A stretch of DNA of 64,000 nt, from the NCBI GenBank assembly GCA_030744755.1, contig JASLPY010000010.1:43918-107917 (forward strand), given 5' to 3'. The notes under the pieces are model-generated. The model saw only the letters and a program-made list of their open reading frames with translations, was not told the origin of the DNA and did not search any database. This DNA is from Kiritimatiellia bacterium. GTDB lineage: Bacteria > Verrucomicrobiota > Kiritimatiellia > UBA8416 > JADHWI01. Numbering within the stretch: position 1 is the stretch's first letter; each line of letters begins with the position of its first letter. The position numbers and the translations under genes are program-made. Of the stretch, positions 1 to 64,000 are shown in pieces.

Positions 1-151
1 ACGCCATGCCGACAGAATCGTGGTCATAGACGATGGCGCAATAATCGAAGATGGAGACCATGATTCCCTGATGAAACAGAACGGCCGATACTACGATCTG
101 GTGGTAAGAAGCGAAGAAAGCGGAATTCTGCAGGAAGAGAGCGGGGAATGA
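1..151 (+). CDS. ABC transporter ATP-binding protein, C-terminal fragment (truncated by window edge)
   Basis: Frame from base 2 reads RHADRIVVIDDGAIIEDGDHDSLMKQNGRYYDLVVRSEE...*, typical of the end of an ABC exporter ATPase. Confidence 0.75.
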   Translation, partial: RHADRIVVIDDGAIIEDGDHDSLMKQNGRYYDLVVRSEESGILQEESGE

Positions 152-296
152 TACAGCAACTGCCACCTGCTCAACCAGCGAATCCAGCCACCCGAAAAAA
201 CTCTGGACGTTGGGAAGGACCATGCGGTAAGCTTCGGCTTCACGCAGCGCGAAAAGCTTTTCTGTTCAGCAGTATCGTAAGTAAAGAGGTAGACGA

Positions 297-2147
297 TTGT
301 CCAATCCCGTAACAAGTAGCGTAGCCGACCATCTTGTCCCGGTCCAGATGGCTGCACTTGGACTTCTTGTGCTGGCAGCACACCTGGGCGGAAGGCTGTG
401 CGACAAGCTCAGGCTGCCCGTACCCGCCGGACAGCTCCTCGGCGGCGTTATCGCAGGGCCATGGGTTCTGCACATGGTTGGAGTTCTTCCCGATTTCCCG
501 GTTGCATATGACACTGCTGTCGGCAGTTTCAACTTCTTTATCTTTACCTTCGTAAGCCTCGTGGCGTTCAGCATCGGCGAGGAACTGCACATGAGCCGGC
601 TGAGGACGGTTGGAAAATCAGCCTTAGTTATCTGTCTCTGCCAGGCAGCGGTAACATTCGTTCTGGTTTCCCTTGGCCTGATTCTTCTGGGCAGAATGCC
701 TGTCCTGCAAGCAACACTTATTGGCGCCATCGGTATTGTTATGGCTCCGGAAGTAACATTCATAATTCTCAACAGGCTGAAGATAGAAGGCAGGCTGCGC
801 AACATGCTGGGCAGCGTTGAGATCCTCTGCGACATCATTGGGGTGATGATCTTTACGGTCCTCGTCGAATGCGGTGTGGTCATCCAGTCAGGAGCTGAGT
901 TCTCCTTTGCCACCGCAAGGTGGAGACTGTTTCTGCCTGTCGTAAAGGATCTGTTCTTGGCGCACCTGATAGGTGTGGCGATTTTCATCGTACTTAGAGC
1001 CCTCGTGCGAAGAAAAGGAAAGGCACTTATTCCCCACACGCATGACACCGAGCTCCATGACGGTTCTCTCGGGTTGCTTCACAGGGTTCTTGCAGAACAT
1101 CCGTCTCCATCTGCCGAGATTTTCGTCGTCGTGGTATCAAGCGTTTCCATAGGTGCCGGGTTCGCGCACTACTTCCACCTGCCTTTCCTTGCAACATCAG
1201 CCGTTGCAGGTTTTCTTGTTGCCAACTTCCATTCGCATGCAATTTTTGATTCTCTGAAGATAACCAATATCTCGGCCCTTCTGAACCTGGGGTTCTTCGC
1301 CATCGTGGGCTCGACCATCCGGTTCGACTCGTTTGACAGTACCGTGGCCGTCTACATATTGATCTACGTCTGTTTCCGCGCACTGGGCAAGATCGTCGGC
1401 ACTTGGATTGGGTGCAAGGTGGTGAAAGAGGACAAGAAGGTCGCTTCCTGCTTCCCGTACCTGATGTTCCCCCAGGCCGCCGTTGCCGCGGTCGAAGCAA
1501 TCTATGCCGGAACCCTCCTGGGGGATCCGGTCATTCCCGCCGTTGTCCTGCCGGCTATCGTCATCTTTGAGGTCGGCGGCGTGATCATGTCGGACCGTGT
1601 TCTCAGCAGGTGGCGAAGCTGGATTGCCGGCGAAGGAGATTTCCTCGAGATTCGAGAGGCGGAGGAGGCGGTGGCTGCATCCGACATGCTCCTGAACAAG
1701 CTGAGTCCGGCATCAATCAAGCTGGATCTGAAGCATCCCTTGAAACTGGGAGCTATAGAGGAAATGGTTGACCACGCCGTAGCCACTTCCGATCAACTCC
1801 TCACTTCGGAAGAACCGATGCAGCTTATACTGGAACGAGAGCAGTTGATGCCCACGGGAATGGGTCACGGCATTGCACTTCCCCATTGCCGCCTTCTTGC
1901 ACTCGACCATGCCATTGTTGTATTCGGGCGACATAGTGATGGCGTTGTTTTCGGCGGCATTGATAACGAACCATGCAACTTGATAGTTCTGCTGCTCAGC
2001 GGTGCAGGCGATCCCTCCCAGCACATAAAGCTGCTTAGTGCGATAGCCGGCATTCTTGGAGAAGAAGAAGTAAGGGAGGAACTCCTGAACGCACCAGACT
2101 CCGACAGTTTTCTTCAAATTATCAAGACAGCCGCAGGCGGCGCTTGA
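297..2147 (+). CDS. Cation/proton antiporter (KefB/NhaS3 type) with C-terminal PTS EIIA-like domain
   Basis: Polytopic N-terminus (GGRLCDKLRLPVPAGQLLGGVIAGP...), C-terminal PTS-EIIA-like motif MGHGIALPHCR; TTG start. Confidence 0.8.
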   Translation: MSNPVTSSVADHLVPVQMAALGLLVLAAHLGGRLCDKLRLPVPAGQLLGGVIAGPWVLHMVGVLPDFPVAYDTAVGSFNFFIFTFVSLVAFSIGEELHMSRLRTVGKSALVICLCQAAVTFVLVSLGLILLGRMPVLQATLIGAIGIVMAPEVTFIILNRLKIEGRLRNMLGSVEILCDIIGVMIFTVLVECGVVIQSGAEFSFATARWRLFLPVVKDLFLAHLIGVAIFIVLRALVRRKGKALIPHTHDTELHDGSLGLLHRVLAEHPSPSAEIFVVVVSSVSIGAGFAHYFHLPFLATSAVAGFLVANFHSHAIFDSLKITNISALLNLGFFAIVGSTIRFDSFDSTVAVYILIYVCFRALGKIVGTWIGCKVVKEDKKVASCFPYLMFPQAAVAAVEAIYAGTLLGDPVIPAVVLPAIVIFEVGGVIMSDRVLSRWRSWIAGEGDFLEIREAEEAVAASDMLLNKLSPASIKLDLKHPLKLGAIEEMVDHAVATSDQLLTSEEPMQLILEREQLMPTGMGHGIALPHCRLLALDHAIVVFGRHSDGVVFGGIDNEPCNLIVLLLSGAGDPSQHIKLLSAIAGILGEEEVREELLNAPDSDSFLQIIKTAAGGA

Positions 2148-2149
2148 GT

Positions 2150-2200
2150 GGGAGGGGCAGCGGCCTCGCTGCCCGCGGACGCCGAGGCCGGCGTCCTCCC
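2150..2200 (+). repeat. Palindromic repeat family A, copy 1
   Basis: gggaggggcagcggcctcgctgcccgcggacgccgaggccggcgtcctccc; near-identical to 8522-8573 and to the inverted copies at 58928-58979 and 60252-60303. Confidence 0.9.
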
Positions 2201-2267
2201 GTCGGAGCACAGCGGCGTAGCCAAAAGACTCTGACCCCGCCCATAGGACGGGATTTCAAGGAACGAA

Positions 2268-3191
2268 ATGAAATTCTCGATCACACTTACGCGTGTGTCT
2301 CGCCGGCTCGTCCAGATCAGCGTGATACTCTTGCTGATCCTGGCGGCAAAAGATAGCGCCTTTCGCCAGGACGCGTTGCGGGATTCTCGTCGCCTTCAGG
2401 ATGCCTTCTCTCCCGATCAATCACGGTACGAATCTTTACTCGAGTCACATTCGGGGCTGGATAAGACACTGAACGGATTGCGGGGAAACCTGTGGTACTT
2501 CGATGTAGGTGGTGTGGCCATCGCCGACGATCTTGCGGTACTGGAGTACGTGTTTGCGTCACACCGGCTGACTATCTCCTTCCTGCTGGCCGGCATCTGG
2601 ATTCTACTGCTCTGCCTGGGCTGCGGACGCGTCTTCTGCTCCTACCTGTGCCCGGCCGCCCTGTTATTTGACTTTGGCAGACTGGTAAGAAAGGGGCTCA
2701 TTCGCGTGGGTTTCGATCTGCCGGAAAAGGTAATTCCACGCTTCACGAAATACCTCATGCTGGGAGTCGGCCTGGCACTTGCGTGGGTGACAGGACGGTA
2801 TACTCTTGCATGGATTTACCCACCGAGGCTCATCTGCGTCGAACTCGATCACTATATCCTTGAAGGCACGTTGCGCTTCGGTGTGGTTTTCCTGCTGGGA
2901 ATCGTTCTTCTCGAAGTACTGGTTCTGCCACGTGCCTGGTGTACGCACCTGTGCCCGGGCGGTGCGCTGTACTCGCTGCTAGGATCGCGACGCCTCCTGC
3001 GGATCAAACTGCATGAAGATCGCTGCACTCACTGCGGGGCCTGCCGCCCCGTCTGCCCGTATGACTTGCGTCCCGACGAGGCCTCGCCGGGCATGGAATG
3101 CGACAACTGCGTTCGCTGCATCGCCGCTTGTCCCGAGGACGCCCTGGCCTATAGGCGGCCAAGGGCGATACCGAAGGAGTCAACGCCATGA
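2268..3191 (+). CDS. NapH-like 4Fe-4S membrane protein (quinol dehydrogenase type)
   Basis: Transmembrane segments with CGRVFCSYLCPAALLFD and CTHLCPGG motifs, C-terminal CTHCGACRPVCP / CDNCVRCIAACP. Confidence 0.8.
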   Translation: MKFSITLTRVSRRLVQISVILLLILAAKDSAFRQDALRDSRRLQDAFSPDQSRYESLLESHSGLDKTLNGLRGNLWYFDVGGVAIADDLAVLEYVFASHRLTISFLLAGIWILLLCLGCGRVFCSYLCPAALLFDFGRLVRKGLIRVGFDLPEKVIPRFTKYLMLGVGLALAWVTGRYTLAWIYPPRLICVELDHYILEGTLRFGVVFLLGIVLLEVLVLPRAWCTHLCPGGALYSLLGSRRLLRIKLHEDRCTHCGACRPVCPYDLRPDEASPGMECDNCVRCIAACPEDALAYRRPRAIPKESTP

Positions 3192-3817
3192 GAAGCCGAA
3201 AGATCAATCGTCGCGAGTTTCTGAACAGTCTTGGCGTGGCATCTCTTGCCACCGCGGCGATGCTGGGAATTCCCGCCGTGCGGGCGTTGCCGCGGCAGGA
3301 AAGCGAAATAGGCATCTACCTGCGTCCACCCGGTGCACTGCGGGAGACGGAATTCCTCAGAACCTGCATCCGGTGCGGAGCTTGTGCTCAAGCTTGCTAC
3401 CCTGATTGTATACGTTTCTTCGACAGAGGCCCCAATCAGGACACTCCATACATTCTACCGCGGAAGAAGGCCTGCGAACTCTGCATGAAATGCGTTGCCG
3501 TCTGCCCGACAGGGGCCTTGGAAGATGTTTTAGAAGAAGATGTCAAAATGGGAAAGGCCGTACTGGATAAGGACCTCTGCCTCTCACATCGCGGGCGTGG
3601 CGTCTGCGAAGTATGCTACCAATGCTGCCCTCGCAAGGGAAAAGCAATTACGCAAGAGCTCATCCGCTTGAAACCCATTTTCCACGAAAAACACTGTACG
3701 GGATGCGGGATGTGCGAAGAAGGCTGCCCAGTGCGTAAGAAGGCCGTAGAAGTCATTCCCCTGGAAGCAACAGTTCGCAAAGCAGGCCTGAAGGGGCTGG
3801 AGCTTGAGAATGTGTAA
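3188..3817 (+). CDS. NapG/MauM-like 4Fe-4S ferredoxin with Tat-like signal
   Basis: NRREFLNSLGVASLATAAML leader; CIRCGACAQAC, CELCMKCVAVCP, CEVCYQCCP, CTGCGMCEEGCP; overlaps stop of upstream ORF. Confidence 0.8.
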   Translation: MRSRKINRREFLNSLGVASLATAAMLGIPAVRALPRQESEIGIYLRPPGALRETEFLRTCIRCGACAQACYPDCIRFFDRGPNQDTPYILPRKKACELCMKCVAVCPTGALEDVLEEDVKMGKAVLDKDLCLSHRGRGVCEVCYQCCPRKGKAITQELIRLKPIFHEKHCTGCGMCEEGCPVRKKAVEVIPLEATVRKAGLKGLELENV

Positions 3818-3823
3818 CCAGCG

Positions 3824-4069
3824 CATTTCGCCACAAGCGGCGAAATGACTGAAAACCCTAATGACGAAATACCCAGATACCCAAAGAAATCCGAAGTACC
3901 CAAGCCCGAATGACCCCATTTTGTGAGTCTGCTGGAGCGGACGAATTGTTGAGACCTAACCAATCAGCTTTGGGCCGCCAGTTTCGGAGTTCAGAGTTCG
4001 GAATTCTTTGGGTATTTGGGTACTTGGGTGCTTCGTCATTCCCGCTATTTCACGAGTCTTCGTGAAATA
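3824..4069. terminator. Two hairpins between convergent genes (candidate bidirectional terminators)
   Basis: catttcgcc(3824-3832)/ggcgaaatg(3839-3847) and tatttcacga(4046-4055)/tcgtgaaata(4060-4069) between + strand stop 3817 and - strand stop 4080. Confidence 0.5.
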
Positions 4070-4079
4070 TGCGGGCAGG

Positions 4080-5879
4080 CTACAACAACGTCCCCCGCAT
4101 GTTCATGTCCAAATGCATGATCCAGAGCGAGAAGTACGAGAAGAGGATCATCGCCGCCAGGATGGGCACTTCCACGAGGTAGGATGTTGTGCCCTTGCCA
4201 AAGAGCCGCTGGGTGACGCGGTGCGTGATGGCTATACCGTACACGTGCCCCACGACCACCAGAACGACCTGCGCAATCCAGATGGTGTTGGTGGAGAGCA
4301 TTTGCGGGTAGGCACGCGTCGCCGTCCCAAAAAGATTCCAGCCGCGGCCCATTGGATCGGAGAGGAATGTCAAAACATTCTGGCCCTCCATGAAAAGGTG
4401 CATCCCGTTGTGGGCCAGGTGATAGAAGAGGGCGATCGGCAGCAACGCGTAGGAGAACTGAATAAAAATCTCCATGGTGGAGTGCCCCCCACCTGTCTCC
4501 GTTTTACGCGCCGCGAGCGCGGCGACGACCCGGCAGAAAACCAGGTAGAGCAATATAGGCGCGGCCAACACCACGATCATGCCGATCGTGAACGATCCAA
4601 GATGTCCCGTGCCAAACAGGTCACCAACCCAGCCCAGGATGGTGCCTTCCGGTTCCGTCACGTTCTCCCAGAACGGGGTCATCGTGAGTCCATGAAAGCT
4701 CGTCAGCGAAAGCAAGGTTATGGCCAGGAAAGCCTCGTCACGTTTGGGGCTGTTGTAGTCATAGAGATCCTCCCCAAAGGGACGCACGTTCAACGCCACA
4801 TTATCCTTCGGGCAGCTCTTGAAGCACTCCCCGCACATGGTGCAGTAGGTGTTGTCTTCCAGCGTGGCCAGGCAGAGCGAGGTGGGGCAAGCGTTCCCCT
4901 TCTCATTGCCGGCGAAACAGTCGCGGCTCTTACAGGACGCGCAGACATCCAGGTTTGCCGCCCTCACCTCCACCGGGGCGAAGTTGGCATACATGCCGGC
5001 GATGCGGCCGACAAAACAGCCGTAGCGACAAAAGGATTTCTTGTCGAACAAGAGTGCAGGAACAAGGGCCAGAACGAGCATGCCTATTGCGACATAGGCG
5101 GTTTTCATGGGCGACTTGGTCACGTGGCATCCCAGCTCGAGCCAGGTCAGCGCGATGAAGAGCCACAGGGCGGGCCAGACCGACCGCAGGCGGCGTGGCC
5201 ACTGCAGTCCGAGATTGAGCGGCGCCCGGCCGGTGCCGAACAGTCGCAGGCGGGAGAGCACGGTGGCCACGAAATCCCAGGGACAGAAGACGCACCAGAT
5301 CTTGCCGGCAAACAGAACGATGAAGATCAGCCCAGCCCACCAGATGGTCCAGGTCAGCGTGGGGACGATGTTGACGACCTGGTGGCCCGCAAGTCCGGCG
5401 TAGATCAGAAAGGCAAAGAGGAGCGTCGTTGGAAACTGGAACAGCGCCGGAAAAATAGGCAGCCGGATGAATCGTTTGAGCGCGCCCCAGCGAAGCAGGT
5501 CAAAGCGGCGTCGCTTCCGCTTACGCAGGGTGCGGCGGCCAACCGTCTCGGCGAAAAAGAACGAGACGAGGATGATTGCCACCAGCCCGCTATAGTAGAG
5601 CCAGTCCGGGATCCCCGGCATCACCACCATCTTGCGGTACTGTGAGTCGAAAATGATGGCCTTGCACCCCATGGTGCAGTCAATCATGCCGCAGAACTCG
5701 CACATTCTACCGTCAGTCGCATCCCCGGTGGCGGGACCAGGAGCGCCACTCTGCGCAAAGGCATGTGGCTTCTTCGGCATCGGAGAGGATGTTTCCGCAT
5801 CCTGTGAGAAGACAGACTGCACCAGCAGAAAGAGAACCAGGAAACAAAGTCCAAACAAGCTGCCCCGCCGAATATTCAT
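4080..5879 (-). CDS. NosR/CcoG-like polytopic polyferredoxin
   Basis: KIWCVFCPWDF, CRYGCFVGRI, CASCKSRDC, CTMCGECFKSCP motifs with many TM segments. Confidence 0.7.
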   Translation of the reverse strand: MNIRRGSLFGLCFLVLFLLVQSVFSQDAETSSPMPKKPHAFAQSGAPGPATGDATDGRMCEFCGMIDCTMGCKAIIFDSQYRKMVVMPGIPDWLYYSGLVAIILVSFFFAETVGRRTLRKRKRRRFDLLRWGALKRFIRLPIFPALFQFPTTLLFAFLIYAGLAGHQVVNIVPTLTWTIWWAGLIFIVLFAGKIWCVFCPWDFVATVLSRLRLFGTGRAPLNLGLQWPRRLRSVWPALWLFIALTWLELGCHVTKSPMKTAYVAIGMLVLALVPALLFDKKSFCRYGCFVGRIAGMYANFAPVEVRAANLDVCASCKSRDCFAGNEKGNACPTSLCLATLEDNTYCTMCGECFKSCPKDNVALNVRPFGEDLYDYNSPKRDEAFLAITLLSLTSFHGLTMTPFWENVTEPEGTILGWVGDLFGTGHLGSFTIGMIVVLAAPILLYLVFCRVVAALAARKTETGGGHSTMEIFIQFSYALLPIALFYHLAHNGMHLFMEGQNVLTFLSDPMGRGWNLFGTATRAYPQMLSTNTIWIAQVVLVVVGHVYGIAITHRVTQRLFGKGTTSYLVEVPILAAMILFSYFSLWIMHLDMNMRGTLL

Positions 5880-6021
5880 AGCCGTGCAGTGTATCCCAGA
5901 ACATGTTTTGCCCGCAATCCTTAAGGGGGGGGCGGTCAGATCTCATGCCACTTACTTAAGCCTCTTTTCCCTACTTTGTCGCGAGCTTTGTCGATCCAAA
6001 CCCTTTGTAACGTTACGTCAG

Positions 6022-6249
6022 GCCGGAGGCCTGCCAGCGATTAGCCGGTGGTTGCGCGCGGAACGCGCGCCACCACCGGACTTCGTGGCGAGAGCATCAC
6101 CCATCCCGGAGGGATGGCAGCGATTCCCGCTCGGCCGCGTATCCGCCAATGCTGGCATCCCTTCGGGATGCAATTCATATCTCCGTTTACCGGTGGTATC
6201 TCCCGCTCCGCTGGATCAACCACCGGCTAATCGCTGACAAGCCTCCGGC
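6022..6249. repeat. Nested palindromic element C
   Basis: Arms 6022-6053 and 6218-6249 (32 nt, 2 mismatches as inverted repeat), with internal hairpins catcccggagggatg and catcccttcgggatg. Confidence 0.85.
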
Positions 6250-6467
6250 TTGCCCCGAGGGCGAATCAGGGGGGCGAATCAGGGTCAGCGAATCAGGGCC
6301 AGACCTTTATTGTACATTTTAGTGCGCTTTGCTGCGCAGGACTGGTTCTCTTGTCACATGCCGGTCACGGAGAATCGGTTGTCGAAACCGAACCCGCAAT
6401 AGACATCAGATCAAAGAGTGTCTACAGTGAGATGTTTCCTCATCAGGCTACAGGTATATGATCGGAC

Positions 6468-9341
6468 ATGGACTGCATGGGTACGATGATTATGCTGCGG
6501 TGGCAGCTTCTGGTCTTAGGTTGTACGTTGCTCATCGGCGTGACGGCGCTGTTTCGCCGCCGCGTGCTGTGGTTTCGGGCATGCGTTGCCGGTGGACTGC
6601 TGTTGGCCTTTGCGTTGCAGCTTCTTGTGACGCCGCTGGGCAGGCGAATTGCCTCGCTTGATCGCACTATTGCTTCACTGCCCGATGATCATCCCGACAG
6701 TCGTGCTCTGGCCCAACAGCGGGCGGCAGCCGAGACAGAGCAACGGAAAGCGACGGGACTCGAGCGACTGCCCTTTCGCCTGGGCCTCGATCTTCGCGGA
6801 GGCACCGAAATCCGCCTGCGCCTGCACCCGGATCAGAGCCGGATCGAACGCTTGCGCGAGGAACAACGCGAGCTCGCGGAGAAGCAGGCCTCCTCCCCTA
6901 CCCCGGAACGCCAGATGGCCATTTCGAGCCTCGCGGATTCCATCTCCCGAGAGGAGACGCGCCTGGAAGACCAACTCGCACAGGCTGTCGACATCGTGCG
7001 CCACAGACTCAGTGGCATTGGCGTCAGCGACATCGCGGTCATGCGGGATGGTAGAGACCGCATATTGATTCAGCTCCCGGATATGAACACCGACGAGGCC
7101 GAGGCGGTCGTCCAAACGGTGGAGCAACAGGGCGTGCTGGCATTCCGGATGATAGTGCCGCGCACGGGTGCGCAGGGACAACCATCGCTCTACGCTGCAA
7201 TCGAAAGCCAGGGCTTTGGAAGCGACACCCGGGGTCTCACTGCCGCCGGCACCCTCCCGTTGGACGCTGAACACCGGGACCATGCGCCTTTCGACTGGTT
7301 GCGTACACCCGATACGGCAACTGAGGGGGGGGATTTGCGACGTGGCTATTTCCGGGTAGTCCAGCGCACTCCCGTACTAACAGGATCGCGCATCATTGCA
7401 GCGAGACACGCCAGCGATCACCGTGGTGAGAACTGGCGCGTACAAGTGGAGTTCGATGCCGAGGGTTCACAACGTTTCCTGGAGACAACTCGTGACAACC
7501 TGGGCAGGCAGCTCGGTATCGTGCTCGATGGCCGCCTGGTCTCCGCTCCGTACATTGGCGAGGTAGTGGATGAAGGCCGCACGGAAATCATTGGCGATTT
7601 TGCCGAACGGGAGGCCCGCAATCTTGCCGTGATTCTTCAGAGCGGTGCGCTTAAGGTTCGTGTCTCCCGGGAGTCGCAGACGCGAATCGGCCCAAGCCTC
7701 GGAGAAGACTCGATACGTCGCGGCGTACGATCACTTGCCGCGGGCTTCCTGGCAGTCGTCTTATTCATGGCGCTTTACTATCGGGTTGCCGGCCTGATTG
7801 CCGTGAGCGCGCTGCTTGCAAACATGTTGATCCTGGCAGCCATTCTGTCAGCGCTGGATTCAGCCGTGGCTCTTCCGGGAATCGCTGGTGCAATTCTCCT
7901 GGTGGGCATCACGGTGGATTCTGCCGTATTGATTTATGAGCGGTTGAGGGAGGAACAGAAGAGCGCGAGTTCCACGCACAACATTGTTCACGCAGCCTAC
8001 GACAGGGCGTTCACAACAATCGTTGACACGAACGTAACCACGATCCTTGCGGCAGGGATTCTGTACGTCTTTGCAGCAGATGCGGTAAAAGGCTTCTGCC
8101 TTGTATTGGTAATCGGAATTCTCACGGGACTCTTCTGTTCACTGGTGGGCATTCGCTGGATGCTTGACGGCCTGGCTGAGCTTCGCCCGTCCGCACGGTT
8201 GCGCATGATGCCCCCACCCCGTTGCCCGACTATCGATTTTGTAAAGTGCCATCGCCGGGCGGCAGGAACCAGCCTGGTCCTGATCGTGGGATCTGCCCTG
8301 CTGTTTGCCTGGATGTATCACAGGGGAGACGCCTTCGGCACCGAATTCACAGGTGGCATCCGCGTGCGGTTCCGGTTGTCACAAGCGCAGCGCGTCGAGG
8401 TGGTGCGGCAACGTATTCAATCCACGTTGGGAGATGAGTATCCGGATGCCGCTGTTACTCTGCGCTCGCATGGCCGGCCGCAGGAAGGAGCATTGAAAGA
8501 AGCACCCCGCAGGGGTGCTTTGGGAGGGGCAGCGGCCTCGCTGCCCGCGGACGCCGAGGCCGGCGTCCCTCCCGGCAGAGGGCAGCGGCGCGATCAACGA
8601 ACACTGGACATCCCAAGAGGGCCAGGTTTCGAAAAGTCTAATGGAAACAGCGCCGAACCGTTGTTCTCCGAATTCTCCCTTTCCGCGCAGCAGGTTGAGG
8701 ACGGTAGCGACTCCCAGGCCATCTCGGTGTTGACCCGTTTTGAGAGCGCCATTCGGGATGCATTCGCAACGGAACGTACCCGCGATGAAGAAACCATTCT
8801 GGCCGCGAGTCAAATGGGTCCACTGGTGGCCGGCGAGATGCGCCGGGCTACCTCGACGGCCATTGCGTTGGCGTTGGGGGCGATATTCCTATACATCTTC
8901 TTCCGTTTCCGAATGCACGGCGTATTCGGCTGGGTTGCCGTACTGACACTGGCACACGATGTCATCATTACCCTTGGGTTGCTATTGCTGGGTGGGCGTC
9001 TGGGTCTGATCCAGGGACAGATTGACCTGAAGGTGAGCGCCGCGCTGTTGACGACAATCGGTTACTCGCTCAACGACACAATCGTTGTATTTGACCGCAT
9101 TCGTGAGAACGCACGAGGAGATGCGATATCGCCGGAAACCATCAATAAATCAATAAACCAGGTGCTGCTGCGAACCCTGGTAACGAGCTTCACGACGCTG
9201 TTGGTCGTGGTGGCGCTCTTTGTTCTGGGAGGCGAAGTGATTCGCGGCTTCGCCTTCACACTGCTCATCGGCATAGTAGTGGGAACCTACTCATCGATCT
9301 TCATGGCCGGCCCGATGGTGGGACGTCCCTGGTCAAAGTAA
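6468..9341 (+). CDS. secDF: Fused protein translocase SecD/SecF
   Basis: SecD motif GLDLRGGTEIRLRL; SecF motifs GTEFTGGIRVRFRL and GYSLNDTIVVFDRIREN; two sets of TM helices. Confidence 0.93.
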   Translation: MDCMGTMIMLRWQLLVLGCTLLIGVTALFRRRVLWFRACVAGGLLLAFALQLLVTPLGRRIASLDRTIASLPDDHPDSRALAQQRAAAETEQRKATGLERLPFRLGLDLRGGTEIRLRLHPDQSRIERLREEQRELAEKQASSPTPERQMAISSLADSISREETRLEDQLAQAVDIVRHRLSGIGVSDIAVMRDGRDRILIQLPDMNTDEAEAVVQTVEQQGVLAFRMIVPRTGAQGQPSLYAAIESQGFGSDTRGLTAAGTLPLDAEHRDHAPFDWLRTPDTATEGGDLRRGYFRVVQRTPVLTGSRIIAARHASDHRGENWRVQVEFDAEGSQRFLETTRDNLGRQLGIVLDGRLVSAPYIGEVVDEGRTEIIGDFAEREARNLAVILQSGALKVRVSRESQTRIGPSLGEDSIRRGVRSLAAGFLAVVLFMALYYRVAGLIAVSALLANMLILAAILSALDSAVALPGIAGAILLVGITVDSAVLIYERLREEQKSASSTHNIVHAAYDRAFTTIVDTNVTTILAAGILYVFAADAVKGFCLVLVIGILTGLFCSLVGIRWMLDGLAELRPSARLRMMPPPRCPTIDFVKCHRRAAGTSLVLIVGSALLFAWMYHRGDAFGTEFTGGIRVRFRLSQAQRVEVVRQRIQSTLGDEYPDAAVTLRSHGRPQEGALKEAPRRGALGGAAASLPADAEAGVPPGRGQRRDQRTLDIPRGPGFEKSNGNSAEPLFSEFSLSAQQVEDGSDSQAISVLTRFESAIRDAFATERTRDEETILAASQMGPLVAGEMRRATSTAIALALGAIFLYIFFRFRMHGVFGWVAVLTLAHDVIITLGLLLLGGRLGLIQGQIDLKVSAALLTTIGYSLNDTIVVFDRIRENARGDAISPETINKSINQVLLRTLVTSFTTLLVVVALFVLGGEVIRGFAFTLLIGIVVGTYSSIFMAGPMVGRPWSK
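8522..8573 (+). repeat. Palindromic repeat family A, copy 2, in frame inside secDF
   Basis: 52-nt element identical in core to copies 1 and 3; translates to GGAAASLPADAEAGVPP. Confidence 0.93.
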
Positions 9342-9505
9342 CTTCACCAGGCGAGCGTTCAACACCGCCTCCTGCGCCTTGTGCTGTGGCTGCGCTTTTG
9401 TGTGCTATTTCTGCTGCTGTTGCGTTACAGTTTCTATTCGCTTGAATCAATAGGAGGAGCCATCTGCGTTGTGAAACAGATCAACGGGGCAGGCATCGCT
9501 ACGCG

Positions 9506-9581
9506 GACGGCGGACCTTTCCCGCTAACGCCTAGCGCCTAACCACTAACCACTGCGTTCTGCGCTCACAGCGCAGAACGCT
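9506..9581 (+). repeat. Repeat family B, copy 1, with 12-bp stem hairpin
   Basis: gacggcggacctttcccgctaacgcctagcgcctaac...gcgttctgcgct-cac-agcgcagaacgc; inverted near-copy at 63925-64000. Confidence 0.88.
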
Positions 9582-9595
9582 CAGGAGGTAAATCC

Positions 9596-12415
9596 ATGCG
9601 GATACTGCGATTGTTTTTGATAGTGTTGCCGATGCTGGTAGTTGGGTGCGATGACAAGTTCGACCTTCCCGAGGTATCCTTCGAAAAGTACGTACTGAGT
9701 AACGGTCTTGAAGTTATCATGCACGAAGACAGGTCCGATCCCGTGGTCAGCGTTGCGGTCCAGTACCATGTGGGCGCCAACAGGGAAGAACCGGGCCACA
9801 CGGGATTCGCTCATCTCTTCGAGCATATGATGTTCCAGGAGTCGGAGCATGTTGGCCAGGATGAGTTCTTCAGTCGCATCCAGGACGCCGGGGGCACTTT
9901 GAATGGCGGCACCAGCCGGGACGGAACAGTGTACTACGAAGTCGTCCCGAATAATGCGCTCGAGATGGTCCTGTGGATGGAGTCGGACCGGATGGGGTTC
10001 CTGCTCAGCAAGGTGACCCAGGAGGCCTTCGCGAACCAGCAGACGGTTGTGATCAACGAAAAAAAGCAGCGCATGGACAATCGTCCGTATGGGTATGGGC
10101 GTTATGTAGTGGGTAAGTTGCTGTATGCGCCGGACCACCCATACAATCACACGGTTATTGGCGAAACCCCGCACCTGATCAGTGCGACTGTCGCGGACGC
10201 GCATGCATTCCACAAAAAGTGGTATGGCCCTAACAACGCGACATTGACACTCGCCGGCAGTTTTGAAATCGAGCAGGCGAAGGCATGGATTTCCAAGTAC
10301 TTTGGAGAAATCACCGCCCCGCCACCGGTGAGAGACCCTGGCCCTCGACCGGCTGCGCTGCAATCTACACGGAAGGCATTCTACGAGGACCGCTTCGCCA
10401 AGTCGCCGCAGCTCATACTGACGTTCCCCACGGTAGAGCAGTTCCATACCGATTCTTATGCACTGGACTACCTGGCTGACCTGCTCAGTCACGGTAAGAA
10501 AACGCCGCTGTACAAGGTCATCGTCGAAGATAAGAAGCTGGCCCCGGGCGTCAGCGCTTACCACCACGCCGGCGAGCTGGCCGGTACATTCACGATCACT
10601 GTGCGAACCTTTGAAGGCACCCGTCTTGCCGATCTTGAGTCGGCCGTTGAGGAGGGCCTGGCACGGTTCGAAAAGGATGGTTTCGACAAGCGTGATCTGC
10701 GACGACTCAAGATCATGGAGGAGACCCATTTCTACAATGGCCTCGCGGAGGTCCTCAGCAAGTCGTTCCGCCTGGGGTGGTATAACGAGTATGCCGGCAG
10801 CCCAGACTTTGCATTGGAGGATCTCAGGCGGAAGATTGCCGTGACGCCGGCTGATGTCAGGCGCGTCTACAGCCGGTACATCAAGGGTAAGTCGCATGTA
10901 TCTGTCAGCGTCGTACCGAAAGGTGAAACAGGACTCGCCGCATCGGGCGCCGAAAGATTTGAGATACCTGTTGACCCCTCTTTCGCTCAAGACGATCTTG
11001 GGCGGCGTGGTGAAGGCGAGGTGTCCACGAACCCCGTGCCGTCCTCCTTCAACCGTTCGCAGGTTCCTGCAAAAGGGCCACTTCCGTCAATATCGCTCCC
11101 GTCCGTATGGCGGGCCGGGGTTAAGAACGGGTTGCGTGTCCTGGGCGTCGAGCACAACGAGCTTCCGCTTGTTCGTTTCTCCCTCACTATCCCCGGCGGC
11201 ATGCTTCTTGACACCAACAACAAGGTCGGCGTGGCCAATCTTATGGCACTTCTCATGAACGAAGGGACGCGTACGAGAACTCCGCCGGAACTGCAGGACG
11301 CTATCCGTGATCTGGGGGCTGATTTGGGTGTGTTTGCGGGGAAGGAAGAGATTGTGATTTGGGGGAATTGCCTGGCGTCGAAGTTCCCCGCAACGATGGC
11401 ACTTCTGACGGAGATGTTGCTGGAGCCGCGATGGGACGCGGACGAGTTCATCCGTGTCAAGAAACGTACTCTGGAGGGAATAAAACGGCACCGTGCGGAT
11501 CCGGAGAGTATCGCCGCAGAGACATTTGATCGGCTCATCTACGGTGAAGGACACGTTTTCGGACACCCACTTGCCGGTAATACAGATTCGGTGGCGTCTA
11601 TCACGCTGAAAGATCTGAAGGAGCGCTATGCGAACAGCCTGTCGCCATCAGGGGCCTATCTGGCAATCGCCGGTGACGTCTGTAAGGCGGAGGTGGTCCA
11701 GTCGTTGGCTCAGTTGAACGCCAGGTGGGCGCCAGGCCAGGTCAGGATACCGGCATTCACGCCGGCACCACCGCGTTCCAGCCCACGTCTGTGCTTCGTG
11801 GATGTGCCGGGCGCGCGCCAGTCGCATATTAGGATCGGCTACCTGGCTCTCGCGTATACGCATCCCGACTACTACCCGGCAAACGTGATGAACGATAAAC
11901 TTGGTGGTGCCTTTGACTCCGTTTTCAATGCAATTCTCCGTGAAGAAAAGGGCTACACGTATGGGGCGCGGTCACGTTTCTCCGGCACGAAACTCACGGG
12001 ACCGTTTACTGCAGAAGCGGCCGTGACGTCGGCGGCGACGCTCGACAGCATGAGAATCTTTCTGGATGAGATGAAGAACTACCGCGAAGGCATTTCCGGG
12101 GAGCGTCTTGCATCAACGCGTAACGCCATCCTCGGATCTACTGCCCGTCGTTTCGAGAGCCTGGATGCGCTTTTGGAGATGCTTAACAACATCGCGGCCT
12201 ACGATTTGCCTGACGACTATATTCGACAGCGCGAGAGCATCGTTCGTGAAATGACCGTCAGGCATCACAAGGAACTGGCACAGGAATACATCGTTCCGGA
12301 ACGAATGGTCTTCCTGGTTGTGGGCGATGCTGCCACTCAGCTCAAGCCGCTTGAGGAGCTTGGCCTGGGGCCGGTCGAATTGTTGCCCCGCTCATCACTT
12401 GATAATAAGAAGTGA
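9596..12415 (+). CDS. M16 family zinc peptidase (two-domain)
   Basis: HTGFAHLFEHMMFQE (HxxEH) motif, lipoprotein-like N-terminus LPMLVVGCDD, C-terminal M16-like half; RBS aggagg at 9583-9588. Confidence 0.9.
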   Translation: MRILRLFLIVLPMLVVGCDDKFDLPEVSFEKYVLSNGLEVIMHEDRSDPVVSVAVQYHVGANREEPGHTGFAHLFEHMMFQESEHVGQDEFFSRIQDAGGTLNGGTSRDGTVYYEVVPNNALEMVLWMESDRMGFLLSKVTQEAFANQQTVVINEKKQRMDNRPYGYGRYVVGKLLYAPDHPYNHTVIGETPHLISATVADAHAFHKKWYGPNNATLTLAGSFEIEQAKAWISKYFGEITAPPPVRDPGPRPAALQSTRKAFYEDRFAKSPQLILTFPTVEQFHTDSYALDYLADLLSHGKKTPLYKVIVEDKKLAPGVSAYHHAGELAGTFTITVRTFEGTRLADLESAVEEGLARFEKDGFDKRDLRRLKIMEETHFYNGLAEVLSKSFRLGWYNEYAGSPDFALEDLRRKIAVTPADVRRVYSRYIKGKSHVSVSVVPKGETGLAASGAERFEIPVDPSFAQDDLGRRGEGEVSTNPVPSSFNRSQVPAKGPLPSISLPSVWRAGVKNGLRVLGVEHNELPLVRFSLTIPGGMLLDTNNKVGVANLMALLMNEGTRTRTPPELQDAIRDLGADLGVFAGKEEIVIWGNCLASKFPATMALLTEMLLEPRWDADEFIRVKKRTLEGIKRHRADPESIAAETFDRLIYGEGHVFGHPLAGNTDSVASITLKDLKERYANSLSPSGAYLAIAGDVCKAEVVQSLAQLNARWAPGQVRIPAFTPAPPRSSPRLCFVDVPGARQSHIRIGYLALAYTHPDYYPANVMNDKLGGAFDSVFNAILREEKGYTYGARSRFSGTKLTGPFTAEAAVTSAATLDSMRIFLDEMKNYREGISGERLASTRNAILGSTARRFESLDALLEMLNNIAAYDLPDDYIRQRESIVREMTVRHHKELAQEYIVPERMVFLVVGDAATQLKPLEELGLGPVELLPRSSLDNKK

Positions 12416-12544
12416 AGTGGAGGCTCCGGGAACGGCGGCGAGGATGAATCGGATTCGGATCGTATGATCCCATTGTCGTCTGCTGTCCAGCGAATGATTG
12501 GGCCACAGCCACTAACTGTTTCGCGGCTGATTCCCGGAAGGGAT

Positions 12545-14275
12545 CTACTGCGGACACAGCTTCTTGAAGTATATGCAGTCTTCGGGACAGACATTGATAC
12601 AGACAGCGCAACGGATGCATAATTCCTCTCGGATCATAACCGCGCACCCGCTCTCTTCTTCGTTCAGTTCCGATGGGTCTTCAAACGTCCGTCCTTCTTC
12701 GGTAACCATGGTAAGACAGTTTACGGGGCAGGCTTCGACACAATAGTTGCACGCCGTGCAGGTCTGCGGATCGATCTCAATGCTGTGATTGCATCTCATG
12801 CAGCGTTCTGATTCTTCCAGGGCCTCCTCGTGCGAGAACTTCTCTGTGAGCAGCTCGAAATTGTTCTCTACCTCCAAAGGAACTCGCTTGTGAGATTTCT
12901 GCCGCTTCAGCTCATCAAAATGGGATGTAACCCCAGCATACGACAAACGTTCTGTTGGCAATTCTTCCTCTGGCTGCTTCGGCTCACCACGAATGAACCT
13001 GTCAATACCGCGGGCGGCCTTACGGCCTGAGGCCATCGCAGTCACTATGGAAAGCGGCCCGGTCACCGCATCGCCTGCCGCAAACATCCCCGGCATTTCC
13101 TCTATGCCCTCTTCCAATCCTTCCTTCAACAGGCCAGTTTCCGCCACGGCATCCATATACTCATCACCGAGCAAGCCCAGGTTAGGCATCTCGCTGATTG
13201 CACGAACGATTGAATCGACGGGGAACAGAAACTCTGAATTCTCTTTCTTCCGGAGTTTAGCCCCTCTGCCTCCGAGTGATTCCGGATCGATCTCGCTGCA
13301 CAGCAGGCCTGACAGTTTGTCGCCGTCCATCTCAATACGTTCGGGAGACGTTAGAAATCTGAACTGGACACCTTCCTCTTCCGCGGAATCCACCTCGTAA
13401 TCATACGCCGGCATGCTCTCTCTTGCCCTTCGGTAAATCACAGTGACTTCAGCACCAAGCCGCCGGCTGGTACGCGCCATATCCATGGCCGTATTTCCGC
13501 CACCAATGATGGCAACCCTCTTGCCCAGCCCAATTCTGTTCCTATTGCCTACCCGTACCTTTCCAAGAATGTCAGCCGCGCCAAAAATCTGGTTGCACTT
13601 ATCTTCACCGGGCACTCGCATCAGGTTGCCGAGATGAGCACCAACGGCCAGACAGACGGCTGAATTCTGGGTTGCCAGTTCCTTTAGAGAAATGTCGGTA
13701 CCAACCGTCACACTATTCAGGATTGTGACTCCCAGTTTTCTGAGGGTATCAGCGTCACGCTCAAAGACATCGTTCATAAGCTTATACACCGGGATACCCA
13801 GAAACGCCATCCCACCGCAAGCCTGGTGCCGCTCATAAACAGTGACCTTGTAGCCGAAATGGGCCAGATCCCAGGCTGCCGCCATTCCGGCCGGTCCGGA
13901 ACCAACAATGGCCACCGACTCCTCCCTGGAACCCTTCAGGCTGCCCTCTTTGTAAAGAACCAGGTCAGGGCGGCTGTTCGGTCCCAGTTCGATGTAATCA
14001 GACAGGTAGTACTCGATCTCGCGAATAGATATCGGCGTGTCCAACTTGCCTCGAAGACATTTGTACTCGCATGGAAAAAAGCAGACCCTGCCGGTCAATC
14101 CCGGAAAAGGGTTAGCGGACTTAAGTAGGACGTACGCGTCTTCAAACTTGCCCTGCCGTATCAGGTCGTAGTAGACGGGCATATTGATGTGCAGAGGACA
14201 GGCCACCTTGCAGGCATCACCTTCAAAGATCTGGTCGTGGCTCAGGAGATGTTGGTATGTCCTATTCTCACTCAT
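12545..14275 (-). CDS. GltD-like FAD/NAD(P)-dependent oxidoreductase with ferredoxin domain (module 1)
   Basis: CKVACPLHINMPVYYDLI...; VAIVGSGPAGMAAAWDLAHFGYKVTVYER; C-terminal CTACNYCVEACP and CIRCAVCINVCP. Confidence 0.85.
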   Translation of the reverse strand: MSENRTYQHLLSHDQIFEGDACKVACPLHINMPVYYDLIRQGKFEDAYVLLKSANPFPGLTGRVCFFPCEYKCLRGKLDTPISIREIEYYLSDYIELGPNSRPDLVLYKEGSLKGSREESVAIVGSGPAGMAAAWDLAHFGYKVTVYERHQACGGMAFLGIPVYKLMNDVFERDADTLRKLGVTILNSVTVGTDISLKELATQNSAVCLAVGAHLGNLMRVPGEDKCNQIFGAADILGKVRVGNRNRIGLGKRVAIIGGGNTAMDMARTSRRLGAEVTVIYRRARESMPAYDYEVDSAEEEGVQFRFLTSPERIEMDGDKLSGLLCSEIDPESLGGRGAKLRKKENSEFLFPVDSIVRAISEMPNLGLLGDEYMDAVAETGLLKEGLEEGIEEMPGMFAAGDAVTGPLSIVTAMASGRKAARGIDRFIRGEPKQPEEELPTERLSYAGVTSHFDELKRQKSHKRVPLEVENNFELLTEKFSHEEALEESERCMRCNHSIEIDPQTCTACNYCVEACPVNCLTMVTEEGRTFEDPSELNEEESGCAVMIREELCIRCAVCINVCPEDCIYFKKLCPQ

Positions 14276-14300
14276 GGCAAACCGTTACAAGTATTCAGAA

Positions 14301-17270
14301 CTACTCATCCTCAAGAGTCAACAAGTAGTTGCGCATAGCTTCTTGCTGTCGAAGTGAATCGCCGCCAAGCTCAGGCATCGGACTGGGCTCACCTTTCGGC
14401 CAGTATTGCGGCATCTTTGTACCGGGAGTCAGTTCCTGGGGATCGATCAACCACTTCAGTACCCAGTCGGACTTCAGACGAGTTTTGGCCATACCGAGAT
14501 CCGGGGCCCATTCGGCGGCAGTCTTGCCTGCGGGGGGCTTGCCGGCCACTACATGACAGCTTTTGCAGTTCATGACTGTGGGTGAGAACATCTTCTCTGC
14601 AACCTTGAACTCCTCGCTGTTCCTGTCAACCGTTGCCACCGTCTCGAAGGGGAACTTCTGGTCGTCGAGGTAGCTGAAGTATCGCAGGAGCGTGTTCTTT
14701 TCTTCTTCCGACAACGAGTATGTGGGCATGCGTACTTCAAACCATGGTCTGACCGCTGTGGGGTCGCCAAGAAAATGGAACAGCCACTCAGGCTGAACCT
14801 TGGCGCCTTCGCCCGTCAGATCGGGCGGCGTATATGCCATGGCGAGGACTTCCGGATCTATTTCATCCTCTTCTTCGTCACCCCAGCCATCGTCCTCTTC
14901 TTCCTCTTCTTCCTCGGCCTCTTCAAGTTCAGCTCCGGGGGGATATTCGCCGGCCCATTTGACGATCGACGGCCTGATCGCACTGCCGGATCCGTCTATG
15001 ATATGGCAGCCCCGACAGTTAAGCTGCGTAATGAGCTTCTCGCCCTCTTCAACAAATATGTTTTTTGGCGTTCGCGGGAGTGCTTTCTTAAGCTCGGAAT
15101 CCGGTTTTGAAAACGCCAGAAGGCAAGTAACGATAGCTTCTATGTCCTGCTCGTCGAAGCCAAACGCGGGCATCCGAAGCCGCTCACTTGGTTTCTTCTC
15201 CAAACCGTGATCAAAACTCCGCGGATCTTTCAGCTTCTGCTCGAACCAGGCATAGTTGACATGTTCCAGATCGTGCAGGAGCCCGAAGTCGAGTTGTGCT
15301 ATCGGCTTGCTGCCCGCTTCGCTCAGGTCTGTGCCAATCGGCTGTTCATCTTCGAATCCAGGGATGTCGTGACAACCGAAACAGCCATAGTGTCGTGTCA
15401 TCTGCATACCCGTGTACTCGAGTTTGCTACCGGCATCCATTCCCTTTAGCTTTTCTTCAGCAGCCGCATGGGACATATTACCGGCTATAAGCTCCAAGGT
15501 GACCTCGTCAAGAATCTGCCCGTCGACCTCAGATATTGCTGCGTCTTTTTCTTCGTCTGTCTCTGAGACCAGAAGGTATGCCGTTATGTCCCGTGCGTCC
15601 TCATCGCTCAATCTCAGATCCGGCATCCTTGTCACCGGATCATACGACGATGGATCCTTCAGCCAGCCGTACAGCCAGGCAGCCGTAGTCTTGGAACTGA
15701 ATCCGACCAGTCCAGGACCCTGCTGACGGCGCATGGCTTCGACGTCCAGGGTATCGTCATACTTGTCGTCATCCAGCATGTGACAGGCCTGGCAACCCCG
15801 GGCGCGGACCAATCTCTTTCCATTCTCAGCATTACCTGAAGAGGTATCGGCTTTCGGCTGCTGAGCACTGTGTTCTTCGCTCTTTGCGAACAGATAATGA
15901 ACGATGGCTTTCAGCTCGACATCTGTCCTGGCCTCAATGTCGCTGTTGTTGGACTGTTTGAAGAAGGACGGCATCCATGTATGTTTTCTGAACGCCTTCG
16001 GGTTTTTGATCCAATTGAACGACCAGTCTTTTGCAAGCTTCGGCTTGAGACGCCGGAGGCCTGGGCCGGCTTTCGGCTCTCCGTTGAACCTATCAATCAA
16101 GTGACAACCGTTACAGCCGGCTTTTCTGACGATGGCCAGGCCCAGGTTCAGCTTGTCTGCGCCATCCAGTTCCGGATCGTTTGCGTGACATTCGTAGCAG
16201 CCAGCCTGCGTGTATCGGGCAGGATACATTGGGGAACCCCAATGATGAAGTTTTTTCCAACCGTGTTCCTTTTCCCATTCTTCGCGCTGTTCCCTGGTGG
16301 TCGGCATATGTACTGCCGTCTTGAATGACGTGCCCCTGCCACGCCCACTGTGACAGCTGGTGCAACCGAATTCCTTGATTGGGTGAGCCGAAGACTGAGT
16401 CAGGAACAGGTCGAGATTGGGATGTGATCGATAAGGGTTCTCTTCCTCCTGGAAATTCCTGCTGACGATTCCCATATGACAGGCTTTACAGCGATCGACC
16501 CTGGGGACCCGGGTGAAGACCAGGTCTTCCGTGATGCCGTTGATGATCAACTGATGATCGCGGACGCTATATCGTGGATTCAGCATGTCCATCCCCGGCA
16601 GATCACGCATCTTGTCGCCGGCCTTATCCAGGAAAGACATTCGCGCGGGATCCAACACATCCAGCTTCCGTTTCAGCAGGTCGCCCTGGGATGTCAGCCT
16701 GGCCAACTGCCGCTCGACAGACACTACGGCAGCCGTCTTCTCAGTGATAGCACTATTCATGACCAGCATCTTGGATTCCAGCTGTTCAACATTGAGCTTC
16801 TTCTCTGCAAGCTCCTGTTCCCGTGCCTCGAGCCTCTTGACGAGCTTGGCAGCTTTCCGGTCCCCCTTCTCGCGTGCCTGTTCCATCTCATACTTGACCG
16901 CATCCCGCTCGCCCTTCTTGAAGTTCATGTCCTCACGGGCAGAGTCACGCTCCTTTGTGATGGCCGCGAGTTCAGACGCGAGCGTGTCCAGTTCCTGGCC
17001 TTGCTTTGACTGCTCCTCCTGGGCCGCCAGGAGAGCTGTCTGGAGCTGCTCGTACTCCTCTTTCTCTGCCACATTTTCCTGTTCCCTGTCCAACTTCTCG
17101 GTGGAAACACGTATATCTATCTCACGAAACGTGGCCTGGTGATCCCGCCATTCCCGCTTATAGTCGTAGTAGAACATGGCGACCAGCGATACCAGGAATA
17201 CGACACAGGAAACGGCGAACCACCTGTTCAAGGTGTTCGGGTCGTAATAGCGTTGTGTATCATTATCCAC
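14301..17270 (-). CDS. Membrane-anchored coiled-coil octaheme cytochrome c
   Basis: 8 CxxCH motifs counted (CKACH, CTSCH, CYECH, CNGCH, CQACH, CFGCH, CRGCH, CKSCH); N-terminal TM followed by long charged heptad-like coiled coil. Confidence 0.85.
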   Translation of the reverse strand: MDNDTQRYYDPNTLNRWFAVSCVVFLVSLVAMFYYDYKREWRDHQATFREIDIRVSTEKLDREQENVAEKEEYEQLQTALLAAQEEQSKQGQELDTLASELAAITKERDSAREDMNFKKGERDAVKYEMEQAREKGDRKAAKLVKRLEAREQELAEKKLNVEQLESKMLVMNSAITEKTAAVVSVERQLARLTSQGDLLKRKLDVLDPARMSFLDKAGDKMRDLPGMDMLNPRYSVRDHQLIINGITEDLVFTRVPRVDRCKACHMGIVSRNFQEEENPYRSHPNLDLFLTQSSAHPIKEFGCTSCHSGRGRGTSFKTAVHMPTTREQREEWEKEHGWKKLHHWGSPMYPARYTQAGCYECHANDPELDGADKLNLGLAIVRKAGCNGCHLIDRFNGEPKAGPGLRRLKPKLAKDWSFNWIKNPKAFRKHTWMPSFFKQSNNSDIEARTDVELKAIVHYLFAKSEEHSAQQPKADTSSGNAENGKRLVRARGCQACHMLDDDKYDDTLDVEAMRRQQGPGLVGFSSKTTAAWLYGWLKDPSSYDPVTRMPDLRLSDEDARDITAYLLVSETDEEKDAAISEVDGQILDEVTLELIAGNMSHAAAEEKLKGMDAGSKLEYTGMQMTRHYGCFGCHDIPGFEDEQPIGTDLSEAGSKPIAQLDFGLLHDLEHVNYAWFEQKLKDPRSFDHGLEKKPSERLRMPAFGFDEQDIEAIVTCLLAFSKPDSELKKALPRTPKNIFVEEGEKLITQLNCRGCHIIDGSGSAIRPSIVKWAGEYPPGAELEEAEEEEEEEDDGWGDEEEDEIDPEVLAMAYTPPDLTGEGAKVQPEWLFHFLGDPTAVRPWFEVRMPTYSLSEEEKNTLLRYFSYLDDQKFPFETVATVDRNSEEFKVAEKMFSPTVMNCKSCHVVAGKPPAGKTAAEWAPDLGMAKTRLKSDWVLKWLIDPQELTPGTKMPQYWPKGEPSPMPELGGDSLRQQEAMRNYLLTLEDE

Positions 17271-17328
17271 TTTGCGTTTTCCTAATCTCTCAACACTGCT
17301 CTATCGATTACGGTAGCGTCTCCAGGCC

Positions 17329-18444
17329 TCAGAGATTGAACCAGCCCGGGATGGCGACCACGTATTTCAGATTGATGGTCCAGCGAAGGAACATTTTGAT
17401 CGGCAGCGATACCGCGGCCATGCTCAAGAACATGAAGACCGCGTATTTCACATTGCCCATGCGTGCATAGAACTTCTTCAGAATCGTCATCGCCAGTAAC
17501 GGTGGTATCACAAGAAAATGGAAGCCGAGCATTGCAATGCCGAACATCTCCCTGATGATGATGTTGTCCGGCAACGGCTGGTTCAGCAGCTTGACCCATA
17601 TGAGTGAGGACAAATTGATATTTGTAAGTGCAACCACCTTGTGCAGGTCCCACCTCTCGTAGGGCCCGAAGAAGTTCCAGTTTGGACCTCGCATGAATGC
17701 TCCGACAATGATCAGGTACACCCAAAGCAAAAGCCATCCGAACATGAATAGCGAAACGTACAGCTTTCTATCCGAATAGGAGTAGTAACCAGACCCGCCC
17801 GGCTCGGTATCGATGTACGGCAGCGACATCAGACCCACGATAATGATTACTGGAAAGACCACTCCGGCCAGCCATGGATCGAAATAGACCAGCATTTCCT
17901 GGAGTCCCAGGAAATACCACGGAGCCTTGGCAGGATTCGGCGAGAGAGTTGGGTTCGCGGGCTCTTCGAGCGGAGCTTCAAGAGCAATCGACCAGAAAAT
18001 CAAGGCAGCCATGCACAGGATCCCGGCAATCAACTCAATATACACCAGGTCCGGCCAGACCAGGATCTTGGATTCAGACGGGTCGGTGTATTCATTGGGC
18101 TTCTGGTCATTTGCCAGCCGGGCATCGTTATCACACGCCTGCTTCATGGAAAGCCAGAGGAAGAACAGCGTGCCGAAAAGCAGAAGGGCGATTGGAACAT
18201 TGTCCGGCTTCGTTACAATGGCGCGGAAGTTGGGATCCAACGTACTCAGGAAGAACGCGCCAATCACCAGCGCGTGAAGCAATATGCCGCCCTTGACCGT
18301 CCAAAGCCAATCCAGGCGCAACCGGCGATTCCAGCTTTGGAATCTATCGGTCGGCGGAAAGACAAAGAAGAATGCGATTGCCGCGGCCAGAAAACTCACC
18401 TGCGGCGCCGACAATACGTTAATAACATGTTTCAGGGTATCCAT
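17329..18444 (-). CDS. Cytochrome b C-terminal domain / subunit IV-like protein
   Basis: NPAKAPWYFLGLQEMLVYFDPW motif typical of cyt b6f subunit IV; multiple TM. Confidence 0.85.
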   Translation of the reverse strand: MDTLKHVINVLSAPQVSFLAAAIAFFFVFPPTDRFQSWNRRLRLDWLWTVKGGILLHALVIGAFFLSTLDPNFRAIVTKPDNVPIALLLFGTLFFLWLSMKQACDNDARLANDQKPNEYTDPSESKILVWPDLVYIELIAGILCMAALIFWSIALEAPLEEPANPTLSPNPAKAPWYFLGLQEMLVYFDPWLAGVVFPVIIIVGLMSLPYIDTEPGGSGYYSYSDRKLYVSLFMFGWLLLWVYLIIVGAFMRGPNWNFFGPYERWDLHKVVALTNINLSSLIWVKLLNQPLPDNIIIREMFGIAMLGFHFLVIPPLLAMTILKKFYARMGNVKYAVFMFLSMAAVSLPIKMFLRWTINLKYVVAIPGWFNL

Positions 18445-18451
18445 GACTCAA

Positions 18452-19243
18452 TTACACCGGCCCGGAGATGCCTCCGTCTTTTCGTACCCTCCAGAAATGA
18501 ACAACCATAAAAAACACGGCAATCAGCGGAAAGAACACGCAGTGGAACACGTAAAATCGCAGCAAGGCACCGGCACCGATGCTCGTGTCGCCCAGCAGAA
18601 GGAACCGCGCATCACTGGTCCTGCCGATCAGATTGACATTCCCGATGCTGAGCAGTGCCACCCCCGGCCCCTCCTGCCCTACAAACGGCGTCGCAGCAGC
18701 CATGTTGGAGCCGACCGTGATCGCCCATATGGCAAGTTGATCCCATGGAAGAAGATAACCGGTGAAGCTCAACAGTAACGTGAAGGTAAGAAGGACAACG
18801 CCGATACACCAGTTGAATTCACGCGGCGCTTTGTAAGAGCCGGTCATGAAGACCCTGAACATATGGAACCACACCGCAATGACCATGAGATGGGCGGCCC
18901 ACCGATGGATCTCGCGCATGATACCCATGGGTGTCGTTTCCCTGAGATCGATGACGTCGTTATACGCATACTCGATTGTAGGCCGGTAATAGAACATCAA
19001 GAGAACGCCTGTGAACGTCAGTACGATGAAGAGAAAGAAGGAAAGCCCGCCCATACACCATGTGTACTTGAGTTTCACCGCGTGCTTGGGAAGGGACACG
19101 GGATGCAAGTGCAGGAAGAAATTGCTGAGGACCTGCATGAGCCGCCCGCGACGATCACGCGGAATCCCCACACGGAAGATGGACTTCCATATGTAGCTAC
19201 CGAAAAACCGGGCCCAAAAATCTTTTTTCTCTTCTTCAGCCAT
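18452..19243 (-). CDS. Cytochrome b N-terminal domain (b6-like)
   Basis: FFLHLHPV, HRWAAHLMVIAVWFHMFRVF, GYLLPWDQLAIWAITVGSNM. Confidence 0.9.
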   Translation of the reverse strand: MAEEEKKDFWARFFGSYIWKSIFRVGIPRDRRGRLMQVLSNFFLHLHPVSLPKHAVKLKYTWCMGGLSFFLFIVLTFTGVLLMFYYRPTIEYAYNDVIDLRETTPMGIMREIHRWAAHLMVIAVWFHMFRVFMTGSYKAPREFNWCIGVVLLTFTLLLSFTGYLLPWDQLAIWAITVGSNMAAATPFVGQEGPGVALLSIGNVNLIGRTSDARFLLLGDTSIGAGALLRFYVFHCVFFPLIAVFFMVVHFWRVRKDGGISGPV

Positions 19244-19259
19244 CGTTCGCCGTTCTTCC

Positions 19260-19844
19260 TTACACCGCTACGAATGATTCCGGCTCATCCCACTGTCCGC
19301 GTTCCTGTCGGAAGCTAACGGTCTTGTCCACAACCATTATGCCTTCATCGTCCAGGTAGATCTTGTGCCGCTCCAACGGGCGCGGTGCCGGTCCCTCAAA
19401 ATTAATGCCATTCATGCGAAAGGCGCTACCATGGCAGGGGCATTTGAACTTCTGTTCGCTGGCCAGCCAGTTGGGCGTGCAACCCAGGTGCGTACATATG
19501 GTAGACAGCGCCACAACCCGGTCATCCAGGCGCACTATCCAAATACCGAACTTGGACTTCCAACGGGTCGACACCTCGCCAGGGGCATACTCGGAAACGG
19601 CCCCGGCCCTGAAGGTCTGCTGCGGTTCATAGAGAACATTGGGCGCAAAGAAGCGCATCGTAATCGTGGCAAGCCCGCCCATACAGGCCGCGAACGCCGC
19701 CCAGCCAACAACCACCCAGGAAATAAAGCTGCGCCGCGTTTGGCCATCGCCACTTGCAACGTGACCCTTCGCCACATGACCATGGGCCTTTCCTGCTCCG
19801 GCGGCCTTTAGCTTGTCGGCCTGATCCTGTTTGCTGTCTGCCAT
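19260..19844 (-). CDS. Rieske 2Fe-2S protein
   Basis: CTHLGCTPNW...CPCHGSAF; single N-terminal TM. Confidence 0.92.
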   Translation of the reverse strand: MADSKQDQADKLKAAGAGKAHGHVAKGHVASGDGQTRRSFISWVVVGWAAFAACMGGLATITMRFFAPNVLYEPQQTFRAGAVSEYAPGEVSTRWKSKFGIWIVRLDDRVVALSTICTHLGCTPNWLASEQKFKCPCHGSAFRMNGINFEGPAPRPLERHKIYLDDEGIMVVDKTVSFRQERGQWDEPESFVAV

Positions 19845-19862
19845 AGCTTGTCCCTTGCCTGG

Positions 19863-20711
19863 TTACATTAGAAATGTCTTTGCCGCCGATAATGCCGCCT
19901 GCCTGACCTTGATACTCTCCGAAGAAGCGGCCAGTTCCCTTATCATTGCATTCAGATCTGGATCACCTAGCAGGACGGACGTACGAATGGCAACTTCCAT
20001 GGCCCAATCCCTGGCATCCCGTGACACATGCGGGAACCCGGCGTAATAAGATTCGTCGAGCAGCGACAAGAGTATCTTTTTACCGGACGCGTCTTTCATT
20101 TTTGCCAGAGCAATTGACGCATCCCATCGAACATCGGGCTCCGGATCATTCAGCATGCCCTTCAACGATTCCAGCGAAGTCTTCGATCCTATGTTCCCCA
20201 ACGCCTGCACTGCTTCATGCCGTATCACAGACTCTTCATGTTTCAGCAGCGCCGTCACCGGGGAGATCGCCCGCTCATCGCCAAGGTAACCCAGGGCCCT
20301 CACAAAAACGCCCTTCTGCGCAAGGTCATCAGCTGTTTCGTTGAGCGCTTGCAGCAGTGGTTCAAAGAATCTCGGATTGCCTGCCCGCCCCATGGTCACG
20401 GCAAGAAACTGGCGCACCTTCAGGTCCCCGGTTTTGACCGATTCGCTGCCAAAGACACCTATCATCTGGTCTGCAATAGAGTCTTCCATCCCAATGCTAT
20501 TATCAGCTGTTACGAGCATCGAGAGCTGGTAGGCGGCACGCCAGCGAGCATTGCCCCGCTTGTTTTCTATTACCTGGAGGTACTCTGCAGGAGATTTGTC
20601 GCCAGATCCCTTCACAATAGCCATCGTTACCGCGATCGGCAGTATGCCGATTGCAGCGATCAGGAAAGGAATGACAACAAACCCGTGAAAATACTTCCGC
20701 CAATTATTCAA
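19863..20711 (-). CDS. Membrane-anchored HEAT-repeat protein
   Basis: Repeated helical units (VIRHEAVQALGNIGSKTSLESLKGMLNDPEPDVRWDASIALAKM); N-terminal TM. Confidence 0.75.
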   Translation of the reverse strand: MNNWRKYFHGFVVIPFLIAAIGILPIAVTMAIVKGSGDKSPAEYLQVIENKRGNARWRAAYQLSMLVTADNSIGMEDSIADQMIGVFGSESVKTGDLKVRQFLAVTMGRAGNPRFFEPLLQALNETADDLAQKGVFVRALGYLGDERAISPVTALLKHEESVIRHEAVQALGNIGSKTSLESLKGMLNDPEPDVRWDASIALAKMKDASGKKILLSLLDESYYAGFPHVSRDARDWAMEVAIRTSVLLGDPDLNAMIRELAASSESIKVRQAALSAAKTFLM

Positions 20712-21036
20712 TCGTTACCCCGTGCTTTTCTTCAAACTCCGCCTTATCGACCATGCGGATCGCATCCCACGTCAGCTGTGCGCAAGCCCTGACACAGGCC
20801 CTGCAGCCTATGCATTCATTGTAGCGAACATGAACAGGAGGAATCGTCACATCGCTGTACTTGTCTGCTGCTACGGGTTCAATGCAATCCACAGGACAGA
20901 ACGGCACACAGACCTGGCATCCTGTGCAGTTCGCCTCATCCACTTCTGCCACTAGCTTGGGGGTCTTCTTCTTGCTGAGTATGACCCGCGGCATTTTGGG
21001 TACGGTAGAGTAGAAATCGCGTTTCCCTTTTATCAT
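20704..21036 (-). CDS. 2x[4Fe-4S] ferredoxin
   Basis: CTGCQVCVPFCPVDC and CIGCRACVRAC. Confidence 0.85.
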   Translation of the reverse strand: MIKGKRDFYSTVPKMPRVILSKKKTPKLVAEVDEANCTGCQVCVPFCPVDCIEPVAADKYSDVTIPPVHVRYNECIGCRACVRACAQLTWDAIRMVDKAEFEEKHGVTIE

Positions 21037-21087
21037 CCAGCAAGCCTTTACGGAACAATTCCTGTCTCCAACAGTTGATCCATGAAG

Positions 21088-21825
21088 TTACGGTTTAGCG
21101 TAAACGAATTCGACACTCGCCGCCTCACCACCCTTCACCGTGACGGTTTGGCTCTTAGTTTTCAGAAGTTCGTGCCAGACCTCGACCTCATACTTTCCGT
21201 CGGGCACGTCCTTCAAGGAAAACGTACCATCCTTGCCGGTAACAGCGAAAAACGGATGCGACACCACGCCCACGTAGCAACTCATCCACGTATGCATATC
21301 GCATGCGACTTTCACCATTATTTCTTCTCTTGTAAAGCTCTTTGTCAAAGGCCTGGTATTCGGCGGTTGAGCGTTATTAAAGCCCTTGTTCTTCTTCGGT
21401 TGTGCGTTAACGTTGTGAGCCGTCTTGTCTCCGTTCCGGACCTCCAAATCCTGTCCGGCTCGTACGCCTAAGACATGCGGAAGAAAAGTGCAGCCCTTCT
21501 GGTTTATCACAGCCGGTTCCTTCGGCATGTCGTATTCTTTCTCGGGCAGTCCCTCTTTGATCCACACAAACACGTTGCAGAGTGTCACAACGCCGGCTTC
21601 ATCGGTCTCGCCGTAGACGAACTTCTCATCGACAGGCGGGGTAGTATGCATACAGGCACAAGCCTCATCCGCCATAAGCTTCTTCATCGGGCGTGCCTTT
21701 CGTGGCGTGCCCTTGAACTTAACAGTTCCCTTGATCTCGCCAGCGTTGACACCGATACTGCCGGCCGCCAACGCTGCCGCAACCAGGACGATTAACGGTC
21801 TGATTCCACAGCTTTTACTGTTCAT
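21088..21825 (-). CDS. Secreted cupredoxin-like / carboxypeptidase-regulatory-like protein
   Basis: Signal peptide; RNGDKTAHNVNA ... VACDMHTWMSCYVGV (CxxHxxM) followed by GKDGTFSLKDVPDGKYEVEVWH. Confidence 0.65.
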   Translation of the reverse strand: MNSKSCGIRPLIVLVAAALAAGSIGVNAGEIKGTVKFKGTPRKARPMKKLMADEACACMHTTPPVDEKFVYGETDEAGVVTLCNVFVWIKEGLPEKEYDMPKEPAVINQKGCTFLPHVLGVRAGQDLEVRNGDKTAHNVNAQPKKNKGFNNAQPPNTRPLTKSFTREEIMVKVACDMHTWMSCYVGVVSHPFFAVTGKDGTFSLKDVPDGKYEVEVWHELLKTKSQTVTVKGGEAASVEFVYAKP

Positions 21826-21842
21826 GTCGTGTTCTCCAGTCT

Positions 21843-22688
21843 TTATTGTCCAGCAGGAGCGCCGCTACAGGCGGCACATTCCATCTCCGCGTCATCCGTG
21901 TCCGGTCTCGGTTTCACGAGTTCGGTCGGAGGTTCAATACCCATGCTATTTCGTTCCAACCCTACGTATGCACACAAGGAGCTCGCAACGCAACCATAGA
22001 AGCTCTGCGACGCGGAATCTCCGCCATTCTTGTCCGATACGCTCTTTACTTTGAGCTCAAGGGCCGCACAGAAGGCGGGGATCCACCAAGCCATGTGTTT
22101 CTCAAAGAAATCCTTCTGCGCTTGCCTGCATAGTTCCGCATTCTCGGCAGCGCTGTCGTTATCCGATTGCTCCGCATGAATTGCTTTGCCGATAAGCCAG
22201 GACATGAATTCCAGTTGCAGCGCAATGTGATCCTGCCGCTCCGGTTGATCCCTGGACGGTTCTACACCAAATGCCTTGTAGTATCCGGCTATATCCGCAA
22301 GTTCCTGCGAACGAAAAACGGAGAACGTCTGCAAGCAGTATTCAGTTCCGTACGGAGGGCATTCTTTCGACATGAGAAGACCAAACGTATTCTGGTAATC
22401 TGCCTCAAAATGCTCCGGCGACCTCTCGAAAAACTCTTGGACAGGCTGCAGATCCAGCGCCGAGGGAGGTCTCTCTCCCGGTGCAAGTGTGGCGGATTCG
22501 TCTTTCGCTTCGGCCCGAATGAACTCGGCCGCAGCTGAGACAGTTTCGAGAAAGCCGGGCTGGTACAAGCGGCCCGAACGTTCCGAGAGCGGATCCGACA
22601 ACGCCAACGCAAAGAACTGGTACAAGCAGTACCGTGCGTTCTGGACTGCAATATCCGTTTCCCGTTCACTATTCACAATGCTGTTCAT
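21843..22688 (-). CDS. TorD/NarJ-family molybdoenzyme chaperone
   Basis: ARYCLYQFFALALSDP...FEADYQNTFGLLMSKECPPYGTEY; located next to nxrB. Confidence 0.75.
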   Translation of the reverse strand: MNSIVNSERETDIAVQNARYCLYQFFALALSDPLSERSGRLYQPGFLETVSAAAEFIRAEAKDESATLAPGERPPSALDLQPVQEFFERSPEHFEADYQNTFGLLMSKECPPYGTEYCLQTFSVFRSQELADIAGYYKAFGVEPSRDQPERQDHIALQLEFMSWLIGKAIHAEQSDNDSAAENAELCRQAQKDFFEKHMAWWIPAFCAALELKVKSVSDKNGGDSASQSFYGCVASSLCAYVGLERNSMGIEPPTELVKPRPDTDDAEMECAACSGAPAGQ

Positions 22689-22710
22689 CTTCCTTTTCGG
22701 GCGTTTGCCG

Positions 22711-23994
22711 CTAGATTGAATTCAGATGTTCTTTCGTTCTCTCGAAAGAAGGCTGCTCCGTCGTAGCGCGGACGACCTCTTTGCCGAACTTGTTGTAGCC
22801 AATGACAGTATCGTTGTAGATCTCCTGCACCTTCTTCTGACCGGATGGCAGGGTTCTTTCGATTTCGGCCAGTTTCGGCCCCTTCTCGATCTTGAACTTG
22901 TAGATGATCTGTTGGGTCGAACGGAACAGCTGGAGAACAGACAGGAGTTCCCGGTCGGGGCAGCTGTACTGGACCAATGCGTTTGCGACCCCCGGACCGA
23001 ACATCTGTTCCAGGTGCGGCTGCGGCACCCATCTCGGCGGGATGTAGTACCCATTTGCCTGTGTCCCGAATTGCGGATACAGGGGCAGAGCAATCTTCCG
23101 TTCCTGGATCAGGTAATACAACGGGTGATCAGGCGCGGCTTCCCATTTGCCGTCTTTGACAGGAAGAAGGCCCTGCATCCGGATCTTGCCCACGCAGGAG
23201 GACATGCAGCGAGTTTCCAACGGTTCACGGTTGGGGCTCAGTTCAGGGTCCTTACCTTCGATGCGAGGATAGCATCCAATACATTTCTCGGATACTCGCG
23301 TGGTCGGACGGTACATTGGCTTTTTGTAAGGGCAGGCCTCAACACATTTTCTGTATCCGCGACATCGCTTCTGGTCAATAAGTACTATGCCGTCTTCTTT
23401 TCGCTTGTAGATCGCCTTCCGAGGGCAGGCCGCAAGGCAGGCCGGGTAACTGCAGTGGTTGCAGAGACGTTGCAGGTAGAAAAACCATATATCGTGCTCA
23501 GGCAATTGGGCTGATCGGCCCCATTCACCTTCCTTCATCGTCTTGCCTGATGCCGTCTCTTCATGAATATTCGGGTTCTGCCATTCTTCATCGGTCGGAA
23601 GGTACCCCAATGCACGCTTGGGGGCACGAGCTGATGGATCCTTGTCTGCCGCTTCGAAGATCGTCTTTCCCTCAAACACTCCAAAAGGTTTCTCCGGGCC
23701 TTTCGAGAACGTGTCCCAAATCTGCTCGTCAGGATTTGCCTTTTCCAACATTCCCAGCAGTTTCACATCCCAGTTCCGCGGATAACCACCGTAGGGCTTG
23801 CTCTCAACATTGTTCCACCACATGAATTCCTGTCCCTTGGAGAATGTCCAGGTGGATTTGCAGGCCATCGTGCAAGTCTGACAGGCGATACAGCGATTGA
23901 TGTTGAACACGAACGCGAATTGCCAATCCGGATGGCTCTCGTCGTACGGATAGCTCATCTCGCGACCCAATTGCCAATTGAAAACGTCGGACAT
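22711..23994 (-). CDS. nxrB: Nitrite oxidoreductase/nitrate reductase beta subunit (NxrB-like)
   Basis: FNINRCIACQTCTMACKSTWTFSKGQEFMWWNNVESKPYGGYPRNWDV; four Cys clusters; ATG at 23994 preceded by AAGGAAGG (track ORF starts upstream at 24072). Confidence 0.88.
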   Translation of the reverse strand: MSDVFNWQLGREMSYPYDESHPDWQFAFVFNINRCIACQTCTMACKSTWTFSKGQEFMWWNNVESKPYGGYPRNWDVKLLGMLEKANPDEQIWDTFSKGPEKPFGVFEGKTIFEAADKDPSARAPKRALGYLPTDEEWQNPNIHEETASGKTMKEGEWGRSAQLPEHDIWFFYLQRLCNHCSYPACLAACPRKAIYKRKEDGIVLIDQKRCRGYRKCVEACPYKKPMYRPTTRVSEKCIGCYPRIEGKDPELSPNREPLETRCMSSCVGKIRMQGLLPVKDGKWEAAPDHPLYYLIQERKIALPLYPQFGTQANGYYIPPRWVPQPHLEQMFGPGVANALVQYSCPDRELLSVLQLFRSTQQIIYKFKIEKGPKLAEIERTLPSGQKKVQEIYNDTVIGYNKFGKEVVRATTEQPSFERTKEHLNSI

Positions 23995-24038
23995 AATGTA
24001 TCCTTCCTTATTACTCTTAGATCTTATGTGCTCACTGT

Positions 24039-24374
24039 CTATGAACGTACTGAGACACGTAATGCTCCGCAATTCTGTACAACTTCGTTGATTCTTGTGC
24101 GAATTCTATCCTCACCAAGCAGTCGCTTGAGATTGGCGGTGGCGCCATAGAACGGATCGTCGAAGATGCGCATGATCTCGTCGGCATTCATTCCGAGAGA
24201 GGCATATTCCTCGACCAGGATGGTCAGCATAAGCTCCGGATCGCCCGGTGCCGACTCAGCCGTCATCCCCATCGGATCGCCGGTCTCGGCCGGACGATTC
24301 GCCGGATGCTCATCCTTGAAGAACTGCTCTTCTGCAGTACTCTGGCCAACCGATTCTGTTGCTCGTTCAGACAT
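24039..24374 (-). CDS. Small hypothetical protein (111 aa) between nxrA and nxrB
   Basis: ORF fits the nxrA-nxrB gap in co-directional run; acidic N-terminus, helical C-terminus (FDDPFYGATANLKRLLGEDRIRTRINEVV). Confidence 0.65.
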   Translation of the reverse strand: MSERATESVGQSTAEEQFFKDEHPANRPAETGDPMGMTAESAPGDPELMLTILVEEYASLGMNADEIMRIFDDPFYGATANLKRLLGEDRIRTRINEVVQNCGALRVSVRS

Positions 24375-24376
24375 GC

Positions 24377-27300
24377 TTAACCTGTAGTTGTCAACTCACC
24401 CGCGATATAGCGCTTCATTTCATCATTCTCTTCGCCAACGGTGTGGCCGGTTGTCGCCGGCAGCCACACTCCTTTGCCGCCAAGTCCACCGTCCTCAGCT
24501 TTCACGATGCGTACCAACGTCTCTTTCGGCACTGTATTCACGCCGTGGTTATCCACCGCGAAGCCGAACGTGAAGCCTACTGCCCCTGTCTTCTTGTGGA
24601 AGAGGGTGTCAGTCTGGTGCATAGGCATCAGCCAGCTCCGGGTGATACTCTGGTGCGATCCGTACCGGTAGTTTGACTGGTAGCCCGTATCTTCGGCCAA
24701 AGCCATACCGTCTTCGCGACTTTCGTGTGCCTTGACGGTACGCTCCGTGGCGATCCACCCGGTATGCTTCATTATCGTCATGCTGTAGGGCAGTGAATGG
24801 TTCAGCTTGACTCGGACCAGACAGCGAAACGCTTTTGTCAACGGATGGTCCTTGGTAGCACCGACAAACGGTCTGTCCTCTGTGTTTGCATCGACATAGA
24901 CGTAATCGCCTTCCTTCAGGCCCATCTCTTTCGCTGCCAGCGGATTCATCTGCACCTGCCTGTCACCAACTCCGGGGGAACGTTTATCCTCGCGGTATGG
25001 ATCCCCATGGTTGCTGCTCCAGATCCAGTGCCAATCAACGGTCGACCAGGATGAATGGGTCGTATGTCTACTTTTAGGTGTAGAACAGAAGAAGCGGTAG
25101 CCATCCTTCCAGAGCGGATTGGCTGTCTTCTTCACATCTGCCCAGCTCATCTTGATGTTCCGTACCGTCCTGAGATCCGGATCCATGGCATCCTGTGGAA
25201 TTCCATAGTCCTTTGGCCTGATATACGGACTGGTCGAGACAATTACATTGGGCAGATAAGGGGTAGCTTCTGTCCCCTCACGATGAACAATCAGGTTCTC
25301 ACCGTATTCGATGGCCTCGGGAAGATCGCAATAGCCGCAAAGACGCCCGTTATCCGTGTAGAACGGTATGTCATCGTGTACCTGCTCATAGAACGCAACC
25401 CTTGGATAGGTGCGGAACAGCATCAATGCCGCGCCCGGCTCACCCCCATACTCGCCCTTTTCAAGCTTGTCGAGCTGGTAAGCTCCCTTATCGCCACGGG
25501 TTGTCGTACAGTTATCCAACACACGCTGGATATATACCCTTGATTTCTTCTCCGTAACGAATTTCCAGTAATCGGCAAATCGACGATCCCCCGTGATCTT
25601 CGTAAGAGCTCTGCCAACCCCGGCAAAGATCTCGCCATCGTCCCTCGAATCATACAACGGCTTGATCCCGTTCCCGCCCCACACCTGCAGGAAGGGGTTG
25701 GAACATGCTCCGCCCAGTTCCAGGTCTTCGAATTCCACCCAGGAATTTGCCGGCAGAATAATGTCGGAATACTCTGCCGAAGCAGTCCATTCCACCTGCT
25801 GGTCGACAATCATGTCGATCTTCGGGAAGACATTGACGAGCAGGTTGTAGACCCACTTCGCCTGGTTGATCAGGTTCGCGTTGTTGTACCACATCAACTT
25901 GGTGGGGCACGGCATATGCGTGTCGCCGGTGAAGATCTTGCGCCCTTCCGCGGGAGTATCCACAATCAACGGCTTCTCTCCATGCCCCCAGAAGGCAACA
26001 TCCTCACCATAAGTGTAGTTGTGAATATGATCGTGATGATTGATGCGGGCGTTCTCATCCAGAACGGGGCGGAACGGGTTCTCGTGCGAATAGGTTCCGG
26101 CGCCCGGGCCTGTCCAGGGCGAGCCCTGCAATAGAGCGCCCTTGTAATTGCCGGCCCAGGTGAATACACCCGCACCGTGTTTGCCAATGTTCCCCGTCAA
26201 CATCATCGGCAGGTAGCAGGCCCTGTTATGCAATGTGCCATGGAAGTAATGGTTAGTTCCTTCACCGTGGTGAATGGCGACCGGGTGACCCGCCTTTGTC
26301 GTTTCCCATATATCCTTGGCCAATCGCTCAACCAGCGCTGCATTTGCTCCACTGATATCCTCAACCGTTTTAGAGTCGTAATCCTTCAGATGCTCTTTAT
26401 ACATCTCGTAGACGGGCATTACTTCTATCTCTTTTCCGTCTACAGTCTTAACCTTGAACTTTCCGTTCAGCGCCGCGTTCATGTTGGCATTCTTGCCCAC
26501 ATCATCGCGACTGATCGCAACGACCTTCTTCGCTTCGGAATCCCATATGGTGAAATCACCGATCTTTTCGCGCTGATCAGCCTTGAGGTTGTGTCTCGTG
26601 AATGAAGGGCCCTTCGAAATATCTTTCTGCTTGTATCCTGCAATCACCTCTTCCGGACGTAAACGGCGAAGATTGTCCGTGCGAACCAACAGAGGGAAGT
26701 CCGTGAACCCCTTGACAAACTCCTCATCGATCCAATTATTATCCATCAGGATCTTGGCCAGACATAGAACAACGGCCGTATCAGAGAGCCCCGGTCTCAC
26801 ACCAATCCAGTAATCGGCCTTCGCCGATGGAGCACTGTAGTCAGGTGTAATGACGACGATCTTGCCACCATGCTCGATGATCTCTGTGAGCCAGTGACTA
26901 TCCGCCATCTTGTTCTCGATAAGGTTCTTGCCAATCTGGATGTTCAGCCTGGAAAAACGCATGTCATTCATGTCGGCATCAGAAGTCTGCAGACCATGGA
27001 CAAACGGCTGGCCCGGCGCCTGGTCGCCGCGCCAGGTATACTCCGTCCATTCACGACATCCGACAGCATCTTTCTCGCTGGTACCACGAACATGGTGATC
27101 CAGTAGCCCGGTCATATTGGCAAACCTGAAAAGCCCGAACTTCCCGATGAGTCCGTGAATAGGAAGACAGGACCCAATCTTCATCGTTCTGGTTCCGGCG
27201 CCCTTCCAATGCTTCAGCATGGATTCGTCGTAACCATCCTTCAGTAGCCTGGTTTTGCCCTGATCGCCGCTGTACGTATCGCCAATTGCCATCATACCCT

Positions 27301-27913
27301 TGGCACTGTAATCCCAGGCTTGCTCCCAGGTAACACGTACGAACGAGTCCGAGCCGCGACTGTCAAATTTGTATTTTGTCCGGAGTGAAGGGTCGTCTGA
27401 GAGAGACGGGAAGCCGGCATCTGCCCATTCCTTCCATCCTTTGCGAATGACGGGGCCCTTCAGGCGGTATGGTCCGTAAACCCTTCTTTGGAAGGTATAT
27501 CCTTTGGGACAGCCGCGCGGATTCCAGTGATCGGTTGCCTTGTTACCGTAAAGATCGCCGACTCGACCGTGGTCGTAATTCTGCTCGGCTCGCACCATCA
27601 CGCCATTCCTCACAAAGGCACGCATGCGGCACATATGCGTATCATTGGGGGCGCAGATCCATGTAAATGTTCTATCGTAATGATATTGATCCAGGTAGAC
27701 CTTCTCCCATCCGCGTGTTGGATAGTGGTCGAGAGGATTCTCTATATCCTGAATAGACGTCAGCCCACCAAGAACGTCAACAGGCGATGCCGCGATCACG
27801 GAACCGGCACCCAGAAGTTGCAGAAAACTGCGCCGTGGAATGCCCGAATCGCTTTTCTGCGAGTGACCATTGAGGGGCTGTCTTGAATCTCGTGAATTCT
27901 TCTTCATATTCAT
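24377..27913 (-). CDS. nxrA: Nitrite oxidoreductase alpha subunit (NxrA-like; type II DMSO reductase family)
   Basis: Tat motif PRRSFLQLLGAGSVIAA; RTFTWICAPNDTHMCRMRAFVRNGVMVRAEQNYDHGRVGDLYGNKATDHWNPRGCPKGYTFQRRVYGPYRLKGPVIRKGW; recognised as periplasmic-type NXR. Confidence 0.88.
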   Translation of the reverse strand: MNMKKNSRDSRQPLNGHSQKSDSGIPRRSFLQLLGAGSVIAASPVDVLGGLTSIQDIENPLDHYPTRGWEKVYLDQYHYDRTFTWICAPNDTHMCRMRAFVRNGVMVRAEQNYDHGRVGDLYGNKATDHWNPRGCPKGYTFQRRVYGPYRLKGPVIRKGWKEWADAGFPSLSDDPSLRTKYKFDSRGSDSFVRVTWEQAWDYSAKGMMAIGDTYSGDQGKTRLLKDGYDESMLKHWKGAGTRTMKIGSCLPIHGLIGKFGLFRFANMTGLLDHHVRGTSEKDAVGCREWTEYTWRGDQAPGQPFVHGLQTSDADMNDMRFSRLNIQIGKNLIENKMADSHWLTEIIEHGGKIVVITPDYSAPSAKADYWIGVRPGLSDTAVVLCLAKILMDNNWIDEEFVKGFTDFPLLVRTDNLRRLRPEEVIAGYKQKDISKGPSFTRHNLKADQREKIGDFTIWDSEAKKVVAISRDDVGKNANMNAALNGKFKVKTVDGKEIEVMPVYEMYKEHLKDYDSKTVEDISGANAALVERLAKDIWETTKAGHPVAIHHGEGTNHYFHGTLHNRACYLPMMLTGNIGKHGAGVFTWAGNYKGALLQGSPWTGPGAGTYSHENPFRPVLDENARINHHDHIHNYTYGEDVAFWGHGEKPLIVDTPAEGRKIFTGDTHMPCPTKLMWYNNANLINQAKWVYNLLVNVFPKIDMIVDQQVEWTASAEYSDIILPANSWVEFEDLELGGACSNPFLQVWGGNGIKPLYDSRDDGEIFAGVGRALTKITGDRRFADYWKFVTEKKSRVYIQRVLDNCTTTRGDKGAYQLDKLEKGEYGGEPGAALMLFRTYPRVAFYEQVHDDIPFYTDNGRLCGYCDLPEAIEYGENLIVHREGTEATPYLPNVIVSTSPYIRPKDYGIPQDAMDPDLRTVRNIKMSWADVKKTANPLWKDGYRFFCSTPKSRHTTHSSWSTVDWHWIWSSNHGDPYREDKRSPGVGDRQVQMNPLAAKEMGLKEGDYVYVDANTEDRPFVGATKDHPLTKAFRCLVRVKLNHSLPYSMTIMKHTGWIATERTVKAHESREDGMALAEDTGYQSNYRYGSHQSITRSWLMPMHQTDTLFHKKTGAVGFTFGFAVDNHGVNTVPKETLVRIVKAEDGGLGGKGVWLPATTGHTVGEENDEMKRYIAGELTTTG

Positions 27914-27933
27914 ATTCCTTCGATTCCTGGCAA

Positions 27934-29517
27934 CTATTTCTGAATTTCAAGTTTATGCCATATCGTCACAGACTTCTGACCGTTGCGATCTCCCGCGTTT
28001 CCATCCCATAAGGCCAACGCAATAGAAATCGTCTCACCCGGAGAAACCATGGCATCACCTTCCAGGTTGCTCACGAAGACCACCGACCATTTGCCATTCT
28101 CCCAGTGAGCTTCGCCTTTTATGTTCTGAACTGCGGCAGCGCGCGTAGTAAGCGTGCCGAAACCACCTGCACCGAGGTTCTCAACCGCGGACGGGTGAGC
28201 CTTCTGAGAGACGGGGTTCCCCGCATGAGCTGCCGTGTGATATGCGGGACCACCTGGTGCACCGTGGTCATGATGCTCGACCGGCATATTCGGATGGGCG
28301 TCACGAAGTGAGCCATGACCCCGCTCCAGATCTTTCTTCCAGGCAGCTTTCCAGTACCAGATCGTTACTTCATCGTCCTTTGAGCCCATGGCAAAGAACG
28401 GAGGATTATCACCAGCTGACAATTGGATTGCAGCGCCATCGGTGAATTCCTTCTGACGAAGCATTGAATCGTTACGGGCAGAATCTTCCCAAACCAGCCG
28501 TACAGCCAGTTTCTTGCCATCATGAGCCGCCTGAATCTCACAGCCTTCAATACGGTCATGACGCCACCACAGCGGCATGACGGGAACAAACGTTGCTTCA
28601 TAGTTGTTCCAATCAGGGTGGCTGGGATTCGCATTAACTTCACCAGTGGCCCGCTCGGCGACAAACAATTTCTGCTTCTGAAGCACCCGTTCCTGGGCAC
28701 CCGGCTTGATGAACTGCTGAGTGTAGTGAACAACTGCCCACAGCTGTTCTTCAGTATATTCTGTTGCAGGCATCGGTGTGCCGGGCATGCCGCGCCTGAT
28801 TCTCCGGGCCAGGTTAACTCCCTCGCTTCCACCCTTAAAAATACCTTGTGAGAAGTCACGCGAGAAGATCGCACGGCCTTCGCCATTCTTCATATCGGTC
28901 TTTTTTCTGCCGCGCCCATCATCATCATGACATTTCGCACAATTTGCCGTGTACAGCTTCTTGCCCAACGCCATCTGTGCCCCTGTAGATTTGATCTCAG
29001 GCGCAATCTTAACGACTGGTCCCGGCTCAAACACTTCATTTGCAATTTCAAGCGCTTCTTTGCGGGTCATGCTGTCATCGTCGGCCTTCAAGCGTGTTAC
29101 TTTGCCCTCGATGGCAAGATGTTTAACCGTTTTGGCAAGCGCCTTCACGTCATTGTCAGAGAAATGCCCCCATGAAGGCATTGACGAACCGGCCATTCCC
29201 ATCCGAAGCGTATCAACTATGTCAGATTCAGACGGAAGTCCCGATTCAGTAGAGGTAAGACGGAATTTACCACCACTGAAATCCCTTGGTTTGGGCGACA
29301 GCAGGTACTCTGCTTCGCCATCACCTAATCCCGTCTCCCCGTGGCAAGACGCGCAGTGCTTGGTATACAACTCCAGACCCCGTGCCAGCTCCGGTCCGAG
29401 TGATTTTGCCGACGAAACCGCCGACGGTTTAGATGGACTGATGTTGCTGCAAGAAACAACGAACAACACGGTCACGAGGACCGGACTCCATGCCAGAAGA
29501 AGTTTCTTTATCTGCAT
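27934..29517 (-). CDS. NxrC-like subunit: lipoprotein with two cytochrome c motifs fused to an ethylbenzene-dehydrogenase-type heme-b domain
   Basis: MQIKKLLLAWSPVLVTVLFVVSC lipobox; CASCH and CAKCH; C-terminal EB_dh-like region (GCEIQAAHDGKKLAVRLVWEDSARND). Confidence 0.8.
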   Translation of the reverse strand: MQIKKLLLAWSPVLVTVLFVVSCSNISPSKPSAVSSAKSLGPELARGLELYTKHCASCHGETGLGDGEAEYLLSPKPRDFSGGKFRLTSTESGLPSESDIVDTLRMGMAGSSMPSWGHFSDNDVKALAKTVKHLAIEGKVTRLKADDDSMTRKEALEIANEVFEPGPVVKIAPEIKSTGAQMALGKKLYTANCAKCHDDDGRGRKKTDMKNGEGRAIFSRDFSQGIFKGGSEGVNLARRIRRGMPGTPMPATEYTEEQLWAVVHYTQQFIKPGAQERVLQKQKLFVAERATGEVNANPSHPDWNNYEATFVPVMPLWWRHDRIEGCEIQAAHDGKKLAVRLVWEDSARNDSMLRQKEFTDGAAIQLSAGDNPPFFAMGSKDDEVTIWYWKAAWKKDLERGHGSLRDAHPNMPVEHHDHGAPGGPAYHTAAHAGNPVSQKAHPSAVENLGAGGFGTLTTRAAAVQNIKGEAHWENGKWSVVFVSNLEGDAMVSPGETISIALALWDGNAGDRNGQKSVTIWHKLEIQK

Positions 29518-29635
29518 TTTATCAAAATCTCCTCTAGGTCTCGCCATGTTCGGCAACATGTTATCCGACTGCAAACAGCCATACCAGTATCAATGACGCC
29601 GACAATTCATTAGTTCGTAAGCACGGCAGACGTAA

Positions 29636-29651
29636 TGCAAGAACGATGCCA
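29636..29651 (-). promoter_or_regulatory. Sigma-54 (-24/-12) promoter upstream of nxrC
   Basis: Minus strand TGGCATC-GTTC-TTGCA; GG-N10-GC spacing; 119 nt upstream of the nxrC ATG. Confidence 0.75.
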
Positions 29652-29805
29652 GTTCATCCGTTCAAGTGGAAATCATATCTACTGTCGTTGTAATGTACTG
29701 TCATTACGCACCTTCTGTCGATCACGGCAGGAGAGGGCATCAATGTGAATCTACAGTTGAAATGAAAGGACATGACAAATACGACAGGGTCGCCTGACGT
29801 TCATG

Positions 29806-31155
29806 TCAGGTTTCTGTACCCTTATTCGCGCTAATCAGTCGATACAGATGCCGTTCTGTGATTCCGAGAACTTCAGCCGCTTTCTGTCGATTGCCGTTCG
29901 TGCGGGCGAGTACTCTCCGGATATGCTGTTCATGGGCGGCTTTCAAAGAAAGTAATTCGCCGCCTGAGTTCTCCCCCGGCGCCAGGTTCAGATGTTCCCG
30001 GCTGATTTCGTCGGCTTCGGCCAGCTGCGAACTGAAACAGGCGCGTTCGATTACGTGAGCCAGCTCCCTGACATTACCGGGCCAAGAATAAGCGTGAAGT
30101 GCGGTTTCTGCATCTTTGCTGAGCGTTCTGGATTCTCTGCCTCGTTGCGTAAGTCTTTCCAGAAAATGGGCGGCCAGGGGAATGATGTCCTCTATTCTCT
30201 CACGCAACGGCGGTATATGCAGGCGAAAGACATTCAATCGATGGTACAGATCTTCCCTGAAGGAACCTTCTTTGACTTTGGTGGCAAGATCCTGGTATGT
30301 CGCCGCCAGGATTCTTACATCTACCGCACGTTCCCTGGCTGAACCGACCCTGCGGAACAGGCCCGTCTCAAGTACCCGGAGCAATCGCACCTGTGCGGCG
30401 GTATTCATGTCGCCGATTTCGTCCAGCAGGAGAGTACCTCCGTCCGATACCTCAAACATTCCCGGCCTTGTTTCGGAGGCACCCGTGAACGCCCCTTTCT
30501 CAGCACCAAAAAGCTCGGCGTCCAGCAGATTGTCGGGAAGCGCCCCGCAGTTCAGTACGGAGTACGCCCTGCTGTGCCTTTGGCTCTTCAGATGGATGAA
30601 CTCAGCCAGAACACCTTTCCCGGCTCCTGTTTCGCCATCAATCAGGACTGTCATATCTGTTTCTGCAATCTGCTCGGCTTCCGTCATGATCTTTGCCATG
30701 GTCGGCGACGCGGCAACGATATCGCTGACCGATCCGGTACGCCGCCGTATTTCTTCACGGTAGACCAGGTTCTGCTTTGCCAACGCAACCTTTTCCATTG
30801 CATGCCCGAGCAGCACTGCAAGTTCCTTGAGTCTGACAGGCTTGGTGATGAAGTGATGCGCGCCCAGACGCATGGCTTCGACTGCCGATTCAATTGAGCC
30901 TTGCCCGGTTACCATGATGATCTCGACAACGGGATCGATTTCCTTGAGTGCTTTCAGGAGAGAAATCCCGTCCATTCCAGGCATCATGACGTCCACGAGT
31001 GCAACATCTACGAACTGTTTCTTCACCTGTTCTATGGCCGACTCTGCTTCTCCAGCATGCAGAATGGTAAGATCTTCGGATTGAAGGTATTCGGCTATGT
31101 TCTCCCGGAAATCGGCCTCGTCGTCTACCAACAGAATCGTTCCAGAATGCTTCAT
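29806..31155 (-). CDS. NtrC-family sigma-54-dependent response regulator
   Basis: ILLVDDEADFRENIAEYL receiver; GETGAGKGVLAEFIH; GAFTGA motif; C-terminal Fis-type HTH (NGNRQKAAEVLGITERHLYRLI). Confidence 0.93.
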   Translation of the reverse strand: MKHSGTILLVDDEADFRENIAEYLQSEDLTILHAGEAESAIEQVKKQFVDVALVDVMMPGMDGISLLKALKEIDPVVEIIMVTGQGSIESAVEAMRLGAHHFITKPVRLKELAVLLGHAMEKVALAKQNLVYREEIRRRTGSVSDIVAASPTMAKIMTEAEQIAETDMTVLIDGETGAGKGVLAEFIHLKSQRHSRAYSVLNCGALPDNLLDAELFGAEKGAFTGASETRPGMFEVSDGGTLLLDEIGDMNTAAQVRLLRVLETGLFRRVGSARERAVDVRILAATYQDLATKVKEGSFREDLYHRLNVFRLHIPPLRERIEDIIPLAAHFLERLTQRGRESRTLSKDAETALHAYSWPGNVRELAHVIERACFSSQLAEADEISREHLNLAPGENSGGELLSLKAAHEQHIRRVLARTNGNRQKAAEVLGITERHLYRLISANKGTET

Positions 31156-31159
31156 AATG

Positions 31160-33217
31160 TTACACTGCCACGTTGGTATGGTCCGCCACCTCGGCGGGTT
31201 CCCCGGTAGCCGACGAGTCATCGGGCAACCAGATCCTGAACAATGATCCTTCTCCTAGCCGACTATCAACAGTCAGCCTCCCGTTCAAAGACTCTATGAT
31301 CTGGTGAGAAATGTAAAGGCCAAGGCCGCTCCCTTTGCCGACGGGTTTCGTGGTAAAGAACGGATCGAATATCCTTCCGATGTCATCGGGCGAAATGCCC
31401 GTACCATCGTCCGCAACGCTCAGCTCTATTCCACCGTCTTTGTTCTCGGCTGACACCGTTACGGTGCCACCGATATCCGTAGCATCCAAAGCGTTCATCA
31501 GCAGATTGAGCAGAACCTGTTGGACCTGCAGGGGCCGGCTCCGCGTGAGAAACCACGATGAATCATCGCCCTTTCCCCTATCGTTCGTGAAGTAGTTGCG
31601 CTCGATGTGGCGTTGCCTGGCCCTGCTGCTGCCTTCTACTAGTTGAATCGTGTCGTCAAGCAGCACCGGGATATTGATAACCTCCTCACTCTCTTCACCC
31701 CTGGAAAACACCAGCAGATTCTGGATAATGTTCTTACAGCGAAACACGTTATCGCCTATCCGCTTCAGATGATTTGCGGTCGAACTCCTTTCTTCATCCG
31801 AAGACATACTGCCATCTTCTCTCTCCGCCAGGATTTCGGCCGAACTGGCAACAATGGCGAGCGGATTATTGATTTCGTGCGCTATACCGGCGGCCAATTG
31901 CCCTACCGCAGCCATTCTGCCGGTTTGCATGATCTGGATTTCCATCTCCTTAAGATGGCTGATGTCCTGAATCAGAACCAGCACCTGGTTGATTTCACCG
32001 CCCGTAGAGAGAAGCGGGGTACAGCTCGTCAGAAAGAAACGCTGAACGCCATTCAGTCGAATGGATCTTTCACGGGTCACAGGAGCATTTGCATCTCGGG
32101 CGCTGTTGATCGGACATGATTCGCATCCGGCATCTCCCTGCCACAACAGGCTGCAGCCGGTCTGGTCCAGAATGTCTGCCCCAAACCACTCTTGTGCAAT
32201 CTCATTTGCCCATACAACTTTGTTCTGCAAGTCTGTTATCAGGAGACCGGCGCCGACATTACGCACTATGTCTTCTGTCTTCGCGCGTTCCTGCGACAGG
32301 ATCTCACCGGCTTCGAGGATTTCTATCCCGCGCGTACGTAGTTTGTCCATTATTGTAGTTGTGAAGTACGCCGTGCAACAGGCTGTGGCAACGAATGCGC
32401 CGAGGAATCCCGACACGTAGGTCCATCCATGCGATCTGAGTTGCTCGCCGACTACCCCGGAGCCGTACAACAGGGGGAAAGAAGCTAACACCGCCGACTT
32501 CTCGAGGACAGCCATGCAGCAGAAAAGTGAACAGGCGATCAGTGTTACCAGGTAGGTCTCTCCCTTGTTGAGCAGGATTCCGGCAATAACAATGTGAAAC
32601 AGGTAGAAAAGGAAAAAGGGATTGTTGATGCCACCGGAAAAGTAGATCATCAGGGTAAGCGAGACCAGGTCAAGAAAGACGTGGACAAATGCCACGCGTA
32701 TTACGTTCTCCGTCTTGGGTGGATGAGTTGCGAGGAGCGCGTTGTAGCCAAGCATGGTGAAACCTATGAGGATCAGGGCAAGGGTGGAAAACGCGGAAAT
32801 GATCTGAAAGACAAACCGGCACATGATAGTCACTGCGAACACGCCGGCAATTGCGATCCACCGTAATCGAACGATCCAACTCGTCTGGCTGATGAGCTCT
32901 TCTAACTGGGTCTCTGCAACAATGGTCCTGAGCCCAGTTATCCCTGGAGGTGTGCTGGTGGGGCGCCTGTTCAGAATGTACCACGCGACGATCGCTGCAA
33001 GTGCAAAAGACGTACCGGTACCACGAACGATGTGCAAGACGTAGATCAGCGACTCGCTTGCACCCTGAAGAAAAGCTCGCTCAATGATCTCGTAAATGCC
33101 GAAGATCGCGAACCATGCGAGAAAAGCAATTGAAGATACCCGCGCCCATTTGATCACAATCCGCGCTCCAGTAGCTGGCTGACAGAATTTTCCTTTTCCG
33201 GGATGTCGGACGCACAT
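31160..33217 (-). CDS. Multi-TM sensor histidine kinase with PAS domain
   Basis: H-box GIAHEINNPLAIV; N/G boxes LLNLLMNALDATD, GSGLGLYISHQIIE; N-terminal TM segments; start codon uncertain. Confidence 0.9.
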   Translation of the reverse strand: MCVRHPGKGKFCQPATGARIVIKWARVSSIAFLAWFAIFGIYEIIERAFLQGASESLIYVLHIVRGTGTSFALAAIVAWYILNRRPTSTPPGITGLRTIVAETQLEELISQTSWIVRLRWIAIAGVFAVTIMCRFVFQIISAFSTLALILIGFTMLGYNALLATHPPKTENVIRVAFVHVFLDLVSLTLMIYFSGGINNPFFLFYLFHIVIAGILLNKGETYLVTLIACSLFCCMAVLEKSAVLASFPLLYGSGVVGEQLRSHGWTYVSGFLGAFVATACCTAYFTTTIMDKLRTRGIEILEAGEILSQERAKTEDIVRNVGAGLLITDLQNKVVWANEIAQEWFGADILDQTGCSLLWQGDAGCESCPINSARDANAPVTRERSIRLNGVQRFFLTSCTPLLSTGGEINQVLVLIQDISHLKEMEIQIMQTGRMAAVGQLAAGIAHEINNPLAIVASSAEILAEREDGSMSSDEERSSTANHLKRIGDNVFRCKNIIQNLLVFSRGEESEEVINIPVLLDDTIQLVEGSSRARQRHIERNYFTNDRGKGDDSSWFLTRSRPLQVQQVLLNLLMNALDATDIGGTVTVSAENKDGGIELSVADDGTGISPDDIGRIFDPFFTTKPVGKGSGLGLYISHQIIESLNGRLTVDSRLGEGSLFRIWLPDDSSATGEPAEVADHTNVAV

Positions 33218-33300
33218 CCCTGATACGCGGCTAAAGGCACACGCTCATCATGAAAAAGCTACCGGAAAGCGGAAGAGGGGTCAAGCCAGGGGCGGCAAAC

Positions 33301-34020
33301 GAGCATTACCGCAGTTATGTGGAGTACGGGATTATGTTGAGTGGGTTCCGTAAGTCTCTGCGGATGAGGAAATCGGGCGAAGAACTACTTAACATAACTG
33401 CTGAGGCGCTCGCCACACTTCGTTGAGGAGAGGATTGAACCACCCGCGCTCCCGCGCTAGAGGGCCCGAGGACACGGAGGTTAGATGGGAGGAGGAGACT
33501 TGGGTTCCGGGGAAGTTGCATGAATCTGGCGGAATGACCCCCTCTACCTCTCATTCCTTTTCCCAGATTCATGCAACGTTTGCCATGGGGAGGAAGAAGA
33601 GAAAGAATGTAGGCTTCTCATTACCGCCTTTGTTCTGACCTCAGTCCTCCGTCCCCACAATCCCTCTCAAGAGGCAAACGCGACATGAATTTGATGATGG
33701 TTTTGCCTTTGTTCTGGAAAATGCCTGGCGACATGAAAGTCACAACGAAACCATCGTCAAATTCATGCCGCTCCCGGAAGCAGCGTCTCCTCCTCCCATC
33801 TAACCTCCGTGTCCTCGGGCCCTCTAGCGCGGGAGCGCGGGTGGTTACGTTCTCCAATTCTAATCCCCAGATCACATGCTGCTTATTCAATTCCGGCTAC
33901 TTTGGGCCATCACCATCCGCATTTATGTTGAGTAACTCCGCGACGTCACAGCACATTCACTGGAAGAGGCCAAATCTACTCAACATAATCCCGCACTCCA
34001 CATAACAGCGGTAATGGCTC
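33301..34020. mobile_element. Roughly 720-bp nested-palindrome, apparently noncoding element with ~42-bp terminal inverted repeats (MITE-like or recombinase substrate)
   Basis: Outer TIRs 33301-33342/33978-34020; perfect 61-bp inverted repeat 33438-33498/33786-33846; hairpin arms 33515-33529/33563-33577; arms 33684-33703/33748-33767. Confidence 0.85.
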
Positions 34021-34096
34021 GACAGACCGGCGACCGCCCGGCGGCCACTATGCAACGCGGTTGTCCCGTCCAACATCAGTCGAAGGGGAAGCGCCT

Positions 34097-35356
34097 TCAC
34101 GGTTTTACTTCGATGTTCTCTAGCTGCTTAATCTGGTTCATGAGAAAGATGTCCAGAATGGGATTGCCACTGCTCGAATCTCCTTCGCCTCTCCCAATGA
34201 TTGTGGTGGGAACATTTACGTCCTTTAGAGCCTCCGCAATTCCTGTAAGAGTTTCCTTCTGCATCTCGAGTCTCAACTCAAGTGAACCGTCGGCCTCGGC
34301 AAGAGCTTTTCGTCCCTCAGCTTCACTGATGGCTGCCTGCTTCTTGCCCTCCGCCTGGGTGATTATGGCATCCTTCTCTAACTCGGCTTTCGCGAGTTCG
34401 ATTTCAGCTACCTCACGCGCCTTTTCTGCCAGCACCAATGCAACGGTCTTCTCGGATTCTGCATTGATCATCGCTACTTCATCTTCCATTTCTGCCTGGA
34501 TTGTCGCTTCGAGCTTCTTGTGTTCTTCCTGTGCTTTTGTCTCGGCCAACAGCTTCTCTTCTTCCGCCGCCGCAGTTATCGTCTCCTGCTTCAACTTCTC
34601 TGCGGTCAACATGGCTATGTTTCTTTCCTGTTCCAGCAGGCGATGTTCATCCAGCTTGGTCTGAGTCTGGTTATCGTACTCGATATGCTTCAGTGTGAAA
34701 TTGGCGATTCCGAGTCCGAATTTGCTGCTTATGCCGGGCAACCTTTCTATCTCATTATCGCCAGCGATGCGAGGGGACGTCAGGACCTCGCCATCGACGA
34801 CTTTCTTGTCGTATGCGATAAGCCCGTTTCGTAGAGCGTCAAAAATGTCTCTTATGAATTGCCCTCTGTTCTTAACACTGTCACCGCTTTCGTAGTTCGC
34901 AGCAACAAGCGTTAGAACTGTGTTGACATTGGCCTTTATCAGTCTTTTCAGGACCTCTTCAGTACGAGCAATATTGACGATTAGCCTCATTTGCTCCTCA
35001 TCAGCAGGAAGAGAATATCGAACATAGGCGTTAACGCTGCCCTGCCCATTGTCCTTGAAGGTCACAACTATGGCATCTTCTATTTTATGAAGACCCTTTT
35101 TGTGCTCCTCGAATGTTTTCACAAAACTGACAATCGAGGAGATCTGGAATTTTGTTACCCTTCCGAACGGCCCCTTCCAGTAAATGCCTGGTGATTGGAT
35201 TATCTTCAATTTACCACTTGGCCACTTCTGCAGTACGTGGTAGTAGCCAGCCACATTGTGGCCAAACAGCGTCCAGCATATCGCCGCGGCAACAATGATA
35301 CCTGCAGCGCCCTTGAACAGCTTATTGTTACTCTTGAGATCCATTTCTTTGTTCAT
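34097..35356 (-). CDS. SPFH/band-7 (flotillin/prohibitin-like) membrane protein
   Basis: N-terminal TM, SPFH-like domain, long Ala/Glu/Lys coiled coil; ATG preceded by AGGAGGG. Confidence 0.8.
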   Translation of the reverse strand: MNKEMDLKSNNKLFKGAAGIIVAAAICWTLFGHNVAGYYHVLQKWPSGKLKIIQSPGIYWKGPFGRVTKFQISSIVSFVKTFEEHKKGLHKIEDAIVVTFKDNGQGSVNAYVRYSLPADEEQMRLIVNIARTEEVLKRLIKANVNTVLTLVAANYESGDSVKNRGQFIRDIFDALRNGLIAYDKKVVDGEVLTSPRIAGDNEIERLPGISSKFGLGIANFTLKHIEYDNQTQTKLDEHRLLEQERNIAMLTAEKLKQETITAAAEEEKLLAETKAQEEHKKLEATIQAEMEDEVAMINAESEKTVALVLAEKAREVAEIELAKAELEKDAIITQAEGKKQAAISEAEGRKALAEADGSLELRLEMQKETLTGIAEALKDVNVPTTIIGRGEGDSSSGNPILDIFLMNQIKQLENIEVKP

Positions 35357-35380
35357 ATTCCCTCCTTGTTGTTCCATTTT

Positions 35381-36199
35381 TCAATTAAAGACACACCTGA
35401 ATCCTACATCCGGCAAACACACGTTAGGCCGACATGCACGCCTGGCCGATACTCTCAAATCCTCCCAGTCACTTTTCCATGAACCGCCGCGGATCACTTT
35501 CAGGTGGCGGTTGATAGAAGGCGACGGGTCAATCTGCTCGTCTTCCATGTACATTTCATATCCATCAACAGTCCATTCAGCGGCATTGCCAATGACGTCC
35601 TGCAAACCATATCCATTTATTGAGTAACGTCCTCCCTTGACTGTTCCTCGCACGTCAGATTCCTTCCACTGCGTAAGGTGCGATTTGAAATCCTTCCCCC
35701 ACGGGTAATCGATATTCTTGAATCCGCCTCGAGAGGCATACTCCCACTGGGCTTCCGAAGGTAACGCTTTTCCCATCCACTCTGCGTAGGCTCTGGCGGC
35801 ATACCAACTGATATAGACAATCGGATGTTCCGCCTTCTCCGAAGGAAAAGACAGCCCATCCCAATCGCACAGGTAGTTGAGGTCAGCAAAGTCAAGATCG
35901 ACACTTTCTTTTCTCCACTCCGGGCATTCCTCAACGAATTCCTGGTATTCCCGGTAAGTGACTTCATCGCGATCCATCAAGAAAGAAGAGAGTTTCACCA
36001 GGTGCACAGGTTTTTCATCCAGAGCACCGTGCTCACTTCCCATCCGAAAAGCACCTTGATCGATCGGCATCATATTGGTCGGCGGGGTGAGGGGTGATTC
36101 TTCGCGCTTTGACTTGATGTGATTGACCAGAACCCCACCGATCACTAACACCGCAACCAGACCTGCAATGATGGCTTTCTTGAACCGTTTCAGTTTCAT
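35381..36199 (-). CDS. Formylglycine-generating-enzyme (SUMF1/FGE)-fold protein, membrane-anchored
   Basis: MGSEHGALDEKPVHLVKLSSFLMDRDEVTYREYQEFVEECPEWR ... GNAAEWTVDGYE ... VIRGGSWKSDWEDLRVSARR. Confidence 0.85.
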   Translation of the reverse strand: MKLKRFKKAIIAGLVAVLVIGGVLVNHIKSKREESPLTPPTNMMPIDQGAFRMGSEHGALDEKPVHLVKLSSFLMDRDEVTYREYQEFVEECPEWRKESVDLDFADLNYLCDWDGLSFPSEKAEHPIVYISWYAARAYAEWMGKALPSEAQWEYASRGGFKNIDYPWGKDFKSHLTQWKESDVRGTVKGGRYSINGYGLQDVIGNAAEWTVDGYEMYMEDEQIDPSPSINRHLKVIRGGSWKSDWEDLRVSARRACRPNVCLPDVGFRCVFN

Positions 36200-36239
36200 A
36201 TCAACCTGTTCTGCTAACATTGTTCTGTAATGAACTCTA

Positions 36240-37463
36240 TTACCTGTCCTTCTTGTCCTTTTCCTCGCGGATCTCCTGCATCATGTGTTTTAGTTCCAAC
36301 CTGTGCTTGGCCAGTTCATAGAAGCCATGCCACTGGGTGAAATCCGGAGCCATCATCGATGCGCCCATCCGCGCCCTCCTGCCCTCGTGGTGCCAGAACT
36401 CGAAGTACTTGTACTCGATCATTTCATCGAACTTGTCCTTCGTTAAATACTTCTCTGCGTAAAGCGCATCCATACCCTGCTTTATCGGGTCGAAATACTC
36501 TTTGTTATAGAGCTCAACAGCTCTATCAAACTGATGGTAGTGGTTGTCAGCCCAACTTCGTGAGTGGCAGGAAAGACAGACTGTTTTCATCGCAGACCTC
36601 TTTTCCTCCCAGTTATCGGTTTTTGAAGTCCTGGGACGTTCCAGCTCCCACGAAAGCCGGGAGCTGACATTGTGCGTCGGCGTTAGCTCACCAATGCCTG
36701 ACATGTGGCAGGTTGCGCATGTAGGTGCACGGTGATGTTTCGTATCCCATGCATCGCTGGAAACATCCAGATTCCATGTGTGACCCTCAGATGCATAGAT
36801 GACACCATGTTTGGACTCATTGTATATCTCTAGCTGCGGGTGATCCGGACCCATATGGCATGTACCGCATGTTTCCGGCCTTCTTGCTTCTGCAATGGAA
36901 AACTTGTGCCTGGTATGACAGGCCGTACAGGAACCTTTGCTGCCGTCAGGATTGATTCGACCAATTCCATTATTCGGCCATGTGTCAGGATCCAGTTTTC
37001 CATCTTTAACTTTAACTACTGAACCGTGACACTTCTCACAGCCATTGATTGCAGCGGCTTCGCCCTCAATATGATACGCCAGAACATTATCACCGGCACG
37101 ATCACCTGAGAGATCCTGAACAAAAGATGACGCTTTGTGATGAAGTGACTGGTTGAATTCAGCTACCTGCCGGGGGTGACAGCGCGAACAGTCTTTCGGG
37201 GTGACGAGGGGCGAGATATACACACCCTCATGAGCCATGGCGTCAACGTCTGTTTTCTCGGCTTCATGGCAATCTATACATGTGACTCTTGCCTTGGCAT
37301 GAAGACTGTTTTCCCAGTCATGAACGATACCGGATGAGGTGCGCGCGTGACATGTCTCGCACTTCTTCGCCTGGATGCGGTCTTTTCTCAACGCTCTGAG
37401 GCCGTCTGCATATGCAGAAGTACAGATAACGAGAAACAGAACAGATAATAGCGATGTTTTCAT
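36240..37463 (-). CDS. HAO-family octaheme cytochrome c (hydroxylamine oxidoreductase-like / HaoA-like)
   Basis: 8 CxxCH counted; C-terminal FEFWHHEGRRARMGASMMAPDFTQWHGFYELAKH signature; signal peptide MKTSLLSVLFLVICTSAYA (alternative start 37487). Confidence 0.85.
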   Translation of the reverse strand: MKTSLLSVLFLVICTSAYADGLRALRKDRIQAKKCETCHARTSSGIVHDWENSLHAKARVTCIDCHEAEKTDVDAMAHEGVYISPLVTPKDCSRCHPRQVAEFNQSLHHKASSFVQDLSGDRAGDNVLAYHIEGEAAAINGCEKCHGSVVKVKDGKLDPDTWPNNGIGRINPDGSKGSCTACHTRHKFSIAEARRPETCGTCHMGPDHPQLEIYNESKHGVIYASEGHTWNLDVSSDAWDTKHHRAPTCATCHMSGIGELTPTHNVSSRLSWELERPRTSKTDNWEEKRSAMKTVCLSCHSRSWADNHYHQFDRAVELYNKEYFDPIKQGMDALYAEKYLTKDKFDEMIEYKYFEFWHHEGRRARMGASMMAPDFTQWHGFYELAKHRLELKHMMQEIREEKDKKDR

Positions 37464-37483
37464 AGGTAGTTTTATTCCTTCAT

Positions 37484-37993
37484 TCATGATTCGTGATCCG
37501 TGTGTACTAAATTGCGGTGGCATTCAAGGCATGACTTGGCCTCTCCGTTCAAGAAAGCCCGGTGGCCCATAAACCCGCCTCGCGGCATCCCTGCAGGCAA
37601 GAGGTCCTTGTGACATTTCCTGCACGAATCGGGACTGATGTTCTTTACCGCTTTACATTTCCAGGCTTCATGATCGATATCTTCCGGCTTCAGCAGCATA
37701 TGTCTGAACGTGTCATTCGCTCCCTGTGTGATCTTTGTGTACCATTTACTGAATGTACCTGGAGGAAGGTGGCAGTCAGCACATTCAGCAACCACCCCAC
37801 TCCTGTTGTTGAAATGTGACGAATTCTTGTATTGCTGATATGGCTGAACCATCTCGTGACAGGAGACACAGAATTCAGTCGTGGACGAGTAATGGTACGA
37901 CCACTTTGTTGCCCAGTGAGCACCCGTAAGGAACAATGTTGTAGACAACGATACCATTGCTATCTGCTTTTTATGTACGCCCTTGCTGAACAT
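37484..37993 (-). CDS. NapC/NirT/NrfH-type tetraheme membrane cytochrome c
   Basis: N-terminal TM anchor; CVSCH, CADCH, CRKCH, CLECH; stop overlaps a possible HAO start (TCATGA). Confidence 0.88.
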   Translation of the reverse strand: MFSKGVHKKQIAMVSLSTTLFLTGAHWATKWSYHYSSTTEFCVSCHEMVQPYQQYKNSSHFNNRSGVVAECADCHLPPGTFSKWYTKITQGANDTFRHMLLKPEDIDHEAWKCKAVKNISPDSCRKCHKDLLPAGMPRGGFMGHRAFLNGEAKSCLECHRNLVHTDHES

Positions 37994-38006
37994 AGAACAT
38001 CATGCG

Positions 38007-39341
38007 CTATTTGTTGTGCCATACCTGGAAATCCGGGTACGCTTCGTTCGCGTGCTCGGACAGGTCCAGACCTCTGAGTTCATCCTGTTCGCTGACCCGC
38101 AACTTGACTGCGAATGAGATGACTTTGAACACGAAGTATGAGACGAAGAAGGCCCATACGAAGGCGACAACGGATCCGAGAAGCTGTATCAGTATGTTGC
38201 GTAGTTGAAACATCTCACCCGACTTGAACATACCAACAGCAACTGTGCCCCAGAACCCGCACACACCATGCACAGATATAGCTCCAACGGGATCGTCTAT
38301 CCCCCTCTTGTCAAAGAAGATGATCGAATGAACAACAATAACTCCTGCGAAACCTCCAATAACAATGGCCCAGATCGGTTCAACATGCGCGCATCCAGCA
38401 GTAATTGCGACCAGCCCTGCCAGCGCTCCGTTCAAAGTTATTCCCGCATCTGCTTTCCCGAATTTGAAACATGCCGTGGTCATGCCGGCAATAGCGCCCC
38501 CTGCCCCTGCCAAGGTGGTGTTTATGAGGATCTGCGCAATTGTTTCATTTCCTGAAAGCGTGTTGCCGGCATTGAAACCGTACCAGCCAAACCACAAGAT
38601 GAGGGTGCCAAGCGCCGCCAGCGGAAGATTATGTCCCGGTATCGGTGCTACCGAGCCATCAGGTCTGAATTTTCCGATTCTGGGACCAAGAACCAACGTA
38701 CCTGCGAGGCCCGCCCACCCTCCCAAGGCATGGATTACTGTGGATCCGGCAAAGTCTATGAATCCAAGGTTCTCAAGCCAGCCACTACCATCATGTAGCC
38801 CTCCCCACACCCAGCTGCCAAAAACCGGATAAATGAAGACGGCCATCGCGGTAGTAAACATCAAGCTTGCCACGAAACTCGTACGCTCAGCCATCGCACC
38901 TGAAACAATAGCCGCAACGGAAGAGACAAAGACAAGTTGGTACATCCAGAATGAATAAAGCCACGGATCTTGATTTGCTGCATAACTGTGCAGGAAGAAA
39001 CCATCTATTCCAAAAAGTCCATTGGTCGCCCCAAACATCAAACCAAACCCAAACGCCCAGAAGGCAACCGAGCTGACAGCAAAGTCCATGACGTTCTTCA
39101 TGATGGCATTGACAGCATTCTTTCCACGCGTGAAGCCGATTTCCACCATGCTGAAGCCTGCCTTCATGAAGAAAACAAGAATGGCGGCCAGACAGATCCA
39201 TACGAAGTCCAGGTTTGTCTGCACCTCTTCTGACGTGACAGGTACTCTCGTATAATCCGCATAAGCTGCGCTGCTATACAGGAATAGCGAAGCGATGCCG
39301 ATTCCGGTCGCCAGCTTTCGTGGGTAACGATTCATCTTCAT
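38007..39341 (-). CDS. amt: Ammonium transporter
   Basis: Signal peptide; FWAFGFGLMFG, GGWAGLAGTLVLGPRIGKF, FGWYGFNAGNTL; 11-12 TM Amt/Mep/Rh family. Confidence 0.93.
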   Translation of the reverse strand: MKMNRYPRKLATGIGIASLFLYSSAAYADYTRVPVTSEEVQTNLDFVWICLAAILVFFMKAGFSMVEIGFTRGKNAVNAIMKNVMDFAVSSVAFWAFGFGLMFGATNGLFGIDGFFLHSYAANQDPWLYSFWMYQLVFVSSVAAIVSGAMAERTSFVASLMFTTAMAVFIYPVFGSWVWGGLHDGSGWLENLGFIDFAGSTVIHALGGWAGLAGTLVLGPRIGKFRPDGSVAPIPGHNLPLAALGTLILWFGWYGFNAGNTLSGNETIAQILINTTLAGAGGAIAGMTTACFKFGKADAGITLNGALAGLVAITAGCAHVEPIWAIVIGGFAGVIVVHSIIFFDKRGIDDPVGAISVHGVCGFWGTVAVGMFKSGEMFQLRNILIQLLGSVVAFVWAFFVSYFVFKVISFAVKLRVSEQDELRGLDLSEHANEAYPDFQVWHNK

Positions 39342-39379
39342 CCATTATTCCTTCCTACCGGTCAGGGCCATCCCCTGAC

Positions 39380-39433
39380 AAAAAGAGAGCCGGCGTATCG
39401 AGACCATCCAGGTCCTTCTCGATATCGCCGGCT
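39380..39433 (-). terminator. Intrinsic-terminator-like hairpin with U-tract in the amt leader
   Basis: Minus strand AGCCGGCGATATCGAGA ...TCTCGATACGCCGGCT followed by CTCTTTTTG; a second small hairpin GTCAGGG..CCCTGAC lies between it and amt. Confidence 0.6.
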
Positions 39434-39483
39434 TAAGTCCGTGTTTGCTTCGTGCCGTGCTTAAAAGGGTTGTCTTTGCTCTG

Positions 39484-39702
39484 CTATCTTTTCTTTGGCC
39501 TTAATTCACTGCCAATATGTTCCAACACTCTGTCGATCTTCCAAGGTTCTGTACCCCTGCACATCAAGGTCATGGTATGACGCGTTTCGGGGTTTAGATT
39601 CTGAAGATACCTCACGAGTTCCTTTTGCCTCCCGGTGAGAGGCCCAATCGACTCGTCATCACTCCCAGCATTCTCCTTACCGGAGTACATGTCACCACCC
39701 AT
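39484..39702 (-). CDS. Small hypothetical protein (72 aa)
   Basis: ORF upstream of amt on same strand; no recognised family. Confidence 0.35.
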   Translation of the reverse strand: MGGDMYSGKENAGSDDESIGPLTGRQKELVRYLQNLNPETRHTMTLMCRGTEPWKIDRVLEHIGSELRPKKR

Positions 39703-40047
39703 GATCTGTCACCACCCATAATTGCTTCGTTGGCATTTCTGATAGCGAAGAGTATTCGCAGAAACTGTGCCACTTGCACTGATTCATCGAAAAGCGCTGT
39801 AAACAAGGCCTTTTCCCCGTATCAGCTCGTTTCTCTTGCAGATAAACAACAAGCAGCATAACACAATCCTGTAGCGTGTCTACCCATTAGTTACATTATT
39901 GTGACACCAGAAGACCACCCTCGCCATTATGGACCGTGGGGCACTCAAGGATCGGCAATGCTCTGAATAACCTATGGGTGCCTCAGTGATTGGGTTTGTT
40001 TTGCATATTACGTTGAGATCGGTGACCCATTTCTGTAAACTGATGAT

Positions 40048-40344
40048 ATGAGAGCGAAAAGAGCCGTGTTGGTCTTGGCCTGGTTGATTGTGCCGTTCGT
40101 GCTCGCGGGGTGCGTGATGGTGCCCGAACCTAGAGGCGAGAATGTGTCCTTCGTGCCGCTTCTGTCGCCGGTAATGCTGTTCGGCCCAGAACCCTACTAC
40201 GTTTATGAAGGGTATTACTATGACTGCGTGGATTACAGCTGGTACTATTCGCGCTCATGGAGTGGACATTGGAGAGGCCTGCCCAGAGGACCACTACCCT
40301 ATAGAGGGACGGCTCAGGGACGGCGCGGCCCTAGACGCCACTAG
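40048..40344 (+). CDS. Putative small lipoprotein
   Basis: MRAKRAVLVLAWLIVPFVLAGCVMVPEP lipobox; Tyr/Arg-rich C-terminus. Confidence 0.5.
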   Translation: MRAKRAVLVLAWLIVPFVLAGCVMVPEPRGENVSFVPLLSPVMLFGPEPYYVYEGYYYDCVDYSWYYSRSWSGHWRGLPRGPLPYRGTAQGRRGPRRH

Positions 40345-40511
40345 AGCCACACACCGCTGACTCTTCTCCCGCCCTGCTGGAGAGGTATTCACCCATCGAC
40401 ATTCCCATCCTGTGAAGTACCCCACAGATAGTAGGAGCATTGCCAATCGTGGAGCCCCCCACAGGTCGTTCGACAAGATAAGATCATAGAATGAGGCAAT
40501 TCATACGGGGT

Positions 40512-40651
40512 TGATCGTCGTCTCGATCTTCGTCGATCTTCACCGTTGTCCCGATCCTTGTCTTGATCGTCGTCGACAATGATCGGGACGACGATCGAGA
40601 CAAAGATGGGGAATGACTACGATCGTGACAATGATCAGGATGAAGATGGAT
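40512..40651. repeat. Low-complexity GAY/RTC-rich degenerate repeat with inverted symmetry
   Basis: gatcgtcgtctcgatcttcgtc... / ...gacgacgatcgagacaaagatg. Confidence 0.6.
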
Positions 40652-41012
40652 TTCAAATGCTTCCAGGCGACGCCTCGGAAGGCACGCCTGAAGCACACGT
40701 TAGCACCACGGCTTACAGGTGTGATTTTGGGCTGATTGTACACAAGAAAGACAAGTCCGATTAGGATTACGAGCAGGGCTCCGTGCCCATCTGCTTGCAT
40801 CCCGCCACTGCGGGACGCGATATCCGCGGTTGAAAGCCCTTGCAGCGTAGAATGCTCACTTGAGCGAATTGTTGCAGGTCCAGGAGGAGTCTGCTAGTTT
40901 GATAATAGACGCACGCGCGGGGGGGGGATACGCTACCTATGCAGCACGCAGCAAATGGTAACCCTTCTCGTCTGTTTGGGAGAACCACGGATACAAGCGA
41001 GGATGCGGCAAT

Positions 41013-42668
41013 ATGAGTATGCTCTGCTTCCAGTGTCAAGAAACCGCCAGGAACTCGGGATGTACGGTGAGGGGCGTATGTGGCAAACCGGAAGTGACTG
41101 CTAATCTGCAGGATCTACTGATATTCGTTCTGAAGGGAATATCCATTTATGGCGTTGAAACAAATAAATCTGGACATGTTGATGAATCAATAGGTCTGTT
41201 CGTTGCCCAGTCTCTCTTCGCTACAATCACAAACGCCAACTTCGATGACAACCGCATTATCTCCTTGATAGAAGAGGGATTGAGTATTCGAGAGCAACTG
41301 AAAGACCAATTGCTATCGACCTCTACTCGCAAAGAGTTCTTTGAGAATCTTCCTGATTGTGCGGTGTGGCATTCAGACAGTATCGCTGACTATCATGAGA
41401 AAGCGAAACATGTTGGATTTCTATCCTATGTAGATGAAGATATTCGTGCCTTGAAAGCCCTTATAATTTATGGATGCAAAGGCATTTCCGCCTACGCCGA
41501 TCACGCGGCAATGTTAGGTTTTGAAGACCGGGGCATCTATGATTTTATCATCGAAGCATTGGCCGCAACCGCTCAAGAGCTATCAGTTGAAGAGCTACGG
41601 GGCGTCACAAGAGAAGCCGGGGAATGCGCTGTCAAGACGATGGCACTTTTGGATAAGGCAAACAATGAGAGTTTTGGCCATCCTGAAATAACCAACGTCA
41701 GTATTGGAGTTGGCGCAAACCCGGGCATCCTGATCTCAGGGCATGATTTCAGGGACCTGGAAGACCTCCTCAAACAATCTGATGGCACGGGGATTGATAT
41801 CTATACTCATGGCGAAATGCTTCCCGCACATTACTACCCGTCTCTCAAGAAGTACAAACATCTTGTCGGGAATTATGGGAATGCCTGGTGGCAGCAGGCC
41901 ACGGAATTTGACTCTTTCAATGGCCCTATTCTGATGACAACAAATTGCATTGTTCCAGTCAAAGATACGTATAGAGAGAGAATCTTCACAACAGGAATGG
42001 CTGGGTATCCGGGGGTCAAGCATGTTGCCGACAGGAAAGACGGTGGCATCAAAGATTTTTCTGAGATAATCGAACTCGCAAAGAAATGTTCTCCTCCAAG
42101 CGAACTTGAAAAAGGAGAAATCGTTGGTGGCTTTGCACACCATCAAGTGCTGGCCTTGGCGGACAGAATAGTAGAAGCAGTGAAAACAGGAAAGATCAAG
42201 CATTTTGTTGTCATGTCAGGTTGTGACGGTAGACATAAGACCAGGAAATACTATACGGAAATCGCAGAAGCCTTGCCTAAAGATACTGTTATTCTGACCT
42301 CGGGATGTGCAAAATATCGATATAACAAACTTAACCTGGGTGACATTGAAGGAATCCCAAGAGTCCTTGATGCAGGACAGTGTAATGATTCATACTCTCT
42401 CGTGCTCATTGCACAACAACTTGGAAAAGCTCTTGGTGTGACAGATATCAATGATTTGCCGCTCTCTTTCGATATCGCATGGTATGAACAAAAGGCGATA
42501 GCGGTACTGTTAGCATTGGTTCATATGGGTGTGAAGAATATCAGACGGGGACCCACGGCACCCGGATTCTTGACACCCAGGATGATGAAAGCCATGACAC
42601 GAGAATTTGACACAAAACTCATTGGTGAAGTCTCGGGGGACATTGAAGCCATGCTTTCGGGTAATTGA
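41013..42668 (+). CDS. hcp: Hydroxylamine reductase / hybrid-cluster protein
   Basis: [24 protein letters not shown]-terminal cluster (CX2CX8CX5C) and conserved Hcp C-terminus ([23 protein letters not shown]). Confidence 0.95.
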
Positions 42669-42753
42669 TTCCAACAAGGCTCAAGAGAGCAAACGTACAT
42701 GCCGGTCCGCGTTACAGCAGTGACGGCGGGAAACACGGCAAGGGAGATGCATT

Positions 42754-42972
42754 ATGAATGAATTCTCAGAAGCACAGACTCCTGACTGGGATCTCGCTGT
42801 GTGGAAGGAGTCGCTTAGTATCCATGTCGGAACAACCTATGCCTGCCACGACTGCGGCAACCTGGTCATGGTGACAAAGGGAGGTATTGGTGTAATGGAC
42901 ATGACCTGTTGCGGCAAGCAGATGGAACAGTTTGCCGGTCCTCGTTCACCAGATTCAGGAGACAAGGAATGA
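42754..42972 (+). CDS. Desulforedoxin-like small protein
   Basis: CHDCGNLVMVTKGGIGVMDMTCCGKQM (CxxC...CC) motif. Confidence 0.65.
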   Translation: MNEFSEAQTPDWDLAVWKESLSIHVGTTYACHDCGNLVMVTKGGIGVMDMTCCGKQMEQFAGPRSPDSGDKE

Positions 42973-43217
42973 CGCATAACGCCACGCGAGGCACGGTCTA
43001 CTTCTGCCCAATCTGCGCTGCTGAAATCACCACCCTGGCACCCGAGCATGGTGTTTTTCATCCCCGGTGCTGTAACAAACCTATGGAGCCAAAACAGAAG
43101 CTGGTGCGATTTCACATCTGTCCTGTGTGTGGCGCGGAAATTGCCGTTCTGTGCGAAGGGGAAGGTGACTTCCACCCCCGCTGCTGCAACGTGGACATGG
43201 AGATGGAAGCCGCATAA
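42969..43217 (+). CDS. Tandem desulforedoxin-like protein (two CxxC...CC modules)
   Basis: FCPICAAEITTLAPEHGVFHPRCCNKPM ... ICPVCGAEIAVLCEGEGDFHPRCCNVDM; ATGA overlap with upstream stop. Confidence 0.65.
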   Translation: MTHNATRGTVYFCPICAAEITTLAPEHGVFHPRCCNKPMEPKQKLVRFHICPVCGAEIAVLCEGEGDFHPRCCNVDMEMEAA

Positions 43218-43352
43218 ACGGCTTGCACTGTGTAGGCATTTCTTGAGCCCTGATTCGGCTGACCTCTCCGACATCGTGATGGCAACTCATTCTACTTGCA
43301 CCGTGTTGCTCGGGATTGTTATTGTTTTGACTGCAGTAATAGAGGCGCTCAA

Positions 43353-43526
43353 ATGGACTCAAATATCGATTCTTCCTGCAAACCACGACGCAGCCTATGT
43401 GCGGCGCGTTCGCGTGAACGCGAACTTGAGCGTCTTCGCGGAATGACCGTGGAGGCCCGGATTGACGCTGCGCTGACAATGAGTTCCAGGTTTTCGTGGC
43501 TCAAGCCGGTACCAAGGGAAAGCTAG
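43353..43526 (+). CDS. Small partner protein of nucleotidyltransferase (putative)
   Basis: ...MTVEARIDAALTMSSRFSWLKPVPRES; immediately upstream of the nucleotidyltransferase ORF. Confidence 0.45.
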   Translation: MDSNIDSSCKPRRSLCAARSRERELERLRGMTVEARIDAALTMSSRFSWLKPVPRES

Positions 43527-43529
43527 ACC

Positions 43530-44087
43530 GTGGACGATTCTGACGCAATCCTGCGTGCGGCCGAAGATGTCATTACCATTCTGCAGCGCCATCGAATTGA
43601 TGCTGTTGTGATCGGAGCCGTGGCTCTCGCGGCCTACCAGTATGTGCGGCAAACCGAAGACGTCGATCTTGGGGTCAACATGGATCTCTCCACGTTGCGA
43701 GCTGTGGCAGAATCGCTGCGTGAGTCAGGCTACACGGTTGAGCTTCGCGAACCCGACGGTAGCGATCCGCTTGGCGGTGTGATCGATGTGACGGGGTCTT
43801 TCGGGGCGCTGCAGATTGTCAACTATGGCGATAGGTTTCCGGCGGTCATCGAGGACGCCTTGCGTCTCGCTACGCTCGTTGTCCGAGAGGGTAGTCCTCT
43901 CAAGGTTGTGCCAATTCCTCAGCTTATAGCGTTGAAGCTATACGCCGGCAGGTACAAATCAAAGGCTGACATCATCGAACTCCTGCTGCGAAACCCAGAC
44001 TTGGATCTGGACGAGATCCGATCCGTGTGCCACCAGTACCGCCTCGCTGGTATTGATGAGCTCATTGCGGAAGCGAGAGATGCCTAG
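43530..44087 (+). CDS. Nucleotidyltransferase-fold protein (MNT/AbiEii-like)
   Basis: DAVVIGAVALAAYQYVRQTEDVDLGVNMDL (G[A/G]-x9-DxD-like) motif. Confidence 0.6.
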   Translation: MDDSDAILRAAEDVITILQRHRIDAVVIGAVALAAYQYVRQTEDVDLGVNMDLSTLRAVAESLRESGYTVELREPDGSDPLGGVIDVTGSFGALQIVNYGDRFPAVIEDALRLATLVVREGSPLKVVPIPQLIALKLYAGRYKSKADIIELLLRNPDLDLDEIRSVCHQYRLAGIDELIAEARDA

Positions 44088-44132
44088 GTGCCGGCGCATT
44101 CCTTCTGTTCATCCGGCAAAACTCACTCAGGT

Positions 44133-45599
44133 TTAAACACCTGGCACTTGCCCGGACGTTTGCCGCTTCTTAATGATGGCCACGATCGTGATCAGCGCGA
44201 ACACTGCTGCCCCTGCGCCGCCAAGGACCAGGTAGTTGGGCTTTACCTTTCCCACCTGGAATCTGAATGTCTCGCTTATGGCCTGGTCCCCCTCCCCCAG
44301 GGAGATCTGCGCATAATAGATGCCGTCTTCTTCGTAGACCCAACCCACCTTGTGAATGTGGCGGGGGTTGGCGTAAGCCTGGAAAGGGTGATTACCTTCG
44401 CTTAGATCCTCACCGTGCTGGTAGACCCGGAAGGTTACGGCATCATCATACGGGTTGCCAGTGGTGGTGTGTTTGACATAGAGGGCGAGATCCAGTGCCT
44501 TCTGGGTCGGAATCGGCCAGAACGTGAACTGCAGCGTCCAGGGTCCCGCATCCCGGAACTCTTCGAACAACGGCACCTGCGGATAGTTCTCCTGGTAGCT
44601 GTAGTGCGGAATACCACGAATATGATGCGCAGTTGCGACCGACGGCGCCGCCATCAGAACCGCACATATGCAGAGCATGACAAGAGACTGGTTTCGCGGC
44701 CGGGGCATCCGCACGTGAAACTGCAGCGCATCATCATTGCATACCTCAATACAACGCCCGCAGTTGTCGCACTCGCCACCGAGTGAACTGTGCGACGGGG
44801 CCAGGTCATAGGGACAGGCAACGTCACATGCCCCGCAGGAAGTACAGAGATCCTGATCTTGACGCACACGCAAGCGTCGCGCCGAGCCTAGCCAGGCCAG
44901 GAGCCCTCCGCCGGGACAGAGGCACTTGCACCAGAGACGCTCGCACAGGACGAGCTCACACAGCAGCAGGATACCGACAAAGACAAGTTCGCCCGTCATA
45001 AGTGTGCCGGACCAGGTATCGCGAACGGCGTCCGAGATGATGCGCGGGGGATAGAACCAGAAAAGGAACGGCACGGAGAACAACAGACAGATAAGCGCAC
45101 CCGCCACCAGGATGACGTACTTCGGCAGACGCGAAATGTCCAGGTTGAGTAATTGAACGCCATTGCGTTCCAGCCACCGTTTTGCTCCGCACACAGCTTC
45201 TCCAAAGAGCCCCATTGGGCATATCCAACTGCAGAACACGCGCCCCAGCAACAATGCACCGCCGACGGGAATCAAAACAGAGAGCAGGAGCGCCGCCGGC
45301 AGGGCGCGCGATGTCAGTAGACCGCTGAGTACTGCCAGGGGATCGCTGATCCGAAGCCCTCGAACTTTGAAAGACCACAGACCACCCGAAACGGTCACCG
45401 GTCTGCGATCCAGATGAGGTGACGATCCGTTAAGCCGATCGATGACACGGAGCCCACGGTGGGCGTCGATTTCAACCTGTCCACCGTACTGGGATTTGTA
45501 GTGCCGATGCAGATTCGATCCGGCAATGGCGAAGAGAAAAAGAAGCACAGCAGCACGCATCGCATGCCGCCACCACGATAGCTTGGGAAGACTCTTCAT
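44133..45599 (-). CDS. napH: NapH-like 4Fe-4S membrane protein with C-terminal extracytoplasmic extension
   Basis: GRVFCSWICPMGLFGE, CKCLCPGGGLLAWLG, CTSCGACDVACP, CDNCGRCIEVC; downstream of NapA/NapG; ATG at 45599. Confidence 0.75.
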   Translation of the reverse strand: MKSLPKLSWWRHAMRAAVLLFLFAIAGSNLHRHYKSQYGGQVEIDAHRGLRVIDRLNGSSPHLDRRPVTVSGGLWSFKVRGLRISDPLAVLSGLLTSRALPAALLLSVLIPVGGALLLGRVFCSWICPMGLFGEAVCGAKRWLERNGVQLLNLDISRLPKYVILVAGALICLLFSVPFLFWFYPPRIISDAVRDTWSGTLMTGELVFVGILLLCELVLCERLWCKCLCPGGGLLAWLGSARRLRVRQDQDLCTSCGACDVACPYDLAPSHSSLGGECDNCGRCIEVCNDDALQFHVRMPRPRNQSLVMLCICAVLMAAPSVATAHHIRGIPHYSYQENYPQVPLFEEFRDAGPWTLQFTFWPIPTQKALDLALYVKHTTTGNPYDDAVTFRVYQHGEDLSEGNHPFQAYANPRHIHKVGWVYEEDGIYYAQISLGEGDQAISETFRFQVGKVKPNYLVLGGAGAAVFALITIVAIIKKRQTSGQVPGV

Positions 45600-46201
45600 G
45601 ACTTCACCGATTGGGGCTTCACGCGAATCGCCTGTGGATAAACAATGCAGGCTTTCTCGCATAGCCCGCAGCCAACACAGAACTCGGGATCGACAACAGG
45701 GCGCTCCCAGGTTAATGCCTTCAGGGCCTGTCCCTTGAAAGGGCATGCCTGCACACATGCACCGCAGGCGAAACCGTTATAGGAATTGCAGATATTTTTA
45801 TCAACAACCGCACAGCCCATCTTCACGTGTGCCTGTATGTCCTCGCCCGTGTCTGTGGGAACGGCTTGTAAGGCTCCGGTTGGGCATACCCGGGTACAGC
45901 GCATACACAGAATGCATGCCTTCTCACGTACTCGCAGGTAAGGGGCGCCGATGCCGTTGGCGTACCGATTGAACTGGATGCAAGCGTTAGGACAAACATC
46001 GCCACATTGCCGGCACCCGATGCAGCGCGAGAGAAAGGCCTCCTCCGGCAATGCCGCAGGAGGTCTGATCACCGCCTCTCGCCAACTTTCGGCGCGAGCC
46101 AGAACCCGTGCGCGACTGCGCACCATCCACCCCGCCACGGCAGTCGATGATACCGTGGAAAGCAGGCCTTCAAGAAGGCGTCGCCTGGTCATCCGATTCA
46201 T
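45596..46201 (-). CDS. napG: NapG-like ferredoxin
   Basis: CIGCRQCGDVCP, CILCMRCTRVCP, CGACVQACP, CVGCGLCEKAC; RRRLLEGLLSTVSSTAVAG leader; start overlaps NapH. Confidence 0.8.
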   Translation of the reverse strand: MNRMTRRRLLEGLLSTVSSTAVAGWMVRSRARVLARAESWREAVIRPPAALPEEAFLSRCIGCRQCGDVCPNACIQFNRYANGIGAPYLRVREKACILCMRCTRVCPTGALQAVPTDTGEDIQAHVKMGCAVVDKNICNSYNGFACGACVQACPFKGQALKALTWERPVVDPEFCVGCGLCEKACIVYPQAIRVKPQSVKS

Positions 46202-46221
46202 TCAGTCGCCTAACAGTGCGC

Positions 46222-48942
46222 TCAGATACGCTCGATCCTGGCGGCGAGCTTCTTGAAGTCTACCTGTCCTGAAACGGGATCGTACGCCCGGTGACTGGTT
46301 GCATTGACCAGCCACTTGTTCTTCTTCGGGTCGGCGGAATCCGCAACCGACAGGTTCCATGGGCTGAAAACATAGCCACGTGGAACTTCATTACGGGCCG
46401 GCCGAACTTTTGAATGGATACCGCCTATGGAAACACGCCCCTGGTAATTACCGCGGCGAGTCACGATGCGCACCATGTCACCATCAGCCACTCCCAATTC
46501 CTTGGCGTCCTCCGCATGAATTTCGACGAACTGCTCGGGTACCAGGCGACGTGTCGTCGCCCCGCGGATCGTCTTTGATGCATGAAAATGCTCGTACACA
46601 ATACCGAGACCGAGCCAGAAGGGATACTTGTCCTTCGGCACCTCGTCCCACTTCTTGCCGCGAAAATCCTCGTCCGGCCATTCCGGTGTCAGGGCGTTGT
46701 CACGCGCCTTAACGAGAACGTCCTTGTGATCGGAGGCATAGTAGTTGGGATCGGTACCCATCTTGCGAAGGTCGGAAATGATTTCATCCTTCTCCGTGTA
46801 ATCCTGCCGGCAACTCTTCATGTGAAGCTTGCCGTCAGGCTTGCGGAAGTTCCCGTAGGGCTTCCCATCCCAGTTCTCCTGGTCCATGTAACGGCGGGGG
46901 GTGCCGCCGTTCTTGGCATGCTCGTAGGTAGGCGCCGGCCACTGGATTCCGCGCAGACGACGGATTTGATCGTAGAGGCCGATGCCGTCACGCTCCCGCA
47001 CCTCGAGCAGCCCGGACATGTCACAGTCCATGCCCTTACTGGCACGCACGATCTCCTCGTATACTTCTTCAGCGTCGTAGAGTTCAGGCCCTTCGGGGTG
47101 GAATTTCTTCTTCTTGTAGGGCCACATTTTCTTGACCTCTGCATCGGTCATGCCCAGCGCCTTGGCAATGGTCTTGCCCTTATCGATAGCCAGGTCCAGG
47201 TCGGGCAGGCACTTCTCAAAACCGGGAGCGCCCTTCCCAACCCCATCAACAATATTGAAGCGTCGTTCGGACGAGATATCGGTGCCTCCCTGCCATTCTC
47301 CCCATGTCAGTGCCGGGAAGATAACGTCACCGTAGAGCAGGTTCGGCGCATGCCGGTAGATATCCTGCACCACAACAAACATTTTCTCCAGGGCCGGCCG
47401 GATCAAGGTGTTCAGATCGGGCTGGTGAATATGAGTTGTATAGCAATAGAACATGGCTTTCATGGGGTCCAGACCATTACGGTCCAGCGTTTCCTGGTCC
47501 ATCAGCGCACGTTCGAACTGGCCAACCATCATGCCAGGATTCTTCCGGCCTGCGACCTCAACCAGCCGTTCTTCCGGACAGTTCCAGGCTTTGGCAATCT
47601 GCGAGATTCCCTTCATGTTCAATTTACCACCGCCTGCCAATCCCTGGTTGAACGGCAAACGCCCAGTCAATCCGCCGGTCAGACGTTCGCCCATGGCATT
47701 AGGCTGACCGGTCATTGAGAACGGCCCACAGCCTGGGCGGCCGATGTCGCCCGTCAGCGCATGCAGGTTGATGATCGAAATAACATTGTGCTGACCATGT
47801 ATGTGCTGGTTATAGCCGATACCCCACATCGTCAGGACGCCGCCACGACCACGGCGTTTGCCCTTACGGCTCGCGTCCGCCCACTCGGAGGCCACCTTGC
47901 GAATCAGGGCAGGCTCAATCTGCGTGCGATCCACAACCTTCTCCGGAGCGTAGTCTTCCTTGACCATCTTGATGTAATCTTCCCATCCCACGACGTTGGC
48001 CTTGAGGAAGTCGTAGTCGATAACGTCTTCGTGCTCGGTGACCAGGCAGTGCCCGATGGCATTCAGGCAGGAGATATCCCCGTTGATCGTGGGGAAGTGA
48101 TAGGAGTTCTCGGGATTGATGGATTCCAGGGCCTGCACCGAACCGGTGCGGCGCGGGTCCGAGACCAGTGTAGGAATGCCATTCTTCAGCTTGTGGTCCG
48201 CCGCTCTCCAGAATATGATGGTATGCGCGGCTCGCGGGTTGTGACCCCAGAAACTGATCATGTCAGCCTGCTCGATGTCATCGTAGCAAAGTGGCGGAGT
48301 GTCTGATCCGAACGTGGCAAAATAGGCCGTCACAGCCGATGTCATACAGGTCCTGGCATTGGCTTCGATCGAGTTTGATCCCAGCAGCCCCTTGAGCATC
48401 TTGTTCTCAATCCACTGAGTTTCAACCGTGAGCTGACCGGAACCATAGAGCCCGATGGCATTGCCGTTCCATTTCTTGTGAATCGCGGCGATCTTCTCGC
48501 CGACAATGTGTTCGGCCTCCTCGTAGGTGACCTCTTCGAAATCGCTCTCTTTGAAGCTACCCTTGGTCTTGGAGACATGCCCGCTGACAGGATCACTCAT
48601 GTCCTTGCGAATCAGCACCTTGGTGAGACGGTCGATGTACACGGGTTCATCGGCGTTCAGTCCCTTGATGCACTGAATTCCCTTATTGGTGGGATGCTGT
48701 TTATCAGGAACGATGCCAAGAATGCGGCCGGATTCGGCCTCATACTTGATAACCGACCCGCAGCCCACGCCGCAATAGGGGCACTGGGCGAGGCATGTCT
48801 TGATCCGCTGGGCACCACCAACCGTTTCCGCCAGAATCGTATCCGGGCAGAAGATCATGTCACTCAGTCCCACTGCTGCAGATCCTGCTGCAACACCTTT
48901 GATGAAGTTCCTCCGGTTAAGGTTGTATCCTCTCGAGGTCAT
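46222..48942 (-). CDS. napA: Periplasmic nitrate reductase catalytic subunit (NapA-like molybdoprotein)
   Basis: Tat NRRNFIKGVAAGSAAVG; CPYCGVGCGSVIKYEAE 4Fe-4S; ANARTCMTSAV (candidate Mo-ligand Cys); NLHALTGDIGRPGCGPFSMTGQPNAMGERLTGG. Confidence 0.8.
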   Translation of the reverse strand: MTSRGYNLNRRNFIKGVAAGSAAVGLSDMIFCPDTILAETVGGAQRIKTCLAQCPYCGVGCGSVIKYEAESGRILGIVPDKQHPTNKGIQCIKGLNADEPVYIDRLTKVLIRKDMSDPVSGHVSKTKGSFKESDFEEVTYEEAEHIVGEKIAAIHKKWNGNAIGLYGSGQLTVETQWIENKMLKGLLGSNSIEANARTCMTSAVTAYFATFGSDTPPLCYDDIEQADMISFWGHNPRAAHTIIFWRAADHKLKNGIPTLVSDPRRTGSVQALESINPENSYHFPTINGDISCLNAIGHCLVTEHEDVIDYDFLKANVVGWEDYIKMVKEDYAPEKVVDRTQIEPALIRKVASEWADASRKGKRRGRGGVLTMWGIGYNQHIHGQHNVISIINLHALTGDIGRPGCGPFSMTGQPNAMGERLTGGLTGRLPFNQGLAGGGKLNMKGISQIAKAWNCPEERLVEVAGRKNPGMMVGQFERALMDQETLDRNGLDPMKAMFYCYTTHIHQPDLNTLIRPALEKMFVVVQDIYRHAPNLLYGDVIFPALTWGEWQGGTDISSERRFNIVDGVGKGAPGFEKCLPDLDLAIDKGKTIAKALGMTDAEVKKMWPYKKKKFHPEGPELYDAEEVYEEIVRASKGMDCDMSGLLEVRERDGIGLYDQIRRLRGIQWPAPTYEHAKNGGTPRRYMDQENWDGKPYGNFRKPDGKLHMKSCRQDYTEKDEIISDLRKMGTDPNYYASDHKDVLVKARDNALTPEWPDEDFRGKKWDEVPKDKYPFWLGLGIVYEHFHASKTIRGATTRRLVPEQFVEIHAEDAKELGVADGDMVRIVTRRGNYQGRVSIGGIHSKVRPARNEVPRGYVFSPWNLSVADSADPKKNKWLVNATSHRAYDPVSGQVDFKKLAARIERI

Positions 48943-48995
48943 GGCCTTGTCTCCCTTATCGCTTTGGTCTGTAAGCCCATTCAGGGCAGTGAGTA

Positions 48996-51550
48996 CTATT
49001 CCTTTTCGTTCTGCTGCCTGAGATAGCTGATAATATCATTGATCTCGCTACCTGTCATTTCCACAATTCCGCCTCCGCCGCGAATCATGGAACGCATGCT
49101 GTCACCGTGTCCCATGGACATGATGGCTTGTAGATACGCATCACTGACGGCATTGAGAAAACCGGAACTGCTGAGCCGCGGCGCAAAGCCATTCTCCTGC
49201 CTGGTGCCATGGCATTGGGCACATTGGCGGTCGAACAGTTGATGGCCGTTGCTGGCCGTTCCCTGCACCCTTTTAGCTCTTATCAGATGGGCGTCTTCGG
49301 CTGAACGCAGGTAGGCTACAATGGCCCGAATGTCGGCTTCTCCCAACTCTCCGAGCGCATCCTGGCCTGGAGAAAACCCTCTCATCTCAGTGCCGCTTCG
49401 GCCATTGGCAATGGTGCCCTCGATGAACCCATCGCTTACCGTGCTGAGGAAGGTGGGACGGCCAATGGCTGGACCGGATTCGCCACCACCAAAATCACCG
49501 TGGCATTGCGCGCAGTTGCGCGCAAACATGGATCGTCCAGTTGCGATATCCCCCTGGCTGACCGATTTGCCTATCGTACTGAAGGTCTTCTTCTGGAGCG
49601 TGCGCATGTATGTGATCGTATCATCAATATCCTGCGCGGACAGATCCGCCATCCCGTGGGTGCCTGACAGATTAGCACGCATGGGCGTTTCTGTACGACC
49701 ATAGCTGATCGTTTCACGCAGGAATCGGTCGTCGGACGATTCCAGGAACTGTCTTCCGCCAATTGCCGGGGCAATCAGGCCGATACCCTCGTGACCGTGA
49801 CATTGGGCACAGACGCGTGCAAAGACGTCCCTGCCGGCGCTCTCGCTACCAACAGCCACTTTTGCGTGCGATCTGACGACACCACTCTCGAAAGATCGTA
49901 AATAGGCCATCAAAGCCCCAGCGTCCCGAGTTGAGATGTGCTTCCATGCACCCATGGCCGTTCCACGACGACCGTGCATGATCGCCTGGTACAGGAACTG
50001 GTCTGAGGCGAGAGCCTGCAGTTCCGGAGATTTGAGAGACGGACCGAGTCGCCCTTCTGCTTCAAAGCCATGGCAGGCGGCACAGCGACCCCGAAAGATG
50101 GCTTGACCCCTTTCGGCTGCACCGGGACGCTTCATCTCTGTCTTGGTCTCAGCCAGCGAAGGGAACTTACTGTTCTCCCGTACAACATAGGCAATGATGT
50201 CTTTGACTTCCTTGTCCTTCAGGAAATACCAGGAGGGCATTGCTGTGCCGTTGCGGCCGTTGACTATCGTGGTTTTGAGAAACTCTTCCGATGCATACGA
50301 TATGAACTGGGGGCTTGAAAGCGTTGGGCCAATCATATCGACCTCGTATTCGCCACCAATTCCGTGACACCCGCCACAGCGGCTCTCGAACCTGATCATC
50401 CCAAGATTCGCACGGCCTCTATACGTTTCGTCGATATCCTCTTTTGGAATCGTCTTCCGGCTCAGCACATAACGGCTGACTGTGTCGATTTCTGATTCCG
50501 ACATTCCTCCCGAACCACCCCATTCCGGCATGACATCACTGCCCGAGGCAGTAACCATGGACTTGATGAATGACAGTTCCGCGACGGAGAGGAACGCCTC
50601 ACTGGCAAGGGAGGGCCCAACTTTGTTGAGTTCGGGAATCTCCGCACCTTCACCATCCTTTCCGTGACAAGCAGAACAACTCTCATCATAAAGCATGGCG
50701 CCGGTTGCCTGCGGAAGATGCTTTTCAAAGTCCTGAATACGGTCCGGGATCTGGCGTTGCTGAAACTCTTCAGGTAGATTGCCAGCGCATAGGCGTCCTC
50801 ATCGGTGAGATCCTGAATGATCATGCTTGAGTCGTGGGGCTGCGCCTTCGGGTAGCGTACGGCCTCGTACAGATACGCCAGGTTGACGTTTCCTTCAAAC
50901 TTCCCGAGCAGGGATTCGCGGTACTTCGCGACAGGTGCCTTCACGTGAAACGATGCATCACCGATCGCCGACAGGTCGGGCCCGAGGAAACCACCGACCC
51001 CATTCCGCTTGTGGCAGCCGAGGCATCCGCCCTCTGCGAACAGCTTACGGCCGCGCTGCAGCGTCGTGGTCATCGGCAGGCTCTCGATGTGATGGCAGCG
51101 CAGACAATTGGCCTGCATCATGTCCCCGTGCAGGCGCGGCTTCTCCCAGAACTTGATGTCGTTGGCATGAGCGTCAGCCTTCCGGGTGGCCCGCCCCTGA
51201 CCGTCATGGCAAATCGTGCAGCCCATCTTCCGAATATCATGTTTGGCCAGGATGTCGCCGGGATGCGTCTTGATGGGTTGCGCCTGCTCTTTCATGCGTG
51301 GATCCTCCACGCCGACATGGCAGGAGACACAACGGTCGGCCTCGCCCAGGTGCGGAAGGAACAACTGGCGACGTCTGACCCGGTACGCCTTGGCGTCCCC
51401 AGTCTCCTCGGGAGTTTGGGCCTGCTCGATCAGAGCATTTCGATACTGAACCTGGTACCTTCTGTGTGGTGGCGAAATCGTCTCATGGAAGGCTGCAAAC
51501 AGCAGCATGCCGATCGTCAGCATGCTCGACAGGAGAAGAGTTTGTCTCAT
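48996..51550 (-). pseudogene. Multiheme cytochrome c (10 CxxCH), apparently one gene split by a frameshift near 50763-50765
   Basis: ORF 50462-51550 (CVSCH, CTICH, CLRCH, CLGCH) ends out of frame; shifted frame upstream of ORF 48996-50696 reads FQQRQIPDRIQDFEKHLPQATGAMLYDESCSACH in continuity. Confidence 0.75.
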
Positions 51551-51575
51551 TTCGTTATTGTCCCCAGGCTTAATT

Positions 51576-51947
51576 TCAATGGGTAGGCCACAGACTGGGC
51601 CACCAATAGAAGTCCCAATTGGGACCGCGATGCACTGATGCAAAGTAGGTTAGAATGACAAAGCTCACGAGGAAATGTACAAAAAGTACTGTCATACCAT
51701 GTCGTGTCGATCGTGTCTTCACAATGACACCGAGCGAGAGCAGAACAAACAGCCCTGTCAACACGGTTCCCGGATTAATGAACGTTATCCAGATCTGGCT
51801 GAGGTGCAGCCATCCTATGCTGACATTAATTACCAGCATTCCTATGACAGCGATACATGAGAGAATGGATGTCTTGATCGCCGTGTTCCTGATGCTTGAC
51901 AGATTAACAGCCATATGAACGTCCGCTCTGCCCCTCCTCGCGGTCAA
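51576..51947 (-). CDS. Small membrane protein resembling the C-terminal helices of cytochrome b subunit IV
   Basis: TM helices; C-terminal VHRGPNWDFYWW resembles MRGPNWNFFGPYERW in the 17329-18444 protein; start may be internal. Confidence 0.6.
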   Translation of the reverse strand: MTARRGRADVHMAVNLSSIRNTAIKTSILSCIAVIGMLVINVSIGWLHLSQIWITFINPGTVLTGLFVLLSLGVIVKTRSTRHGMTVLFVHFLVSFVILTYFASVHRGPNWDFYWWPSLWPTH

Positions 51948-53046
51948 GGTAGGGAATCAGGATGAGAAACAGAACCGACAACGTGGGCAGCATGATTCCT
52001 CCGGCAAAGGCTGAGTACGAGATGACCTCCTGTAGCGCAAGGAAATACCATGGTGCCTTTGCGGGGTTCTCGGGTACGGCCGGGTTGGCCATTTCCTTCA
52101 GCGGTGCGTTGAAAACAACTGAGAGAAGCATCAGGGAGACGATGACCAACGACATGATGGCCATCTCCCTGTAAAAGACACTGGGCCAGGTAGAGACCGT
52201 CTGTTCCGGTCCGCGATCAACTGCCGGAGTCTTGTCGGGGACCACGCACATGAGACCATAAGTCTTGTCCGGTTTCTGTTGAAAAGCAGTTTCGGCAAGT
52301 TCATCGCGGGGCGTCCCCTCAAGTTCATCGTCGGTGATGTCGCTGGGCCGCGAGAGACCGCCGTCCTTTCTGATTCGCCAGACATGCACCACCATGAGTA
52401 TCATCATCATGATCGGCAGCACAATGCAGTGTCCCCAGTAAAAACGTAACAGTGCCGGCCCACCAACTGACTTCGACCCCAACATAAAATCACGCTGTAG
52501 TCCGCCAATGTCAAACTTGTCGGTAATGCCGAGAGCGTCAGTGATTTCCGCCGGACTCGCCGCGATGTTCGACCCAATGGTAATCGCCCAGTAAGCCAGC
52601 TGATCCCAGGGAAGACAGTAACCGGTAAAGGCAAGTGCCAGAGTCAACACCAGCAGCAAGACTCCAACAACCCAGTTGAACTGCCTGGGGCCCTTGTATG
52701 AATTGGTAAAGAATACGCGGGCCATGTGGAAAAACACCAGCGCCACCATCATGTAGGCACCCCAACGGTGCACATTCCTGAGGTAACGTCCGCCCGGCAC
52801 CACAGATTGAATGTCCTTTATCGAATTGTAGGCACCCTCCACCGATGGCTGAAAGTAGATCATCAGGACCACGCCTGACACGGCCAGCACCACAAAGACC
52901 GACAGCAAGGCTATTCCCAAACCCATGGTAAACAACGGCCTGCAGCTCCATCGATGCGTTCGCACACTGTGAACATGGAGAAAAACACTGCCGAAGACGG
53001 ATTTTGAGCGTGCCCGACTGCTGTTCGGCACTCCCTGCCGCATCAC
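51904..53046 (-). CDS. Cytochrome b (b6 plus partial subunit IV fusion); true N-terminus probably upstream
   Basis: VHRWGAYMMVALVFFHMARVFF, GYCLPWDQLAYWAITIGSNI, NPAKAPWYFLALQEVISY. Confidence 0.85.
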   Translation of the reverse strand: MMRQGVPNSSRARSKSVFGSVFLHVHSVRTHRWSCRPLFTMGLGIALLSVFVVLAVSGVVLMIYFQPSVEGAYNSIKDIQSVVPGGRYLRNVHRWGAYMMVALVFFHMARVFFTNSYKGPRQFNWVVGVLLLVLTLALAFTGYCLPWDQLAYWAITIGSNIAASPAEITDALGITDKFDIGGLQRDFMLGSKSVGGPALLRFYWGHCIVLPIMMMILMVVHVWRIRKDGGLSRPSDITDDELEGTPRDELAETAFQQKPDKTYGLMCVVPDKTPAVDRGPEQTVSTWPSVFYREMAIMSLVIVSLMLLSVVFNAPLKEMANPAVPENPAKAPWYFLALQEVISYSAFAGGIMLPTLSVLFLILIPYLDREEGQSGRSYGC

Positions 53047-53149
53047 GCTCTCTGTGAAGTTCTTCGGCAGGGAGAGGAAGTTGCGGCCGAGTTGGCGCAG
53101 TCCGGATACCGGCTCCCGCTCTCACGAGTTGCTTGATCTTCTTGATTCT

Positions 53150-53626
53150 TCATACTTTCAGTTTCTCATTTGGGCCGAGTCGCACGTTCTGATCCACCAT
53201 CATCTGTCCGCCCGAGACGAGCGAGACCTCGTACCTGTCCAGCGATCGTGGTGCGGGAGGCTTCATCACCATGCCTTCCATTGTGAATTTCGACCCATGG
53301 CAGGGACAATCAAACTGCTCACGGCCTTTATCCAGCGTGACCACACAACCCAGGTGCGTACAAACAAGGGAAAGCGCATAGATGCCTTCCTCGTCACTGA
53401 TGACCACCACTTTTTCCTCCTCAAACACTCTGGCTGTCCCCGGCGGAAAATCCTGGGGTGGTCCAATCTTAAACTGCTTTGATGGATCAGGCATCACCGA
53501 AGGGCTGAGCCCTACCAGGGATCCTACGCCAGCCAGACCAACGGCCGTCAGAAAAGCAGAGACACCCGCTTTCCCCAAGAAGTCGCGTCTGCAGCACTTC
53601 GGTTCAACGTTCTCGTCATGAGACAT
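53150..53626 (-). CDS. Rieske 2Fe-2S protein (module 2)
   Basis: CTHLGCVVTLDKGREQFDCPCHGSKF. Confidence 0.92.
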   Translation of the reverse strand: MSHDENVEPKCCRRDFLGKAGVSAFLTAVGLAGVGSLVGLSPSVMPDPSKQFKIGPPQDFPPGTARVFEEEKVVVISDEEGIYALSLVCTHLGCVVTLDKGREQFDCPCHGSKFTMEGMVMKPPAPRSLDRYEVSLVSGGQMMVDQNVRLGPNEKLKV

Positions 53627-55576
53627 CTCTTATCCTCCGTTCCTGAAATGAAAATCTCTCCATTGTGATGGCACCTACAGGACATCGCTCGGCACACAGT
53701 CCACAGCGGATGCAACGATCCTCATCCTTGATGATTGCTGAGGAGGTATCCTTACTGTCACCCATCTGATGGCGGTCGAGAACATCCAGAAGATCCTTGT
53801 TCTCCATATCCGCAGTACCAAGCGATATGAGCTTCAGGCAGAGCTCGGGGCATACTTCAGAACATCCTCCGCAAAGTATACATTTGCTGCCATCGAAGAT
53901 CGTGTTCACACCACAATCGAGACAGCGGGACGCTTCGCGACAAGCCGAAGCAGTCTCCATCCGGCTTTCGACCTCACGTGTCATGTCGCGCCGATATCCC
54001 GGATCGAGCGTCTGGAGCTCAGCGCGGTCAATGATTTCGTAGCCTCCCTCTCGTTCATAGTCGAGGATCTCAAGGTGGGCTTCGCTATCTTCGAAACTCA
54101 CGGCGTTGCCCGTCAGATGTTTGAATACGCCGCGGGCCGCCTTCTTTCCCGATGCCACGGCATCGATAACCAGACGCGGTCCGGTCTGGAGATCGCCGGC
54201 GATGAAAACACCTTTCGCCGTTGTCATCAGTGTTTCGGGATCATGCCGGGGATATCCCCTCTCATCCAATTCCACGCCGCTGTCCTTCGGGATGAATCCG
54301 AGGTCACAGACCTGGCCGATAGCGACCAGGACCGTGTCGCACGCGATGACTTCGGTCCGGTCATGGTCGAAGGTGGGGTTGAAACGCCCGTCATCATCAA
54401 AAAGACTCACCACATGGGCAAACTTTACGCCGGTAACCTTGCCATTCTCGTCCCGTAAGACCTCCTGGGGGCCAAGGCTGTTGTGGCGGATCACACCCTC
54501 TTCCTCCCCTTCCCTGATATCCACGGGGTCGGCAAGCATCTGTTCACGACTTTCCAGGCAGCACAGATGTACCTCTCCACCGGCCGACTGTTGCGCGGCA
54601 ACGTGAGAGACATCCTCGTATGCAATATGCGCCGCGGTCGCTTCGTCCTGTGTAACATCGGAACCGGAAGCATCACCCGTGCGGCGCCAGGCGCTCCGGG
54701 CTACGTCATAGGATACACTGCCGCCGCCAATGACGACGATGTTTCGGCCAAGGGTCACCGGGCGGTCCAATGCCACGTCTCTGAGGAACTCAATTCCCAT
54801 CAGAACGCCCGGCCCTTCAATGCCCGGAATAGGCAGCGCCCGACTCTTCTTAGCGCCCACAGAAAGGACAACCGCGTCGTGATTATCAGTCAGTTGTGCC
54901 ATGGTGAGATCTTTCCCGACCTCGGTATTGCACTTGATCTCGACGCCCAGTGACTCAATGGTGGCCACCTCGGCCCGAATGAGGTCCCGAGGCAGACGAT
55001 ACTCTGGAATCCCCACGTAGAGCATGCCGGCCGCAACCGGTTCCATCTCGTAAATGACAGACTCAATTCCCAACAGGGCGAGATCATGGGCACAGGTCAA
55101 TCCCGCGGGTCCCGAACCGACCACGGCGACTCTCGGGGCTTTCTTCTCAGACACATCTCCGGGAGAGTCCATGTAGTTGCTCAAGTCGTCAGAGCTCACG
55201 CAGGCCTGGTCATGCAGTTTCTTGCGTAGGAAGTGGAAGAAACGATCAGAGGGTATGGCTTCTGCACCGAATTGCGATGTCACGAACCGTTTGAGTGCGC
55301 GAATCGAGATGGGGTCATCAATCTGCCCCCTGCGGCAGGACAGTTCACATGGCGCCGCGCAGATGCGGCCACAGACGGATGCCAGCGGATTCGGACCGCG
55401 GGCAATAAGGTAGGCCTCCTCAAGATTGCCTGCAGCAATAGCGCGAACGTACCCACGTGCATCGGCATGAACAGGACAAGCAAACTGGCAGGGAATATTC
55501 TCCTTCCAGTAGCCCAGATCAGGTATTCATAACTTAAAGCCTTCCACGGCAGTCCTTCTGTCAAACACTGCACCAA
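53616..55576 (-). CDS. GltD-like FAD/NAD(P) oxidoreductase with ferredoxin domain (module 2), apparent frameshift near 55522
   Basis: VAVVGSGPAGLTCAHDLALLGIESVIYE; CILCGGCSEVCP; CIRCGLCAERCP; in-frame upstream extension IPDLGYWKENIPCQFACPVHADARGYVRAIAAGNLEEAY. Confidence 0.8.
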
Positions 55577-55863
55577 AGTGCTCTCGTACCACCCGGCGAC
55601 CCTCGCCCAAGTGGATACCGTAACAGATGATCACTAATGCTCAAGATGATTTGCAATCCAAGCAAAGAGAGACTGAATTACTCTTGTTTGAAACGCAAGG
55701 GAAAAACCCAAAATGGATATTTTCGACGGGAAACAGACTATGCCTTCCGCACTTTACCGACCTTCGTGACCTCAAGGGCGAAGCAGGTTCGCAGACCCCT
55801 GCCCCTCTCTCCAGCATTGCGCCATTCGTCACTTGACACTTGCCACTTCACATTTCTACCCAC

Positions 55864-55893
55864 TACAGTACGCGTGTACTACACAGTAGTATA
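55864..55893. promoter_or_regulatory. Dyad cluster upstream of HTH gene (candidate operator)
   Basis: agtac-gcgt-gtact (55867-55880) overlapping actac-aca-gtagt (55878-55890). Confidence 0.45.
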
Positions 55894-55928
55894 AGCCTGC
55901 CACGGTGCGGCATCCCGAAAGGACCTCG

Positions 55929-56351
55929 ATGAAGAAGGCAGCAGAAGCAACCGACGGTGAGCATGGACCACTCACTCCCGTCACGGTGAAGAACGTTCGA
56001 GAGATCCTCGGCATAACCCAGACCGAGCTTGCCTCGGCCCTTGGAATTTCCGCAAAGGCCGTCCAGAGCTATGAACAGGGATGGAGAGACACGCCGGACC
56101 GGGTAATGATTCAAATCCTGGTCCTGTTGGCTATGTACCGCAGAAAGACAATGAAAGACGTCCCGTGCTGGGAAATCCGCCATTGCAGCGAAGACCAGCG
56201 CAGCGTGTGTCCCAGCTTCACCATATGCCAGGGTCTGTTCTGCTGGTTACTGGGATCGAGGGTATGCAAACCAGAGGAACCCGCCGAATCCAAAACGCTG
56301 GCCTGCAGCAACTGCAGCGTAGCACAGCGACTTCTCAAGGGGGAGGAGTAG
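55929..56351 (+). CDS. XRE-type HTH regulator with Cys-rich C-terminal domain
   Basis: VREILGITQTELASALGISAKAVQSYEQGWRDTP; C-terminal PCWEIRHCSEDQRSVCPSFTICQGLFCW...C..C; ATG after AAGGACC. Confidence 0.75.
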   Translation: MKKAAEATDGEHGPLTPVTVKNVREILGITQTELASALGISAKAVQSYEQGWRDTPDRVMIQILVLLAMYRRKTMKDVPCWEIRHCSEDQRSVCPSFTICQGLFCWLLGSRVCKPEEPAESKTLACSNCSVAQRLLKGEE

Positions 56352-56410
56352 GCGCTCCCGCGGGGTAGCACAGGGAATTGACCGGCACCGATCGATGCAT
56401 CTGGCGGCAA

Positions 56411-56583
56411 ACCCACCCCGCCCTACGGGCACCCCTCCAATGGAGGGGATCTGGGAGTTTGGCATTTATGGCTGATAGGTGACTCGTCACTGGGCAAACT
56501 TGGGCGTTGGATGTTGAGCGTTGGACGTTGGGCGTTGATCCCCGATCCCCTCCTTGGAGGGGTGCCCGTAGGGCGGGGTGGGT
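56411..56583. repeat. Palindromic element E
   Basis: acccaccccgccctacgggcacccctccaatggaggggatc (56411-56451) inverted at 56544-56583 with one indel; GTTGGAYGTTGG-like tandem units between. Confidence 0.9.
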
Positions 56584-56613
56584 TCTTTGGCGTAACCAAC
56601 TCGAAATCGCGTT

Positions 56614-57315
56614 TCACTCCCCAAACGCTCCAGCCATCGCCTCTCCAAAAACTCTTTCACCCTCACGCCCCTGTGCCCCCTCATTCCCCACACGGCAAAG
56701 ATCGACAATCGTATCTGGAAACTGGAATCTCTCCAGGTAACGCTCAAAGGTAGTCCTGGAATCCGCGACAATTCGCTCGTCCTCATTCTCAAACCGGTTG
56801 TAGATCAGCCCCAGGAGCGGAACGCTTCGGGAGCGCAGCAACTCCATAGACATAAGTGTGTGGTTGATACTTCCCAGCCTCGATGATGTCACCAGGATCG
56901 TGGGATATTTGCGCTCTGCAAGGTAGTCGAGCACGGTGACCGAATCGTTGAGCGGTACATGCAAACCGCCAACTCCTTCGATGAGCAGGTTATCGTAGAT
57001 TCTTGCAAGTGATTCTGTTGCTTCGGTGATTCGGGCTGGTTCGATTTCCTGTCCCGACAATCGCGCGGCGAGATGCGGCGATGCAGGAACGGGGAAAATA
57101 TAGGGACAGGTCAGGCCTGAAACATCCTCCGGCACCAGGGGAATCTCCATGAGTTTCCTGTGCACCACGATGTCTTCCGCCGGCTTCTGTGACCCAGTCT
57201 GCACGATCTTCTGTGTTATGACGGACTGGTTCTGATCCGCCAAGTATTTCGCCCAGAGACCGACCGCCACCGTTTTACCGATGCCGGTATCGATTCCCGT
57301 AACAAATCGAATCAT
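56614..57315 (-). CDS. bioD: Dethiobiotin synthetase
   Basis: MIRFVTGIDTGIGKTVAVGLWAKYL; Walker-A-like TGxGKT and VEGVGGLHVPL. Confidence 0.93.
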   Translation of the reverse strand: MIRFVTGIDTGIGKTVAVGLWAKYLADQNQSVITQKIVQTGSQKPAEDIVVHRKLMEIPLVPEDVSGLTCPYIFPVPASPHLAARLSGQEIEPARITEATESLARIYDNLLIEGVGGLHVPLNDSVTVLDYLAERKYPTILVTSSRLGSINHTLMSMELLRSRSVPLLGLIYNRFENEDERIVADSRTTFERYLERFQFPDTIVDLCRVGNEGAQGREGERVFGEAMAGAFGE

Positions 57316-58211
57316 GATCCCTCCAGACCGTGCCGCCTGAACACAACGTATACCGGGTGATAAGTAAGACTCACCCCGGCCCCGCGAGTTGTTCCCGAGC
57401 CGCACTCCTCAGTCTCCTTCCCCTGTAGGACAGGTGTCCTCACCTGTCCCGTATGCACAGGTACGTCCGTCTTACAAGAAGAGCCAGAGGGCACAGTGAA
57501 CCGTGCATGGTATTCCTCCGAGAAAGAACGCAGATCACCCGGTGTCCATGCCCGGCGGGCCAGGGAATTGACCCCTGTCTGTTTAAGGTGACGCAGAACA
57601 TCAACAGCCGAATCGAATTCCACAACCGCCGGCTCGTCCTCGACGCAGAGGATCTCGCCCCGATCCGGCATGAGCGACGCGTAAGTCGACGATTCGACGT
57701 AGTTCAGGGACAGGCCCGTGAGCTCACTTACCTCGCGAAGGTTCTCGGGACCAAATGTGGAGAAAGCCAGGACCCCACCGCGCGAAAGCTTCTGAACCAG
57801 GTGCTCAAAAAGATCCGCAAACGATGTCGCCCATTGAATGGCCGCATTTGACACGATCAGGTCCTGTTCCCCGGGAAAGTCAACATGCTCCATGTCGCCG
57901 TGCAAGAAACTGTAATGCTTCAGCGGCAGCTTTCCGACGGCTTTGTAAAGATCTTCCGCCAGCGGCACGATGTCGTTCGCAACCCAGTTGTCAATTGACA
58001 CGTGTTTAAGCAATTCGGGTGCGAGGGATGCCGTGCCGCATCCGATCTCTAGAACATTTCCGTAGGAACGTTCTGGACAGTACCGCAGCAAGAGATCAAC
58101 GAGCCGTTCGGCCATCCTGGGCTGGATGATCCCGGCGTTGCCGGCCTGCCGGAAACACTTCCTGAAGCGATCCCGGACAAGGCGCTTATCGAGTTGATGT
58201 ACCTGTGCCAA
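57312..58211 (-). CDS. bioC: Malonyl-ACP O-methyltransferase
   Basis: VLEIGCGTASLAPELLKH; LIVSNAAIQWATSFADLFEHLVQKLSRGGVLAFSTFGPENLREV. Confidence 0.9.
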   Translation of the reverse strand: MAQVHQLDKRLVRDRFRKCFRQAGNAGIIQPRMAERLVDLLLRYCPERSYGNVLEIGCGTASLAPELLKHVSIDNWVANDIVPLAEDLYKAVGKLPLKHYSFLHGDMEHVDFPGEQDLIVSNAAIQWATSFADLFEHLVQKLSRGGVLAFSTFGPENLREVSELTGLSLNYVESSTYASLMPDRGEILCVEDEPAVVEFDSAVDVLRHLKQTGVNSLARRAWTPGDLRSFSEEYHARFTVPSGSSCKTDVPVHTGQVRTPVLQGKETEECGSGTTRGAGVSLTYHPVYVVFRRHGLEGS

Positions 58212-58860
58212 TTAGATCCTCCCAGGATGCATAATCGTAAAATGGAAAATGTGGACCGGGAATGTTCCCTGTCGGCACTCCGAGTTTCTGCCAGCAGCGC
58301 AACTGATTCCCGGCCGGCACAATCCGGTCATGCGTACTTATCAACGCCCGGTGAAACACCGACTGATCGCATGGTGATACGTTTCGAAGTACTGACAGTT
58401 CGAGACCCAGTTCTTGAATTGTCCGACGCGGTACATTCTCAAGGAATTGCTCCAACAGTGAAGGCTGCTTGCACATCCTGCGGTAAAAGCGCAGTAAGCT
58501 CTCTTCGGATAATGCTTTGATAGTGGAGTCGAACAGGGAGACCGGTATGCCGTATCGGTCGTCCACGGGACAGGGGGTACCGTTGACGGCCAATGAACAA
58601 CAGGGTTCAAGGGACTGCTGTCGGCACACCCGCTCCGCGACGGGTACGCCCAGCGACCAGGCCACCAGGCTGACATGATCGTAATCGCCGCATGATTCTG
58701 CTGCAAACGCAGGGAACTCATCTTCACAGTAGTTGTAGAACATCAGCACATCGGATTCTTTCGCGGCAATACGTTCGAAAAGACGCGGGTCCATTCCCCA
58801 GCCGGCGAAGAACAGTATGAGTTTCGACGCCCCTTTATGGATAAGCCATTCTGCCTTCAT
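58186..58860 (-). CDS. bioG: BioG-like pimeloyl-ACP methyl ester esterase (DUF452)
   Basis: KLILFFAGWGMDPRLFERI...; VSLVAWSLGVPVAERV; between bioF and bioC. Confidence 0.85.
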   Translation of the reverse strand: MKAEWLIHKGASKLILFFAGWGMDPRLFERIAAKESDVLMFYNYCEDEFPAFAAESCGDYDHVSLVAWSLGVPVAERVCRQQSLEPCCSLAVNGTPCPVDDRYGIPVSLFDSTIKALSEESLLRFYRRMCKQPSLLEQFLENVPRRTIQELGLELSVLRNVSPCDQSVFHRALISTHDRIVPAGNQLRCWQKLGVPTGNIPGPHFPFYDYASWEDLIGTGTSTR

Positions 58861-58927
58861 AGTATTCTCAGAAACCCCATCCTTTAAGCGGGGTCAAGAC
58901 CCCTTGGTTACTCCGATGCCTATGAAC

Positions 58928-58979
58928 GGGAGGGACGCCGGCCTCGGCGTCCGCGGGCAGCGAGGCCGCTGCCCCTCCC
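58928..58979 (-). repeat. Palindromic repeat family A, copy 3 (bioF-bioG gap)
   Basis: Reverse complement identical in core to copy 2. Confidence 0.93.
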
Positions 58980-59001
58980 AGAGAAGAAAGCCATTCTGCT
59001 T

Positions 59002-60186
59002 TCATTGCGAATCCTCCCCCGCCAGCACCGGAAACATCCCCGACAGGTCTTCCCAGTTCATATTGGACGACAACGAGAATCTCAGTCGCGCGGTGCCCGG
59101 CGGTACCGTGGGCGGCCGTATTGCGAATACAAGAAAGCCCTTGTCGCGTAAACGTTGCGCAAGGTCAACGGCCTTCTGATTCTCACCAACTATGACCGGT
59201 ACAATCTGGCTGTCACCGGCAGTGGCTAGACCCATCTCGCCGAGCCTGGTCCGGAAACGTTCCGCCAGGCTGCTCACCCGGTCACGCCGCTCGCCGTCAC
59301 GGCACATGTTCTCGATTATCCATTGATTCCAGCGGACGATTATCGGAGGTAGCCCCGTGGTAAAAATCAAGGAACGGGACGTGTTGACGAGGTACTCCTT
59401 AATCAACGGCCGGCAGACAACGAACGCCCCCATGCCTCCCACGGACTTGCCGAACGTTCCTATGAGAATGTCTACATCGGGGAGAACTCCCTGCTCTTCG
59501 GCAACTCCGAGACCGCGCGCCCCCCTGGTGCCGACGGCATGCGCTTCATCAACGTACAGGGTAAGATCAAACTCCTCTTTGAGCTTTACCAGCGCGGAAA
59601 GGTCGGCCACGTCGCCGTCCATGCTGAAAACCGACTCGGTGACGACAAAGACTTTCTTGTACCTATTCCTCTTCGCCTCGAGGATCTTTTTCAGATGTGC
59701 CATGTCCAGGTGCCTGTAACGTTGCCTTTCGGCAACGGCCAGACGGGTTCCGTCAAGAACGCTGGCGTGCACAAGTTTATCCAGCAGGATCAGATCGTCT
59801 CGGTCCGCCAGGGACGACAAAACGCCAATGTTGGCATGGTAGCCACTGCTGAAAATGAGCGCTGGCTGCCCGTACAGGTTTTCCAGTAGAGCTTCCAACT
59901 GCCTGTAGGCGGAATGATTGCCGCTAAGCAGCCTGGAGGCCGAACTGCCGAGGCCATATTCGTCGAGGAGATTATCATCGCTTCTCTGGTCATGAAACGT
60001 TTTCACCAACTCACGGTCCGATGCATACCCCATGTAGTCGTTGGAGGAGAGGTTCAGCATGCGCCGTCCTTCGTAATCAATCCACTTTCCCGAACGGCTA
60101 CCCATCTCCTTGAGCGAACGGAGACGGCCATCCGCCTCGACGGCAGCCAACTCCTTTGCCTGTTTTGTGTCAACTAGGCCGTTCAT
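59002..60186 (-). CDS. bioF: 8-amino-7-oxononanoate synthase
   Basis: LNLSSNDYMGYASD; DEAHAVGTRGARGLG; GTFGKSVGGMGAFV (PLP lysine region). Confidence 0.93.
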   Translation of the reverse strand: MNGLVDTKQAKELAAVEADGRLRSLKEMGSRSGKWIDYEGRRMLNLSSNDYMGYASDRELVKTFHDQRSDDNLLDEYGLGSSASRLLSGNHSAYRQLEALLENLYGQPALIFSSGYHANIGVLSSLADRDDLILLDKLVHASVLDGTRLAVAERQRYRHLDMAHLKKILEAKRNRYKKVFVVTESVFSMDGDVADLSALVKLKEEFDLTLYVDEAHAVGTRGARGLGVAEEQGVLPDVDILIGTFGKSVGGMGAFVVCRPLIKEYLVNTSRSLIFTTGLPPIIVRWNQWIIENMCRDGERRDRVSSLAERFRTRLGEMGLATAGDSQIVPVIVGENQKAVDLAQRLRDKGFLVFAIRPPTVPPGTARLRFSLSSNMNWEDLSGMFPVLAGEDSQ

Positions 60187-60251
60187 AGCATTCTCCAACA
60201 CCCCTTCCTTTGTGCAAAGCAAAGCCTTCGGCTATTCCATTGCTCTCCCAC

Positions 60252-60303
60252 GGGAGGGACGCCGGCCTCGGCGTCCGCGGGCAGCGGGGCCGCTGCCCCT
60301 CCC
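60252..60303 (-). repeat. Palindromic repeat family A, copy 4 (bioA-bioF gap)
   Basis: Reverse complement matches copies 1-3 with one visible substitution. Confidence 0.92.
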
Positions 60304-60365
60304 ATCGCACCTCCATTGGGCGCTAGTTTCAATGCCCCGCCCGCTGAACGGGGTTGTCTACAATA

Positions 60366-61643
60366 TCAACCTGCCGCCTCCCTGAGCGTATCGACCATAC
60401 CGGTGATCAGGGCCTTCAGTTCACGGGGCTCAATAATAAACGGTGGCATCGTGTAGACAAGACGCCCGAAGGGCCTGAGCCATATGCCTCGGTCCACAAA
60501 GCGTTGTTGAAGATCAGCGACGTCAACGGGATCGACCATTTCCACTACCCCAATTGCCCCGAGCACACGAACATCGTGAACGGTTCGCATATCCCGGCAT
60601 TCCAGGAGGCCGTCCCGGAGCGCCTTTTCAATCTTACTCACACGTGTTTCCCAGGGCGAAGAAAGCAGCAAGCGAATACTCTCCGCCGCAACGGCACATG
60701 CAAGAGGGTTTGCCATGAAGGTAGGGCCGTGCATGAACGGCTGATCGCCGAGTGCCTCCGCTATAGCGTCGGTTGCCAGCGTTGCTCCCAGTGTCATGTA
60801 TCCACCCGTGAGAGCCTTCCCCACGCACATAATGTCAGGCGCCACTCCGGCATGTTCGCAGGCAAACATCTTACCGGTACGCCCAAAACCTGTGGCAATC
60901 TCATCCAGCACCAGAAGGACGTTTTGTTCGTTGCATAGCTGCCGTACGTGCTTCAGGTACTCAGGCGAGTAGAAGCGCATACCACCGGCCCCCTGGACAA
61001 TGGGTTCAAGGATTACGGCGGCGATGCTTTCGCTGTGCTGCCGGAGGAGAGTCGAAAACTGTTCGATGCAGGATTCATCCCAAGGATCACCGAACTTGCA
61101 CGCAGGGGCTTCCGCGAAGAAGTTCCTGGGAAGCGACCCTTCGAACAACGAATGCATTCCCGTAACCGGATCACAGACCGACATTGCATGAAAAGTGTCT
61201 CCATGATAGCCGGAGCGTACTGTCAGAAACTTGTGCCGCTCCGGCCGCCCCACTGCCTGTTGATACTGCATAGCCATCTTCATGGCTACTTCCACGGCCA
61301 CGGATCCGGAATCAGCCAGAAATACTTTGTTCAGGGATGGTGGGGTCAGTTCAATCAGAAGCTTACCCAGCTCAACCGCGGGTTCATGCGTTATGCCACC
61401 GAACATCACGTGCGACATTCTGTTGAGCTGCCCGACAACAGCCTCGTTCAGTCGCGGCTGATTGTACCCGTGAATCGCGGCCCACCATGAAGACATACCA
61501 TCGATGAGTTCCCTGCCGTCCGCGAGCTTCAACATGACGCCCTCGGCGGATTCAACCACGTACGCGGGCAGAGGATTCGCCATCGAGGTATAAGGGTGCC
61601 AGAGATGCTCGACATCAAATTGGCGAATATCAGTTGCGTTCAT
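60366..61643 (-). CDS. bioA: Adenosylmethionine-8-amino-7-oxononanoate aminotransferase
   Basis: [65 protein letters not shown]. Confidence 0.95.
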
Positions 61644-61661
61644 GGTTATCGACGTTGAAAG

Positions 61662-61853
61662 ATGTAGCTCCCCTTCAGGGAGCAATCAGTGCTTATCCCA
61701 TTTTACCCAGGGCGTTGCCCTGGGCTATCATGTTGCACGCCTTCAGCGTGTCCTACGAAGCAGGCTGAAGGCCTGCAACATCATAGCCGGGGGTGCAACC
61801 CCTGGAAAAACGATACCCAAAGATACAGTAAGCTCCCTGTAGGGGAGCTACAT
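61662..61853. repeat. Nested palindromic element F (bioB-bioA gap)
   Basis: atgtagctccccttcagggagc (61662-61683)/gctccctgtaggggagctacat (61832-61853); inner arms ggctatcatgttgca (61723-61737)/tgcaacatcatagcc (61774-61788). Confidence 0.88.
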
Positions 61854-61865
61854 GAGCATTCCAAT

Positions 61866-62861
61866 CTAACCAAACCCCTCCAAATCCTTAAGAAACACTT
61901 CGTCCTGTTCCGTGTCCCTTCCTCTCGTCGTGAGATAACCGCCGGTAAGCAAACCATTCGCACCGGCCAGCATCAGGAGTCCCTGGAAGTCATTCATTCT
62001 TGTTTCCCGGCCGGCAGCAAACTTGATTGTTTTGTACGGATTTATCAGGCGGAACAGGGCAAACGTTCTGGCGATTTCAGCCGCCGAAAGGTTCGATTGC
62101 GTCTGCAATGCGGTACCCTTTATCGGGATCAACACGTTCAAGGGAATAACGTCCACGTCCAGCTCTTTCAGGGCGTAGGCCATCTCGATACGATCGGCCA
62201 TGGTTTCGCCAAGCCCCATTATGCCGCCGCAGCAAACTCCCACACCTCTCTTCTTGAGCAAGCGCACGGTCTCCATACGCTCTTCGACCCTGTGCGTTCT
62301 GGAAACGAGCTCGGCGTAGCGTGAAGGATTGGTCTGTATGTTGATGTTGTAATGCGCAATGTCCCGGCTTGCCAGTGCCGTGGCGGTCTCCTCGCTCAAT
62401 ATGCCCAGCGATGCGCATACGTTCATTTCGGGGAACTGATCATGGATAGTATCAATACCATCCAGAATGCGTTGGAAAGTGCTGTCGATCTCTTTGAAAC
62501 CGAAACCACTGGTCACAATACCGAAACTGCTCACGCCGGATTCATGCGTTGCCCTGGCCCGTTCGATTATCTCGTCCTTGCCCACGAGCGGATAGACATC
62601 CACGGCCGCTTCGTGGTGTGCAGACTGGGCACAGAAACGACAGTCCTCGCTGCACTGCCCGGACTGGGCATTCATTATAGTGCAGGCATGGGTTTCCGGC
62701 GCATACTTCGCGCGAACCTTATTAGCAAGGGAGACAAGATCCAAAATGTCTTCACCGTCCAACCCGGACAGTTTCTCAACCAGTTCCCTGTCCAGTTGTT
62801 CATCGTCCAGAATCGCGTATGCCCTTTGAATATGCTCGTTGATTCCACTCATTTTCTTCAT
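61866..62861 (-). CDS. bioB: Biotin synthase
   Basis: CTIMNAQSGQCSEDCRFCAQSAHH (radical SAM CxxxCxxC); NINIQTNPSRYAELVSRTHRVEERMETV; GGIMGLGE. Confidence 0.95.
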   Translation of the reverse strand: MKKMSGINEHIQRAYAILDDEQLDRELVEKLSGLDGEDILDLVSLANKVRAKYAPETHACTIMNAQSGQCSEDCRFCAQSAHHEAAVDVYPLVGKDEIIERARATHESGVSSFGIVTSGFGFKEIDSTFQRILDGIDTIHDQFPEMNVCASLGILSEETATALASRDIAHYNINIQTNPSRYAELVSRTHRVEERMETVRLLKKRGVGVCCGGIMGLGETMADRIEMAYALKELDVDVIPLNVLIPIKGTALQTQSNLSAAEIARTFALFRLINPYKTIKFAAGRETRMNDFQGLLMLAGANGLLTGGYLTTRGRDTEQDEVFLKDLEGFG

Positions 62862-63847
62862 CCCGCCCGCGGTCTAACCAGGGTTACTTCGCCTGAATAC
62901 ACCGTGCGCTTCTTCCTTCCCTCTTTCAGTACAAGTCCGCCGTCAGCCGACATACCTGCGACGACACCCTCAATACGCTTACCAAACGTCTTAACCCTGA
63001 CCTTCTTCCCGGTCAGCACCGAACGTTCCTCCAGCTCCGGCAGAAAGCTGCCCAGTCCGTCCTTCAACCAGCGCCGGTATCCCTTCTCAAGGCTGTTGAG
63101 GATCTCCCCCATTACACGAGGGCGTGACAGAACGTCTCCGGTTTCCATACGCAGAGATGTGGCCCGTCTGCGAAGATCAGCTGGAACCTGCTTTCTTGTA
63201 AGATTCACGTTGAGACCTATACCCAGGATCACCTTGTGTATCACGTCGGTTTCTGCCTGCATCTCACACAATATGCCTGCAAGCTTCAGGCCTCCCACCA
63301 GGACATCGTTGGGCCACTTGACACCCGCATCGACTGTCGGAGCCACGGCATTCATCGCGCGCACAACGGCCCAGGCGGCCACAAGCGCAAGTTCAGGGAT
63401 CTCGCTCGGACTCTTTGGCGGCTGAAGTAATACAGAGAAGTAGAGGTTCACGCCGGCCGGAGAGTGCCATGTCCGTTGCATACGCCCTCGCCCACCGGTC
63501 TGCCTGTCGGCCACCACAACCATTCCGTCATGGCACTTCGACACAGCCAGGTTTCCGAGGAACGAATTCGTGGAAGGCATCTCTTTCTCGAAAACGTAAT
63601 GCCTGCCGATAGTTGAGGTCTTCAGATACCGGCTCACCTCGATCTCGATCGGCAGATCGGTACTGGATACAAGCCTGTGCCCGAGACGAGGGACCGACTC
63701 GATTTCATACCCCAGTTTCCGAAGTTCCCGAACATGCTTGGATATAGCCGCACGGGAAACACCAAAATCTTCACACAGCCGCTGGCCGGACACCACCCCG
63801 CCGGCATCCCGCAACGCACTCAATATCTCTTCCCTGACCTTGTTCAC
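62858..63847 (-). CDS. birA: Bifunctional biotin-[acetyl-CoA carboxylase] ligase / biotin operon repressor
   Basis: N-terminal wHTH VVSGQRLCEDFGVSRAAISKHVRELRKLGYEIES; GGRGRMQRTWHSPAGVNLYFSVLL; VKWPNDVLVGGLKLAGIL; likely GTG start at 63847 (ORF track starts 63883). Confidence 0.92.
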   Translation of the reverse strand: MNKVREEILSALRDAGGVVSGQRLCEDFGVSRAAISKHVRELRKLGYEIESVPRLGHRLVSSTDLPIEIEVSRYLKTSTIGRHYVFEKEMPSTNSFLGNLAVSKCHDGMVVVADRQTGGRGRMQRTWHSPAGVNLYFSVLLQPPKSPSEIPELALVAAWAVVRAMNAVAPTVDAGVKWPNDVLVGGLKLAGILCEMQAETDVIHKVILGIGLNVNLTRKQVPADLRRRATSLRMETGDVLSRPRVMGEILNSLEKGYRRWLKDGLGSFLPELEERSVLTGKKVRVKTFGKRIEGVVAGMSADGGLVLKEGRKKRTVYSGEVTLVRPRAG

Positions 63848-63861
63848 TCCCGGCTCCCAAA

Positions 63862-63893
63862 TGTAAACCATGCTATCCTGCAAGGTTTACATA
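63862..63893. promoter_or_regulatory. BirA operator
   Basis: ATGTAAACC-N14-GGTTTACAT, the known bacterial BirA box pattern (TTGTAAACC-N14/15-GGTTTACAA), directly upstream of birA-bio genes. Confidence 0.92.
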
Positions 63894-63924
63894 TGGCAAT
63901 CAAAAACCGGAACCGGTCATTGAG

Positions 63925-64000
63925 AGCGTTCTGCGCTGCGCGCGCAGAACGCAGTGGCTAGGGGTTAGGCGCTAGGCGTTAGCGGGAAAGGTCCTCCGTC
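63925..64000 (-). repeat. Repeat family B, copy 2 (inverted, runs to window edge)
   Basis: Near reverse complement of 9506-9581, hairpin gcgttctgcgc...gcgcagaacgc at 63926-63952. Confidence 0.88.

Follow-up and report, generated by a model that had tools for sequence, protein, structure and literature searches.

The window, meaning the whole 64-kb stretch of DNA that was analysed, contains a 713-bp palindrome at positions 33304-34016. The palindrome lies between the stop of a band-7 gene (34097-35377, minus strand) on one side and the start of a sensor-kinase gene (31160-33217, minus strand) on the other. The original prediction had placed a nested palindrome of ~720 bp between these two genes, and both its coordinates and its description proved correct. 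The outer terminal inverted repeats (TIRs), expected at ~42 bp, measure 44 nt with 91% complementarity (33304-33347 and 33973-34016). The inner arms (33438-33511 and 33773-33846; 74 nt, 95%) include a perfect run of 62 bp, of which 61 bp had been recognised, and the two inner long stems correspond to hairpins at 33515-33577 (a perfect stem of 15 bp) and 33680-33771 (a stem of 24 bp, 92%). The individual features, with the names used for them below, are as follows.

33304-34016, no strand: whole palindrome or outer element; putative gene-less shell of RIT type that encloses the core, bounded by TIRs
33315-33325, plus: left box A, TTATGTGGAGT
33332-33342, plus: left box B, TTATGTTGAGT, 17 bp from A
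33348-33437, no strand: left shell subterminal part, conserved in other copies
33387-33397, minus: left box C, ACTTAACATAA, inverted, 72 bp from A
33438-33846, no strand: core, 409 bp, gene-less, putatively of GxxExxY type and MITE-like; 21 complete copies in the genome
33438-33511, plus: core arm S0, TIR subtype AACCACCCGCGC...GCTAGAGG
33515-33577, plus: hairpin S1, GTTGCATGAATCTGG stem
33578-33584, plus: left S3, GTTTGCC, inner block next to where the gene would lie
33585-33672, no strand: variable middle, position of GxxExxY in gene-bearing relatives
33673-33679, plus: right S3, GGCAAAC
33680-33771, plus: hairpin S2, strongest covariation
33773-33846, minus: core arm S0', complement of 33438-33511
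33847-33972, no strand: right shell subterminal part
33923-33933, plus: right box C, TTATGTTGAGT
33978-33988, minus: right box B
33995-34005, minus: right box A

The two nested pairs of arms are the two longest inverted repeats (no more than 1.5 kb apart) anywhere in the 64-kb window. Folding of the palindrome as single-stranded DNA gave -218.5 kcal/mol compared to -102.0 ± 7.1 kcal/mol for dinucleotide shuffles (z = -16.5), in agreement with the strong single-strand folding that had been anticipated. Examination of the open reading frames in 33304-34016 revealed no credible gene. The sole frame of at least 100 aa (33685-34005) runs through the palindrome itself, and the earlier view of a noncoding region whose frames are by-products of the palindrome was upheld.

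Each end of the shell carries three copies of an 11-bp box, TTATGTKGAGT, with A at 0, B at +17 in the same direction and C inverted at +72. The two ends agree in this spacing, as do the other shell copies, and boxes A and B together form a 28-bp repeat. A search of 85,462 species genomes for the A-B pair, in which the gap was allowed to vary from 3 to 9, yielded 48 stretches, 42 of which have exactly the 17-bp spacing of the shell. A complete tyrosine-recombinase trio (RitA-RitB-RitC) was identified between inverted box pairs in two of them (L121 and L133), between two box-pair ends in a genome of the same class (L199), and adjoining one box-pair end in L115. The trio in L121 encodes proteins of 417, 324 and ~340-355 aa, and the TIR of this RIT is 34 bp long and contains the TTATGTGGAGT boxes of the shell. 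Since identical box pairs flank RitA-RitB-RitC trios in unrelated bacteria, the shell is best read, from sequence comparison, as a gene-less RIT derivative. The TIRs of ~28-34 bp found at ritABC elements are present, with boxes and 17-bp spacing matching L121, L133 and L199, and the adjacent, overlapping ritA, ritB and ritC genes are absent from 33304-34016. Published RITs are ~3.5 kb long with a terminal inverted repeat of 28-29 bp or 34 bp (PMC3414803, PMC10214605). The 28-bp A+B repeat resembles the published 28-29-bp repeat, whereas the shell element lacks ritABC, measures only 713 bp and carries a different element inside. No relevant publication emerged when the literature was searched for RIT elements without genes.

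The third, inverted box was not confined to the window. With up to 2 mismatches allowed, it was present in 31 of the 38 box-pair ends that had enough sequence, all in unrelated contigs, and in 0 of 38 shuffled ends. It was located 70-73 bp (16 ends), 82-83 bp (10), 93-94 bp (4) or 103 bp (1) away, distances that step by about one turn of the DNA helix, and the +72 of the window is such a helically phased distance. A similar layout was observed in plasmid RITs with other box sequences from Bacillus (L236), Sphingobium (L231) and Rhodovastum (L232) and was not recognisable in other plasmid RITs with different boxes. No description of a third inverted box at helical steps was found in PMC3414803 or PMC10214605 (Ricker 2013 was outside the scope of this comparison). 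The phasing suggests how three recombinases may assemble per end. RIT mobility is described as undemonstrated in PMC3414803 and was not tested in PMC10214605; the shell offers a minimal substrate for testing this so far undemonstrated mobility. Additionally, one RIT-type end (L144) has ritA ~4.4 kb apart from ritB-ritC, a gap that is possibly a passenger or an insertion. No RIT trio, and no box near any integrase, was found in the genome that holds the window, which is incomplete. The integrases of that genome were considered as the source of the shell and rejected, as none has nearby boxes and none belongs to a trio.

The element was searched against its own genome assembly (6.28 Mb in 530 contigs, a fragmented and incomplete MAG), and copy counts were taken from the 143 resulting matches. 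Complete cores were present in 21 places, together with ~20 copies that are fragmentary or truncated at a contig end, at ~70-95% identity and in unrelated contexts. The original prediction had called for this search and would have been refuted by the lack of any second copy or variable occupancy; dozens of copies in unrelated places were found instead. Solo cores lie at unrelated intergenic places (L005, L006, L007, L008, L011, L014, L017, L019 and others), have no shell remnants beyond ~10 bp, and keep at their termini just a degenerate GGGRRAATTC tail. Other cores are enclosed by the outer shell with both junctions identical (L001, L002, L003, L009, L046, L013, L018), the core of L002 being inverted relative to its shell. 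Among complete cores, solo copies outnumber shelled copies. Shell ends occur at 15 places in the genome, and a second outer sequence also holds cores (L021, L024), with L004 representing a mosaic of both outer sequences. The core family was found only in this genome (G000) and in one genome of the same family (G001), which contains a solo core and in which no RIT boxes were found.

Direct traces of movement were also sought. No empty shells, empty sites or junction-spanning matches were detected in the own genome (no close strain was compared), and the proposed check for an empty version remained without a positive result there. The flanks of 15 solo cores displayed no clear excess of direct repeats at any offset of 0-15 that would indicate a target duplication.

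Several further arrangements were noted among the copies. The second outer repeat (GGGTCCGAGATTGTCTTTACCCC... / ...CATTCTCATCCGCAAATGCCTG) surrounds cores in L021, L024, L036, L037, L042 and L004, with many copies at contig ends. Small palindromes (CCACGCCTATGGCGTGGCCAG; GAGCCTCCTTCGCACAAGGCTTCGGAGGCCAA) are inserted within the S0 arms of L009, L006, L018, L020, L032, L021, L024 and L037; the insert of L009 is present on both arms, which suggests arm-to-arm copying. In L203 (G000:C122:52655), a RIT-type end is fused directly to mid-core, a deletion relic. A 572-bp contig (L040, G000:C404) has a GxxExxY gene immediately outside the S0 end of a core and may represent a gene and cores joined in one composite.

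An alignment of 22 core copies (A1; 21 from the own genome and 1 from G001) gave a consensus of closing arms S0, hairpin S1, the short S3 stem (GTTTGCC/GGCAAAC) and hairpin S2, with 97.4% of cells paired over 90 pairs. Double-sided changes occurred at 14 pairs in 49 cells, compared to 7.8 pairs and 15.6 cells in shuffled alignments and at most 4 pairs and 5 cells in slid controls. The shuffles did not correct for relatedness among the copies, and S2 was the best-supported stem. This covariation shows that pairing is maintained by compensatory changes, countering the other stated ground for rejection, an absence of selection on stem pairing. Its cause is not shown, since the arms could also have been kept similar by exchange between them or by gene conversion. 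On one strand of the S2 stem, G-U pairs outnumbered A-C pairs by 29 to 2, most of the bias arising from one conserved T-G position, and S0, S1 and S3 had no strand bias. The bias was set aside as proof of an RNA, being limited to S2 and mostly to one position. The T-G wobble at alignment columns 444/505 of the S2 stem is conserved in 18 of 22 copies. A search of Rfam with the element returned no family at gathering score, the three miRNA matches being far below it and attributable to chance.

Gene-bearing counterparts of the core were identified around genes for the GxxExxY protein (TIGR04256; PF13366 / PDDEXK_3; ~125 codons). In G001 (L073/L145), a GxxExxY gene is bracketed by arms AACCACCCGCGCTCCCGCGCTAGAG...CCCGAG and accompanied by an S2-like hairpin on one of its sides, and in G042 (L070/L153) the gene lies between ACCACCCGCTTCGCTAGAGG..CACRGAGG repeats. 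A complete element in G019 (L147) reads TIR ACCACAGAGGCACGGAGGCACGGAGG, hairpin, block, gene, block CCCTCTCCCTGAGACAACG, hairpin, TIR; at the place matching its CCCTCTCCCTGAGACAACG block the window core has CCCTCTCAAGAGGCAAACG. The S0 TIR subtype was found around the GxxExxY genes of L073/L145 and L153, and partly of L225 and L228, so that the core has TIRs of the type that flanks such genes. As judged from the order of these sequence parts, the core architecture is that of the element around GxxExxY (PF13366) genes: TIR, hairpin, block, gene, block, hairpin, TIR. The core carries the flanking TIR subtype, hairpin and inner block of these loci but not the gene, and looks like a stripped-down form of a GxxExxY-carrying mobile element. 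None of the own-genome copies of this exact core was found with the nuclease gene inside.

Flanking repeats accompany most of the GxxExxY genes examined, within the one phylum in which the tests were performed. A flanking inverted repeat scoring at least 32 was present at 24 of 30 GxxExxY loci from the own genome and relatives and at 1 of 22 distant-flank controls; the excess was repeated in an independent sample of the phylum (near versus far, p = 4e-8). Using 200-bp flanks and a score of at least 26, repeats were found at 44 of 53 GxxExxY genes in relatives compared to 8 of 196 other ORFs. The repeats are built of words that mostly recur every 8-10 bp, and subterminal hairpins in addition to TIRs were seen at a minority of loci only. 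A gene-less TIR-hairpin-TIR mini-element adjoins the GxxExxY gene in L222. Genes of this family were present in 167 of 291 sampled genomes of the phylum.

The invariant residues of the GxxExxY protein (G24, E27, Y30, D67, E77 and K79) form a PD-(D/E)XK active-site pattern. Its predicted structure (pLDDT 96.5) was nearest to the solved fold of the Cas4 nuclease SSO0001 (E 8e-4, TM 0.53), followed by lambda-exonuclease-type nucleases. A sequence search of the PDB gave no match. Annotation of the family goes no further than a protein of unknown role, and no description of GxxExxY or PF13366 as a mobile-element gene was found in the literature. Since inverted repeats surround most of the GxxExxY genes examined, a role as a mobile-element nuclease is a directly testable function.

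Taken together, the palindrome is probably a compound of two gene-less elements, a RIT-derived shell around a MITE-like GxxExxY core. The proposal of a non-autonomous mobile element was supported by the dozens of copies, the compensatory stem changes and the gene-bearing counterparts of both layers; what had been seen as one element is read here as two nested ones. The anatomy and origin of the palindrome are well supported, in that its anatomy, copy number, covariation and the ends common with gene-bearing elements were all observed; the mobilisation steps are inferred. The core has two arms, each running from an inverted terminal repeat through a hairpin to a conserved inner block, and between them a short variable spacer that is inferred to stand in for the ~125-codon nuclease gene. 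Cores would have spread through the genome on their own, and one copy would also have become fixed inside RIT element ends. The resulting shell-plus-core unit would then have multiplied, with RitABC-type tyrosine recombinases acting in trans as its most likely movers. These would bind the three TTATGTKGAGT boxes of each shell end. The agents of movement are inferred, RitABC for the shell and the GxxExxY nuclease or a partner for the core, as is recognition of the DNA in its hairpin form.

The shell is a gene-less, nested variant of a known RIT kind, and of the two the GxxExxY element would be the greater novelty. It is possible, although somewhat less likely than not, that GxxExxY genes drive a very widespread class of mobile elements that has so far gone unrecognised and that also moves gene-less hairpin derivatives like the core. 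Such an element would consist of a small Cas4/RecB-like PD-(D/E)XK nuclease between inverted terminal repeats of 8-10-bp words (e.g. ACCAC-AGAGG-CACGGAGG), sometimes with subterminal hairpins. The protein is, however, small for a transposase and has not been demonstrated to mobilise anything. A nuclease by itself does not account for insertion, which by inference would call for host repair or a partner.

Part of the evidence can be read differently. The core could be a passenger without mobility of its own, spread only in RIT shells and the second outer sequence, with the solo copies as leftovers of decayed shells. Its occurrence in two different outer sequences and the degenerate tail at solo termini are compatible with this, yet the excess of solo over shelled cores, their lack of longer shell remnants and the solo core of G001, where RIT boxes were not found, make it unlikely. 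A domesticated intergenic repeat of the REP/BIME kind, or a structured RNA, with stems retained because the fold serves the host, for instance by stabilising transcripts or regulating the adjacent kinase gene, would account for the many intergenic copies, the covarying stems and the one-strand G-U excess in S2. REP/BIME palindromes and RAYT elements are likewise intergenic and present in many copies, whereas this element is much longer and has a fixed architecture. The narrow basis of the strand bias, the absence of an Rfam family, the differing contexts of the copies and the presence of the same arms around a nuclease gene in relatives leave little room for this explanation.

A conventional DDE-transposase MITE or fold-back transposon, with no relationship to either RIT or GxxExxY, would match in size, TIRs, copy number and absence of an ORF. 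It is highly improbable given solo cores without target duplication, shell ends that equal RIT ends in sequence and spacing, and core arms that match GxxExxY flanks. The core does meet the description of a MITE in the broader sense, being short, gene-less, present in many copies and bounded by TIRs common to a gene-bearing element. It differs in having internal hairpins, in the lack of an observed target duplication, and in a partner gene that encodes a putative PD-(D/E)XK nuclease and no known transposase.

Additional inverted repeats were observed elsewhere in the window. One, at 56410-56584 (AACCCACCCCGCCCTACGGGCACCCCTCC..., 38 nt, 92%), is ORF-less and contains internal TTGGRCGTTGGATG heptamers resembling the variable middle of some cores. 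DUF559 (PF04480) was considered as its partner and rejected, as the own genome has no DUF559. Two more short inverted-repeat units, with arms of 29-36 nt, are located at 6019-6252 and 3867-4025.
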